In this document: piece after piece, positions 1 to 64,000 of the stretch
Numbering within the stretch: the first letter of the stretch is position 1
How the letters are laid out: every line of letters begins with the position of its first letter
NCBI GenBank assembly: GCA_033297075.1
Contig: MU858058.1
Location: 248,001-312,000, forward strand
Source: Rhypophila decipiens
Lineage: Eukaryota; Ascomycota; Sordariomycetes; Sordariales; Naviculisporaceae
Direction: 5' to 3'
Length of the DNA: 64,000 bases
Notes under the pieces: model-generated
What the model was told of the DNA's origin: nothing
The model's database searches: none
What the model saw: only the letters and a program-made list of their open reading frames with translations
Translations under genes and position numbers: made by a program

Positions 1-3000
1 ACTTTCCAGGGTTGGATTGTATGACATACACTCCTGATACCCCAATCAAAATCCTGGTCGCTGATCGGGAGTCGAGGGTAGCCCCGAGCCCCTATTTTTT
101 CTTTAACTCAAACCGTGGGGAAATCCTGTACCAAACGTAGATGCTATCCGTAGTGTATATCCCGATAGTACATGTACATACACTATCGGATACACACTAA
201 CACATGGCACCAACCGGGGACAGGCCGTTGAAGGGTAGTACATGTACAGAACGGCCCAAACTCTCGACGGTAAGAAAGTCCAGCGGTTTCAAACCTACGA
301 ATGGTGCTTTCTAGCCTTGACGGCGCGCTCTTGGACGATTGCTGCTGATATCCTAATGATACCTGCTCAACATAAGCCTTTCTCTTGGTCGAACGTCGCT
401 CCTCGTCCCAACTGTGCTGTAAGTATTAGGGGTCGTCTTTTTGGGCATAGCGGCCCAAAATAGACATACGTGGTGAGCCGAGCCACTGTTGGAAGTTCCT
501 ATTAATATGGGCTTAGCGCGGGTATGCTCACTGCCGACACCATCGACTTACACTACCCAAAACGGTAACCACTTAGAGTTTAACGCTTGATGAGCAAGGG
601 AATTCGAAACGAAATACCCTACCAAGCCTACACATTGTCAAGTCACTAGAGGAAGTACCTGATCTGATCTCTGTTTAGGCTTGCGTGAACACGCAATCCA
701 AGCGCCCCGGTGGTTTTATGACGAACACGAATATCAGGCATTTGGTCTTTGACAGATTTGTCGTGATGTGACGAAACTAGACGGTAGTTAGTGGCGCAGT
801 AACACTGTTCAACAAACTCAGGTTCTGCAATCACAAACCACTGGACAGACAGTGCTGACGATTTTCGACACCGGGACGGGAAGTGGTACGGAAACGTTTC
901 CGACTTCCTGGTTGTCGTTGTTTGGGTATCTGATATCAGCCAAGGAATTGGTCACCCTTGAGTAATCTTCTCACTCTTACTTATTTCCCCATCCGATATC
1001 TCACCTGCGATCGCGATATAGGATACGTATCAACTAGCTCCCAAACGTTCTCTGGGAAATGCCTTTGGTTGGGTCGCACAGCCGGCGATCTTTCTCTGTC
1101 CTGCGCCGTGCCTTATCGAACGGACGGGACATATCACCTACCTACCCACATATAAATTCCGTCCCGCTCAACGATTCATAGTTTTGAATATTCAAGAAAA
1201 AGCCAAGATATATTGAGGCCTCCTCAACCTCAAAGGAGTAAATATCTACCACACCAACGCGTGTACCCGTTTACAGCACATACAGCAAAATCCTACCCCC
1301 TGAAACCAATAGTCATGTAGATTATTCGCTTGGCCCACGGCAGCGGGTTCGGGAAGCAATAGTTCACGGAGGATTTGAGGCTCGGCGGTCGGTTTTCATT
1401 GGCTTCTCTCATCACTACAACTATGCCGGATCGTATACAGTCAGTCTGTACAGCTTACATACCGTATCAGACTATACGTAGGACAGTAGTAGCGTGGACA
1501 ACACAGCCCTCTTCCCGTCTCCCCCACATGAACCGGCCAGAGTTGTCTGTCGGTCTATCGAACGAGGACAGCGAGGTGATCAACTTGCCTGGCGTGCGTT
1601 AAGAAAAGATGGGAAAAATCAAACATGAGACGGACAATGTCCAAGCCAGTCCTAGCCAAGCTGGTGGTGATGCATTGCTTCCCATGCGGAACTATCTGCC
1701 GTACGCGTCATCACTCCTAGGTGTGTGATGGGCCGATCACTCTTCAGCCCGTGAGTGAGAAGAGTGGTGGTTTCTGTCGACGGTCGAGAAACCTACCAAC
1801 CTGGGGAAAGCCATCCTCAACAAGTGACGGGTAGGTCGCAGCGTCATACCAAGATATCTTGACAGGTTGTGTAGTAGTTTCAGATACGCTTTTCTGCTGT
1901 TCGGGACCGAACAAATGAGTGACACTGAAGAACTCATTTGTCGTCGTTTCCTTCCGAAAAGTCGCAGGAGTGGATCACAGTTCGGGGATTTGAATGTGAC
2001 ATGGGTCACTTTCCCCAGGACGGACCGGACAGACTTCATAACACTCGACCCCTGCTCACGGTCCGGGGCTTTTTGTTGATCATCCACCTCGGGGCTTGGC
2101 GCGGATCTTTCCCAGATCTATGTCCGGAGTGCAGCACGATGCTTGTACGACTGACTCATGCTTCGAGCGACCACTTTCAACGGGCGATTTTGCTCATACA
2201 ACGAGCATTTACCATTGTGCTATCGAAATTTCATGGTGAACTTGCTATGAAAAAATCGGCGAAGGCTCTTTCCTCCCGATTCCACATAAAAAAACAAAAG
2301 TCAGAAAATGTAAGTACAGATATGGCACATGCTGACGGGAACTTTCGACCTCGCCCCCGCGGACTCAAAGGCCGGACAGTTTGACACGGATATAGCACAT
2401 GCAGATCTTTGAGCGGCTGCGACATGACTTGCAAGTCTGTGTAAACGCCGGATTATTTCCACATGCAACTGATTAACCGTTAGTTGGACGAGATCTGTCT
2501 ACCACTTTCTACATATCGACGACTGGGAATCGCATCATCTTTGTACGTCAACGGCAGCCCAAAGAAAGATGACTGAAATTTCGGGTCATCCAACAAGAAA
2601 CATGCTTTCTATCAAACGACTAACGGTTCTTGTTCTAAGAAAGTAGGTCATGGCCACAAGAAATCGCATCAACAACCAAAGAAACACCAGAGTTCGACAC
2701 GAACCTGGAAAACCGGTAAAAATGAACTCGAGAGAGCCAAGTGGATCTTGCCCTCACCCGCAAACTACCGTCTAGGAAGAAGAGTATCAAAGAAAGGGGA
2801 AAAAGGAAATAACATGCCCCGCCTCGCCTTCTAGAGCATTTAACACCTTGCTTTTCTTCTCTCAGTACCCATTGTCCAACTGAAATCCAAGAAAGGCCGA
2901 GATAGACAAGCGTCTATGATTGATAATCACCTCTCGCTCCCCCAGAATGTCCCAAAAAGAATGTCTGCTTTCGTCGATAACACACCAAAAGTGCAAATGA

Positions 3001-3057
3001 CACGGAGGAAATGCTTGACGCCGCGGGAAGAAAATCACATCCCACATGTCCCTCGCC
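1..3057. other. gene-poor stretch upstream of psk1
   Basis: About 3 kb in which I find no reading frame with recognisable protein content; open frames on both strands are short (116 codons on the minus strand at most, 148 on the plus) and unlike any family I know. It holds a small hairpin at 162-189 with 8-bp perfect arms (CCGATAGT / ACTATCGG) around a GTACATGTAC core, and a related TAGTACATGTACA string recurs at 236-248. The last few hundred bases are probably the 3' flank of the kinase gene. Confidence 0.5.
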
Positions 3058-4650
3058 TCAAACCCCAACGCCGAACCCATTACCTTCCAGCAAGCTGCTG
3101 GAAGCAACGTAGCTGAAGCCACCAAACGGATCATCTTTCGCGGACTTGGCACTGTCGGGATCCTGGAGCCGACTCACGACTGGGCTGAGGCTCAGCTCAG
3201 TAAAACTCGAAGAAAAGTTCTCGGCGAGCTCAGGATCCCCGATCATAGGTTGAATGGGAGGCTCGAGCTCACGTTTCTCGAGGAGCTTCCAGTCGATCTT
3301 GCGGAAGAAGCGATGCTTCTTAATCGTCACCAGGTCCTTTGGCATATTGGAGCCTAGGCGCTTCGCCGGATCCTTGCGCAACAGCCGTGTAAGAAGATCC
3401 TTCGCATCCGGACCCACGAAATACGGGAAGACGAGCTTCTTCTTGACAATGTCGCCTTGGATCTTGGCGTGATTGTTTCCCGGAAAAGGCGGATGGCTAA
3501 CCATGAGGTCGAATCCAAGGGCGCCTAATGACCACCAGTCAACCGCCTTGCCGTACTTCTTGCCAAGAACCACCTCGGGGGCCATGTACTCGACGGTGCC
3601 TAGTACCGATTTGCAAGCATCCGGGTCAACAACAACGACCTTGGATAGTCCAAAATCGGTCAGGAGCAGATGACCATCAGCATCGAGGAGGCAGTTCTCA
3701 GGCTTCAGGTCCCGGTACACGACTCCCAACTTATCGTGCAAATAAGAGAGGGCAAGGACCATCTCTGCCATGTAAAAGGCAGCAGTATCTTCCGAAAACA
3801 TTCTCTCCTGCTTCAAATGGGTAAAGAGCTCCCCTCCCTGGCCGTATTCCAGAATCAAGTACAGCTTCTCGTGGTCCTGGAACGCATAGAAGAGTTTCAC
3901 CACAAACGGGTGCCGATTCACAAGCTCCAAGATCTGACGCTCGGTCTTGGTCTGCTCAATCAGTTTCTTTGAAACAGTCATTGAAGCCTTCTTGAGCTGC
4001 TTCTGAGCGTAGAGCCGTCCCGTGGTTCGCTGCTTGACCAACAAAACAGTCCCATATGTTCCCTTCCCTAGGCAACGAAGAGGTTCAAAGTCATCAGCTG
4101 TCATCTTACGGCGTGGCTGACTGAGACCACTCCCGGCGCCATCCACGTTGACGGTGTCACCGTTGGCATCAAAGCCATGCTCCAGATCAACATCATAACT
4201 AGTGGTATCGTCGGACGCCGTCTCATCTCCGCTTCCGCTTCCACTATCGTCGTGTTTGTGGGTCTTGGGGTCAATTTCTCGGCTGTTGAGCCGGGTGCTG
4301 CTTGCGGTGGTGTCGCTGGCAAGAGGTGAAGGGTACGGAGGTCTGCTATCGCTGCGGGTCATTGAGCTGGCACGGGACGAAGCAGTAGAGTCCAGGCTGA
4401 GAGCCAGCGGTTCCATCATGTTTCGCAGTTTCGTAATGCCACTCATGCCAGGAGACATAACTGGCTTCAGAGAGGGGCTGCAGTTGGCGCTCACTACATC
4501 ATTTACGATGCGAGGCTTCCTTCCGCGCTTGGTGGATGGTTTTCCAGGAAGGTTGGGTGTGGTGCAATAATCCGAGTCTTCATTGTCAGAGGTAGCCGGA
4601 GTGTTGAAACCGCGCACAGTTCGGAGCGCGGGGCTCGCTGGGGGTATCAT
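3058..4650 (-). CDS. psk1: AGC-family Ser/Thr protein kinase, fungal S6K/Psk1-like
   Basis: Uninterrupted 530-residue frame. Roughly the first 180 residues are Ser/Thr/Pro/Asp-rich and likely disordered. The kinase domain follows: glycine loop GKGTYGTV, ATP lysine in YAQKQLKK, catalytic loop YRDLKPEN, DFGLSK, then VLGTVEYMAPE. The AGC C-terminal tail ends with the hydrophobic motif FGGFSYV close to the C-terminus, as in S6 kinases and fungal Psk1. By family knowledge such kinases act downstream of TORC1 and Pdk1 in growth and ribosomal S6 signalling. The activation-loop phospho-site position is Ser (KSVLGT) and the usual Cys of the FCGT motif is Leu. No intron is needed. The gene is divergent from PRP4. 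It could instead be a Sck/Ypk relative, but the tail fits S6K best. Confidence 0.88.
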   Translation of the reverse strand: MIPPASPALRTVRGFNTPATSDNEDSDYCTTPNLPGKPSTKRGRKPRIVNDVVSANCSPSLKPVMSPGMSGITKLRNMMEPLALSLDSTASSRASSMTRSDSRPPYPSPLASDTTASSTRLNSREIDPKTHKHDDSGSGSGDETASDDTTSYDVDLEHGFDANGDTVNVDGAGSGLSQPRRKMTADDFEPLRCLGKGTYGTVLLVKQRTTGRLYAQKQLKKASMTVSKKLIEQTKTERQILELVNRHPFVVKLFYAFQDHEKLYLILEYGQGGELFTHLKQERMFSEDTAAFYMAEMVLALSYLHDKLGVVYRDLKPENCLLDADGHLLLTDFGLSKVVVVDPDACKSVLGTVEYMAPEVVLGKKYGKAVDWWSLGALGFDLMVSHPPFPGNNHAKIQGDIVKKKLVFPYFVGPDAKDLLTRLLRKDPAKRLGSNMPKDLVTIKKHRFFRKIDWKLLEKRELEPPIQPMIGDPELAENFSSSFTELSLSPVVSRLQDPDSAKSAKDDPFGGFSYVASSSLLEGNGFGVGV

Positions 4651-6060
4651 GATTGCGAAGGCGAGAGATGGAGGATTGCGGGTCCAAAATCAAAACAGTA
4701 CAGCGATGAGTGCTCAACGGAGGGAGTCTCCTGTACTCGTTCGCTGTCCTTGAGGGAGGCTCTCAAGGCGAACCTCGACGTCGCTCAGCGTCCGCGCGCA
4801 GGTCAGTGAATGTATGGCTTAGTCCTTGGTGGCTTGGAGTCGCACGCATCTGGAATTTGAAGAAAGAGGTAGAATTATCGTTGACGTTCGTTTCGATATG
4901 CATTGGCGGTGTCGTTTGTTCTGAAGGGTTGCTCTTTGGCGGAAATTCACCTGTGGTGAAAGGATGAAGAAGAGGGAAGGAATGGGGAATTGTGGTGGGA
5001 AACTTTAGAGACGGGTTGCACACATGTCAGCGCCCCGTGCCACCTCCCTGTCCAGGGCAGATCAGGTTCCCAGGAAATAGGCCACCTAAAAAACTTCAAG
5101 CGTCGAGGAAGCCCCCTAATTGGCCAACAGATTCAGCCCAAAAGCCCCGCGCCCCATTTTATTTTCACCTTGGGTTAAAAACTGCACGATTCCAGGCTCT
5201 GGGGAAGGCGGTTAGATCCGGCAAATCTCCCTGACGAGCTCTGAGAGTTGATCGGGCGAGATCGAAGGCTAACAAAGGGTTTTCTTGACAGGCTCTCAAC
5301 CCAAATTTACCCAATATCTCAAGATGGTAAAAGCGGGACTAAAGACGAGTCGGAGGTCTGCTATTGGTAATAGTAGCATACAAAAATCATACGGGTTGCC
5401 CACGGCATGAAACTGGACATGATGAACTCTGCGGCGTAAGTTTGCTTGGGTCGTCGTCGGGGTTGATTGACAGAGCAGGTGGATGTGTCCCCATGTCAAT
5501 GAAATTCCAATTCATGCGATGGACACCTTGTGCTTTTTTTCGCCGTAGACGTTTGCCCACGCCCAGGCTGACTGGAATGTTTATACGATTCGGATCTCAT
5601 ATTATATACCTGGGTTTTCGAAACTGCAAAATTGCTTCAAGGATTTCATCCAAAGTAATGTTGACGAAGTGCGGAGGAAGGGGACCCGCAACCCAACCCC
5701 GTTACGGCGCTACTGCATCTCGCCCTGCGTGGCTTGTCTTTTTGGCCTGCGCGGCGCTTCAGCTGCGCGGGTGGACGCTGGCAAGGCTGGTAAGGCCTAG
5801 CTGAAACGGTGAGGCACGTCCGCCCCACCACGAATAAAGTTATGGTTCAGGTCGTAATGGTACCGTTGCGCAGCTAGGTGAGATTTACAGAGCTCACTCA
5901 ACAAGGGTCCATGTGAGCATCGTTAAAGCTTCGAAACTTGCAACCATCACAAAACATCGCCGTTAGACTCCAGCTCTCAACACCAAGAGACTTGATCTCA
6001 AAAGATATATCCAAAACTTCGCCAAGTTCACAAGCGTCACTTTGTCCGTCGCACCACGAA
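4651..6060. promoter_or_regulatory. shared upstream region of psk1 and PRP4
   Basis: A 1.4 kb gap between divergently transcribed genes, presumably carrying both promoters and 5' leaders. It contains short open frames on both strands but nothing I can support as coding. No specific regulatory site was recognised. Confidence 0.45.
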
Positions 6061-7698
6061 ATGATGCACCCGTCGCGACAAGCATATATGGAAGAGGCAG
6101 AGCCCGAGGTAAGTCTAAGGAGCATACCTGCCTTCTTAAATATCGGTTCAGACCAGACTGGGCTAACAGGACAATTGCAGGACAATGGCGGTATTGATAT
6201 AGACTCGATTCCCATCGATCGCGACTATGTTATACCAGATGCTGGGACCGGCGCGTCGACCTCTGCACTTCTTTCGCATTTCGAGCGGAGGAGGTTAGCA
6301 GCCACCATTGCAGTTCCCACCGATGATACACGGGTTCGCGCCAAGCTGCGCGAACTGGGCGAACCAGTTACGCTCTTCGGCGAAGATCTCGCGGACCGAC
6401 GCGGCCGGTTGAGAGAACTACTTGCCGAGAAAGCAGAGCAAGCTACCCCCGAGAACGCAGATGTTGATATGATAGATGCCGACAAGCAAGATGCAGAGGA
6501 TCAGGAACAAGAGGAGGAATTCTACACCGGTGGCTCGGAGGAACTTCTTCAAGCCAGAATCAACATCGCACACTACTCGCTCCCTCGGGCCAAAAAGAGA
6601 ATAGAATTTCAAAAGAAAGAGGCGACGATTCCCCTCCGCACGCACATCCGATTCCGTAAGGAGGTTAAGGAGAGGCTACAGGATTTCGAGCTTCAAGGCA
6701 GCCAACCTGACGACCGCAAGATCAGCATAACGAGAATCTCACCTAATGGACAAATGGTTGCGACTGGTAACTGGGGAGGCCAGGTCAAATTGATACAAAT
6801 TCCCACACTTAGGCATCAACGCACGTTTCGAGGCCACACTAATATTGTTAGCGGCATCTCTTGGAGGCCAGGTGCCACACTTCCCGAGCACGACATATCG
6901 CCGGACACCGTCAACCTTGCCACGGGCGGCGCAGAAGGTCAGGTCAATCTCTGGTCTCTCACACAGGACACGCCGCTGTCAACACTCTCTGGTCATTCAG
7001 AGCGAGTATGTCGTGTCGAGTTTCACCCGTCTGGAAAGTATTTGGCTTCCGCATCTGAAGATACCTCTTGGAGGCTCTGGGATATAGAAACCACCACAGA
7101 ACTACTGCTTCAGGAGGGCCATTCTCGTGGTGTGTATGCTGTTGCGTTTAACACGGATGGCTCACTCTTAGCCAGTGCGGGCCTGGACAGCATTGGCCGC
7201 ATCTGGGATCTACGGTCCGGACGTACGATTATGATTCTTGACGGCCATCTGGATGGACATATCAAGCCGATCTACGGGCTCGACTGGGGTTCCGACGGCC
7301 ATCGTGTGTTATCGGCGTCGGCTGATGGTTGGATCAAATGCTGGGATGTCAGAAAGGTCCAAAGATCAGGCGGCATAGGCGCCCACACAAGCTCTGTCTC
7401 GGATGTAAGATGGTTCAAGGGCCTCGATGACCCTCTATTCGGAACTCCGCCTGGCGATGATGAGAAGGGGATGCAGTTGCCCAAGAAATCCAGCACTTTT
7501 CTGGTTTCTTCCGGTTTCGATGAGAAAGTCAACATATTCTCCGCCGACGATTGGTCTCTGGTTCAATCTCTTAGCGCCCACACTGGCCCAGTAGCCAGTG
7601 TGGACGTCAGTAGAGACGGGAAGTGGATTGTGAGTGGTGGTCACGACCGAACCGTCAAGCTTTGGGGACGGAATGATTCAGCTGGGATGTATGATTGA
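6061..7698 (+). CDS. PRP4: U4/U6 snRNP protein Prp4 (SFM and WD40 domains)
   Basis: Exons 6061-6108 and 6181-7698 give about 521 residues, close to human PRPF4. The 72-bp intron 6109-6180 has donor GTAAGT, branch GCTAAC and acceptor TTGCAG; it is a multiple of three without a stop, so an unspliced frame also reads through. Residues about 60-105 are the splicing factor motif (DDTRVRAKLRELGEPVTLF), a Prp4/Prp18 hallmark. The C-terminal 300 residues are WD40 repeats with WD/LWD ends (LASASEDTSWRLWD, SGGHDRTVKLWG). Prp4 is a nuclear component of the U4/U6.U5 tri-snRNP that binds Prp3. I chose the ATG at 6061 because the frame upstream of it has no family-like sequence; 6064 is an equal alternative. 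It diverges from psk1 and is followed by a cyclin gene on the same strand. Confidence 0.93.
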   Translation: MMHPSRQAYMEEAEPEVSLRSIPAFLNIGSDQTGLTGQLQDNGGIDIDSIPIDRDYVIPDAGTGASTSALLSHFERRRLAATIAVPTDDTRVRAKLRELGEPVTLFGEDLADRRGRLRELLAEKAEQATPENADVDMIDADKQDAEDQEQEEEFYTGGSEELLQARINIAHYSLPRAKKRIEFQKKEATIPLRTHIRFRKEVKERLQDFELQGSQPDDRKISITRISPNGQMVATGNWGGQVKLIQIPTLRHQRTFRGHTNIVSGISWRPGATLPEHDISPDTVNLATGGAEGQVNLWSLTQDTPLSTLSGHSERVCRVEFHPSGKYLASASEDTSWRLWDIETTTELLLQEGHSRGVYAVAFNTDGSLLASAGLDSIGRIWDLRSGRTIMILDGHLDGHIKPIYGLDWGSDGHRVLSASADGWIKCWDVRKVQRSGGIGAHTSSVSDVRWFKGLDDPLFGTPPGDDEKGMQLPKKSSTFLVSSGFDEKVNIFSADDWSLVQSLSAHTGPVASVDVSRDGKWIVSGGHDRTVKLWGRNDSAGMYD

Positions 7699-8301
7699 TC
7701 CTCGGCTGTTTTGAAGAAGAAGGAGCATAATATTGCGTGAATTGGGCTCTGAGCTGCAATGGGGAGGACAGAGTGATACTCTTGTAAGGCTGGTCGTTGG
7801 GGGAACCAACCTTGACTGGTAAGAACTGATAAACTGGCAACTAAAGAGGCGAGAATCCTCTAGCGATGTGACAGTGGTTTTACACCAAAAGAAAGCTGAA
7901 CCAAAATATGTACAATAAACAAATACCCTTGTGATACCCGTATTGAGTCCTCTTCTTGCCATGTGGTGACGACTGGGGGTGTCACCTGACTTTCTGCAGG
8001 GGTATGCGCACGTGCCAGGCTATCCACAGGTTGCCGATAAAGACTGATAGGCAGATAAACCCGCTGCAAGGGAGCTGGCCTGGAAGTACAACCGACCAAG
8101 ATTCTGGATCACTTTGTTTGCAGCATCATCATCAACCTGGTTAAAATATTCGGTACTACAACCACCGCCAGCTCAGATACTTCCGCGCGCAACACCATCT
8201 CCTTTCGATGCGCGCGTTGTCTCGTCGAGAATAATCTAATGGGCGAGAAGGGGAGGAACGTCTAAGCATCGCGCCGCTTTTTTTCCATTTGGTCGCCCGC
8301 C
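7699..8301. other. intergenic, PRP4 3' end to cyclin promoter
   Basis: About 600 bp between two genes on the same strand. An AATAAAC string near 7914 could serve as the PRP4 polyadenylation signal. Nothing coding is supported. Confidence 0.4.
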
Positions 8302-9895
8302 ATGTCTGGCATCGATAGATACCGGCCCCCTCCACGCGAGGGCTACCAGCCTCCATCCCTCCCACCAAAGCCGCCGCCGCCAATCGGTGATCGACTTTCA
8401 AAATCACCTACGAGACGCCGCGATGTGTTACCTGCCGTGCCTTCGCCGCCGACGCATTCTTCCAGGACGTCACCTCCTCGACCTCTCTCACGGCGGAGCG
8501 CGACGTCACCAGCGCCTTCGAGCCCGCAGCGACTACCACAAGCGCGACCAGATCAATGGTTATTCACACCGGACGAAGTAGCGAGTACGCCGAGCATAAT
8601 CCATGGACTCTCGCTGGCCGAGGAGCGATTGAGGAGGTCCAAGGGAATCAATTTCATCTATCAAGCAGGTATCATGTTGAACCTGCCGCAGCTTACATTA
8701 TGGGTCGCCGGGGTGTTCTTCCACCGTTTCTACATGCGGTACAGCATGGTGGAGGATAAGGGCGGCATTCATCACTACGTAAGTGGAAGCTCTTGACTCG
8801 TCTCGTTTGTTATGAGTCGCTAACGAGTTGCCTGCTATAATATAGAACATCGCGGCCACCGCACTTTTCCTGGCGAACAAAACGGAGGAAAACACACGGA
8901 AAACAAAGGATCTCATCATAGCGGTCGCGAAAGTCGCCCAGAAGAACGCAAAGCTCATCATTGACGAGCAGAGCAAAGAATACTGGCGATGGCGCGACAG
9001 CATTCTCACATACGAGGAGCTTATGCTCGAGATGCTCACCTTCGACCTCATGATCGACATTCCGCACAATTTCCTATACGAACAATTGGGCCAGTTGGCT
9101 AAAGTTCACGACAAGCCGCTTAGGGAATCGGCTTGGGCATTTTGTAACGACGCCTGTCTGACCGTATTGCCACTACTCATTAACGCGAGGGAAATTTCCA
9201 TCAGCGCAATCTTCTTCGCCACCTCGGTAACCCACGACAAGATCGCCGATATCAACGGAGAACCGTGGTGGAGGTTCTTGAAGGGGAACGAGGAACATAT
9301 TATCAGGGCGATCGAGGTGATGACGGAATTCTACAAGGAGAATCCGCTCCGGAAGCAGGACAAGATACCCGGGTCCCCCGAGTTCAGCCTGGAGAGTACA
9401 AGGAGAAGGGGAGAGACCATCACAAGCCAGACAGAGGGCGATTACAATTATAACGGAACGCCGCTGGGTACAGATCGCGGTGGCACGCAGAGCCCTCGGT
9501 CGCGCACCAACGGGAAAGCACAGTACGATGATGGCGCCATCAAGAAAGAGGAGAGTGGCAGCGGTAATGCGACATCAGCAGCTGTACCGGGTATTATCAA
9601 AACCGAGGACTCTGACACCAAGATGGTTGACGTGTCTGTCAGGGGCGACTCGGATGCGGCGCTCAAGGTGGCTGCTAATGACATGAGTACGCACGACCAT
9701 GGGACGAACGGGAATGAGAATGGCGGTGGTGGTGGGCTTCGTTCGCCTCTTTTACCGCCTCCTATATCCGGCGTCAAGCGCAGGAGTGTGGAGGTTGAGG
9801 ACGAAGCAGAGCGGGAGAGGGAGTTGGCGGAACGAAAGAGGCCCAGGGTGAATAATGATGATGACCAGGATGAAGGGGAGATCAATGGGTCTTGA
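8302..9895 (+). CDS. transcriptional cyclin, cyclin K/T (Pch1) type
   Basis: Exons 8302-8778 and 8846-9895 encode 508 residues. The 67-bp intron has donor GTAAGT, branch CTAAC and acceptor TATAG, and it falls inside the first cyclin box. A Pro/Arg-rich N-terminus precedes QWLFTPDEVASTPS and EERLRRSKGINFIYQAG, then HRFYMR and ATALFLANKTEE, which match the first cyclin fold of cyclins K/T. A second fold with PLRESAWAFCNDAC follows. The C-terminal third is low complexity, rich in Gly, Ser and charged residues. Such cyclins partner Cdk9 (P-TEFb) or Ctk1-like kinases that phosphorylate the RNA polymerase II CTD in the nucleus. The S. pombe Pch1 type is my best assignment; the Ctk2 or Bur2 type is possible. 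Confidence 0.85.
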
Positions 9896-10612
9896 TTTAG
9901 TCTTTTCGACTAAAAATAATAAAGACTTCTTTTTCATGAGAATGTCTGTGTGCATACCAGTTCACTTTTTGTATCTTTCCTCTTTCACCGGCGCCATTCC
10001 AGCATAGACTGGAATACTAACCTGGGTTGCGGTTCTTCTTTGGCGTCGATAGGAGTTCATGGGCGAGGTTCCCATGGGGACAGGAAGGAAGTCTTGGTGT
10101 TTTATGGGGTTGATTCCTGGAGTGAGCGGCGCTAAGGGGGACTTCGATTTCAAGGTTGAGAAAGAACAAGGGCACCCATCCATCAGATTCGGCGTTTTGG
10201 CTGGGGGCGATGTGTCTGTTCTGCCGTTCTTTTCTTACTCATCAAATACCATCAACCATACCTAGGTAGCAGCGTAAATCTTGAGCCCCTCATTTTGGAG
10301 GGAGTGTATTTCATCCTCCTTTCCGAATGCCCGTCTCTTCTATGATTGCTGCTAAGTGTTCTCACTGTCTGTTTCAGAATGAACCATATATCACAAGAGC
10401 CCAGGTCGGATCGGCCCAAAAGTGGAAATAATGGTTATGTGTCTGCTATGCTCCGCTGATGCTTTTCTCTTCCTCTATTCTATATGCAGATAGCGATGCT
10501 CGACCCATCCGGAAATTCTGAGAGGACCAACAGCCAAGTATAGTATAGTTGTACAAATGATCTCTCCAAAGTTGCCATGCCCGCTTTCTAATTCTATGGT
10601 CCTCTCGCTGTA
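9896..10612. other. convergent intergenic region
   Basis: The 3' flanks of the cyclin (+) and pyridoxal kinase (-) genes. An AATAATAAAG string at about 9916 is a candidate poly(A) signal. No gene seen. Confidence 0.4.
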
Positions 10613-12076
10613 TCACATCTTCCTCGCCCGAAACTCGACATTCGGACGCCGCAAACTATCCACATGCCGAACAAGCCTCAACTCCGCAGCTTTGCTCTTG
10701 AGCAGGCACAGCTTTGTTTGTTGAGCCTCATCACCGCCCTCCCCATCAACCTGTGTAATTGATTCAGCTTGAACCTTGTTCATACTCTTGTCCATAGCCT
10801 CAGCCGTCTTGGTCAGCACTTCGTGCATGCTGGCGAGGACCTTTTCGGCCGCCTTGGCAAGCGGGAGATCGAGGGCGTCGACACTATCATCGCTCCGCCA
10901 GGACTCGGTCTCCATCAGCGCGTTGCTTTCCTTGTACACGGCCTCGCGCATCCTCACGACCATGAGCGCGGCAAACATGTCCCCCGTTCCGCTAAAGTAG
11001 CAGTCTATTGCTGGAAAGACAATCTTGAATGGGCGTGCTTTGAGGTCGGAGGTCATTGTCGATCCGACGACGGATAGGGACGAGATGGGATGGTCCGGGT
11101 GGGATAGCGAGACGGAGGTGATTACTATATGTGGGATTTTGTAGCGCTCGTGCATCACTTGGATCGCTTGGGCTAGAGAGTCCATGGTTTCGATTTTGAC
11201 TTCGGAGAGTAATCTAGATATGGGAGCTGAGTCAGTATTGTGGTTTGTTGCTGTAAAAGATGCAAAACGTACTCGGCTTCAAACTGATTCGGCAATATCA
11301 AATCAGCATGGCTGATCAGACTCCTGTAGACGGGGACAACGTCCTGTGCCACGTAAAGGTTGCCATTGTCACCCATCACGGGGTCCAGGACCCAAAAGAA
11401 GCTGCCCGGTCGTCCTCTTTCTTTTGCTCTCGCTTTCAGCTCTTGGGCTATCTGTCCGACGGCCTCGAGAGCAGCTGCCCCCGGTACGTAACCTGACAGC
11501 ATCATGTCGAAGTCATCGAGATATGATTGCTTGAGACCGCGGTAGAGGTCTGTGATCTCTTGTGCTGAAACCCTCGTCCCGGTCCATTGTCGGTAACCTG
11601 TGTGATTACCTGTAATTTCCAGAAAATATAATAGCAGATTAGCAAATACATTTAGGAAATATGGAAGGCCACATTGATTTATGAGTGTTTGACAAGGGGG
11701 GGCAAGGGAGTTGGTAAGTTGACTGGACATTGAACGTACTGAACTGTACTGTATTTAAAGCAGCAACATCGCAACCAAGCGATTGCATGCTAAAAACAGC
11801 TATTTTATTGCCCACATATCTGTACATTCACCCAATGGTGCGGGTCAGCTGTTGTTCTTCCCAGATATGGGTCGAGATCCAGCCAAAGAAAATGGCGAGG
11901 CAAATGGAATGGCAGCTAAGAATCTTGACTCACCCAGAAACAACCTGCGAGCAGTGTTAGCAAGAGAAACGGATATAAAGTGGACAGGTAGAATGTAGTA
12001 TAATGAAAAAAGTCCATACATGACTGGCAATGGCCAACACACGGGTTTCTGGAACGGGGGGGCCGTCTTCGCTCAT
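10613..12076 (-). CDS. BUD16: pyridoxal kinase
   Basis: Five exons on the minus strand: 12020-12076, 11934-11944, 11740-11819, 11273-11609 and 10613-11213, giving 361 residues. Exon 2 is only 11 nt (GTTGTTTCTGG) and supplies VVSG of the conserved N-terminus VLAIASHVVSGYVGNKIAVF. Further family landmarks are SLGCDVAALNTVQFSNHTGY, the phosphate-contacting VLDPVMGDNGNLYV and YFSGTGDMFAAL with the catalytic Asp of the GTGD motif. The enzyme phosphorylates pyridoxal, pyridoxine and pyridoxamine in the cytosol with ATP to make the PLP cofactor. Introns: 11945-12019, 11820-11933, 11610-11739 and 11214-11272; all are GT..AG and every junction restores the expected family sequence. The region between the GTGD motif and the C-terminus is longer than in bacterial PdxY, as is common in fungi. 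Confidence 0.93.
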
Positions 12077-13158
12077 GGCTCCCGCCTTGGGTAACGGTTT
12101 GCAATGTGTGACGTATATCGAGAAACAATTTGTGGTCTAGGATGGTAGCGCGTGCTGTGAGAAGTTTAAGGTTCTATCAAATCCCAGTTTGGTCTCCTTT
12201 CTAAGTATGCGATGCAGATAGGCAGGGCCCTAAAAGAGACAGCCGAAAGTCGGGATGTGTCTCGAGACTCGGGATGACTTTTGAGAATAATTAATTACAA
12301 GGGGGGGAAAAGAGAGTGAACATCTAAGCAAATGGAAAAGTGCCTTGAAGATGGAATCTATGACTAGCAGAGAAAAGTGTTAGAATGTCAAAGTCTGGTT
12401 ATTGGGCGTTGATGAAGGAAACAGAGGATAAGCGTACAGGACAGAATTTTGTAACCTGGAAGTCATATGTTTCATCCGTACCTTCCAATCGTCGAAACCA
12501 TATCGCCAGGAACATATCCGGTTGTGAGTCGCCTTCCGTTGCTGATGATCGGATGGCGGGGCCCAGCAATGACTCTCCCGGGTCCCCGCCTGTCCCTGGC
12601 CGTGCTGCCCCGCGTACAGATTACCCCACATTACAGCATGGATAGTACTGTACGTAATCACCAAGGTACGGTACATACGTACACTGGTCTAGTATACCTA
12701 CCTTAACTTCGTTGCTATTATATAGCCTTAGCTCTACAAGCTTCTTATGATTCTATTCAAGCACGTCATGGAGTACTTTATGCCTTTAGTTTGCAATGAA
12801 ACGGCCCATGTTATTCATTCCAATGCGTATTAACCCGTACCACTATATATTCACAGTCCGAATTGACATACCCCGGAAACCTAGACTCGAAAAATTATCA
12901 CATCTACACTCGAAGATGAGGACCCAGTTCATTACAATCAAGATGATGATGGTATTGCTCAATCAGATCTGTCACCCATCTTCATCCATAACCTAATAAA
13001 TCCAGCAGTTGTTCAAACAGACAGCCATGCAATCGCCTCTTCTAAGCTGAAACAGGTATTCATCAACGCCTCACACACGATTTTCCGGCAACGCGTTACG
13101 CCTTGTGCAGCATCGTATTTTGGTATTCATCCATCCACAGTACTGTTACAGAGACAGT
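12077..13158. other. intergenic, pyridoxal kinase promoter and PCNA 3' flank
   Basis: Roughly 1.1 kb with no supported gene. It holds GTAC-rich short repeats (for example around 12648-12685, with GTACGGTACATACGTAC), a kind of simple sequence common between fungal genes. Confidence 0.4.
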
Positions 13159-14197
13159 TTACTCCTCATCACCGATCTAATCCCGTGTTAGTTGTACTGG
13201 CCACTCATAAAGTTGGAAATCGTTGCTATGTTACGAACCTTGGGTGCGAGATAGAATTGCAGATGGCTGCCAGTGAGCATATCGTACTGGACCAACAGCG
13301 GTACCTCGTTGGACAAGCAGACCTTGACTCGGTCGGACAAGGACGCAGCCTTGCAAAAGTTGACCAAGTACTTCAACGAGAACGTGAGGCTCACGGGCTC
13401 GTTAAGTTCGATATTAATGCTATTCTTGGGGTTCTCGACATCGCTGTTGCTTCGTAGCTAGATTACGTGTAAGTGAGCAATGTGACCAAGGTACTTCAAC
13501 TCGAAAGGCAGGCATACCGAGACAGAGCCACTGCCGATGTCGCCCGAGGCGGAGAACTTGACGCCGTCCTTGCTTGCTTCGATGTTAACTGCAAAGCAAA
13601 TGGTCAGGTTAGCTTACAGCAAAACCAAATGCTTTTCACGGCAAAATTTCGTGCATACCAGATTCGGACATGGCCATCAGGTCTGTTGCGATGCGCTTGA
13701 ACTCGGAGGATGGCATGATAATGGTCGCTGCGTAGTCGGTATCGGGAATACCCAGATGCTCTTGGTCAATGTCCATGAGTTTCAGGTCGTATTCTGCCGT
13801 CCTGTCGCTGTCGGGGTGCTCGAATAAGAGGTGGAGAACATCGGGAGCATCTTCAGCCTTGAACTTGATACAATCTTTGTCTCCCGCCGAGCGCAGCACC
13901 TTCGTGAGAGAGGTCAAGTTGATTCCGAGCGCGATATTCCGGTCGCACCGATAATGGGAAAACGCATCGCGAGAAAGGAGCATGGAAACGAGCGCGACGT
14001 GGCTGTTATCCATAGCTTGCAATCCGATGCCGGCATCGTTGCAGTCAAAGTTGCAGTCCTGAACGAGATCCTTGATCGCCTCGATGGACTGTAAAATGAG
14101 GATTGTGACCGGTTAGACAACATGAGCACAGAGAACAAGGGATGAGCTCTCTTACCTTCTTGAATACGTTCGCCTCGTCCAATTGTGCTTCAAGCAT
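13159..14197 (-). CDS. POL30: proliferating cell nuclear antigen (sliding clamp)
   Basis: Five exons on the minus strand: 14156-14197, 13659-14088, 13518-13588, 13239-13457 and 13159-13176, giving 259 residues, the normal PCNA length. The N-terminus is [14 protein letters not shown]. It continues with [14 protein letters not shown], the interdomain connector region around [12 protein letters not shown] and the C-terminus FYLAPKIGDEE. The last exon is just 18 nt and encodes IGDEE plus the stop; reading past the splice site would instead give an atypical tail. Introns are 60-70 bp with CTAAC-type branch sites where visible. PCNA is the homotrimeric clamp for DNA polymerases delta and epsilon and for repair factors in the nucleus. 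Two ACGCG cores lie upstream, consistent with MBF-type G1/S control. Confidence 0.95.
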
Positions 14198-15097
14198 TGC
14201 TACGCTCACTCGTTAGATGCGGCACGAACTGCTGTTTAGGCTGGACGGCGGGGTATAGGGAAGTCGGTGAGGCCGCGGCGAAGGAAACTTACTGTAAGTT
14301 TTTGGGAAGGACAAGAACTAGAAGTGTAATTTAACGCAGATTCGTGAGAGAATGTGTTGCGAGTTTGGTAGGCAGACTGCAGCGACAGAGGATAGCTTTG
14401 GTGGTGGTTTTGGGGTAAGAAATGGTTTTTGGAAACACGACGCGCTTTTTGAGGGGGAAAGACGCGACTGGAGGGCCGTGTTTTAATTGATTCTTCCACG
14501 TCCCGGCCCAAGCTGCACGTGCCATGCAAAAGCGCAAGGGGCTGGTGCCTATGTTGGACCCGCCAACCTAGTGTACCGTAAGGTATGGGCTTTTGTACAT
14601 ACGGATACTGTGTATATACGGAGTACAGTATCCTTCCTACATTGGCAAAACAACATTGCCCATAATTTGTTCAGCTTATGGCATCGAAGCCGAGTCTTCA
14701 GAGACAAGTCAAATTATCTGCACAACTTTATATCCTGGGAAGCAACCCAGTTAACAAAGCTCAGAGGGCAGGATTATTATAACATTCAATATACAAGCTA
14801 TCGTGTTTCCGACTCCCGATTATAATAATACTGTTAGAAGTGATATAATCATGCCGAGTTCGATATATTTCCAACCGCAAGCCATTAGAAAGACAAAGGA
14901 GACCAATCGGGAAAAGAACGCCGCCGTTTGTAGGTCTAAGAATTTCAATCCACCAACTGTGTTGGTACAAAACAAACAAAAGAAATTGCCTACCCAAAAA
15001 GCCATCGAAGTCGCCGAATGGGTGAGGATGGCTCACCATTATAATGCAAGACGAAAAGTAGAAAGCAAGGAATGTGAAAATCATAGTAGTCATCATG
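14198..15097. other. PCNA upstream region and 3' flank of vezatin-like gene
   Basis: About 900 bp without a supported gene, apart from the two ACGCG motifs listed separately. A TACGGAGTACAGTA string at about 14616 is a simple GTAC-type intergenic sequence that recurs in part near 28325. Confidence 0.4.
14440..14466 (-). promoter_or_regulatory. pair of MCB-like ACGCG motifs upstream of PCNA
   Basis: ACGCG occurs at 14440-14444 and 14462-14466 on the plus strand, about 240-270 bp upstream of the PCNA start codon. ACGCGT/ACGCGN is the binding core of the MBF (Swi6/Mbp1) cell-cycle factor, and PCNA genes are classic targets in yeasts. This is motif matching only; both copies lack the final T of the full MluI box. 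Confidence 0.35.
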
Positions 15098-17084
15098 TCA
15101 TATCGAAATTCGCCCGGGTGCCGGCATTGCAGATGTAGTGTTCGATCGTTTTGGTCGTAAGTTGATGACCATTTCGAGCTCGCGAAGCATGCCGCGCGTG
15201 GACTCGTGCTTCTCTATAACCATCTCCTTCCTCTCCCGCTCTTCTCTCATCTTCGTGACGCGCTCTTCTCTCGTCAGCAAGCTGCGAGGTCGCGCAACGG
15301 CAACTGCTTCAAAGACCTCGGCCTCGTCTGAATCGCCACGGGTGCTCCCGAGCGCTGAATTCGGTGGCGATTCGCCCGTTAGAGCTTTCAAGGCCTCCAA
15401 TGCACCCCCGCCGCCGCCCTCCTCTACGGTCGTTAGACCGCTTAATGAGCTCGCCGGGGAAAGAAGAGTGCTGAGTGAGGATAGTCGTTTCTCATTGCGG
15501 TTGATGCCTGACGCCAGGGCTGCTTTGCCTTCCTCCCAGGCTTGTTGAAGCATCTTCAAATCCTGCCCTATCGATTCGTACTGGGCCATTAGATTTGCAC
15601 CAAGCTCGGAAACATCCTCGGCTTCGTTGAGCGTTCGTTCAGACTCTTCCCGCAACAGTGCAAGCTTGGCCTGGAGACCGCGAATTCCAGTTGAAAGCGA
15701 GTCCAGTTTCCTGAACTGAGAGCGCCGCCTCTCCCTCCCAGGTGACAGGGGCATCTTTGAGTCGGAGATGGCGGGGAACGCTGAATTGGTCAGCCAAAAA
15801 TACTTCAAAAGGTGTTCCGGATTTGACTTACTCTCTTCTTCACACAAGATGAGCCTCAACTTCTCGTAACAGTCCCCAGTGACACCGTTGAGAGTGCGAA
15901 GCCCTTCAACGGCGGTAGACCATCGCAGAAATTCGGTATTGTCGCTTGTGGCTTCGAACGCGAGTAGAGCACACAGAAAAATCCTCCGCAGTGTGTGGAA
16001 GCGAGCGGCCGCAATTTTCAGCATTCGGAGGGACTCGGCATCTTCCAGCTCGCTCTCTGTAAATCCCTGCATGGCATCTGAGATGTCAAGGTCACTAATG
16101 TCATAGACATCATAATACTTTTCCAGGTCAAGTTGCTCGGAGAACCCCTTGACCACGGTCGAGACCTCAATGCAGCTCTTGATCATTTCCGCAAGGCGTC
16201 CTCTCAAGACCTTGCGCAATCGGCCGCATCGTCTCGACTGGCTTCTGTCCTCAATCCGGCTAATAGGAGGCAAGGGCGCACTTCTGCGTACTGTTAGCGG
16301 CCATCAAGCACAGTGACTGCCAAATGATGCACTTACAGCCTGTAGCCCCGGGAAACAAGTTCGACTTCCTGGATTAAGGATAAAGCAGCACTGGATGCGC
16401 TGTCGAAGTCCTGGGACCGCGAAACGAAGGTATTGACCTCAGCTAACGCTTGGTCGCGGAGATACTTAAGCCACCGCTGCCGAACATAGACGTTTCCAAC
16501 CAGGACGGTCGCTACTAGGAGAATCGCGGCAAATATGACTCTTTTTTTGGTCAGATGAGAATATCCGCCTGTGTATACCCAGCTGATTATCCACGCCACG
16601 AGGACCGCGCCAACAGCCGTTACCAACAACCCCGTGGATGTCGGTACCGCTGGGTTTTGTGTGCTCGCCAAGGTTTCCTTGTGGTGTTTATAGAAATTAT
16701 TGGCACCATTCACTGAATGACTGCTCAGCAGTTGCGAAGCGACGATGGTGTAGCGAAACTGCTCGATGAACTTGAGATTATCCGCACGGTCTATTCTGGA
16801 CGCCACGGCTCTCTGTTCGCGGATTTTGTTAGTCGCAAGCGACCAGATCGGAGAGACGCTCAACTTACCGAATAGGAGTTGTGAAGCGTGCTTAGACGCT
16901 TTATTCGCGGGACGTCCAAAGGCAGCGGTTCCGGGGCTTTGTTACGAAATCGCTTCTTGACCATCGGCCTGCCTACCGGCGCGAAGGACGGGCTGGAAGG
17001 AGGTGAGTGGTCATGGTCACTCGAATGGTCGGACGGGGCTGGTGTCGGCCAGGCATGGTTCTGTTCTTCGCCCTGGTCTGCCAT
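15098..17084 (-). CDS. vezatin/Inp2-like myosin-binding membrane protein
   Basis: Four exons on the minus strand: 16869-17084, 16337-16812, 15832-16283 and 15098-15780, giving 608 residues. A Pro/Ser-rich N-terminus is followed by two adjacent transmembrane helices (TGLLVTAVGAVLVAWIISWV and RVIFAAILLVATVLVGNVYV), then a long helical C-terminal region (REESERTLNEAEDVSE; WEEGKAAL) with basic stretches. Two TM helices followed by this helical region resemble the fungal vezatin family, whose yeast member Inp2 is the peroxisomal receptor for the class V myosin Myo2. The role here is inferred from architecture only. The third intron (15781-15831, 51 bp) is in frame without a stop, so it could be missed; the others are 56 and 53 bp. 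Confidence 0.65.
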
Positions 17085-18613
17085 GAAGAGTAGAAATCAG
17101 CAGCGGCTCAACGGACTGGTGATTGCGGACTGGCGCAGAAAGCAGCTGAAAGGTAACAACCCACCGTTCAGGTAGTCGGCGAGAGGAGTGCGGTCATGAA
17201 TGATGGTCTCCATGTAATAAATGTGTTAGGGAGGTGACACGAGAGTGACACCAGCTCTCTCCATCTGGCGCGCGCCCACTGAAGCTGTCGCCACACGGAT
17301 AACTTGTCGAGCAGTCGAGCCTGGCGATTTCCGAGTCGTTCTTGCACCTGTAGTAGGAGGATGATATGGACGGCGGTTTGGCGCACCCGACGTATGAAAT
17401 AGTAATGTGACCTGCTAGCGCCGTTGGTTGCCGCTCTGCATCCTCCTGGCACTTTGAACGGCGCGCCGAGGCTTGAAACTGGTCGACCTGCTTCTTGCTG
17501 TCGTCCGAACTACGTTTAAGGTTGTTGGTTTCGTCAAAGGAGGCGCGCATGCATCGGAAAGAAGAACAACAGACGTTCCCGGAAGGTTGGCCCGTTGCAA
17601 TCCCAATTCATAAAAGGTCCCTTGTCCGGAGGACATGGATATGACGTTAGGGTGATTATTTCGCATATGCTCCGTAATTACCAAACTTCGGTAATATAGC
17701 GTCCTTTCAGAACGGAATAGCTCCCCACACTGCATTACAGACAAGGGACCTTGTTATTACCCGTCGCACAAAGGCCCGAGATGAACACACTGCACACCTC
17801 TGCCAACATCTTTCAGTCTTTTGTCAAAGAGTCTGAGGTCTTCTACTCAAGGGGTAAACTCTCTATTTTCCTAGAGTTTATGAGAATGAAAAACTCTCAC
17901 CGACTTAAGACTTGGCTAACCCATCGAGCACCGATTACGGTACTGGAATACGTGACCGGAAGCAGAATGGATACGGGTACCATGGACGGGAATGTTGGGT
18001 GGACGTCAAGAAATCCGGGGAAACAGGAAATTAGAAACAAGAAGCAAGGATACGCATTCGGTAATATGTTAGTAAATAAGGGGTTCCAGCAACATCATGA
18101 AATCGAGCCATGAACCTATTCGATATGCGACGAGAAAAAGGGGTCACCGCCGTTGATAAGAACGCGATGTCAGTACGGGGTATCCGTACGAATACAAATC
18201 CAGTGCGACATTTGAGTACGATACGGGTACATGCTTGGCGGTTGCAACGTCACGCGATCCACGCCTTTCGCTCCACTGTGCAAAATGGGCAGTGCAATGC
18301 GACGACCCAGTCAGGCCAATGTGGTATCCGTTTCCGTATTCCGCGTCGATAAATACAGGACTGAATACTTCTCCGCACGTGCCAGAGAGGCAGACCCCTG
18401 CTTCCAGCCTCAATCTGTACATCGACTTTGGCGATGCGGCTCTCCACTGTCCCGTAGCTGCATCCAAGCTATCATCATCTCACGAAAGGCGACTCCAACG
18501 CGCAACGAACCTCACCATCACGACCCTTGCCTCACCAAAAGAGACCCAGGCATTTGCACGAACCCGAACAAAAATACAAAACCCCACTCCATACCCAAAT
18601 AACCACCACAACC
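17085..18613. promoter_or_regulatory. intergenic region between vezatin-like gene and EMC6
   Basis: A 1.5 kb gap between divergent genes. Open frames exist, the longest running into EMC6 in the same frame, but their composition is not protein-like upstream of 18614. No site identified. Confidence 0.4.
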
Positions 18614-19107
18614 ATGCCGACAGAACGAGACTTCCAACTATCCCCCATAGTCCAAGAATCCGTCATTCACAACACCAGAGTCCGTCTACTTCCCCACCAC
18701 TCCTATATCCCCTCCTGAATCCCAAAAACCCAGTCCATATTAAACTAACCCTCTCCCAAAACAAACAGACCCTAAACAACCTCCAATCCCTAACATCCTC
18801 CCTCTTCGGCGTAGCAGCCGGCATCCTCGGCCTAGAATCCTACAACGGCTTCCTCTTCTACCTAGTCTGCTCGATCCTCACAACCGTATTATTCTACGTC
18901 GTACGGATAGCGCCGACGGGCATCCCGGCGGCGGCAGCAGCAGCAGCATCCCAAAAATCTGCCGCAGGAGGAGTCGGCGGGTCGGGCGCATTCGATACGA
19001 GCCGGTACTACAGGAGTCCGTACGAGTTTTGGACGGGCGGGCTGTTGAATGGGTTGGCGGGTTTCATTCTGACGTGGACTTTGTTTTTCGGTCTTGTGAG
19101 GGCTTGA
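18614..19107 (+). CDS. EMC6: ER membrane protein complex subunit 6
   Basis: Exons 18614-18679 and 18769-19107 encode 134 residues. The first exon gives SPIVQESVIHNTR and splices to TLNNLQSLTSSLFGVAAGIL, which matches the conserved EMC6 N-terminus. Two or three hydrophobic helices follow (SLFGVAAGILGLESYNGFL, FLFYLVCSILTTVLFYVV, and a C-terminal LLNGLAGFILTWTLFFGL). EMC6 is a core membrane subunit of the EMC insertase, which inserts tail-anchored and multipass proteins into the ER. The 89-bp intron has the less usual donor GTCCGT, a CTAAC branch and acceptor AACAG. An Ala/Gly-rich insert (aa about 77-95) in the loop is longer than in animal homologues. The gene converges on the GTPase gene. 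Confidence 0.92.
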
Positions 19108-19792
19108 AGGATGTCATAGGGGTTGGTACTTTGATGGTTGGTGGCTTGACAGAATAAGTGTTGGACTTGGGGGCCTGGCGAGGAATACCAGATATAGGAT
19201 ACATGCTCACCAAGGTTAAAATAACATGATTTTTTGTTGTTACACGATGGGATGCTAGTGTCTGGGGTCTCTGATGATATTTATATCTCAAGACTCCGGG
19301 AATTGGCATGCTTTTGAGCAAGTCCGCGCCGAAGGGTTCGTCTGCTGTGGAAAGATATCATTGATCAAGCTACGATATGGTGTTATACGGGAAAGCATAC
19401 CTCCGAATGGCTTTTATCCGGGCCGACCGGGTGAATGGGGATTCAAGGTGGACAATTCTAATGTTGCCTGCCTCTAAATCTCGAGCTATTTGTGAAAATC
19501 ACGCTGATGCCATATTTGAACATTGACGAGGCTTTCAGCTGTCTGAGAGAACAATGTTATACGGGTTAATATAATGAGATACATATGTAACAAACGAGCT
19601 CTGATATAACCAAAAAGATTCATGATGTTTACTCGCTCTAGAAAGTTTATCGAAAAGGAACTCTAGTCTAACCAAGAGAGTTCCGATGCTTCCTCGCTCC
19701 AAAAAGGACATTAAATAAAAACCCGAATCCGCTGGTCCTCCTATACATACGAGTACCAGCACCAAAATTTCGAACCAAAAAGAAAAGCACCA
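19108..19792. other. convergent intergenic region
   Basis: The 3' flanks of EMC6 (+) and the GTPase gene (-). A/T-rich patches; no gene seen. Confidence 0.4.
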
Positions 19793-22417
19793 TCATTCTG
19801 TAATCTCCACGACTTTGCCGACGATAACCCCCAATCCCGACCTATCTCTATCTCTTGCCTCGAGTAACACGATCGGCGATCCCAACTCGATCCATTCGCG
19901 TGAAGACAACAGCTCCAGTTGGACTTCGGTTCCCTTCTCCTCAATCGACTGTGTAGAGACCACAGCTTGGACATCCTTAAGGTCCGTCTCCTCGCTGAGC
20001 TTGAAGATATCGTCCATGTCATCAGTGGCAAGCTCGGTGCCATTCTCATCATCATTTGTCGTGGAGATTCGGACGACGCGCGCCGACGTTTTGACACTCG
20101 CAGTGTAGACACTGACTATGCTTCCTACCGTGAGCGACGAGGCTGCGGGAAACACCGCCGTCAGGCCGCTAGCTGCTTGGAGAGAGAGCCCTGTCGTGAC
20201 CATGTGCTGACTAGGGACGGCCACAACCATTCCTTTGCGTATCTTGGGCGTGGGCGCTGTCGTGGTCTCTCTAGGGTCCAGATGCGTGGGCTTGTCAAAG
20301 ACGACACCAATAGAGCCCACCTGGCCTGCCCGGAGGGTCTGGACAGGGAGGCGCAGATTGCGAAGGCTGACGATTGTCGCCGTGTGCCATTCGCCCTTGA
20401 TGGCCGACGCAGAAACCACATTACTCGGAGAAATACGAGTAAGCTCCGGAGAGGAGGGAGGATTCGATGCAGAAAGCCCGTAGCTTCCAGACAGCGGGTC
20501 TTGCTCCGGGGTCGGGTCACGAGATGGCAGCTCCTCGGACGGGAACGGACCAACCAAGACTTTGTCACCAATTGACATATTCCCAAAACGAAGATGCCCA
20601 GCCACCACAGTTCCATGATCTGTCTGCTGGTCGGTATTGCTCGTGACCAGGGCGGAGGAGGCTGGAATGCTATACTTGTCTTCGATGTGAAAAAGACAGG
20701 TGGGCTGCTCAGGGTTCAGAGCTGCGCCGATATAGTCGTGGGAGGTCGGGACGGGTGGCAAAGGCAGGCTCTGAAGTAGGGCATGAAGCAGCCCGACACC
20801 TCGGCCATCCACGGCGCTTGTCAGCACGATCGGAACAACAGAGAGCAAGTCGCCATTCCCATCGATGGAGCCAAGAACCTTGTTTCTCACTTGGTCCATA
20901 TTGGCAGACGAAAGCTGGCCGGGATTATGCTCGCTTGATGGGTTTGCAAGGACCTGCGGTACGCGCTCTTCGTTTTTAACCGCGGACCATAACTTTTTAA
21001 GGATGATACGAAGGCCTTGAGTTGTTCCCAAATCCAATTTAGTTATCACCACTACCAAGGGGACACGAAGGCGTAAGCACATATCGATATGCGAAGATTC
21101 CAAATCTAACGGGCAAAGGTCTGGACCCGGTATCTCTGATGTTGACTGCGTGGAGGAAACCGAGGACGAAGACAGAGAGCTATCGGCAGCAATGCACAAC
21201 AACGTCCAGTGAGGCGCCCATCCCACAAGACTACGCAGGATGGTACGGCTGAATTTGGGTCGGCCTGGAGTGTCGAGCAGGTATACAAGTCGGCCAGACT
21301 TTGTAGAATCATGGATATCAGTCCACGATTCGACATTCCCGCGGGAGTAATTTATGACCTCTCCGTCATTATACCCCACAAGCTCCTGTGCAATGGAAGA
21401 CGTGGTACCAGAGTTCACCTCGTGGCGATGTTTGAACAGGTTAAGACGGCTCGATCCTCGCGCATCATCGAGGACGCCAGTTGAGAGGGTCCCTAGCAGG
21501 CTAGACTTGCCAGATGTAGTTGGACCTGTCAAAGTTACCCGTAATTGATCGGTCGTCAAGGGGCCTTGTTTCGTATTTGGCAAAGCTTCGGTCACCTGAG
21601 CCAGTGTAAACTGGTTCGTCACCGTTTGTTCCGTGTCCCGTGGCCTCATATCAGGAGTGACCAAGGCTTCCGCCACCCAGAGTTTTGCGTGGCGCCGGAC
21701 GGGATTCTGGGAAGATGTGGTATCCTCCTCAATCCATTCACACGCACCAACCGCCACCATACGTAGCATCTCCATGCCACATCCTAGGCTCGCGGCCATG
21801 ATGCGCAGGGTGTTGAGGCTTTCTTCCAGCTCATCCTTAGTCAAGCCGACAAGTTTGCCATCATCCGCCACGCCAATTTCGTACAAAGCTCCACGCGACG
21901 CCTCAATCCCAGGATAAACCCTTTCGAGCTTGACAGGAGCATTCACAGCCAGACTCTCCTCGGGGAGCTGCGGAATGACGAGATTTGTTGGAGCAGCGGA
22001 ATTGGCATGGTATTGACATGATTGTTGAAGCCTCCACAAAAGCTGTGTGGTAAGACTCACGAGACGGTCATGTCTCGTCTGCGTTGAAGTGTGTGAGGAG
22101 CCAACAGCCGTCGACCCAACGTTCGGGGACCTTGGATCGGGCTGTGGACGAGACTGTGTCGAACCCGATATCCAACTGGGGGTACTGGTGTGTTCATATT
22201 TCCTTCTGGGTCGCAGGAGAAGGTGAAGCTTGTATTCAATTGGCCCAGTTTGAGGCTCAGGCTCCAATTCCGTTACGCCATAATCGGACAACAGACCAGG
22301 GGCAACAGACCGTCTAAGTGTTGCGGATGGTGCCGTCGTCCCGTTGGTATCGGTTGGTCTCAACCATGGAGACGCAACCCTTTCCGGGGCAGTCTCGAAG
22401 GTAAATATCGACGACAT
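19793..22417 (-). CDS. GTPBP1/GTPBP2-like translational GTPase
   Basis: Single 874-residue frame without introns. An N-terminal extension of about 280 residues precedes an EF-Tu-like G domain: P-loop GPTTSGKSSL, switch I region with SGTTSS, DTPGRPKF at the G3 position, TKLD for G4 and SAVDGRG for G5. Beta-barrel-like domains with VGSIGVVFDK and SIVSVYTASVKT follow. The length, N-terminal extension and order match the GTPBP1/GTPBP2 group, which is linked to rescue of stalled ribosomes and mRNA turnover in animals. The G3 element departs from the usual DxAGH: the catalytic His is replaced within DTPGRPKF, and the P-loop lacks the GHVDxGKS form, so hydrolysis may differ. It diverges from SEC9. 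Confidence 0.82.
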   Translation of the reverse strand: MSSIFTFETAPERVASPWLRPTDTNGTTAPSATLRRSVAPGLLSDYGVTELEPEPQTGPIEYKLHLLLRPRRKYEHTSTPSWISGSTQSRPQPDPRSPNVGSTAVGSSHTSTQTRHDRLVSLTTQLLWRLQQSCQYHANSAAPTNLVIPQLPEESLAVNAPVKLERVYPGIEASRGALYEIGVADDGKLVGLTKDELEESLNTLRIMAASLGCGMEMLRMVAVGACEWIEEDTTSSQNPVRRHAKLWVAEALVTPDMRPRDTEQTVTNQFTLAQVTEALPNTKQGPLTTDQLRVTLTGPTTSGKSSLLGTLSTGVLDDARGSSRLNLFKHRHEVNSGTTSSIAQELVGYNDGEVINYSRGNVESWTDIHDSTKSGRLVYLLDTPGRPKFSRTILRSLVGWAPHWTLLCIAADSSLSSSSVSSTQSTSEIPGPDLCPLDLESSHIDMCLRLRVPLVVVITKLDLGTTQGLRIILKKLWSAVKNEERVPQVLANPSSEHNPGQLSSANMDQVRNKVLGSIDGNGDLLSVVPIVLTSAVDGRGVGLLHALLQSLPLPPVPTSHDYIGAALNPEQPTCLFHIEDKYSIPASSALVTSNTDQQTDHGTVVAGHLRFGNMSIGDKVLVGPFPSEELPSRDPTPEQDPLSGSYGLSASNPPSSPELTRISPSNVVSASAIKGEWHTATIVSLRNLRLPVQTLRAGQVGSIGVVFDKPTHLDPRETTTAPTPKIRKGMVVAVPSQHMVTTGLSLQAASGLTAVFPAASSLTVGSIVSVYTASVKTSARVVRISTTNDDENGTELATDDMDDIFKLSEETDLKDVQAVVSTQSIEEKGTEVQLELLSSREWIELGSPIVLLEARDRDRSGLGVIVGKVVEITE

Positions 22418-23535
22418 TGTGCCGTCAAATAACGATGTTGTTGTCGAATCGCAATGGACGAACCGATGACCAACGTGAAGCGTATCGGGTTAATATCGAT
22501 GTAAAGCAGATATTGCAAAGAAAAGGATCGTAACGTTCCAAGATAATTGGTGTATTTGAGTGAGCATTTTGCGTGATTCTGTCATCAGGGGAAACGTCTG
22601 CTTCTTGGGAGCAGAAAATCAGGAATTGTGGCTTGTTGTCTGATAGCGACACTAACGATGGGGATATTTCTGTATACGACAAGGCTAAATGAAGCGAGGC
22701 ATCTTGAGATTTATTCATGAAAGAATTGATAGGAGCTCGAGGTTATATGGGCATTTTGCTAAGGTACACATCAACATTCCGATGACTCGTTTCGGTGACG
22801 CATCTCATCTGAGGTCGACAGAGCACCTGGAAGTTTATGGTAAGGGCCACAAAACAGCTGATGTTAAAGACGTACACGTGTACCTTCCGGTTCACCATCC
22901 ATCTGAACCTCTTTCCACAGCCCCGCATGGTATCTTCTTAACAGGTGGCGCCTGCCGTAGGTAGCAGAAGCACACACTTAAATACTCACAACATGCTCAA
23001 CAAAGAAGTGAAGGTACCGGCCTAAAGTTGCGTACCATCCGCTTGAATGGGCTCTCGGGTTTGAAATCACTATTAAAATACTGACCATCGCTCAAAATGA
23101 CATCTCTTGGGTTCGAAAAGGATGTCGAGTTGTCGCCGACTTCACCGACATCGTCCCCGTGGACCAGTCGTTTGGTAAGAAACCCAATCAGTCAACGCCT
23201 TTCATGCAGGAAGCCGCTAGCTGTCGCACTCTCCCGCCAAATGGGGAAGGACACGCTACAGGGCCGCTTTGGGCTTGGCCCATGTCTTGGATTTGTTCCA
23301 GTCAAGCTGGAGAAATGCGGCACCACGCCTGGATGCTCAATCCGAGACAGGCGGGTGCTTGCGCGGACAGCAGCCCCAGCGGAGCCCATGGCTTCCAGAC
23401 CGCCGGAGGGGAAGCTTGAGGCAATAGTCCCACCATATCAGTCCTTCTTTCTTATTTTCTTCACGACAGTTCTATCATCCATTCGAATTGTGCTACCTTT
23501 TTTTTGCTAATACTCCAATCATACAGAGTTCCAAG
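22418..23535. promoter_or_regulatory. shared upstream region of the GTPase gene and SEC9
   Basis: About 1.1 kb between divergent genes. Just before the SEC9 start, a pyrimidine tract, TGCTAATAC branch-like string and ATACAG at 23521-23526 look like the 3' end of an intron in the SEC9 5' leader. The 137-codon frame at 23097-23510 is not convincing as a gene. Confidence 0.45.
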
Positions 23536-24925
23536 ATGAAAAAGCTTTTCGGCCGGAAGCACAAGGATGAAGAGACGTCTTCGAACTCATCATTCGGACG
23601 AAACAATCGAACTCCCCAGAACGACAATCCCTACGCCCAGACCAATGCCGATTCTTACGCCAATAACTCGTACTTGAACGCGCAACCATCATATCCGCAG
23701 CCCGCAGGCTCGCAGTCCTCCTTTCGAACCACGCAGCCTGCGTCGCGGGCCGCAGGTCGTCCTGGCTTGCCATCTGGACCCCGCCCTGGCGGTCCTGGTC
23801 AGCAACAGCCGCAGAGACCTTCCTATGGCAGCGAACCGTCGCAATATTCAGGTGCCTCTAAGGGTGGCTCGGGATACAGTGACGAGAAGCTTGGTTCTTC
23901 GGCCGGCTACGGAGCTAATCGCTACGATGCCGGCTCGCCGGCCTACAACAACCGCGGTAGCAATGGATATGCTTCCCAGCGCCCGGGAGGCTATGGAGGA
24001 CTTGACCAGTCTTCCCTTGACTCTACGCCCAACGTCCCTCCTCCTCAGTACAGCGCCACTCAGCCAGGAGGCAGCTGGGATGCACCTGCCAGTCAGGGTG
24101 GGCAAGATCCCTATGCTGATCCGGCTGAAATGACGGAAGAACAGTTGGAAGATGCCCAGGTTCAGGATATCAAACGAGCGACTCATGACACTCGACAGGA
24201 CTCCAAGGCATCTATTGCACGTTCCACAGCGGAGTTGGAGAGAGCGATAGCCTCGGCCGAATCGTCTGGACATATGCTTGCCCAACAATTTGAAAGGATG
24301 GATAAAATCGAGGAAGGCGCAGATATTGCTAGTAAGATGTTCTCCAATCATTAGTTGTGGCAGATTTTGAATTGGGCGCTAACACTGTCTGATAGTCGCA
24401 AGGGCTCGTGAAGGTGGTGCAGGAACCGCAAAACTGGACCGACTCAACAGCAGACCTTTCTTTATACCAGAAGGAGGTAAAAAGAATCGGCAGAAAGATG
24501 TGGATGCGCAAGTCAGGAGGGCACAGGAAGATAGAGAGGCCAAAGAAGAAACCCGCTTGGCTCAGCTCGAAAGGAACAAGAAAATTCAACAAACAATGGG
24601 GATGGGCGGCAAACAGAAACTTCTTGGAGCCGGCAAGGCTGATAAGTATACCTTTGAAGATGACGATGGCACAGAAGCTAGGGACGAAGAGGAAATCAAC
24701 GATGGAATCGAGAAGATGGGAGGACTGGTTGGACAGCTGAATTTCCACGCTCATTCGCTTAACGCTCAGCTGGATGCAGACCCCGACCAGCCAATGCGCA
24801 TCGCTGAGAAGGTACGTATTGCTTTAATCAAGTATATTCATCGTATGGTACTGACTCCTTTCCAGATGACGAAGGCCGACGATAAGGTGACGCGTATCAA
24901 CGCAAGACTCAACACGATTAGATGA
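23536..24925 (+). CDS. SEC9: SEC9 plasma-membrane t-SNARE (SNAP-25 family, Qbc)
   Basis: Exons 23536-24331, 24396-24811 and 24866-24925 give 423 residues. The start MKKLFGRKHKDEE fits fungal Sec9. An Asn/Gln/Gly/Pro-rich region (aa 20-205) precedes two SNARE motifs. The first lies at about aa 225-280, with its ionic-layer Gln at about Q251 (LAQQFERMDKIEEG). A linker contains KLDRLNSRPFF and a basic stretch. The second motif spans about aa 368-423. Its heptad core is regular (I370, M373, V377, L380, A384, L387, L391, then I401, M405, A408, V412, I415, L419, I422), but the ionic position is Asp394 and the next layer is Pro398. Sec9 drives exocytic vesicle fusion with Sso and Snc. A linked patatin NLR lies 4.4 kb away, as in the Neurospora sec-9/plp-1 allorecognition locus. 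Confidence 0.9.
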
Positions 24926-25239
24926 GATTCTGGGTAGGTTATTGGTGCGTTTGAATGGGGAGATGGGTTTGCTTAAGATGGTATTTTTGACGCTTACAAG
25001 ATTGCAACTCTTCTTTCTTACTCTCCATGCTCTAACGCTATAATAAGATTTTTTTTTGGTGGCAAAAGTCTGTCAGACAGAACACCCTTTGACCTGTGGT
25101 GTTAAATTGTGAGATTTTTACTAAACCCTGAAGTGACATTTTGATCATGTATGAAAGGTCAAGCTTCTGCTTCCAGCTGTGCAAAGTATCATATGGCTCA
25201 GGGGTAATTTTTGCCCCTATTTCCACCGTCTTACCAAAA
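24926..25239. other. short convergent gap between SEC9 and DHR2
   Basis: 314 bp of 3' flank for both genes, with a poly(T) run at about 25047-25057; no gene seen. Confidence 0.4.
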
Positions 25240-27643
25240 TCAAAACCCAAGTGCCTCCACAATCCAGGTTGCTTGTATAGCGCTGACCTTCTTAGCGTAG
25301 CTCTTTTGAGTATACACATGCTCTAGGAACATGATGGCCTCTTTCTTCTGCCCATGGAGCACGCTTGCGGGGTGTATTGCTACAACATGTTTTCCATGAG
25401 ACGTGACATAACTGCTGTCAGGCGCAAGGATTGCGGTCTTCAGTGCAAACCCCTTCAAGAAGCACTTGAGGACGTTTGTGGCTTTGTCTGGCGAGATTGG
25501 AGTGAACGGTTGGGGGTCTGGGGGAGGCTGCTCCATCATGCCTTGCTTTACGCACAGAGCTCGAAGCTGCTTTCGGATGTTCACGGCTTGTTTCATGTTC
25601 CTAATGTTGATTTTGCGCGCCTTGCACCACTGAACACGGTCCGCATTCTCGGCGAAGTACAGCTGCATGGTGGTCAGGTACGTTATGATGTCGCCTTCTC
25701 GCCGGTAGAGTTCCTTTCGATAGACCTCGGCTTCCTCCTTGGCTTCTTCGGACTCTATTTGCAGAAATATGTCCTCGCCAGCTGTGATACACGAAATGAT
25801 GTCAATGACTTCGAGTAGGCAGTCGAATTTCGGGTCTGCTGCGGCGAGGAGAACCCTGGCGTATGGAGCAGTGACTGGGAACATAACCATTTTCCGGCCC
25901 AACTCGGTGATCGTACCATCATCGCCAAGTGCGCCTAGAAAATGGAGATGCAAGAGGGCCTTTTCAACTGCCTCGGTTTCTAGGGGATCCATGAGGGGGA
26001 ACTCGAGTACATTATCGATGCCGGTAGCCTTCATGGTTAGAACGGCGCCTAGCAGATCACTCCGCAGGATCTCAGGAAGATCGGCTTCCTCGAGGCCCAG
26101 GTATGAAGACTCTGTGTAAAGTCTGTGGCACTTTCCAGGGCCCTCGCGGCCAGCTCGTCCAGCCCTTTGAATTGCTGCATAGCAGTCAGTAATCGAGTTC
26201 AAAATCAACATGGGTGTAAAACCTACCAGATGACTTGGAGATAGGGCGGGCCAGTAAGGACGACAGAGAAATTTTCGGCCTGAACTGCTTCACTTTCGAT
26301 TTCCCGCAGTCGATGACATACCTGACCCCGGGAACAGTCACCGACGTCTCGGCAATATTTGTAGAAAGAACCACCTTTCTCGTAAAACCGCCTTTGATCG
26401 GCTGGAATGCCTCATGCTGGGCTTCGATAGACATCTGTCCAAAGAGAGGAAACACTTTGATCTTGGGAACATTTGCCGGAAGTGTCGCAGCATACTCTTC
26501 GATCAGCCTCTGGGCCGACTCGATTTCCTCTTGTCCGGTGAGGAATGCTAAGATATCGCATCGCCCATGTTTGTCTTGAAGCGGCTCCTCTGTATGAATC
26601 TTGAATATCTTTTTGAGCATGGAGTCTTGGATATCTGCAACTGGCTTGGGCGTATGGGTGATCTCGACGGGAAATTGCCGTCCCTCAATTTGCATAAACT
26701 GGACGGAGGACGAGTTCTCTGCTCCTTCAGTGGGTGCAGACTCCATGGCCTCGGGAGTTACGTCTGAGAAAAACCTCGTGATGCTCTCGACATTGGCAGT
26801 GGCGCTCATAATGACAACTTTGAGGGGGATGCCACCCCGTCCTGCTTTGTCGCCCGCTATGATTTGCTTCAAAAAGCCACAAAGGAGATCCACATCTGTG
26901 CTGCGTTCGTGAATTTCGTCGACGAGGACTGCGCTGTACTGTCTGAGATGCGGATCGCGGAGAAGCTCCTGAAGAAGCATACCTTCGGTGAGGTACTTGA
27001 TTTTCGTGCCCTTGGGGACCCGGTGGTCAAATCTGACGGAGTAGCCAACCAGGCCTCTGGAATATGAACTTTGAGCGTTCCCTGGTTTGCTTCCTTTGTC
27101 TCCCTTCAAGGGCGTGCCTGCTTCACAAGAAACTCGATGGGCTAGAGTGGTGGCTGCTACTCGTCGCGGCTGAGTGATGGCTATCATGCCTCCAACGGCT
27201 GTTTCTTCAGTCCGCCCATTTGCCTCAATCTTGACCTTCTGTCTCTGGCACCACTTTTCCTGATATAGAAACTGCGGTACTTGAGTACTCTTACCAGAGC
27301 CTGTTTCACCGACAAGGACCAAAACGTCGTGCTTTTGCAACCTGCGTCGAATTTCATCCTGATGGGACCAAAGCGGAAGAGCTTGCCGAGTTGAAAGATA
27401 CTCAGCGGCACCTGATGGTTTTCTGCTCGGTACGAACTTCGTCGTCTTCTTCTCCTGTGCTGTAGAATCTGGACTTTTCGATTCTTTGCTGCTGGGCTCA
27501 AGGGCTTGGTCTGGCTTGGTGGTAGTCTCGGTTGGGCCAACGTCCTTCTTAGGCTTTTTGGTGAGGTATCCCTCTAACGAGATTGTCTTGTTGCCAATGC
27601 GAATCACATCGCCCGAGGCCTCTGATTTCCTCTTTTTAGACAT
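25240..27643 (-). CDS. DHR2: DEAH-box RNA helicase, DHR2/DHX33-like
   Basis: Exons 26227-27643 and 25240-26174 give 783 residues. Motifs in order: I GETGSGKST, Ia TQPRRVAA, II DEIHER (Ile in place of Ala), III SAT, then STNIAETSVTVPG and QRAGRAGREGPGK. Winged-helix and OB-fold regions typical of DEAH/RHA helicases follow. The 52-bp intron (26175-26226, donor GTAGGT) lies between ISKSS and AIQRAGRAGR, just before motif VI. Yeast Dhr2 is a nucleolar helicase required for 18S rRNA processing, and DHX33 is its animal relative. The start at MSKKRKSEASGD is chosen because the longer frame upstream is not family-like, and MSKKRK gives a basic nuclear-type N-terminus. It lies between SEC9 and SDHAF3. 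Confidence 0.88.
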
Positions 27644-28600
27644 TTTGTGTCGTTTAAATGTGCACAAAAAGCAGGTGATGTATGCGTGAGACCTCTTTTG
27701 GTGGAATTTGTGTTTGTCGGTATGGGTTGCTTCGAACTTGAAGTTTGGCAGGATTGCTACAGAACCCAAATTTTGCTTCACAGCAGAGGTTGATATGCCT
27801 TGACTGGATACCGTATCGGACGATGTGGGGCTTGTATTCTAATCATTTTGCAGTACGGGTTACCGATACATGTATCTTTTCGACACACTACAACAGAATA
27901 AAACAAGGCCAAAACTGATGCAAACTTTCACATAAAGTCCTTGAGAAAGGATCTCAAACGATCAGTCAGTTATTGTTCATGCAGGGAGACGCTGGTTAAG
28001 AACCCGAGGGCCTTTGGAGAGAGGACGGATACGCACAGCCATCCCACTTTAACTGTTACTTTACAGACATTACCTTTCCGTATGGTGTTAGTACATAGGT
28101 AGTGATTCAAACCTTACGAGGACAACAACCGTATAGTATTATGAATGAAAACTAATGTTCTCTGTACCTTTATCAAATATATACTACCTAAGTAGGCAGT
28201 ACCTTATATACGACTGAATACAAGAAAAGTTATAAAGGTAGTTGTCATAACTTTCTCTCTACGACTACTACACCCAACCCTAACCCTACCCTATCCAGTT
28301 TGGTGATGTGATTCCACTTTCATTACGGAGTACATCAATGTCAGGTATAGCGGTAATTACTTGTATGCACTACCGGTAATTCCGGCTGTTACCGAAGACC
28401 ACGCCCTGTGGTTTTCACAGCGCAACTATCTCGTCGCCTCAAGTTCCAAGAGAAGACTCGCTATCAAGCTATATTTACTGCAATAATATTGAAGCTGCAT
28501 TTCAAGTAAAGCAGTAAGAGAATTAATCCAATTCCACCATAACTTGGAGCTAACAGTAGTGACAGACGAGAGTTCGTTGCAGGGCAGCACAAAAGCAGCA
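27644..28600. promoter_or_regulatory. shared upstream region of DHR2 and SDHAF3
   Basis: Roughly 950 bp between divergent genes. It contains a telomere-like stretch AACCCTAACCCTACCCT at 28276-28292, and palindromic ACTACCTAAGTAGG-type sequence near 28186. The AACCCTAA string resembles telo-box promoter elements known upstream of ribosome-biogenesis genes in other eukaryotes; function here is not shown. Confidence 0.4.
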
Positions 28601-29123
28601 ATGAGGGTGGCCACACGTTTGATGATGGCATCTGCCATGAGGTCAGCAGACGGCCGCTCTATGGCACTGCTTCCTCCAATTCCACTTTATCGGCGTCTTC
28701 TCAGGGCTCATCGCAAATATCTGCCTAAAGAAATGAGACTCCTTGGCGACGAGTACGTCAAGTCAGAGTTTAGAGCGCATCGTGAGGTTGAAAATCCAGT
28801 GCATTTGGTAAGTTCAATGAGACGGATTCAGCTGGGGGGCAAGGCCAAAGTTCTCACCAGATACAACACCCACCGAAACAGATAGGCTTCTTGACGGAGT
28901 GGCAACTTTATGCACAAAAGATCGAAGGTGATTCCTGGGTTGGCGAGAAGCTTGACAAAGGCAAGATCGAAAAGATGAGCGGTATGTTCTCTGGACGTCA
29001 GGCGGGCGTTGGGCTACAAGCTAACACAGCACATCTCAACCAGACGAACAGCTTGGTCAGCTATATGAACTTATGAAGGCAATCCAGAATCGCGGACCTG
29101 ATGAGGAGTCCGGCTCATCATGA
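28601..29123 (+). CDS. SDH7: succinate dehydrogenase assembly factor 3 (Acn9/Sdh7), mitochondrial
   Basis: Exons 28601-28807, 28882-28981 and 29044-29123 encode 128 residues. The N-terminus [19 protein letters not shown] is Arg-rich without acidic residues until position 16, like a mitochondrial presequence. The LYR motif follows in [17 protein letters not shown], then [20 protein letters not shown], typical of the ACN9/SDHAF3 family. These LYR proteins act in the matrix and protect or mature the Fe-S subunit Sdh2 during complex II assembly; SDH2 itself lies at 46511. The introns are 74 and 62 bp. An in-frame ATG at 28544 would add 19 residues but spoil the presequence. Its stop lies 193 bp from the stop codon of the convergent NLR gene. 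Confidence 0.92.
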
Positions 29124-29316
29124 GTCGAGCAGGACATGCTCTTGGGGCCATTCTCCTTCGGGATATGTCACTCCTCATTCGGCACTGTATTGATATTAGC
29201 ACCAACATTGTACAAATATACGCGAATTTCAAATATTGTTTTGGGCATATAGGTTAGACAGGTCGTGCACCGGTCTCCTTCATGCGCCAGACATTCAGTA
29301 TTCCTGCTTGCTACTT

Positions 29317-32300
29317 TCAGTGAACCAGCGAGTTGCTGTTCACTGCATCAGCACCAATATATTTGACATTGTTCAGATTAATGATTACCTCCGGTTGTTT
29401 CCCTTTTCTATCTTGCTTTGATTTTGTAGAGCGTCTCTCCCCTTGTGTATGAACTATGGAAATCCCGCTGTCTTGCTTCCTTCCCTTTTTAGTCTTCGTT
29501 TTGTTCTCGGAAGCTGGTCCCTCCTTCCTCCTAATGATGGGTGCCCCCTCTTGCTTGCCTTCTTTCGAATTTGATGGAGCACCAAGCGGCGGCCCGGAGG
29601 AAGGTGCTGGCCCGGAGCCTTCTTCGCCTTTCCGCTTTCCTTCGGTTTCAGAGCCCGTGGCATCGCCCTCAGGGCGTTCTTTGCTGGGGTCCTGCAAGGA
29701 CTGCTGAGAGTTTCCGGGTCCATCCCAAACCAGGTCGAGTCCGCCAAAGACCTCCAGGAGCCCATCTGGAGCATCGGGTTCGGTCTTGAGCCGCTCCCGC
29801 AGTTCTCGATGACCAGTCTGACCACAGAGTAATACGTTACACTCATTCGTGTAAATATCCTCGTCGTCCAAATAGTCCCCCCATTTTTCCCTTGGGATCC
29901 GCGCTTGTATCTTCAGAGCCAATTGTTTTCGTCTTTCTTCATTCATACAGATAGTTTCACAGGATTTCAAATGTCCCTCTATAAGATGGGTATGTTCGCT
30001 GTGTCGGCCTGTGGTAACAATCGATTTTTCGAAGCATTCTTTCTGCAGGGCAAGCCCATCCTGAACCCGCCCCTCATGGGCCCAAGCCAAACCGATCTGA
30101 GACTTGAAGTAAAGAGTTTCGTGATGATTTTCACCGTAATACTTTCCACAACGCGCGGCCCCTTCCTCTGCTATAATTTTGCCACAGGTTATCTTGTTCA
30201 GACTTATATACTCTAGAGCGAGCTGCTTCAGGCACCACATTGCATTTCTCGAATATGGTCCAAAATAACCGAGGTCCCGGTCATAGTCGTTCCAGAAGTT
30301 CACCAGTTGGTCTGCTATGTCTTGCGGTGGTGTTGGCTGCCTGTCGTTTTCGATGACAGCTTGGTGCTCTGCCAAATCCGATTCGTCTTCGAAAGGTTTG
30401 GATGGGAGGAGGGCCGCGTCGTGTAAAAGATGGCTCGTGAACCTGAGCTGGTGATCGATGACCATGATGCGCTCTTTCAATATCTGCGCCCTTTCCATCT
30501 CAAGCTCACTGCCATTCTGTTTGCATAGGGCGATTCCAATACGACACCACCTTCTTGCCTTCGTGTAGTTACCCATTTTTATGTAAAGATCAGTCAGTCT
30601 AGCGATAGAGCTGATAGTCTTCGAGTGCCCTCTCCCGTACTTGTCGTGTCTTTGCTTCCATACGGTTGCTGCTATTACCTCCGCCTCTCGAAACTTCCCC
30701 AAGGATGCACATACTTCCATCAGGTAGTTCATTGGAACCCAGTGCGCCTCATCGTCACCAGTTACTTCCACAGTGCACTCGGAGAGCACTTTCCTCCATT
30801 CCTTTTCAGCATGCTCGAGTGAAATAGTCTCCAGCAGCCGAGCGAAAGCAACATGGTGGTGGATCTCAGTACGTGTATCCTCCCGAGATTTGACATTTCT
30901 CTGGCAAGCGAGGACATGGGGGTAGACTCTTCGACGGAACCCATGGTACCACTTTTCATTTGACAGACACCCAATGGAAGTGAACAAGAGCGTCCTAGCT
31001 GGGATGGAGTATCCAGTCCTCTCGGCCTCGTTCATCCTGTCTCTGGCCCAAGAGTGAACCAAAACATGCATCGACAGGGATCGGGTACGCTCATCACGCC
31101 TGACAAGCGACAACGACTCTAGGAGGGCAACGGCTTCACGATACCCTAAGAATATCCACTCGCCATCCTCGTCGGCCTCGACAAGGCTGTCGAGACGGTA
31201 TTTTCCCACACCCAGTTTTGTACATTCTGGTGGCCGCCCCCATCTCATCTCCGCAGCCTGGGAAAAGATATCTTCAACAATGTGTTCGTTATGATAGAAA
31301 CAAATGCTGTTCAGGATCTTGATGGCCATCTCAGCAATTTCAGCCCGGATGGCGCCCTTCTTCAGTTTGGAGAGACTCCGAAGATCTTCATACGAGACAT
31401 CAAACGTGGCGTAAACGGCCTTCTCTTGGACGGGAGCATCGCTGTACAGTGATCCACTACTCAACATTTGCGTTTTTTGCTTGACTAAAACTGGCAGGTA
31501 CTCATTCAGGGAGTATCTCATCATGCTTATCGAGGCCCCTGCCTGTTCAATGGCAAGAGGCAAGAATCCGAGCTCCTTCACGATCGGCAGAGCTGATGCT
31601 CGAAGCTCTTGCGAGGCAAGAGGCTGGTGACTGACTTTCAGCAGCAAGTCAACAGCCTCCGTCTCTCCCATTACCTCCACCTCCAAGGTGTCGGTGTCGG
31701 GTAGGGTAAGCTTCATAACACTCCGCCTACTGGTATACAAGACGTTTCCCCTGTCGGAGCTGGGAAGATAGCGGGTGAAGTCCTCATCGGGACAGTTGTC
31801 CAGAATAAGTAACCATTCGTCTTTGGTGGTAGCCATCCAATGCAGAACCCTCGATATGTCGTTGGCCTGAAAGCCCTGCTCGGCCGAGATTCGCATATAA
31901 CATTCCTCGATGGTGGCTTCGTCGGTCGCATCGACGAAAAAGATGTGTTGGAACCTGATTTTCCAGTTAGGCAAGAGGTACAAAAAGACACCCCAAAAAA
32001 CTCACCTCTCTTCTGCTTCCATAAGCTGCTTAAACTTCAGCGCGATCTGGGTTTTCCCAACTCCACCCATGCCATAAAGCAGGAATTGTCGTCTCGGCAT
32101 CGGATTGTTCTCGCGCTTGTCGAAAAACAAGGACAACTTTTCCAGAATCTCCTCCCTGCCTGTGAAGCATCTGGTGGCGGTTCCACCTGTGTTCGCCCGA
32201 TGTTTATCAACACGTGTATACTTCTCATTGGGAAATACTAAGCGTCGACATGGTCAGCATCGGGTTCCTTCCTTCGTTCTTTCTTTCTTTCACCTTGCCT

Positions 32301-33470
32301 CCAAACCTCACGACCGAAAACTTACAATTGCCTAGCACCCAGCCCTGACTCTTTCTTTTGCAAAGAATCTCCGCCACCCTTTCGATATCTTGTCTAGCCG
32401 TGACTGAATCGAGATAATCCTCCGTCATGACCTTGAGTTCCCCGATCTTCTTGTACTTGGTCATGCCGACCTTGGCCGCAGCATTGGGAACAGTAAAACG
32501 GAAATAAGTCGAGGGAATGTCCCTAAAAATCTTTTGCACCTCGTCCTCGACGCGGTCTGAGTCGGTCGTGACGTTCTTCATCAGCTTCACGGCCTGCACA
32601 GCACGTGTAAAGCTGCCCTTGAGATGCTTCTCCCGAGTCCCCGTCCCCAAACTGACCACACAGCCAAGCTTGCACGAAGGATCCAGCACCTGCATCGCCT
32701 CGTTCAAGACCTCCGAGGTCGGGTTATTGAACCCCATCGCAGCATCAATGAGCTCCTCGAGACGGGTCCCGCTCTTGACAATCATTGGCTTGAAGTACGA
32801 AGGCGCTGCCGTCGTCGCCCGGGCGGCTTCCCAGATCTTGATGTCCTGATCCCAGTCGTCGTCGGCCAGGTAGCCTCTTATCCGCTTGGGGGCTCGCTGG
32901 TTCTGCGCGGGCAGGGCGCAGACGAAGGACCTGCCCATCCGATGGTGCTGAGAATCCCCCGCCGGGTCTTTCATCAGCTCGTTTGCGCCCATCCGTTGGA
33001 CAAGATCCCGCATGGCCTGGGCGAGAGGTTCCTCCCCGAAGCGCGACGACAAGGAGAATCTCATGTTGCGACGGCTGAATATTGACTTGGCTAGCGAGTC
33101 ATATGCGTCTAGCGCGTCCTGGGTCGATAGTCGAAGTCGACCAACTAGGAGAGCGACGAGGCTATCGATTCCATGTAAGTCTCTGCACATGTATCTTCAT
33201 CGACGCCGGGTTGTTTAACTCACCCGCCCGTACTCGTCCCTCCAATGAGGTGGAAATACTCGCACGGTTTCGGGAGCTCCGCGAGCTGCTCTTTCTCCTG
33301 GATCCTCTTCATGATCCTGTGAAGGATGACGAGTTCTGAGACTCCGCGGATCCCACCGCCATCTAAGTGACCAACCACATATGTTAGATAAGGATGAGCA
33401 CACGGACAGTTGGTGTCATTCACGTACCCAGAGAGAGGAGGTTATACGGGCCATTCTCAAGAGCCACCAT
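29317..33470 (-). CDS. patatin / NB-ARC / TPR fungal NLR (PLP-1-like candidate)
   Basis: Five exons on the minus strand: 33428-33470, 33224-33362, 32326-33161, 32006-32237 and 29317-31954, giving 1295 residues. The patatin domain (aa 1 to about 320) has the oxyanion motif DGGGIRG, nucleophile Ser58 in GGTSTGG and the dyad Asp200 in LIDAAMGFNNP. NB-ARC follows: P-loop YGMGGVGKTQ (about 394-403), Walker B LLILDN (about 465-470), TSRR, GFLPLAIEQAG and MHVLVHSW. A region with TPR-like helices (about aa 720-1010) comes next, then a Lys/Glu/Pro-rich tail of over 100 residues. Domain order matches fungal NLRs in which patatin phospholipase is the effector and repeats sense the ligand. Introns: 33363-33427, 33162-33223, 32238-32325 and 31955-32005. 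SEC9 is 4.4 kb away. No stop or frameshift is seen. Confidence 0.88.
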
Positions 33471-33849
33471 CTTTTGCGCTTATTCGATTATGTGAAAGAA
33501 GTCTCCAAAACATTGTTGAAACAAAAAAACAAACGGAGCATCAGGTATCCATGCGCATTATCGACAACAACAAACCGACTTGCTAGCCACACGAACCGAT
33601 CGAGGTTCAAGCAATGGCTGGAGGATTGAGGTAGATATAGATGATCAGTAAAGTAGATATCAAAAGAATAAAAGGGCCTCCAGAAAGGGCTACAAAGGCT
33701 AGGTCCGACAAAACAGCATAGCCACCTCGACCCAGGTGGTGATCTGCCGAGCGAGTAGTTCTAGATATGGTCGGGTTGAGTCGCTCGCCGCCCGGCCAAA
33801 GAAGATGTGGGCGGACAGGGGTAGCGCCGGTGACCGTTTGGGTGCAACC

Positions 33850-33850
<1 letters not shown>

Positions 33851-33877
<27 letters not shown>
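33851..33877. repeat. AGGC microsatellite
   Basis: Six perfect AGGC units and a partial seventh, starting at 33851, about 380 bp upstream of the NLR start codon. A simple-sequence tract likely to vary in length between strains. Confidence 0.85.
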
Positions 33878-33881
<4 letters not shown>

Positions 33882-34110
33882 TTAATGCAGTTGGAAGTTT
33901 TGGAAAAACTCGGTCAACGAATAGCAAGCTTGAGCGGCACACAGAAATATATAAATGCTGTGCGCTGGGCACCGACATGACCAGAATCGGGCGCTTGCAG
34001 CTCTTGTGTTTCATGTTTGGGATAGGAAACTCTCAAAGATGGTTTTTCACAGAAGAGAATGGAAAACGACCCCTCACACTCACTCGCTTGTTCGCGCACT
34101 GGTGGATGAT

Positions 34111-34327
34111 ATCTCTTTGATCGTGAAGAACGCCAAAATATCCGTAAAGACACACCCTCCAGGCTCCAGCCTAATCCCTGCCTTCCATGGTAAATTGGTA
34201 GGGTGTGTGAAATGCTATACAAGGTGGTCCGTGGTAGACCCACTCTAACAATGCCAAAATTGCAGTAAAACAGGGGTTATACAAGAGGGGGTGAAACTAT
34301 TTTGGCGTTCTTCACGATGAAAGAGAT
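34111..34327. mobile_element. MITE-like element with 30-bp inverted termini
   Basis: The arm at 34111-34140 (starts ATCTCTTT, contains GTGAAGAACGCCAAAATA) is matched in inverted orientation by 34298-34327 with 29 of 30 positions identical. The 217-bp unit has no coding capacity, which fits a non-autonomous DNA transposon remnant (MITE). I see no clear target-site duplication, so the family is not assigned. It could also fold as a long hairpin in RNA. Confidence 0.6.
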
Positions 34328-34843
34328 TGGCGCGGCGGTTCGGGAGTGTTGCTGAATGGCTGCTTTCTGGCGCCTCTGTATACCCCTGTCTTGTCTCTAA
34401 GTGTTAATGGTTGCCAAAGGAACTGAACTGCAGTTCGAAACTCCGGCCACACGTCTAGTAGGCTAAAGTGGTTCGAAACCAAGCAGCGTTCCACAGCGTT
34501 GGGACATATTTGGGCACAGCGTCACAGCATGTAGCACTTATCCACACAAAAACTATCGGAGGCAACACGAGATAAGGACTGGGGAGCACACCACTTCAAT
34601 ACGTCACGCCGGACGATACGGGCTCTTATTAACACTGAGCACTGTTGAATGTTAACTCGTGACCCATTGCCCGCATACCATACTGTACAGGTACCATCCC
34701 AAAAATGTCTTCATATTCCCGACGTTGCTTTGGGCGATGGGGGACTGTTCGTCGATGATACCGTTCCTGATTGGATATCGAGGGCTGTCCCGAGCAACTG
34801 AGCAGCGACAGCATCGCTCAAAACAGGACTCCGCCACCAGCGC

Positions 34844-37008
34844 TCATGCAGCAAACGTGGCTGGAGCGTCCAGGTACCAGGTGGCATCACCATCTGGGTC
34901 CAATTCCTTGCTGGAGTAGCCGTTTCCGAGATAGGCAAACCGGTTCTGGGCGGCATTGTCGTAGACGTAGTCCCAGTCTTCACCTCGGAAGCTCTCGAGC
35001 ATGTGGAAGAAGTGTGTCCTGCTACCTGGGTGAAGGGCAGTCACGGGCCCGTCAAGCCGGCCAGCCTTGAACCATGACCGGCCTGGGGCTGCCCAGGCAG
35101 TGCGCGGCATAAAGGCAGAAATATGCTCAAAGTAATCATCAACTGCGGCGTTCGAGGGCGACATGGCTCTGATGCCCTCTGTCTGGCATTTCTTGATGGC
35201 TCGGGCGATGTACTTGGCAATGTGCTCGCTCAAGGTGAAGACGCTGCCATGTCCGATTGGTGCGTTGGGCCCGAGAAAAGCTGGTACACAGTCCACGTTA
35301 GCGATTTCATGCAGAGTAACTGGTGGCTGAATGTCAAATCTGTCCAAGGCAGCCGGGGCCCGTTGTTTGTCAGACTCACTGAAATAATTTGGTAGTCCAG
35401 CAACGGCGCACGACATATAAGCCTTCGGCACATTCTTTTCCCAGATATCCTGGAGATTGCCCTCGCGTCCAATAATGGGGAATCTGGGGCGGAAACTTGT
35501 TTCGTAACCTGTAGCGCAGATGATAGCATCGACTTTCACTACTTCTCCAGACTCGAGCTCGATGCCCTCAGCCACAAAAGCGCGAATGGGTCCGACCTTG
35601 ACCTCCACATTTGGCCTCGACAAGGATTGAAGGTATGCGTGCCCGGGAGTCAATCTCCTACAACCCAAAGGAAAGGTCGGGATTAACGCCCTACAGAGCT
35701 TCTCGTTGCCTCCCAGCATGGCCGTCATGTACTCCGTCACCTTGGCCTGGGCATACTTGTGAACCGGGTTCCCAGATTCGACCTGTAAAGTTTTAGACAA
35801 CCACCTCACCAGTGAGAATCTGACAACTTACAATCGGCAGTGTTTTGTTCAGCTCAACCTCAATGGCCTTGACAAAGCGATGGTAGAACTCGGGGTCGGT
35901 CTTGAACCTTGCGATTGTCTCGCGTGAGAAGTTCTCCTTCTCGTCCAAATGAATCTCGCCCATAATGTCCTGAGCCTGCCCCGTCATTTTCCAGGCCTGG
36001 ATCCTCGGCGGTGGAAGCCATGTGGGCGTACGGATGATGTGGGATATCTTCTTTGCGCCTGTATGCTGTTAGCTTGTACATGGAGTTGGGAAGTAAGATA
36101 GAAGATTACCCGGCTGTAACTCGGGGAATACCTGAATTCCGGTGGACCCATTACCGATGACGGCAATTGTCTTGTTGGAATGGTCAAAGTTCTTGGGCCA
36201 ACGTGCCGTATGAATAAGAGTGCCCTCGAACTTCTGAATGTCCTTGATCTCGGGCCACTTCCAGTTGCTAAGCCAACCAATTAGTCAGCCGTTTTGATGC
36301 CGGGCCACTGGGGCCATGGCTGTTAGTCATTACGTACTTGAGAATTCCTGTCCCATTCACAAGAAAGTCGGCGTGATCCAGAAAGACTGTGCCTAGCTTC
36401 AGGTCTTTGATACGCAGCTGCCACTTTGCTTCATCCTCGATCCAACGGGCCGAGACAATCTGGTGCGAGGTCTTGATGGAATCTCCCATTCCCTCTTCGT
36501 TGCACACTTCACGGAGATAGCTCTCAATCTCTTGGGCAGTAGCGTGGAAGTTGGACCAATCGTGCTTCGGGCGCCAGGAAAACTGATAGCTATGGCTCGG
36601 GATATCGCATCGGCAGCCTGGATAGCGGCTTTCAAACCATGTCCCCCCCACTTCGGCATTCTTATCGTAGATGACGAAGTCGTAATTGTCGAGAGCAAGT
36701 CTCAGGGTGCGGATCATGTTCAGGCCACTCAAGCCTGCTCCAATTCCGACAATCCGTATCCTCCTTGCCGAGCCCAGCGGTTGTTCCCTCACATTGTAAT
36801 TTGCCAGGGTTACGATGTCACGGGATTGGGAGACGGCTGTGGTAGTCCCATGTCCCACTCGATTGGGCTCAGTAGGATGTAGCACTGTAACCATCCTTGC
36901 TGAAGGTTGGGGGATGATCAAGTCCAGCAAAGGTCGACGAGAATTTTGAGATGTTTGCGAGTGAGTGCCTCGCTGTTGGTCGATTGGACCGACGACGGGG
37001 AGAGACAA
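34844..37008 (-). CDS. Baeyer-Villiger-type flavin monooxygenase
   Basis: Four exons on the minus strand: 36338-37008, 36110-36267, 35832-36058 and 34844-35782, giving 664 residues. An N-terminal stretch of about 80 residues precedes the FAD-binding GIGAGLSG. Then come EVGGTWFESRYPGCRCDIPS and the class I Baeyer-Villiger fingerprint FEGTLIHTARWP (FxGxxxHxxxWP), followed by the NADPH-binding IGNGSTGIQ and ATGYETSFRP. Such enzymes insert oxygen next to a ketone using FAD and NADPH; the substrate cannot be told. Introns 36268-36337, 36059-36109 and 35783-35831 are 70, 51 and 49 bp. M39 (MVTVLHPTEPNR) is an alternative start. It lies upstream of the NLR on the same strand, with no other biosynthetic genes nearby. 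Confidence 0.88.
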
Positions 37009-38371
37009 CGAGTTAGGAAGTGGTAGAGAGGGAAAGACGCAGAGCTATTCATCAATCTCCAATCTCGTCGCTTTGGGGCTGGGAATGCACGTCGAGACAG
37101 ACGGTTGACACTGTGTCACACGACAAGTATCCTGTCGATTGAGTGAGGTTTTTCACGCCGTGATGTTTGCAATCACCGTGGGAGAAGCTGGCGGATAGAA
37201 AAAAATTGGAAGAAGGCAAGTGGGAAAGGAGTGGTTGACGTCTAGATAAAGGCAACTGCCACGGAAGTTGCCATCCCATCCCACCTCAGTGACTGGCAAA
37301 CCACGAAGCCAATTGTGGATTTTACACCCATTGCTCTCTAGAAACGGGACGTAAAAGCTGCCATCCCAACCTGAAAATTCCCAACTGGTCATGTTTACCC
37401 ATCACCAGGGCCGCCCTCCTGACGTGCATCTTGTTGGTTCATTTACGGGCCCCAACATTTAATGAACGCAACTGCATCACTTGATATCTCAACCGGGAAA
37501 CAGTTGGCAATGGCCCCGTCAAGCTCGGATGGTCAGAGGTGGCTTCTAATGAGGCATCGGATCGGATGGCAGGATTCAAGAGAAGGGGATGCATATTCGC
37601 CGCCCCTAACCTCGCTCCATTGCGATGCCGTTGGTCGTTGAGGAAGTGGAGTGCTTGCTCTGTTGGGCGGCTTTATCCCTTTCCAAAAGATAAATCCGCA
37701 ACAAAAGCACCATGATTAGGAAAGAGACAAACTGTAAGTCGTATTTCATCCAACCAGATTCGTTGCGGCGTGGTATATGGAGTGAGGGTCCGGTGAAGGG
37801 CGAATGGGGTGTCAAGGAATTGATTCCAGATATCAAAGGTCGAAGCGCCAAGAATCGGGAGGCCAGTGGAGCGGAGGACAGTCAGTGAGACAGCACTGGT
37901 TGGATCTGTTCAGTGCCTGCCCGAATGGTCCGTATGGATAGCATTGTGCATGCAACCGCACGAAGCGGGTGTGCAATCTGTGGAATACCGCAGTGCTTGA
38001 CGCTGGAATTCCGAGGTGGTGAAGGGTGATAATGAATTGAGGCACAGATGCATGTGTAGGAGGGTGGAGCTGCGCTGCGTCCAATTCAAGGTATTAGTGC
38101 AGTACTGTACTGTACGAACATGTGCTTTATTTCATTCGTGCAGTGCTGCAGCGGTTAGCCGTTATTTAGCGGCTGACAAAAAACTTCCGCGCAAGACCAG
38201 CATTTATTACCTAAATCGGTCTAGATCAGTTTCGTCCTCCTACGAACATCCTGATCCTACCCAAATCCAGTCATATTGTTTCTCAGACCACTATAATTCT
38301 TTTTCAAGATCCAGCCATACGCCTCCAGTCTCAGTACTGTCCTCAGCCCGCATCTCATTCAAGTATTCACA
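37009..38371. promoter_or_regulatory. shared upstream region of the monooxygenase and HPM1 genes
   Basis: About 1.35 kb between divergent genes; no supported gene, repeat or motif. The 38016-38371 part reads open in other frames but is unlike protein and is probably HPM1 5' leader. Confidence 0.4.
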
Positions 38372-39661
38372 ATGGCATTTTCATTCTCGTTCGCCGGAGA
38401 CGATATAGACGAGAACGAGAGCGTTGGTGATCAGGCAGCAAATCTCCCAAATAGCACCGGATCGATACTGCCACAACCGCAACCATCGGACTCGTCAGCC
38501 AGTGCTTTCCCTGTCCAAGGCAAGCCATTGCTCCCGCCAACGCATCATGATCTCAGCCTCATGCTCTCGAGATTGCCATCCAAGATCGCATACAGCACCT
38601 TGACTGTTGATCTGGAGGGTGGCCGTGGCACCATCGAGATACCTCGGCGTGAACTCTGGGATGTGCGGGTCCAGCTCATGGCGGAGGAAGAAAACAACGA
38701 GAGCGTCTCTGAATCGCAGGCCGGACTTGGCGAGCATGATGTCAAGACGGGCATCTATGAGGGCGGCTTCAAAAGCTGGGAGAGCAGCGTCGACCTGGTC
38801 AAAGTTCTGGCGTCAGAAAATGCTCAACAAGTTTTGCTCCGAGATCCGTGTTTTGTGGCCGAGGTATGTAGATCCTGCACTCCGCTCGCTTGCCTTCGTG
38901 CTGGCTATGTCTCATCTCGTCGAAAAGATGAGGCTGATATCGACCAATTTTCCGGGCTGGCGCTGATCTAAATCTCTTCACGATGTTTACAGCTAGGCTG
39001 TGGCACTGCCCTACCCTCTCTCGCCCTGTTTCAGTGGGCAATCGCGGGTAGGAAGAACAACACAACCGCCACTGGGGAAAGTCCGTCCCCTCTGGTTCTC
39101 ACCCTGGCGGATTACAATCCATCTGTGCTCTATCTTGTGACTCTTCCAAACTTTATTCTTGCCTGGGCTCTGGAGAAGCGCGAGGAAGTTCCTGTCCTTG
39201 AAGAGGCTTTTACCACATGCGAGGGAGAGTTGGAGCTTACAGCCGACGTACTCACGGCTTTCACAGATTTTCTCACATCCAGTCAAATCACCTTATCTTT
39301 CCTATCAGGTGCCTGGTCTCCCGAGTTCGTGGACCTGCTCTACAGCTCTAGCATTGTCCACGGGAGTACAATGGCGAGCGCCAGGCCCCAAACGCTAGTC
39401 ATCGGAGCAGAGACTATCTACTCCCCTTTTGCGCTGGAGAGTTTTATGAATACCCTACTTACAGTCCTACGGCGGGAACGAAACGAACGCCCCACTGGTT
39501 ATGCAGCGGCAATCATCGCAGCAAAGAAGCTCTATTTTGGAGTGGGCGGCTCACTAGACGATTTTGTCGACAAGATGAGGGCTGCAGGTGCCGTCGTAGA
39601 CACTCTTCGCGAGGAGTCGTCCGGTGTTCGACGAGGTGTTGTCAAATGCCTCCTTCCCTGA
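38372..39661 (+). CDS. HPM1: histidine protein methyltransferase, Hpm1/METTL18-like
   Basis: Exons 38372-38863 and 38993-39661 encode 386 residues. The N-terminus MAFSFSFAGDDID is short and acidic, as in fungal Hpm1. The conserved GGFKSWESSVDLVKVL comes just before the SAM-binding motif ELGCGTALPSLALF, which is formed exactly across the splice junction, and then LADYNPSVL. Yeast Hpm1 methylates a histidine of ribosomal protein Rpl3 in the cytosol. The 129-bp intron (38864-38992) has donor GTATGT and acceptor TACAG. The C-terminal part keeps GAETIYSP, a typical motif of METTL-type methyltransferases. Confidence 0.88.
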
Positions 39662-42263
39662 ATGCCTGCCTTTACAGCAACCCATGGACGGTCGCTGGTA
39701 GGCGAGATGCCTCGCAAGAGAGAGACCACGTTGAAACGACAGTTGCAGGCGTGTCGAAACATACCCGGTCGGCTTTCTTTTCTAGGCTAAACGCTCATCA
39801 AGACGAGCTGCCGAGGTTTCGTGGTGAACGGCTCAATGGTCACATCTACATTTCCTAGAGGCGGTATACCTTGGCTATAAGGACACTCGGCTCCAAGACA
39901 TCGACCCACGAAGCATGGGGCCGGTGTGTTCCTCTCGATCATAGCTTGCACCTCAGTCAAATATATTCTCCCGTCACACGGCACGAGGGCGGCGTTATAT
40001 TTTTTCGACCACGGTGAAACATTGCAAGGCGTTTCAATTAGAGCGGGAAAATGTAGCAAATAAGGAGGAGGTTTCTGATGAATATGAACCAGCCTACCTC
40101 CCGGGGCGGAAATCTACGTCATCCATGTAACATAAAAACCGCCAAGTGATGGGTTCGCTAGACGTGTCTTTGGCAATATGAATCCAGCTCTATGTGCATC
40201 ATATCCCTCACCTCAATTGCGTATAGTTAGAGGCTTAAAATGTGATGTATGGTGGGCAACACGCAAGCTTGGAGGCGCAGCTGTGATAGTTTGGGAGCGC
40301 GAGCAGTCAGCGAGACGTAAATTTCGGTGCTCCTTCGTTGCGCTCTTTTTTACCCTTGAATTCACTTTCTCTTCTTCGTAACGAGTAAAACTCTTGCAGG
40401 TTCATGACACGAAAATGATACCCTGGGCTATGACCTCGATACACAAGGTACCCCGGATTCGGGCGAGAGTCGCAACACAAGCTTTCTTGACATCAGGGTC
40501 AGGTTCACGATCAAATTGCTCTTGTGTGACCCTCATTTGGCATAGTCCTACAGACATGCCCTCGATCTTTTTGTCGCCGCTGCTTGTCAACGTATGTTCC
40601 TCTTTCTAACGGCTGAGCTTCAGTCCTGCGGCATATATGCCCTAAGCCATCTCGAGTCCCACAACCTCATAGCTGCGCACTTGTACAACACTATCCGGGA
40701 TGGCCTTTTATGTGTCCGATCAGCAGGTGCAACATGGCCACCTCGGTTAGCCGGCCATGGCCCTTGAGCTGGCTCAGCGAGTCAATCATCTCATAGTTGA
40801 GCTGAAGAAATGGTCTGGAGAAATGAGGCCTTTGAGGAAGTCCGCGATATCTTGAACTTTTATCGCAACAAATAGGAAACTTGAAGGACGCCAGACGTAG
40901 GCCCCAATCGGGGATACAAAAACCTCGGTTCGGCCCTGAGAAAGCGGCCGACCAATGCCTGGCACTTTTGCGTTTTCAAGAGGAAACCTCCATCCTTGTC
41001 CAACTGTGATGCAGCAGATCTGGATATGACAGGTGATCCACAATACACTCAACAAGGACCGAACCTCCACCTGTCATGCACCCAGGGTAAGACTTGCAGA
41101 CGTTTTGTGCTCGTAGTAGAACAACCAGTTGAGCGTCCCTACCAGTACACTAATTCAACATCGTCGACGTTGGGAATAACGATCAACGGGGGGCAGTTAG
41201 CCAGGAAACTTCTAACCGTGGGTGGCGCTGCCACTTTGAATATACTTGACCCGGCCATCGTATTGACAAGTTGACTCGGTTCGGCTGCCTAATCATGACT
41301 GCATACCAAGAACACACAAGCACCCGTACGTACGGGCATAACCTCGCAATTCACGCGCCGAAAGTGATGCTCAGATCTTGTGTCACCCTTCAGTTGTTGG
41401 TTCGCGTATGGATAAAATGAAACGCTGGGAGGAGGCAGAGCTTACTGCAGGATGGGTAAAGCAAGTGTAGAAGTGTACGGCAAGGCATTCAACTATCACC
41501 AACATGTTCATTAAAAATAGAATTATGAAAACAACAGAAACTCTGTGCCCAACATCATTTCGTCGTCTGGCGGTACCGGGTATATTCGCTGTACGTCATC
41601 ACAGTCCGCTGGGCTGCAGGAAGTTGCTGCGAGATCTTCTCTTCTTGGGTGCCACTGCCAAAAAGTCCTCACCCCGGGCGAGGACGATGGCAAGGGATGG
41701 CGCAAGCCATTGACTGGGTCCCCTGTCAGCCCCATTTCGAAGCAACCACGAGGGGAAGTGAAAGATTCCTCCTATTGGGCGTGAAGCCGATGGAGCATCC
41801 ACTCCTCATCCACCGGCTCACCCACGTTCCTGTTTTGGGTCATCGTCTATTCGGGGGGTTGCCCCTGCAGACGCGGCTGTTGACTGGGTCAGTGAACAGT
41901 TTTCCCCTTTTCTTTCCCCGTACCTTCCACCCGGGCAACAACAACCTTTCCACCTTCCAACCCTCTTTTGCTGGAACCACACTCGCTTTCATTTAAAGAT
42001 TTCTCCACGGTCGTTTCGTCAACCTCTTCTGCTTCAACTTTCGTCGCATCATTGCTCGATTAAACAAATCATCCCATCATCACAGCATTCCATATAGCTG
42101 GTAAGTGACGCGTCTGGCCCCATCATCTCCTCTTCAGGGTTCGTCCCATTCTTTCGAGCCTGTTTCAGTGACTGACGACATTTTGTCTTAGCTTCCAGAC
42201 CGAACATATAATTCGCCTTCATCTCTTAATCGCTTCTCGATTCACACGCCAATATCCATCACC
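39662..42263. other. long intergenic region upstream of the GPI-protein gene
   Basis: 2.6 kb without a convincing gene. It holds a 14-bp perfect palindrome CCCGTACGTACGGG at 41323-41336. A 90-codon minus-strand frame at 39787-40059 has five cysteines but no signal peptide and no homology I recognise. The last 250 bases are pyrimidine-rich, probably the 5' leader of the next gene, possibly with an intron ending near 42192. Confidence 0.4.
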
Positions 42264-42986
42264 ATGAAGTTCGCCGTCTCCGCCATTTTTGCCCTCGTGG
42301 CCGTTGTTCTCGCGCAGCCCAAGCTCACCAACACCGAATTCAACGTTGTCGAGGGTGAACCCTTCGAGATCACTTGGATGAATGCCGAGGGCCCTGTTAC
42401 CCTCACCCTCAAGAATGGCCCCGCCAAGAACTTGAAGGATGTGGCGACCATCAGCAGTAAGACTGGCCATCTCGCTACCTCGTTCTACAAAGGAATGCAT
42501 ACTGACCAGGTTCATAGCTGGTATAACTGGAGATTCGTTCACCTGGATCCCCTCGGACCTGCCTTCTGATACCTACGCCATTGAGATCACGGACGCGAGC
42601 GGCGTACCAAACTACAGCGTCCAATTCGCGTATGAGGGCACTGGCGTCGCTCCCAGCGCCTCAAGCTCCGCCCCTGCTTCGTCCACCGTCACCTCAACTG
42701 TCACTTCGGAGGCTTCTTCTACTGCCCCAAGCTCCACTGCTTCCGAGTCTTCCACGGAAAGCAGCATGAGTAAGTCACATAATCTGGTTCCTCCGTTCAA
42801 CAAGACTTCAGAGGTGCCTTTTACTGACCGGGTTTTCCAATGTCATCAGCGACCTCCACCACTTCTACCAGCACCCGTTCGGCTCCCACCTCTACTCCCA
42901 CCAACCAGAACTCCGAGGGCCAGCGCTTCTCCTCGCCTCTTGCCCTCTTGCTGGTCACTGTTGCTGCTGTCATGTTCTTCAACTAA
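42264..42986 (+). CDS. GPI-anchored Ser/Thr-rich cell-wall protein (Kre9/Knh1-like N-terminus)
   Basis: Exons 42264-42456, 42518-42769 and 42850-42986 encode 193 residues. The signal peptide MKFAVSAIFALVAVVLAQP is followed by an Ig-like region with FNVVEGEPFEITWMNAEGPV, TLTLKNG and YAIEITDASG, as in the fungal Ser-Thr-rich GPI family. A Ser/Thr/Ala-rich stalk and a C-terminal hydrophobic tail (SPLALLLVTVAAVMFFN) suited to GPI attachment complete it. It is expected at the cell surface; no enzymatic role is evident. Introns are 61 and 80 bp, with ATACTGAC as a good branch site in the first. There are no cysteines in the mature part. Confidence 0.85.
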
Positions 42987-44352
42987 GACGCCGTTTCGTA
43001 CTTGTTGGTTCCCGGTAACAATTTTTCCGGATAAGCTTTTTGCATTCTCGTAAATACACGGGTTGGCTTCTGCGACAGTAACATATTGTAATTGGATGAG
43101 GTTGGCGACCACCGAGCACAGCACTGTACAAAATTGATACCCGCCCAGCTTGTGTTGATTTTGGCGTCGATCTGGTCGGGATCCCCCTGGTTGGTTAAGA
43201 TAGTTTGGCGACGAGCAACACGCGGGATGAAGATTTTGGAAGGTTTCAGGCGACATGGTGAAGGTGTTAAGCAGGGTGTCAAGGATTTAGGATGTTGTGT
43301 ATAATTTTGTGGTTCGCGTGTCGCCTGTTGTTAAGATTGGGGAAGGGCATGCCATTGTTTTGCATAGCTCTATCTCGAGTAATTAATTAGGATTTTTTTG
43401 TTTTTACCTTTCGTGTCGTCACTGATGAATTCTCATGCTTAGTCCTGTCTCTTGTTGAAGGTCATAGGCCGGTGAAAGCCGGCCATGCTCGGTCGTCATG
43501 GTCGATCGGCAGGCGACATCTTTGCACCGGGTGGCCACATGTTTGGCCATAATCATCCATGCTTGTGCATATTTGATGTTACTGGCCTGGGGAAGGAGGT
43601 GCATACCCATCGCTGGGGTTGATGTTTGGCTCACCCTTTGAGACGCACAGTTATGGCGTCAATGTCCTTGCATTGGACACGACATAACAAATAAAGAAAA
43701 GGTTATGATATCTTTGACATTGGATATTCTAAAAGGATGCCCGATACATAGCGGTATATAAAATCTTACTAACAGGTGCATCTCCTTCTCGTCGCCGAGA
43801 TTAACAACCTCTTGTGTCAACGCCTATATCTCTACCATCTCTTATAACTCATATACACAAGATTCCGAAAGGGCTGTACCGTATGCAAGAGTCCAACAAA
43901 TAGCAAAATTCAGTGACAAAGAAAAAAAGAATGATGAAATCAAAATCAACAGGTAATAAAACGCCATTCAAGATGCAGTTTTCCCCCCCAAAAAAACCAA
44001 AGCAAGCCAGGCAGTCGACCAGTTAATTACAAAAGTATGCAAATATCTAGGTAAGTGTATGAGCCGGACGAACAACACGCCCACAGCAGTCTGGATTCTG
44101 AGTCCACTCTCCCCTTTTCTCCCGTTTATATGTGTATTTTAACCCCCCCCCCCCCCCCCCGCAGCCAAACAAACTGGCAACCGATGCAAAAGAAACAACC
44201 CGTAAACAAGAAAATTTGTATAGACACCGCTGAATGGCTGGCGCCTGCCTTGAGTGCTCCTTTCAGCTTCGATATGTAATGGCACTGCTGCCGCTTCTAT
44301 TCTAAACAACTGATATGTACGCTGTGGTGTATATATTTTGGTATAATTTCTC
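42987..44352. other. convergent intergenic region
   Basis: 3' flanks of the GPI-protein gene (+) and PTC7 (-), about 1.35 kb. AT-rich, with a run of 18 C at 44143-44160. No gene supported. Confidence 0.45.
44143..44160. repeat. C18 homopolymer
   Basis: Eighteen consecutive C residues on the plus strand (G on the minus), about 190 bp beyond the PTC7 stop codon. The length is likely variable and may contain a sequencing or assembly error. Confidence 0.9.
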
Positions 44353-45705
44353 TCAAAGCTTCGCTTTTATCGGGGGACACTCCTCTTCTGAAACAACGAC
44401 GACGACGGCACAGATATCGTCTTCCTTGCCGCCATGCCACGCCTCGTGAGGGTAATACTTCTTCACCTCCTTGGCGAACGGCCCGTCCAGTCTCGTATTT
44501 CTGCTGGCCGACTTGGCGGAAGCAACGATGTCGGTGGCAAGGAGGCTCTGTAGGGTATTGCTGCTGCCGCCGCTCCCCGTAAATGACCTGAGGTCGGGTG
44601 CCACTTGAACCCCCGAGTCTGTGGTTTCCCACGCCCCCGAGTCGGTCATTCTGCTACTAACTATGCGTAGGATGTCCTGGTTGAAGAGGTTATCCCATAG
44701 CCCGTCGGTGGCTACCACTAATACATCTCCGTGCTTGAGCTGGAGCCGGCTGACCTCGGCGTCCCTAGGCTCGTCCATCAACTGAGCCCCGCCAAACGCG
44801 GCAGCGCGGAGCAACATGCTCTGCGGGACGACGCTGAGTTGGAACGGAGTGTTGAAGGCGTGGATCTGAGGTTCGCTGGCCGCATGCACGCCGTTCAGTC
44901 GAAGGATTATGAAGCCGCTATCACCCAAATTTGCAACTTCTAGCATGCCCTTCTCCCGCAGCAGCGCAACGACGGCTGTGCTACCGCCGGCCTTTATTGT
45001 CCGGTCGTGGCAAACGGCTTCGTAACCCTTCTGCATGACCTGCCGCGCCGTCAGCCCATTGCCAGTCCCGGACGGGCTGTGCTCGTATGCGGCTGCCGCC
45101 ATGTAGTCGCAAAGGGCATGGGAGAAGTCGGCCGGGTCGACGCCGCTGTCCATCCAACCGCCCACGCCGTCCGCCACGCCTAGCGCAACCTCCCCGCAGC
45201 CCGGGTTACTGGCTCCGAGCCGACTGACGAAGAAAGCATCTTGCCCCGAGGCCGGACGTAAGGATTTGTATTTTTTGCCTAGTTTCGGGGGCTGTACCCG
45301 GTTGTAGGGATTGAAGTGGAAAACGTGGGTCTCTGGGTCAAAGTTCGGGTTGCCCTTGGCGATATACGATGCGGCAACGTTGTACACGTGTTTTCGATTA
45401 GAATCCGTGGGGCTCGTCGATGATGAAGATAAGGATCGTATGCGGCCGGAGCTTGCATCTGCTGGTATTCTATGCTTCGACGAGGAAGAACGAGCAAGGT
45501 GTCGCATGGTGGCGGTTGGTTGTGTGAAATTTCGTGGAGAAAAGGAGGTGGAAGTGCCTGCTAATATCGAATTACACCTCGAATTCCTCGTCGAGCTCAT
45601 GCATGGTCGTAATAACCTCGGACGGCATTGGACCGCCAGCGTTCGGCTGGCACTAGTAGCGGCCATTCTCCCGCAGTTGAAAAGGTGACTGGGGAAGATA
45701 GTCAA
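44353..45705 (-). CDS. PTC7: PP2C-type phosphatase, Ptc7-like, probably mitochondrial
   Basis: Single frame of 450 residues, no intron needed. The first 100 residues are Arg/Ser-rich with few acids (for example RTLAVQCRPRLLRPCMSSTR), suggesting import into mitochondria. The PP2C core shows GQDAFFV, GVADGVGGWMDSGVDP, NLGDSGFIIL, VVATDGLWDNLF and KEDDICAVVVVV, which supply the metal-binding Asp residues. Yeast Ptc7 dephosphorylates Coq7 to stimulate coenzyme Q synthesis; the substrate here is inferred. M14 (MAATSASR) is an alternative start that still leaves a presequence. It is divergent from SDH2. Confidence 0.9.
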   Translation of the reverse strand: MTIFPSHLFNCGRMAATSASRTLAVQCRPRLLRPCMSSTRNSRCNSILAGTSTSFSPRNFTQPTATMRHLARSSSSKHRIPADASSGRIRSLSSSSTSPTDSNRKHVYNVAASYIAKGNPNFDPETHVFHFNPYNRVQPPKLGKKYKSLRPASGQDAFFVSRLGASNPGCGEVALGVADGVGGWMDSGVDPADFSHALCDYMAAAAYEHSPSGTGNGLTARQVMQKGYEAVCHDRTIKAGGSTAVVALLREKGMLEVANLGDSGFIILRLNGVHAASEPQIHAFNTPFQLSVVPQSMLLRAAAFGGAQLMDEPRDAEVSRLQLKHGDVLVVATDGLWDNLFNQDILRIVSSRMTDSGAWETTDSGVQVAPDLRSFTGSGGSSNTLQSLLATDIVASAKSASRNTRLDGPFAKEVKKYYPHEAWHGGKEDDICAVVVVVSEEECPPIKAKL

Positions 45706-46510
45706 GAGACTGTTTGGGGGTATCGATGATCAAGAATGGGCAGAAACCGTGACCTATCCAGACAGACGTAGATTTGGTTGCGCGAAGCCCTCGATGGGCC
45801 CGCAGGTTCAGAGTTTGTCGAGGCAAAAATTTCCTTTGCTAGACATGATATCGAAAAATATAACGAGGGTGGAGACTGGTCGCAAACCGAGAATTGGGAT
45901 TCACCCGCGTTGTGTTTTTGCTGCTTCTTCGTTAGTCCGATGGGAGCCGCATCACGAAATATCGATCACGAAACAAATCTGTTTTTTGGGTGATGGCCTA
46001 CAAAACACGGCAGCCACTGCGTGACCAGGGGAGTGCTGCAGCACCTACGTAGGTGTGAAGTCACGGGCCCAAAAGAGGTAGGATTTCGGGACACTTTGCA
46101 GGCCCGCCCCAAAGAACCGGTCCCCTGAAAGACCGAATTCACGAAGTGCCAAGCGCACGCTGGAGGAGTGGGTCACCCCAGGTCCGAAAGCAAGCCTTAG
46201 TCATCAACTTGAGGCGGCTCGGGCGAGTGCGGCATCCCAATTCGGGTAGGCTGGAATTGGAATTCGAAAGCAGGTGATTGGACAGAATTTACCGAGGTGT
46301 TCCGGCAACTCGATTGTCAAGATCATCGACCCGGGAATCCATCTTGACTTTAACGCCACCAACAAACACCTTTGTCGACAGGTTCGTCAACCCACGACGA
46401 TTTGGTACGATTGTTGTGGCTTTTTGTCGCCAAGCAGCGGGTATTTTTGCAACACACCGACGACGGGACTCTCGACTGTCTACAACAACTCGTTTCCTTT
46501 CGCCGTGATC
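45706..46510. promoter_or_regulatory. shared upstream region of PTC7 and SDH2
   Basis: About 800 bp between two mitochondrial-protein genes. An ATTGG (reverse CCAAT) at 46277-46281, 230 bp before the SDH2 ATG, could bind the HAP complex that controls respiratory genes; only the motif is seen. Confidence 0.4.
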
Positions 46511-47487
46511 ATGGCAGCTCTCCGCTCTTCCTCGGCCGCCGCCCGAGTCCTCGCGGCTTCTTCGCGCCCGGCTCTTCGTCTGCAGGGCGCCTCCATTCGT
46601 GGATTTGCCCAGCTCGCCGATGGCGCTCAGCACAGCACGACTGCTGCCGAGCAGCCGGCCAAGATGAAGACGTTCCAAATCTACCGCTGGAATCCCGATA
46701 CGCCGACCGAGAAGCCGAAAATGGAAAGCTACACCATTGATCTCAACAAGACCGGACCCATGGTGCTCGACGCCCTTATTCGCATCAAGAACGAGATTGA
46801 TCCTACCCTGACTTTCCGTCGCAGCTGCAGAGAGGGTATCTGCGGTAGCTGCGCCATGAACATCAACGGAACCAACACCCTTGCCTGCCTTTGTGAGTCG
46901 TTGTCCAGGCCAGAAACGTCATGTCAGAAGATGCTCATACGTGCGCGATAGGCCGCATTCCCACCGACGACAATGCCGACACCAAGATCTATCCTCTGCC
47001 GCACACCTACGTCGTCAAGGACCTGGTGCCTGACCTTACCCTCTTCTACAAGCAGTACAAGTCGATCAAGCCTTACTTGCAAAGGGATACCCCGGCTCCT
47101 GACGTGAGTTCTGGACTGAGCCATATGCTTTCCCACTACGAATAACTGACAGTTGTGGACCTGTAGGGCAAGGAATATAGACAAACCAAGGCGGACCGTA
47201 AGAAGCTGGACGGTCTCTACGAGTGCATTCTCTGCGCCTGCTGCTCGACCTCGTGCCCTTCGTACTGGTGGAACTCTGAGGAGTACCTTGGACCTGCCAT
47301 CCTCCTCCAGTCTTACCGGTGGCTTATCGATTCGCGTGACGAGAGAAAGGCCGAGCGTATGGATGCGCTGAACAACTCGATGAGCCTTTACCGCTGCCAC
47401 ACCATTCTCAACTGCACACGGACGTGCCCCAAGGGTCTCAACCCCGGTCTGGCTATTGCGAACATCAAGAAGGAGATGGCTTTTTAA
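46511..47487 (+). CDS. SDH2: succinate dehydrogenase iron-sulfur subunit
   Basis: Exons 46511-46892, 46952-47103 and 47167-47487 encode 284 residues. A presequence rich in Ala, Arg and Ser ([20 protein letters not shown]) is followed by the [2Fe-2S] motif [20 protein letters not shown] and the [4Fe-4S]/[3Fe-4S] motifs [16 protein letters not shown] and [17 protein letters not shown]. This is the electron-transfer subunit of respiratory complex II on the matrix side of the inner membrane. Introns are 59 and 63 bp; the first has donor GTGAGT and splits the codon for a Cys just after the 2Fe-2S loop. The assembly-factor gene SDHAF3, whose product acts on this subunit, lies 17 kb away. Confidence 0.96.
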
Positions 47488-48071
47488 GAGTCTTAATCGG
47501 GCGAGGGGTAGAGTTGATGGGGTCCGAGAGATTGGCAAACAAGCATTGTCTTGTCACCAGGACGAAGTCGGTATAGAGCGGTCTGGTTTGGGGGGGGTGG
47601 GGTTGAGGGCGGTTTAGGTTGGCTGTCAAAAGAACAAACGTCCTATCTTTAATGTGGACTGTTCAAAAGTGTAAACTTTGTACCCTGGTCTGTCTCTCTT
47701 TGTGCACGGTTTTTGGAGTTTTACTTTGTCACAATAACAGCAAATAGGGACTTTTCTTTTTGGTTCAATATCGTTTTGGGGTAGAATCGCACTAGATATG
47801 GCAAGCATGGTTGAATCCCCATTTCGGTGCATCTCGACGAGCTCAGGCTCCAAAGCAATTCCTCTTTTTTTTTGTCCTAACGTGGTCACTAATCCTTGCT
47901 CACACACTTTAGAGATGAGAAGTATCCAAGCAGGACCGACAATGCCAAACCCCTTTTATGCCAATAACTACCTTGGCCACGTACCGTCCCGAAAGTCTCC
48001 ATCATGCAGTACGGCCACAACCTAAAACGAAACAAGGTACCGCCCGCAAACTAGTAGCCGGATCATGGCTC
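47488..48071. other. convergent intergenic region
   Basis: 3' flanks of SDH2 and of the small secreted-protein gene; no gene or motif supported. Confidence 0.4.
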
Positions 48072-48749
48072 CTATTCAACTTCCTCGTACACGACAGTCA
48101 CGGGCATGTAGACGTCGATGGTGATAGCAGAGGCTGTTGTTTCGCGTCAGTCAAAGCTTGTCTATGGAAATAGGGGTTCGATAGAGGACAACAACTTACG
48201 ATCCTTCCACTTGACGCTCCACTCGCCATTGTTGCCAGAGGGGAAAGCGGCCCAACGACCGCCCGCGGCGCCGGCATACTCGACGCTCTTGGACTCTTTG
48301 TCGAGGGTGAAGGAGTTCCAGTCCACCTTGGTACCCTTGGGAAATTCGGTCGCGGCGGGGTTGACGAGGTCGGCGAGGTCGAGGAGGCCGTGCGACTCGG
48401 CGCCGACCAGGGCGAGCGCGTGCTGCTCGTCTTGTCCGACCGAGGGGTACCTGTGCAGCTCGTAGAGGCCCTCGGTGCTGGGCACGGGGAAGAATTTGAC
48501 CGCTTGGGCCGGGTCCTTGTAGACGCCTACGGCTTGGCCTTTTGCGCCGAGGTATTTGCCGTTCAGGGAGGGGGTTTTACTGATGTTTGGATGGTGGTGA
48601 GTTAGATGTACCGGGCGAGCAAGGTATCTGTTGGGTATTACTCACGAGACTAGGCGCAAAGCATAGACTTTGGCGGGATCACGCTGGGTGATGGGGCTAG
48701 CGAGGCCGGTGGAGGTGAGGAAGGTGAGGGCGAGAGTTTGCCACTTCAT
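48072..48749 (-). CDS. small secreted protein without cysteine, unknown function
   Basis: Exons 48646-48749, 48200-48579 and 48072-48133 on the minus strand encode 181 residues. The signal peptide MKWQTLALTFLTSTGLAS is followed by PITQR, which may be a propeptide or processing site. The mature part has no cysteine and is globular in composition: LNGKYLGAKGQAVGVYKDP, QHALALVGAESHGLLDLADL, WSVKWKD, ending VYMPVTVVYEEVE. I do not recognise the family. The pattern of glycines and aromatic residues would allow a beta-rich fold, but that is a guess. Both introns are 66 bp and both junctions keep the frame. The upstream side carries an 8-bp tandem (GGCTGGGA) near 48806-48822. Confidence 0.78.
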
Positions 48750-51260
48750 TGTTGATGGAGTTGTAAGGATTATACTGTGTAATGATTTTGGGGTTTTTGG
48801 AAGCTGGGAGGCTGGGAGGCTGGGAAGCACTTGATGGATAGTCAATTGCAAGAGTAGTGAGATGGATAAAGCTTTGGCTGTAGTCGTCACTGTCTTGGGA
48901 AACTGGTCTGTTTGTGATGAAGCTGTGTCTCCTGACTCAAAACAACCTTCGACTAGATGCCGAACATGGCCGCCTTCTTATCCATTTTCTGTTTTCTCGT
49001 TCCTCGTTCCTTCCCCCTCCATCCCACGTTCTTGAGCCCCTTCCTTCCTTCGTCTTTGCACCATGCCCACTTCCCCTTCCCTTCTCGACTGCTTCATGTG
49101 CACCCTTCACGGCGTCGATGATCCAGCCCACACCACCACGACGAAACAACGAAGTAAGTAAATCACTCCACGACCGGTCACGTCACTTCCCCATAGTCAC
49201 AAATTTGCTGCTCTTGGAGGGTCTGGAGGAATTAAAGTGCAACCCATCACGCTTGGCGCCACTTTGACGGCAATTTGGGGCAAAATACCCTCTGCAGGTT
49301 GTTTAAAGATGCCGGCAGCTATGGCTCAATTCTGCCGCTATCATCGATGCCACCCGCTCACTCGTGCATGGGCCGGGGCCTTCAAAAGAGGCAAATTGGA
49401 GAAGAAAACAGGCAAGGGCAATTTGTTCGTCGGTCTCGCCCCTTGTGCCTTGTCGTCTGGGCGTGAGGCCCGCCCCCATCAGGATATATTATATCGAAGC
49501 ACACCTGTTGCTTGTATAACAGCGGGCATAGAGTAGACTTATAGAGGGTGTACTTATTTTTAGGATCCGGTTCTTAGTACGTTCCCCAGACCTGGTTTGA
49601 TGCTCACTTTATATTCCAGAGACGGGTTAATATCTTGGCCTGTTGCAGCCGGCATACTGAGAGTTCATTTACAACAAGATGGGCGCGGGATTCTCCAAGC
49701 TTCTTTGATGACGAGAAGCGAGAGGCTCCTTCTCTCCTTCCTTCTCTAGACTACTGCAGAGAAGCTCCGCAGTGGTTTCCATCGGTTCTAGAATATTGCA
49801 GTTCATATCCAGGGACGCGGCTTCCCACTTGTACGTCACTGAAGTCTGAACTCTAATCCCGGTCAGCATGTCGGCCTTCTCCCGGCCGTCTCTTCATCGC
49901 CCGGACATGAACAAATTGTCTGGAATATATCAGAATATAACCGCCCTAACGTCCTTCCTTTTCCAATGACGGACATTGGAAACCGCAAAGGTTCCTACCT
50001 TTTGATAAATATTACCTTGCCCATATGCGAGGCCGTCGACAGCCGCAACGTTCCTTCTCTCTTCCATCTTTTATCGTCCTCGGTGTACGTATGAGGTACG
50101 CGGATATTAATCTGATCTTCCTATCGCTCTGCAGACTTGATGGTTGTTGGCTCTGGAGTTGCATTCGACTCGTGGTCACGAAGCTGGGAAACTCTTCGTC
50201 CTGTCCGTCAATGCTGTCTGTCCTTTTCGGACGGACCCTTCTTGTCGCCCTCCTTCTCCTCTGCTACCACCTATTTCAGGAACCAGTCCTTTTTAGAGGG
50301 AAAAGACCTGCATCCACCAAGCCAAGTTCCCTCCCACCGGAGCACATCCGGCCTCCACAGCCTCGCCCATTCCAGTCCATTCCATCCCCCACACGCGGAC
50401 TGAATTGCCTTGCACACACACAAACCGGGCATTCCTCTGATACGCTGGTTTAAACGCGCCCGTATATCTTTCTCCCATTTGGGGTCGACGGAGAATTGTT
50501 TCATATGTCATGGGCTGATCTATCCCTCTGCGAGTCTGCACTTACATCCAATCCTGGAATGTAACGCTGTCAAGTGGCATCCCCAAGCCTTTCCTATGCC
50601 GTCCCGATAATCCGGAGTGTCGTCCGGAGGGATTACTTCTTGGTCTTATCTACCACCCTAATGGGAAGTATATCAAAGTCGGCGAAAACTCTGATCTGCC
50701 ATGTCTCAGAAGGCTCCTTTTCAGCTTAAGGTTCTCGGAGTTGCTCCCGCCATTTATTGCTATTTCTGGAAGCGCATTTCTTCATTCGCCATATGCGGTC
50801 CGGCTTGGCTGCCATTATACACAGCAATTCACCCCAACCTGTCCTCCGGTTGTTGATTATATATCAGCCGAAACAAATTGCAGTTGTTGGTTGGTCAGTT
50901 CCAGATAAACAGCCATCGAGGACCATGTCTGGGGAAAGTACCACCTCCAAGAGAGAATCCCCAAAGGCCCAGACACGCAAGAAAGGAAAAGAACTTCCAC
51001 GGGCGTAATTGAGACTCGTTGTTGTCTAGGAATGGCATGTTGGCTGTTCGTAACGTTGATCTTGTCCGCTTCTCGAAAGGTCCTTGGAAGGAATTGAGAG
51101 ACATCGTGATAGGGATAACTATCGTCGACGAGTATATGAAGGACCTTGGAGACGGGCATTCCCTGTCCTCAGATGGCAGAACATCATCATCATCTTCCTG
51201 AATAACATCACTTGCCTCTATATCCTTCCCAACAACAAAGATCCTACACCATCCAAAACC
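48750..51260. promoter_or_regulatory. long intergenic region between two secreted-protein genes
   Basis: 2.5 kb between divergent genes. A 50025-50453 plus-strand frame and a possible gene scrap at 50925-51201 are discussed under findings and rejections. A GGCTGGGA tandem of about three units lies near 48806. No promoter motif recognised. Confidence 0.4.
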
Positions 51261-51891
51261 ATGCTTCAATCAACAACCTCCATCTTCCTCCTCCTCGCAG
51301 GAGTAGCTATTGCCCTCCCTGCAGGCACCACTACCGAAAAATGCGAACCTATGATCCTCTGCGTTGATGGCATCAACGAGTGTGGCATAAGGTTCGGAAA
51401 GTAAGTTCGACTTCCACACTCTTCTCTAATTGCCCAAGAGATCAAGCACTAACATCATCTGCAGCTGCTATGATGTCTGCAATCCCGCAGCCAAACCAAC
51501 ACCACCACCTTGTCCTCCTACCACAAAAACTACCACAACAGCTGCCCCTACCAATACCGACAAGCCTCTCAATAACATCCGTCTTACCACAACCACCACT
51601 CCCAAAACGACCACGACCACTACCACCAGCTCAACAAAGACCACCTCGACTTGCAACGGAAGTGGTTTACAGGTCTGCTGGGACGGAGTTAACGCATGTG
51701 GCATGATGTATGGAGGGTCAGTATCTCCATTCTGTGATGCATTTCTTTGACATTGGACTAACCTTTCGAGTAGATGCTTCGCTGACTGCAAGCCATGGCC
51801 TACATTCACACCTCCTCCTTGCAACATCACGACGACGAATACCACCACGACAACTGCTCCCAAGACAACCAAGAAGCCACTTTTGTTCTAA
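51261..51891 (+). CDS. small secreted Cys-rich protein with a duplicated domain
   Basis: Exons 51261-51400, 51465-51716 and 51774-51891 encode 169 residues. The signal peptide MLQSTTSIFLLLAGVAIALP precedes two copies of a Cys module: KCEPMILCVDGINECG plus IRFGNCYDVCNP, and TCNGSGLQVCWDGVNACG plus MMYGGCFADCKP. Each module is followed by TPPPC and a Thr/Pro-rich linker (AAPTNTDK; TTTTTAPKTTKK). The two introns fall at the same place, phase 2, one residue before the Cys of NCYDVC and GCFADC. So the gene arose by an internal duplication that included the intron. The Thr-rich linkers are likely O-glycosylated. I know no function; a secreted effector or wall protein is possible. Confidence 0.82.
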
Positions 51892-54142
51892 ACGCGAGCT
51901 TGATGATTTGAACGTGTTACGACTTTTCTCATCTCAGTCCATAATTTTATGCTTAATTTTGTTTGTCCGCTGATAGAGTTTCCCTTTTTCTGGTCACCAT
52001 TTCGGAGAGATTTCAAAAAGATACCCAATCAGTCAGCCCGAGGCGATTCGTTGGTAGAAGAAGAGTCTCTGGGACTTTTATGACTTTTATTTTGTCACTT
52101 AATTTCTTACTATTTACATACTCGAGGGGTGAGGGAAAAGAGCAAAAACAAGTTATAGACTTAGTAATTGAAGCGTTTACATATTGCAACTGAACATCTG
52201 TTAAACCCCAAGATCCGGTTATCTTTATTGTATCATCTCGACTGAACCATTATCTGGAAGACTGAGTGAACGTATCTACCCAACAGAAATACAAGATAAA
52301 AGGGCTTATGGCCTTATACAGTCCCAGAGAGATAACACGTACATAATAAGGGGTTTCCATGAGCCAACTATATAAAGACTTCCAAACAAACGGATATGTT
52401 CTTTGCTTTTTTGTTGGGGAATATCCAAACTATTATCGTCCAAGGGGTACTAACATCCGAAGTCCAGTAGAAAGGCTACTACTATATGGATACTAAAGTA
52501 CTTTCCTAACTCCATATCTTGGTGTCTTTATCGTGCTCCTCATATTCACTGAATAGAGAAAACATCCATCTGTATTCGGGTCTTCCCGCTATAAGGGGTC
52601 GCTACAGTCCAGCAAGCCTCCGGGGTTATGCCAGACCTAAGTAGCATATATGTATACATCAGACAATGACAACCAGGCAGGGATTCTACCTAATTACCTC
52701 CTGGATGTTACATGCATGACACGAATTAGCACACCATGGACGAAGTATGGCACTACTCCCCGCACGGCACTATCCATCTGCCCCATCCACCATCTTGAAA
52801 CAAGTTGACAGAGAGACAGGCATATACAGACATGGCAGCAATATCAAGCCACTATATCAACTACGTGTGACGGTCATCCGGATACCCATCACAGATGATG
52901 GCCTAGGCTGGAATGACATGTTCATACCAGCAAACCGCTGTTCATATCATGAAGTTTGCCAAGCCAACACTCAACAAGGCATCAGACTTTGAAATCCATC
53001 CATCCATCGAGCCATCTAGTTGTTCTAGAAAACAAAGACGGAAAGAACCATATCAAGGGTCCAAGACACCACCAGATCACGTATCGGGACTGCCCGAGTC
53101 CCTGTAAGAGCTGGCCTGGCCCCATGCGGCTCTGTTGGCTGAGATGGTCTGGGCCGGGCCGGGCTGGATCGTGAGGAACTTACTACTTGTGATAAGTGAG
53201 CCGACGTTACCTTCTGGCAACAACTTAAACGGACGGGTCGGACGTACGCAACAGTAACTCGGGCTTGGCCCCGTGTCTGGGCTGGCAAGTTCTGGGCTGG
53301 GCTGGGTTGTAGGAGTATGGGATGTAAAACAAAGTACAGTACAGCGAGCGCTCTACGCAGTGAACCTGGTCGGTGTCCTGATGACAGCTAGGTAGTTGGA
53401 TATGAACACTGATGTACCTTGGGTAACTAACTACACAAAGCAAACTTGCTGGCTGGTCTGGGCCCTGTAGGGCAGGATCGAGAGCGTTAGTAACCCGTCA
53501 GTCGGCAGGTCGGCGCCGCCTTGGCTTGGGGAAGATCTAGACCGATAGCGGGCTAACGATAACATACGAGGTACCTAGCTATAGTGGCTATCCCATGTGC
53601 TCTGTTCGTCGACGCAATATCGCCGTTGTAGGTAAGAGGTACCATTGCAGATGTACTCTGGAACCTAATGGAGACTGATCTTCAAGTACCTGGCCGGTAT
53701 CAGTGAGAGAATGGACCCGGGGGAAAGGTTCGCGGCAAGTTTCGGACAAGAATGCTACATCTGGATGGATGGAATGATCGATATGAAAAGCCCTTACTCG
53801 TTCGGTCTCTTTCACCAAAATCTCAAAACATTCCTACGTCGCTAGACAGTTCGCCCATATGGAAAACAAACGTAATTCCCCATGTAAATCCGCACTTTTC
53901 TGAGCCTCCGATTCCGGTGCCCCGGACCATATTATCCTTGGTACATAATCGTACATCCATACAACATCTTGGCAGGAAAAGGAGAACCACTTGTCAAGAT
54001 CGACAACATGTCATGTGCCAACGAAAACGCGAAAGAAACAACGAGCACTGCCATCGACTACATGTGAAGAGAGGAAAACCAATAGGTACACCGAATATCC
54101 ATCTGAAAAAAAAAAAAGGCCAAGTATATTCCATTTATGGGC
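51892..54142. other. convergent intergenic region
   Basis: 2.25 kb between the ends of the Cys-rich gene and ADE2. Low coding potential in all frames; no RNA gene or element recognised. Confidence 0.4.
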
Positions 54143-56299
54143 TTAGGCCTTTGGTTTCATACCCGCAAGGTAAGCCACATCTCCACCTGTCCTAAGCTTG
54201 GTACCCTTTTCGATGACGGCTTCCTCCATCTCTAGTTGATACTTCTTCATGGCGGCCTGGTACTCGTGAACGAACGCACCAAGGATTCGAATCGCGAGCA
54301 GAGCGGCATTTGTTGAGTTGTTGATGCCCACGGTGGCCGTCGGTACACCCCTCTGTCGAGACAAGGTTAGAAGGAGACCACACAAGAAAGAGAGAAAGAT
54401 AAACAACAAGCAAGAAACACTTACAGGCATCTGGACAATACTCAGGAGACTGTCCATCCCATCAAGGTGAGTGGCTTTCACAGGGACGCCAATCACGGGC
54501 AGCGGCGTCTCTGACGACAGCATGCCAGGAAGGTGGGCGGCTCCACCAGCAGCAGCAATGATCACTTTGATACCCTTTCCAGCAGCCTCATCGGCGACGC
54601 GCATCATATACTTGGGCGTCCGGTGGGCAGAGGTAATATCAAGAGCATATGGGACACCAAATTCCTTGAGGATGTCTAATCCAGCCTTCAACACCGGAAG
54701 ATCCGAGTCGGAGCCCATGGTCACGAGAACCAGGGGCTTGTCCGGTTCAGCTCCAAACCCGTTTTCAGTTTCTTCGCTGGTGCCGTTTGTTTCTACAGCC
54801 GTATCCTGGGTCTCAGGGAGTTGGGCATTATGGGAATCAAAGATAGCTTTGGCAGCTGGCTCCCTCTCAATCATAGTCTCATCATTGGTGGAAGGCTCCT
54901 CCTTGGGTCGAAGTTGCTCGGTCGCGCCATCAATCCTTTCTTGCCTTATCCGGTCCACTAGCTCGATAAATGGGGCGGCCTTTTTCTCGAGCTCCTCGAT
55001 GGAGGAATAGCCGTTAATGGTGATGTGGCCAATCTTTCGACCGGGTTTGGACTCTTTACCATAGAGATGGAGATGTACATCCATATCCTTGTCGAAGGTA
55101 CGTCTTGCGCGACGGGTGAGTTCGTGATGTGAAGTTGGTGTCGCACCACCAAGGATGTTGAGCATAATGGATGCCGGCACCCTGGGTATGAGATTCTCAG
55201 GGACTGGCAGATCAAGGACGGCATGTATTTGGGCCTTGTACTGGGACATGTACGGGACGGCCTCGATAGTGTAATGGCCCGAGTTATGTGGCCGGGGAGC
55301 CACCTCGTTGACCATTAAGGAATCTAGGAAACATGTTAGTCAATATGAATATTTGCTTGAAAGGCCAATATTTTCCTTACCGTCATCAAGGAGGAACATT
55401 TCCACCGCAAAGACGCCTCTGCCCCACAAGGTGCTGATTACCTTGCAGGCCAGTTTCCTCGCCTTTTCACAAACCTCATCCGGCACCTCTCTAGGAGGCA
55501 GGAACGTCTTTGTGCAAATAGAGTCCTCGTGAATGGTCTCTACAGCAGGGTAAGGGACACACCCGGTAAGATTGCCGTGGTCATCCTCTGTCCGGATGAC
55601 CATCACAGCCAGCTCCTTGACGAACGGAGCCCATTTCTCTGCATACAGGGGCAGGTTCCCCAGAGCGGTCACGGCAGGGACAAGATCATCCTCGCTGCTG
55701 ACTTTGAAGTTGCCCCTCCCGTCGTAGCTTCCCTTGCGAGCCTTGAGCATGAAAGGGTAGCCATATTTCTCGGCCGCCTCCTTCAGGGAATCGAGTGTCT
55801 CATCTCCCGAGGCAATCGCCATCTGCTCGGCAATGGGAATCCCACCGTCGGAGCGAAAGTGCTCTTTCTGGAGGTACTTGTCCTGGACAAGCCGAAGAGT
55901 TCTCCATGACGGGTGGATAGGAGGCCGGTGAATTGCAACTGTTCCATCGTCAAGCTCAACCTCGACGCCATCCCTCTCAATCTCCTCGAGCACCTCGGTA
56001 TCGACGTGCTCGATCTCAACCGACAGGTAATCGGAGCGAGATGCCAGCTCCCGGATGCGTGCTGCGTCTTTGAAAGAACCGGTAACATGGCGGTTCGTGT
56101 TGTGCGCCTGCTTTGCGGGGGCGTTCTTCTCATCCAGAATGGCAACGTCGATGCCCAGAGGATTCGCTGCCTCACAAAGCATGCGGCCGAGCTGGCCGCC
56201 GCCGAGTAGTCCTATAACGGGATTGCCACCCATCATCTCTTCCGTCTGTGTCTGCGCCTGGAGTATCAAGAGATTTCGTAGGGTTAGCTGATGGCTCAT
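54143..56299 (-). CDS. ADE2: phosphoribosylaminoimidazole carboxylase (PurK-PurE fusion)
   Basis: Exons 55381-56299, 54425-55323 and 54143-54352 on the minus strand give up to 675 residues. The PurK-like ATP-grasp part starts with VIGLLGGGQLGRMLCEAAN and includes KARKGSYDGRGNF and NEVAPRPHNSGHYTIEA. The PurE part follows a charged linker (aa 400-435 region) with VTMGSDSDLPVL, SAHRTPKYM and AAGGAAHLPGMLSS. It converts AIR to CAIR in de novo purine synthesis. The second intron (54353-54424) is 72 bp and in frame; splicing joins VQMP to RGVPTATV. The N-terminus is uncertain: CTAACCC and CTCCAG within the first 50 bases look like the end of a 5'-leader intron, so M22 (MMGGNPVIG, 56236) is a likely true start. 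It diverges from DUS4. Confidence 0.92.
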
Positions 56300-57141
56300 T
56301 GACTTATAGATTTCGGATGACCGTGCGTGCTCATGAGATTTGCTGCAGGTCCTGGACGCTAGCCAGAAACTCTATTTGATAAAAAGTGGCGCAAATGACT
56401 CGACGAGGCGGTATGGAACTATGGATACAGGTCCGCTATGAAAGCTTGATGTCACTTTGCCGATATCAAAATTTTACCGTTTGTCATGGAGGTTCCAAGC
56501 CGATCGCCTCCGGTACTGCGATACCGAGGAGGGCACGTGGGGTTTTCCATTTAAGAGGGGGGAAATTTACAGCTGGTGGCGTCAAAGGCCGTAATAAAGG
56601 TCGTAATATGATACGGTATGGTTGATCCGCCATAATACGTTATAAATGCCCCTATAAGCCATGGAGTGTCAGCCTCTGTAAAGCTAGATTCTTCGTCGTA
56701 CACGTCCGTATGCGTATCAATTCGCATTCATTACCTCGTTTCAAGTCGTTGTAGCCAATCAACAGCCTCTTTTCTACCCCGCCAGGGTGTTCGTCCCATT
56801 CTTGCTCAGACAATGAGGAATTGTAAAATCCGGACCAAAATTTTGAGGCTCATGACAGCACTGAAGAAGACGGCATATTTTGTAGGAATATTGATACTAC
56901 ATTGATATTTTCAGGAAATCTTACGCTTGACTTCTCATTCAGGCCAGGCGGGAGAAACCGTACAGATCCTGGGCTTGAGTCAGATGTGGGTGAAGACTCA
57001 TTGCTCACTCACTCACCTATCCTTAGCCCAACTTCTCACAACTGTGAACTTCCATACAGGAGAAGACAAGGCGACGAACTTACACTCACCCTCTCAAAGC
57101 TTCGTTAATTCCGACTCACCAGAGAAAAAAAGATCGATCCA
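56300..57141. promoter_or_regulatory. shared upstream region of ADE2 and DUS4
   Basis: About 840 bp between divergent genes. A TGACTCG string near 56397 is one base from the Gcn4/Cpc1 site TGACTCA that controls ADE genes in yeasts; suggestive only. Confidence 0.4.
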
Positions 57142-58696
57142 ATGGATCAAGACTTTGTGCAGTAAGGCCAACTTACACCTCCTCATTCACCAATTATGGC
57201 AGGTTTGCCAGTAGCTTCACAAACTCATGACCAGTGTCATGAAAGCAGGAGGCCATCCTCGTCATGTACTGACTGGCCTTGTTCTCTTTTTGTATTCTAT
57301 TACCGGTTCCTCACTGACAAACACTATTCTCGCTGTCAAAAGCCCGCTCAAGCTCTTTGACCTCGCCAAGAGCCAAAAGAGGTTCCTATACACCTCGGCT
57401 CCTATGGTCAGATATAGCAAGGCAAGTAGCCTGGCATCTTTTTACACATACTTCACTCTCTCTGACTGGTTAAGTAGCTTGCCTTTCGCCAGACAGTATT
57501 CGAGTATGGGACGGATCTCTGCTGGACACCTATGGTTCTGGCCAAAGAGTTCAACAGGAACCGGTTTGCTCGAGACAGCGGTTAGTAAAGCTTGATCTCA
57601 TGACTCTCAGGTCCATTCTTATTGCCCTCCAGAATAATGCTCATTATATTTGTCATGGCCTCAAGATTTTACAATATCCACCAACGGGCCACAGCCTCCC
57701 ACCATCGTCCAGTTCGGCGCCAATGTTCCCCTCGAGCTAGCACGAGCATCCTCCCTCGTGGCTCCTTTTGCCAGCGGAGTTGACCTAAACTGTGGCTGTC
57801 CCCAGTCATGGGCCTGTGCAGAAACCCTAGGTGCTGCATTGATGGAGAACCGCGAGCTGGTCCGGGACATGGTGATCGAAACCCGGGAGCACCTACGACG
57901 AGACGGCTGGAGAGTGGGCAAAGAAAAGGACATTGACAGCCCCAAAGGAAGGAGCGTTAGCGTCAAGATACGAGTACACAAAGACCTGAGGTAATTGAAG
58001 ACGTGTATCTCTATCCTCCCTCTCGCCCGTTCTCTATCTAACCTTTTCAACTCCAGAAAAACAATGGACTTCATAACCACCGTCCTCGGCCCAGACCAAG
58101 ACAGACACATCGACTTCCTAACCATCCACCCGCGAACAAGATCCACCCCCTCCAGCACGCCCATAAACGTTGAATCCCTCGAGATCCTCACATCCACCTT
58201 TGGAGACAGAGTACCGATCCTAGTCTCAGGCGACGTCTTCACCCTCAACACCCTCCCATTCACATCTCATCTTGTGCCGCCGTCCCAGGATCCCCAGCAA
58301 CAGCAACAACCTCTCATCAAAATCCCAAAACTAGCAGGACTCATGTCGGCGCGCGCCATCCTCGCAAACCCAGCCCTCTACGCAGGCTACGACGCCTGCC
58401 CCTGGTCCGCAGTCGAGACCTTCATGAACAAAGTCGCCAAGGCTCCCTTACCTTTCAAGCTCGTCCTTCACCACCTTAGCGAGATGTGCGCCCCCGGCAT
58501 GGGCCCCAACAAGAACGCCCTGCTCAGTAAGCCAGAGCGAGCCGCCATGCTGGCTTGCTCCAACACGGTGGATCTGATTGACTTTTTGGATGAGAAGCGC
58601 GCTCGGGTGCTCCAGCAACAAGAAGCATCGCAGGATAATGGTGCTGGAGGGGTGGTCGCCAGTGTTTTTGATGGGTTGAGAAGGGATATGCAATGA
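57142..58696 (+). CDS. DUS4: tRNA-dihydrouridine synthase, Dus4-like
   Basis: Proposed exons 57142-57161, 57343-57421, 57478-57580, 57666-57990 and 58057-58696 give 388 residues. Conserved elements: RFLYTSAPMVRYSKLAFRQT, DLCWTPMVLAKEFNRNRFAR, VQFGANVP, DLNCGCPQ (catalytic Cys), SVKIRVHKDLR and FLTIHPRTR. Dus4 reduces uridine 20a/20b in tRNA using FMN and NADPH. The intron 57422-57477 starts with GC (AAG then GCAAGT) and ends TAG, a GC-AG intron, and the family sequence RYSK-LAF requires it. The first exon is only 20 nt (MDQDFV) and rests on phase and a CTGAC branch site near the acceptor. A start at 57227 is the alternative, but it would add an unlikely hydrophobic stretch. Confidence 0.82.
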
Positions 58697-59793
58697 AAGG
58701 AGATCTATAGGATAGACGATTAAAATCCAATTCTATTCGAAAGCTATCATTATTAGCAAGTTAAGAACGGGTACTCCGTGAATAGCAGCCCAGCCAGCAC
58801 AAGCAGCAAATATTCCAGAATCTCCAGGTAGTCAGTATCAAGGCACAGAAGGAGCCAGTCGCAACTTAATAAAACATCGGCCAACTGCTATTCACTGTAG
58901 GAAAAGCTGGTAGTATACACACAGCAGCCCTTGTCCTTTTCCTTTCGCATTAGTTGACCGGCGAGCCCAGATTTAGCAACGAAAATTCTTCATGCCAAGG
59001 TCCTGGAAGCTGTTGCTCTCGCCGAATGATACACGCCGCAGACCGAGCCACCGATTGCCTGACGACGATCAGCCTTTCGTCTCGTTTCACTATATCATAT
59101 CATTCCATGTTAGCCATCATACGCACATAGGGAGGTGCGTGAGTGGCCGTGTGGGTGGGTATCCCGTGCTTGCGGTCACAAACATAGAGAAACAAACCAA
59201 GAGGAAGGGAAAACACTTGTCAACTCGGGTAACGGGCGGCGATCTGGAAATGCTGTGCCATCAGTGAGGCGACACCGGAAGTGTTATGATCCATAGAGGG
59301 ATCTCGAAGAAAAGGGTGCCGGGGGCCTTTGGAGTAGCAACACACACGCAAACTAGGGTTCACCAGGTCATCGGGCAAAGGAAGAGGCAAAGGCACCAGC
59401 TAAACAAATCCCACCAAGATGTTGGGAGGGGAGCACTTCTGGAGATGGTAGAGTATCCTGGGATGGGGATAACGGCAGAAGATGAAAAAAGGTGAAAACG
59501 TGTCATTATGGTGTCCATATGAGGTGGTGCGCTTTAGAAGACCGCTGGCACCTCATTTTTAAAGCAATAATATTTGCACAGTACCCCCCATAGAAAGAAA
59601 AAAATCGAAGAAAGCTGATTTTTGCATCATTACTTCCAGGCCCCGAACGCCGCCCAACAACCAAAGTTCTTGAAAAAAGTTGATCCCAGCTGTAGAGGGT
59701 TTTTTGGGGGGTTCAGATACGGTGCTTTTCATTTTCTGTTTCGAATGGGCATCTGCATTAGTATCAAGGTTATGGGAGTTCCTCGGATTTGGT
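58697..59793. other. convergent intergenic region and KH-gene 3' end
   Basis: About 1.1 kb after DUS4. Some of it is probably 3' UTR or the unresolved last exon of the KH gene. No other gene seen. Confidence 0.4.
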
Positions 59794-61326
59794 CTAAAGC
59801 GGTACTATAACTTGGCTTTTAATGGGGCAGTGGGACTCACCGAGTCTGGAGTAGAGCATGTAGAGCGCCATCCTGTTGCATTCCTCCGTGCCGGTAATCG
59901 TCACGAGTCGTTCATTGCTGTTGTCTTGGGGTTCGTTGATCTTGATTACGCTGCCAGAGACTTGGCGTATCTCGTTGATCTTCTGGCCTCCTTTTCCAAT
60001 GATAGCGCCGACCATGTCGTTGGGAATATAAATCTGCTGGGTCATCGGGGGTCCTGCGGCGCCGCCAGCAGGGCCCGGGACAGGTTGTCCATGAGGGCCG
60101 ACAGGATGATGAGGACCGACGTGCCCACCGTGCTGAGGAGGAACGTGCGGAGCAGCTCCGTAGCCGCCGGCAGGCTGAGCGCCGTAGGGAAGAGGGACGG
60201 GGGGCACAGGGTGGGCCTGAGCAGGATGACCGTAGGGAGGGACGTATGGGTTCGGGGGAAGATGGTGGCCTCCTCGGTTGTCGTTGCGTGGGCGATTGTA
60301 GTGCTCACGGCCTCCGAAGTTACCGCCGGCTGGCTGAGGAACATAGGGAACAACTTGCATCCCTCCGGGGACGGCGCCGTTAGGAGCACCACTGCGAGTC
60401 GCATACGCAGAAGCTGCGGGACCACCGAAGCGCTCGTTCAGTTGCTCCAAAAGAGTGCTTCCAACATAGTATGTAGCAATATGAACTGCGTCGGCCACGC
60501 CCATCACGACAAGCGAACGCTCAGTAGACAAGGGAAGGCAAGAGTCCGAGGCATTGAGGCGAGCGCCCGAGGCCTCTTGGATCTCCTTGATACGCGCACC
60601 ACCCTTGCCAATAATGGAGCCAATGAGAATATGGGGGACGAGCAAACGCAGAGGGTAGGTCTTCGAGTGCGAGCTGGAGGGGTCGGCGAGAGCCTCATTG
60701 TTGAGAGTGCGAATGATCAAGCCGAATGCCTGCAACACTGTTAGCTTCTGAATAGATTATCTCACACGGGTTTTATCTTTAAATACCTTGGCGACAGCAT
60801 CCACGACACCACTGACAGTCAGGATACGCTCGACGGCGCCCTTTTGATAATCGCTGACCGTGCATTTGGCATTGGACATTTGTCGGATCTTTGAAACGTT
60901 CTCGCCGCCCTTGCCAATGATGGTGGCAGCCTCGGGGCTCGATATGACAGCGCGAACATGAATCCAGGCACTCTCATCGTGTGCCGAGGCCGAAGAGGAC
61001 TGGGCCTGAGGAAGGTTGGCCGTGGACGTGCTAGCGACGGGCTTGGTGGAGGGAGCATCGGGAACGACAGTATCACCCTGAGCATCCTTCACCTCGGGTT
61101 TCTCTTCTCCATTGACCTTTGTTGTGCCGTTCGCCTCGGTAGCCGCCGGAGCTGGAGTGGAAGCCGTGTCTCCGTTGCTCTCAGTCTTTGGCTTTGGCTC
61201 TTCCTCGTCCCGAATGACCTTGTCCAAGGCAAGGCGCTTGGCCTCGGGCTGATCGTTGAGAGACGGAGACGAAGGCTCTTCAAGCGGTCGCTTGGTCGAC
61301 TGTGTGGGCTGGGGTGAAGCGGACAT
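59794..61326 (-). CDS. three-KH-domain RNA-binding protein (Pbp2/Rnc1/PCBP type)
   Basis: Exon 1 is 60787-61326 and exon 2 is 59841-60729 on the minus strand. A Ser/Thr/Ala-rich N-terminus with KRPLEE precedes KH1 (AATIIGKGGENVSKIRQMSN). KH2 (LIGSIIGKGGARIKEIQEAS) follows, then a Gly/Pro/His-rich linker, then KH3 (MVGAIIGKGGQKINEIRQVS). All three keep the GxxG loop. Proteins of this type (yeast Pbp2, S. pombe Rnc1, human PCBP) bind poly(C)-like or U-rich mRNA sites and act in mRNA stability. The 57-bp intron (60730-60786) has branch CTAAC and joins AVAK to AFGLII. The C-terminus is unresolved: CTCG then GTGAGT at 59840 looks like a splice donor after YMLYSRL, but the next exon is not clear. 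Unspliced reading stops at 59794. Confidence 0.88.
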
Positions 61327-62905
61327 TTTGTGTTAGATGTGGTAGTCACGTCTGAAAAGGGTCGCGGTTAAATCGTTAAAATCGTCGAGATGACTTTCAA
61401 TTGAATTATCGAACTCTTTTGTTTTATCTACACCTGAAGGGGGTTTCCGCAAAGAAAACGGGCTGGTGTAGTGGTGGAGGAGTTCTTGAGTGCCGGGGCT
61501 AGGATCGGAGGAGGGTCGCACTTTCAGTGTTCAAGCTCGGGATGGGCGATGAAGTGAGAGGAGAGCCACAGCAGCGGATTGATCGTGAGGGCGAAGGGCG
61601 GTGATTCTGCGGGTTTGAGTGTGCAATGACTGACAAGAGGGTCCAAATCCTGTTTCAAGGCCCAAACGGTGCGTGGAAAGCTGGGAGAAGAATTGGCCAA
61701 ATACGCACGACGCGGCAACAAATGCGGACGACGCAAGCTGACCAGCGTGAGGAAGAGAACGGGGACGAGGTAGGTAGTGAGTCGGGCGGTGAGGTGTTGA
61801 AATCAAACGACAAGGTTTTCTGAAAGTTGGGTAAACGGTGGTGGATTGAGGGTGAAAGGATTGAAGACGAATGCAGTTTGATGGAGAAGCACTCTGATAG
61901 TTCTCAAACCTTTCCTGACAAAAACCGCTGTACCAGGCGATTTCCTTTCTTTTTTCTTCCCGGATACCTTTTGCACAGTACCGTATCGACTGCACCGCGC
62001 TGCAGTTGGATGGTTTTTCGTTGTTGGATGCGAGTTGGAATAGCCGTTGATGATGATGTACGAGCGAAAAGAAAGAAGAAAGCCCGGAGTTCGTTGGGGG
62101 TGGTTGATTGCGACAGGACTTCGCGCGTGTCTCGTAGAAGTTTGGGGATGCGGAGAGGAGATGAATGCTGAAACCTGTGCGAGATCGACACGGCTGGATC
62201 AAATGGCAGCCTTGCCACCTGCAAACTCTCGGTTGGCACTTTGGTTCTGCCTCCGAAAAGTGGATACATCAGCTGGCTTCCGGCCGCACTTTGCCTCTCC
62301 CCTTGCACAACGCTAGCGGGAGGAGTGGGGAATTGCCTGGGATGTGACCTCCACAAGCCCTGACTCTCTCTCTCGGCGGAATTGCGGCGACGTTCAACTT
62401 TTTTGCTGTTTTTGGGGCAGCACGACCATCAACAAGAACAGTGGTGTTGATCCTGGTGTCCTGCTAAAAGCCGGGCCGCTTTTCACTTCAAGTAATACAA
62501 TTCAGCCAGTTTCAGACTATCGTATTGATGAATCAATAATATTTGTACCTACGTGACCTTCGCAACTTCCATTTCAGATGGCGGTGCCAAGATTTACCAT
62601 CACCGTCAGTTTGGTTGCCATATGCAAGGTGCAGTGATTGTGTGGGGCAGATTTTCCCCTGGCCATGATCAATCCATCCATTCCAGCCATCCAACGGTTC
62701 ACAACTCGCAGCTAACGACACATTTGACAAGAGCCCAAATTTCCAGTGTTTGTCAAGGCAGAGAGTTATGAACGAGATTACCATGAGCAAGAGCACAATA
62801 ATCATGTGAGATTAGACGAAAGCCGCTCAGCCGAGAAGATAAGAACAGGAGCGCGTCGAGCTCGCAAACAACAGGATTGTGCACCGTTTCAACTCATCTT
62901 CCACG
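61327..62905. promoter_or_regulatory. shared upstream region of the KH and CENP-K-like genes
   Basis: About 1.6 kb between divergent genes; open frames on both strands are compositionally unlike protein. It is probably a long leader plus promoter. No motif recognised. Confidence 0.4.
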
Positions 62906-63962
62906 ATGGAAGGGACTCAGCGCCGCCCTGGCGACCCGATTTATAGGGCCAACCTTGAACGGACAGTCAGGGAGCTCCAAAAAGCAAAGGATGAAGCAGA
63001 GGCTGAATTGAAGCAGGTAAGCTGTGTGACTCTTGGTGTCTGTCACCGTCGCTAAATGTTGACAACAGCTGAGGGCAACAACTGCGGCCGCTGGCGCGTC
63101 AAACACAAACCTTTCAAGGCAGGTGGGATTGGAGATCGCGACCAGGGCATACCGTGATGTTGCCGAGTCGGATCCTTTCCTGCCATTTAAAGGTTCTGTT
63201 CTGCCGGCGTTGATAGCTCTGCGGAATACCAATCAAGCAAGCATCCAGACGAATGAATACATCAGTCTGACAGAAACTGCCTCTCAGAAGGCAAATGCCC
63301 GAATGGAGAGCCTCCGTGCGGAGCTTAAAGATCAGCAGGCGCTTCGCGGGGCATTGGAAAGGCGAGTTGAGACTCTCAAAGATGAGCTGGTTAACCGAAT
63401 GGAAACAAGTCCGGAACAGGTTGCTCAAGAGAAAATTGAACAACTCAAGGAGAAGAAGGCGCATTACGATAAAGAGACGACAAGACTTTTGAAGATGTTG
63501 AATTGGTTTATCAAGGAACATCTTGGCCCCATGCTGGCGGCGGAGGAGCTGGGGGGACCAGTTGTCGGGGCCTTGATGGAGATTGGTTCAGAGGACCTGA
63601 GTGCTGGCTTTAGCGCTCAAGGCAAATTGAAGAAGACGAAAGCAAAGCCAGATGAGGATACACGCCAGAGACGAATCGATGATATCTGGGGTGCTCGTGG
63701 CGGCCAACAGGACCAGGCGGGGAAGAGGAAGCGGGATCAAGACGACGAAGCATCCGCTGCTGCCGTGGAAATGCGCAACCTCACGGAACAACTGCTAAAC
63801 AAGTTGACCGAGTCAGGCGGAGACAGCTCATCCGCTTATGTACAGATAGCAAGAGAGACGGCGGCGGCGAGATTTCTCGTGCGATCCAAGGTAGCTGTGT
63901 TCCACCCCAGGGATGCCACCAGAATTCGGCTTGTCGACTTTGGGCGAGAAATTGAGGATTAG
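62906..63962 (+). CDS. coiled-coil protein resembling kinetochore CENP-K/Sim4
   Basis: Exons 62906-63016 and 63069-63962 encode 334 residues. The protein is largely helical: RTVRELQKAKDEAEAELKQ at the start, a long coiled-coil stretch with RVETLKDELVNRMETSPEQV, and a globular NWFIKEHLGPMLAAEELG followed by GPVVGALM. Then comes a basic KLKKTKAKPD and a C-terminal helical region. Length, coiled coil and the WFIKEHL..LAAEELGGPVVG block resemble, from memory, fungal CENP-K/Sim4, an inner-kinetochore CCAN subunit. This assignment is not certain. The 52-bp intron has donor GTAAGC and acceptor ACAACAG. The frame ends 38 bases before the window end. Confidence 0.7.
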
Positions 63963-64000
63963 TAGCCAGCACCTTAATGGACGGACTTGATTTTCTCGAA

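What the first reader, a model, noticed from the sequence alone, without database searches (positions are those of the whole stretch)
23536..33470. SEC9 linked to a patatin/NB-ARC/TPR NLR: candidate allorecognition death locus
SEC9 (23536-24925) and a complete patatin-NB-ARC-TPR gene (29317-33470) lie 4.4 kb apart, with only DHR2 and SDHAF3 between. In Neurospora crassa the linked sec-9 and plp-1 genes form a germling-death incompatibility system in which the NLR-like phospholipase PLP-1 monitors the SNARE of a non-self partner. Linkage plus matching domain architecture suggests an orthologous or convergent pair here, with two housekeeping genes caught in the interval. If so, all four genes should share a block of elevated strain polymorphism.
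Basis: partly seen in the sequence, partly recalled or inferred. Interest (0 to 1): 0.9.

Follow-up and report, generated by a model that had tools for sequence, protein, structure and literature searches.

The report
Fungal self/non-self death gene pair
A dung fungus carries, close together, a membrane-fusion protein and an immune-receptor-like enzyme of the kind known to kill mismatched fused cells in related moulds, and both differ from those of a sister fungus mainly in the parts thought to touch each other.

Summary
The window is from Rhypophila decipiens (Sordariales). SEC9 (23536-24925, +) and an intact five-exon patatin/NB-ARC/TPR NLR (29317-33470, -, 1295 aa) lie 4.4 kb apart, with DHR2 and SDHAF3 between. 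The NLR groups with the N. crassa PLP rows. The linkage recurs in a sister strain (V8F06, labelled R. decipiens, probably R. myriaspora).

NLR residues 1-850 are 98% identical, 851-1295 (outer TPRs and tail) only 67%. SEC9 differences gather in the N-terminal halves of its two SNARE helices (69-70%, against 93% in residues 1-199). The excess is narrow, not a four-gene block; DHR2 and SDHAF3 could not be compared. A third strain, PSN637, breaks the expected relationships at both genes.

New here: three queries found no other SEC9 in the assembly, yet this one is barely recognisable as Sec9; its Qc helix has lost the zero-layer glutamine and carries prolines there. Most likely this is a PLP-1/SEC-9-type guard or allorecognition locus with an extremely remodelled SNARE. 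Cell death, binding and within-species polymorphism are untested.

The parts
23536..24925 (+). SEC9 (SNAP-25-type Qbc t-SNARE), exons 23536-24331, 24396-24811, 24866-24925, 423 aa; proposed guarded protein
   Evidence: no other SEC9 found in the assembly with three queries
24163..24315 (+). Qb SNARE helix, part that varies between strains (residues 210-260; zero-layer Q251 kept)
   Evidence: coordinates checked
24671..24769 (+). Qc SNARE helix, N-terminal half that varies between strains (residues 358-390); zero layer D394 at 24779-24781 and +1 layer P398 at 24791-24793 lie just downstream
   Evidence: coordinates checked
25240..27643 (-). DHR2-type DEAH helicase, caught between the pair
28601..29123 (+). 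SDHAF3 (ACN9, LYR family), caught between the pair; exons 28601-28807, 28882-28981, 29044-29123 (hand-spliced)
29317..33470 (-). patatin/NB-ARC/TPR NLR of the clade with the N. crassa PLP rows, exons 33428-33470, 33224-33362, 32326-33161, 32006-32237, 29317-31954, 1295 aa; proposed sensor and executioner
32708..33437 (-). patatin-like phospholipase domain (residues 12-212), motifs intact; 199 of 201 residues identical between strains
29317..30654 (-). variable NLR C-terminus (residues 851-1295: outer TPR helices and disordered tail), 281 of 422 aligned residues identical between strains

Best explanation
The locus is a PLP-1/SEC-9-type guard and allorecognition pair. The NLR senses the SNARE helices of SEC9 with its C-terminal TPR superhelix. 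A matched SEC9 leaves it off. A mismatched SEC9, from a fused non-self partner or altered by a parasite, lets the NB-ARC domain oligomerise and switches on the patatin phospholipase, which damages membranes and kills the fused cell. Shown here: intact genes; linkage in the window and, by locus tags or contig length, in two relatives; grouping of the NLR with the N. crassa PLP rows; no other SEC9 found in the assembly; excess divergence at the SNARE helices and the NLR C-terminus. Inferred from N. crassa and Podospora: binding, oligomerisation, lipase-driven death, and that linkage keeps matched alleles together across two housekeeping genes.
Against: No population sample: one pair of strains, probably two species. 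The NLR C-terminus is less conserved than the N-terminus in all eight control pairs with C-terminal data, so part of the contrast is generic. SEC9 Qc helices also vary in two of three pairs of other Sordariales (62-65%), whose linkage to an NLR was not shown. On motif spans set by the SNARE layers the SEC9 clustering is modest (20 of 106 against 25 of 317, P 0.002). Strain differences show no significant bias to the outside of the SNARE bundle (4 of 32 core layers against 16 of 74 others, P 0.42) nor to one set of TPR helices (25 of 67 against 29 of 83, P 0.86). Clade support falls to 81/75 in the 21-row careful tree. No death assay.
Confidence: 0.75

Rival explanations
1. Arms race without allorecognition (shares the guard mechanism of the best explanation): the NLR guards SEC9 against a parasite factor that attacks exocytosis. 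The pair diverges directionally between species, and incompatibility is at most a by-product.
For: The two best-compared strains are probably two homothallic species at 95.20% genome identity (PMC12734299, passages), so fixed differences suffice. The Qc zero-layer Gln is lost in 4 of 4 Naviculisporaceae proteins compared. Reviews propose the guard model (PMC12881547, PMC10197012, passages).
Against: Relationships change along SEC9: PSN637 is 91% identical to the window in residues 1-199 but 66% in 200-423, where it is nearer PSN640 of another genus (71%), with 24 joining sites against 0. Outgroups match the window state at 7 of these 24 sites, the other state at 11 and neither at 6, which fits old split lineages somewhat better than one burst on the window's branch.
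Confidence: 0.3
2. Linkage is incidental. SEC9 evolves fast for its own reasons in these fungi, and NLR C-termini evolve fast everywhere.
For: All eight control NLR pairs with C-terminal data have the less conserved C-terminus; SEC9 Qc helices also vary in two of three pairs of other Sordariales; no bias of the differences to outward positions was significant.
Against: The contrast here is the largest of nine pairs: 2.1% differences before residue 800 and 29.9% after, a ratio of 13.9 against 1.6-4.9 in the eight controls. The pair is linked in relatives, both genes behave oddly in the same strain PSN637, and NLR genes are linked to sec9 at allorecognition loci of four other fungi (PMC10890737, passage).
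Confidence: 0.1
3. The window's SEC9 is no longer the working exocytic t-SNARE but a decoy watched by the NLR; exocytosis uses another, undetected Qbc SNARE.
For: The Qc zero layer is Asp and the +1 layer Pro; AlphaFold2 breaks the Qc helix at 394-396; the match to yeast Sec9 is not significant (E 1.4).
Against: Three queries (window, Cercophora and Cordyceps SEC9) find no other SEC9 in the assembly beyond chance-level pieces. Apart from D394 and P398 the 32 layer positions carry non-polar or small residues or the Qb zero-layer Gln. A gap in the assembly is not excluded.
Confidence: 0.12

Closest known systems
plp-1/sec-9 of Neurospora crassa
   Same: Linked SEC9 and patatin/NB-ARC/TPR NLR; the NLR falls in the clade with the N. 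crassa rows; the NLR C-terminus is also the variable part in two Neurospora-clade pairs (93 against 81%, 88 against 76%).
   Different: Two housekeeping genes lie between. N. crassa has plp-1 (NCU09244) and plp-2 (NCU09245; PMC8982394, passage); here no second locus matched both the patatin and the NB-ARC part of the NLR within one gene's length (36 of 57 candidates scored).
[not shown]
   Same: Same architecture and partner; a Podospora PLP-1 pair shows a conserved first part and a variable C-terminus, 94% against 69%.
   Different: Separate clade in the 47-row tree with an open backbone; 36% identity over 64% of the query (P0048).
vic2 (Cryphonectria parasitica)
   Same: Patatin-like lipase and sec9 at one incompatibility locus (PMC10324583, passage); the protein named vegetative incompatibility protein 2 is a homologue (P0030, 37% over 65%).
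   Different: Distant; its branch is long and its place unsure.
Bcvic1/Bcvic2 (Botrytis cinerea)
   Same: NLR paired with a SNARE (PMC11138114, passage).
   Different: Described there as NACHT/ankyrin and syntaxin; not compared by sequence here.

Membership tests
PLP-1/SEC-9 allorecognition system | Patatin, NB-ARC and TPR in one intact protein | tested here: met
   Patatin and NB-ARC by Pfam, motifs intact; TPR below cut-off by Pfam but a helical-repeat array in the model and fold search
PLP-1/SEC-9 allorecognition system | NLR in the clade of the N. crassa PLP proteins | tested here: met
   15 of 47 rows, SH-aLRT 98, with all three N. crassa rows; weaker, 81/75, in the 21-row careful tree. 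That these rows are PLP-1/PLP-2 is inferred from architecture and from two of them sharing a contig, not from locus tags.
PLP-1/SEC-9 allorecognition system | Tight linkage to sec9 | tested here: met
   4.4 kb here; tags 067 and 070 in V8F06; equal contig length in PSN637
PLP-1/SEC-9 allorecognition system | Guarded gene is the essential SEC9 | tested here: inconclusive
   No other SEC9 found, but very diverged; essentiality not testable
PLP-1/SEC-9 allorecognition system | High polymorphism in discrete haplotypes within a species, trans-species | tested here: inconclusive
   Excess divergence between sister strains and odd relationships of PSN637 at both genes; no within-species sample
PLP-1/SEC-9 allorecognition system | Cell death on mismatch, dependent on lipase and P-loop; binding and oligomerisation | not testable with these tools
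   needs strains
SNAP-25/Sec9 Qbc-SNARE | Two SNARE motifs with hydrophobic layers and a zero-layer Gln in each | tested here: inconclusive
   Both motifs align without gaps with the Cordyceps SEC9 when anchored on the zero layer; Qb Gln kept, Qc Gln replaced by Asp and +1 layer by Pro. Homology rests on relatives and the N-half, not on the yeast match (E 1.4). Layer register is recalled from SNAP-25.

The most novel reading that the evidence does not exclude
Coevolution with a linked NLR has driven the only exocytic Qbc t-SNARE of a whole fungal family out of the canonical SNARE code: the Qc zero-layer glutamine is lost (Asp, or Thr in one lineage) and prolines sit at or near the zero and +1 layers, yet the protein still drives secretion, in an ionic layer of the kind Gln-Gln-Asp-Arg. 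Immune surveillance, not secretion, would then dictate the sequence of an essential membrane-fusion protein.
Probability: 0.35. Interest if true: 0.85.

Novelty: new member of a known kind. Interest (0 to 1): 0.6.

Why it matters
It would add a family (Naviculisporaceae) to the few fungi with an NLR linked to SEC9, and it gives a natural matched series: sister strains whose NLR effector half is nearly identical while the sensor half and the guarded helices differ. That points to the recognition interface on both partners from sequence alone and makes swaps simple to design. The odd SNARE would test how far the ionic layer of the exocytic SNARE complex can change in nature, and whether guard surveillance can override constraint on an essential protein.

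Tried and rejected
Four-gene block of high polymorphism: not seen; the excess ends inside both genes.

Conversion of the NLR C-terminus from another locus: the V8F06 C-terminus finds only the window gene in the genome (E 9e-162, next E 0.10); no match of the window NLR elsewhere reaches beyond residue 885.

Surface bias: strain differences in the SNARE motifs are not significantly off the core (P 0.42) and not biased between two sets of TPR helices (P 0.86; my assignment of helices is rough). Model coordinates were not used, so no true surface mapping was done.

A missing canonical SEC9: Cercophora and Cordyceps SEC9 find only the window gene, apart from one chance-level piece (E 0.5). Other SNAREs are present with usual zero layers by eye (an Snc-type Arg, Sso-type Gln), so the Asp is not matched by an obvious change in a partner. 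A first script to find them by pattern failed. Incomplete assembly is not excluded.

The second SEC9 search returned 22 proteins of 2478 candidates; N. crassa and Podospora SEC9 were not among them, which I put down to the word filter; it shows nothing about them.

Not in print: the library searches listed no paper that treats this locus; 1,912 papers matched and only 8 were listed. Heller et al. 2018 is not held and is used through other papers' passages.

Full report
What the window is. The spliced NLR is identical over 1295 residues to QBC37DRAFT_479573 of Rhypophila decipiens, and SEC9 is identical to QBC37DRAFT_414323. R. decipiens belongs to Naviculisporaceae, Sordariales. The one earlier published genome of the family is R. 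decipiens PSN293 (PMC12734299, passages), so the window is most likely PSN293 (inference). The assembly searched has 45.7 Mb in 408 contigs.

Relatives of the NLR. 725 proteins matched and 120 were listed. In a quick tree of 47 of these 120, on residues 1-780, the window NLR lies in a 15-row clade (SH-aLRT 98) with all three N. crassa rows of the list; Podospora PLP-1 and C. parasitica VIC2 lie in other clades with an open backbone. In a careful tree of 21 rows the clade with N. crassa has weaker support, 81/75, and long branches meet elsewhere, VIC2 and Podospora PLP-1 among them. In the genome other matches are 25-47% identical, up to 61% over the first 55 or so residues; none joins the patatin and the NB-ARC part within one gene's length (36 of 57 candidates scored). 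Low identity alone would not exclude a paralogue, as the N. crassa rows are themselves only 38-45% identical.

Sister strain. P0002 (V8F06_000067) and P0122 (V8F06_000070) carry the name R. decipiens. In PMC12734299 the strain CBS 256.69 was sequenced by JGI, was labelled R. decipiens and is reassigned to R. myriaspora; it has 95.20% average nucleotide identity with PSN293 (passages). That V8F06 is CBS 256.69 is my inference; the tag is not in that paper's main text. Consecutive tags imply two genes between NLR and SEC9, as in the window.

Where they differ. NLR: patatin 199 of 201 identical, NB-ARC region (364-570) 203 of 207, residues 1-850 826 of 842 (8 further gapped at the start, perhaps a gene-model fault), residues 851-1295 281 of 422 with 23 further residues gapped (Fisher 2e-56). 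SEC9: 378 of 423 identical. By segment: 1-199 186 of 199, Qb N-half 29 of 42, Qb C-half 31 of 34, linker 67 of 72, Qc N-half 26 of 37, Qc C-half 29 of 29. On motif spans set by the SNARE layers, 20 of 106 positions differ against 25 of 317 elsewhere (P 0.002); on spans that I chose after seeing the data, 26 of 67 against 19 of 356. Within the two motifs 4 of 32 core layers differ, all between non-polar residues, and 16 of 74 other positions; that is no significant outward bias (P 0.42).

Controls, pairs chosen by me. In three Hypocreales SEC9 pairs the helix N-halves are better kept than residues 1-199 (Qb 86-95%, Qc 83-97%, against 56-83%); the Qc C-half is low (48-52%) in two of them, where the models seem to end wrongly. 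In pairs of Cercophora newfieldiana SEC9 with three other Sordariales, one (Immersiella) behaves like this; with Echria and Lasiosphaeria the Qc N-half falls to 65 and 62% against 80 and 71% in residues 1-199. In all eight other NLR pairs with C-terminal data the part after residue 800 is less conserved (93 against 81, 88/76, 84/66, 94/69, 92/75, 80/54, 88/81, 86/75%); a ninth pair, P0008/P0005, lacks the C-terminus. The window pair, 98 against 70%, has the largest gap in points (27.7; Diaporthe 26.4, Podospora 24.6) and the largest ratio of difference rates (13.9; Podospora 4.9, the rest 1.6-3.2). Fast C-termini are thus a general trait; the degree is special.

A third and fourth strain. SEC9 residues 1-199: PSN637 is 91% identical to the window and 76% to PSN640. 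Residues 200-423: 66% to the window and 71% to PSN640. Sites that join PSN637 with PSN640 against window and V8F06: 0 in the first part, 24 in the second; sites private to PSN640: 32 and 22 (Fisher 1.3e-7). Outgroups agree with the window state at 7 of the 24, with the other at 11, with neither at 6. For the NLR, PSN637 falls outside a window, V8F06 and Apodospora group (100/100), and a Rhypophila-only group is rejected (p-AU 0.00018; the group was named after I had seen the tree), although the genus is monophyletic in a 2798-gene tree (PMC12734299, passage). PSN637's NLR is a partial record (858 aa). I read this as haplotype classes older than the species, the mark of long-term balancing selection; a paralogue, introgression or a burst of change on one branch is not excluded. 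No NLR of PSN640 was among the 120 listed.

The strange SNARE. Against the PDB the Cordyceps SEC9 matches yeast Sec9 at E 1e-32; the window SEC9 matches it at E 1.4 and SNAP-25 at E 0.03. Three SEC9 queries show no other SEC9 in the assembly (stray pieces at E 2.3 and 0.5). Aligned without gaps on the zero layers (register recalled from SNAP-25), the Qb Gln is kept in 4 of 4 Naviculisporaceae proteins; the Qc zero layer is Asp in 3 and Thr in 1; the +1 layer is Pro in 4 of 4. AlphaFold2 breaks the Qc helix at 394-396, with a block mean of 90 (12 aligned sequences, overall mean 61). Snc-type and Sso-type partners keep Arg and Gln by eye. The other Sordariales SEC9s are also far from the Hypocreales ones (about 32%); three of the four aligned keep the Qc Gln, Echria has His.

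How it most likely works. By analogy with N. crassa, where PLP-1 binds SEC-9 and lipase and P-loop are needed for death (PMC12881547, PMC7159315, passages; primary paper not held), the TPR half here reads the SNARE helices and the patatin half kills. The nearly invariant effector half and the variable reader half fit that division. Whether the driver is allorecognition or a guard against a parasite cannot be told; both may hold, as reviews propose. One paper regards the sec9 linkages of other fungi as convergent (PMC10890737, passage); here only closeness to the N. crassa rows was shown.

Verdict. A real, intact PLP-1/SEC-9-type locus, linked in relatives: a new member of a known kind, in a family where my searches listed no such report (see Tried and rejected). 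The remodelled SNARE is the unexpected part and is directly testable.

Noticed in passing
23097-23174 and 23527-23535: A possible extra 5' exon of SEC9 (MTSLGFEKDVELSP...) splices in frame to the MKK start; the models of V8F06, PSN637 and PSN640 include it, with a further stretch holding GCLP that the window lacks. Could be a longer isoform or an annotation artefact.
   Followed up: partly
29350-29382: Near its end the NLR keeps an INLNNV(K/R)YIGA motif in both strains although the tail before it is diverged; function unknown.
   Followed up: no
P0131 (Echria macrotheca SEC9), P0125 (Lasiosphaeria hispida SEC9): SEC9 Qc helices vary among other Sordariales too (62-65% in the Qc N-half in two of three pairs), and Echria has His at the Qc zero layer. 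A linked NLR there was not looked for.
   Followed up: partly
34844-35827: Long open frame next to the NLR with no Pfam match at E 0.001; looks like a flavin monooxygenase piece by eye.
   Followed up: no
G000:C256:5413-6457, C155:40126-41144, C125:47846-49215: Other patatin loci of the genome, 29-61% identical over parts of the window NLR's patatin region, some with stops in frame.
   Followed up: no
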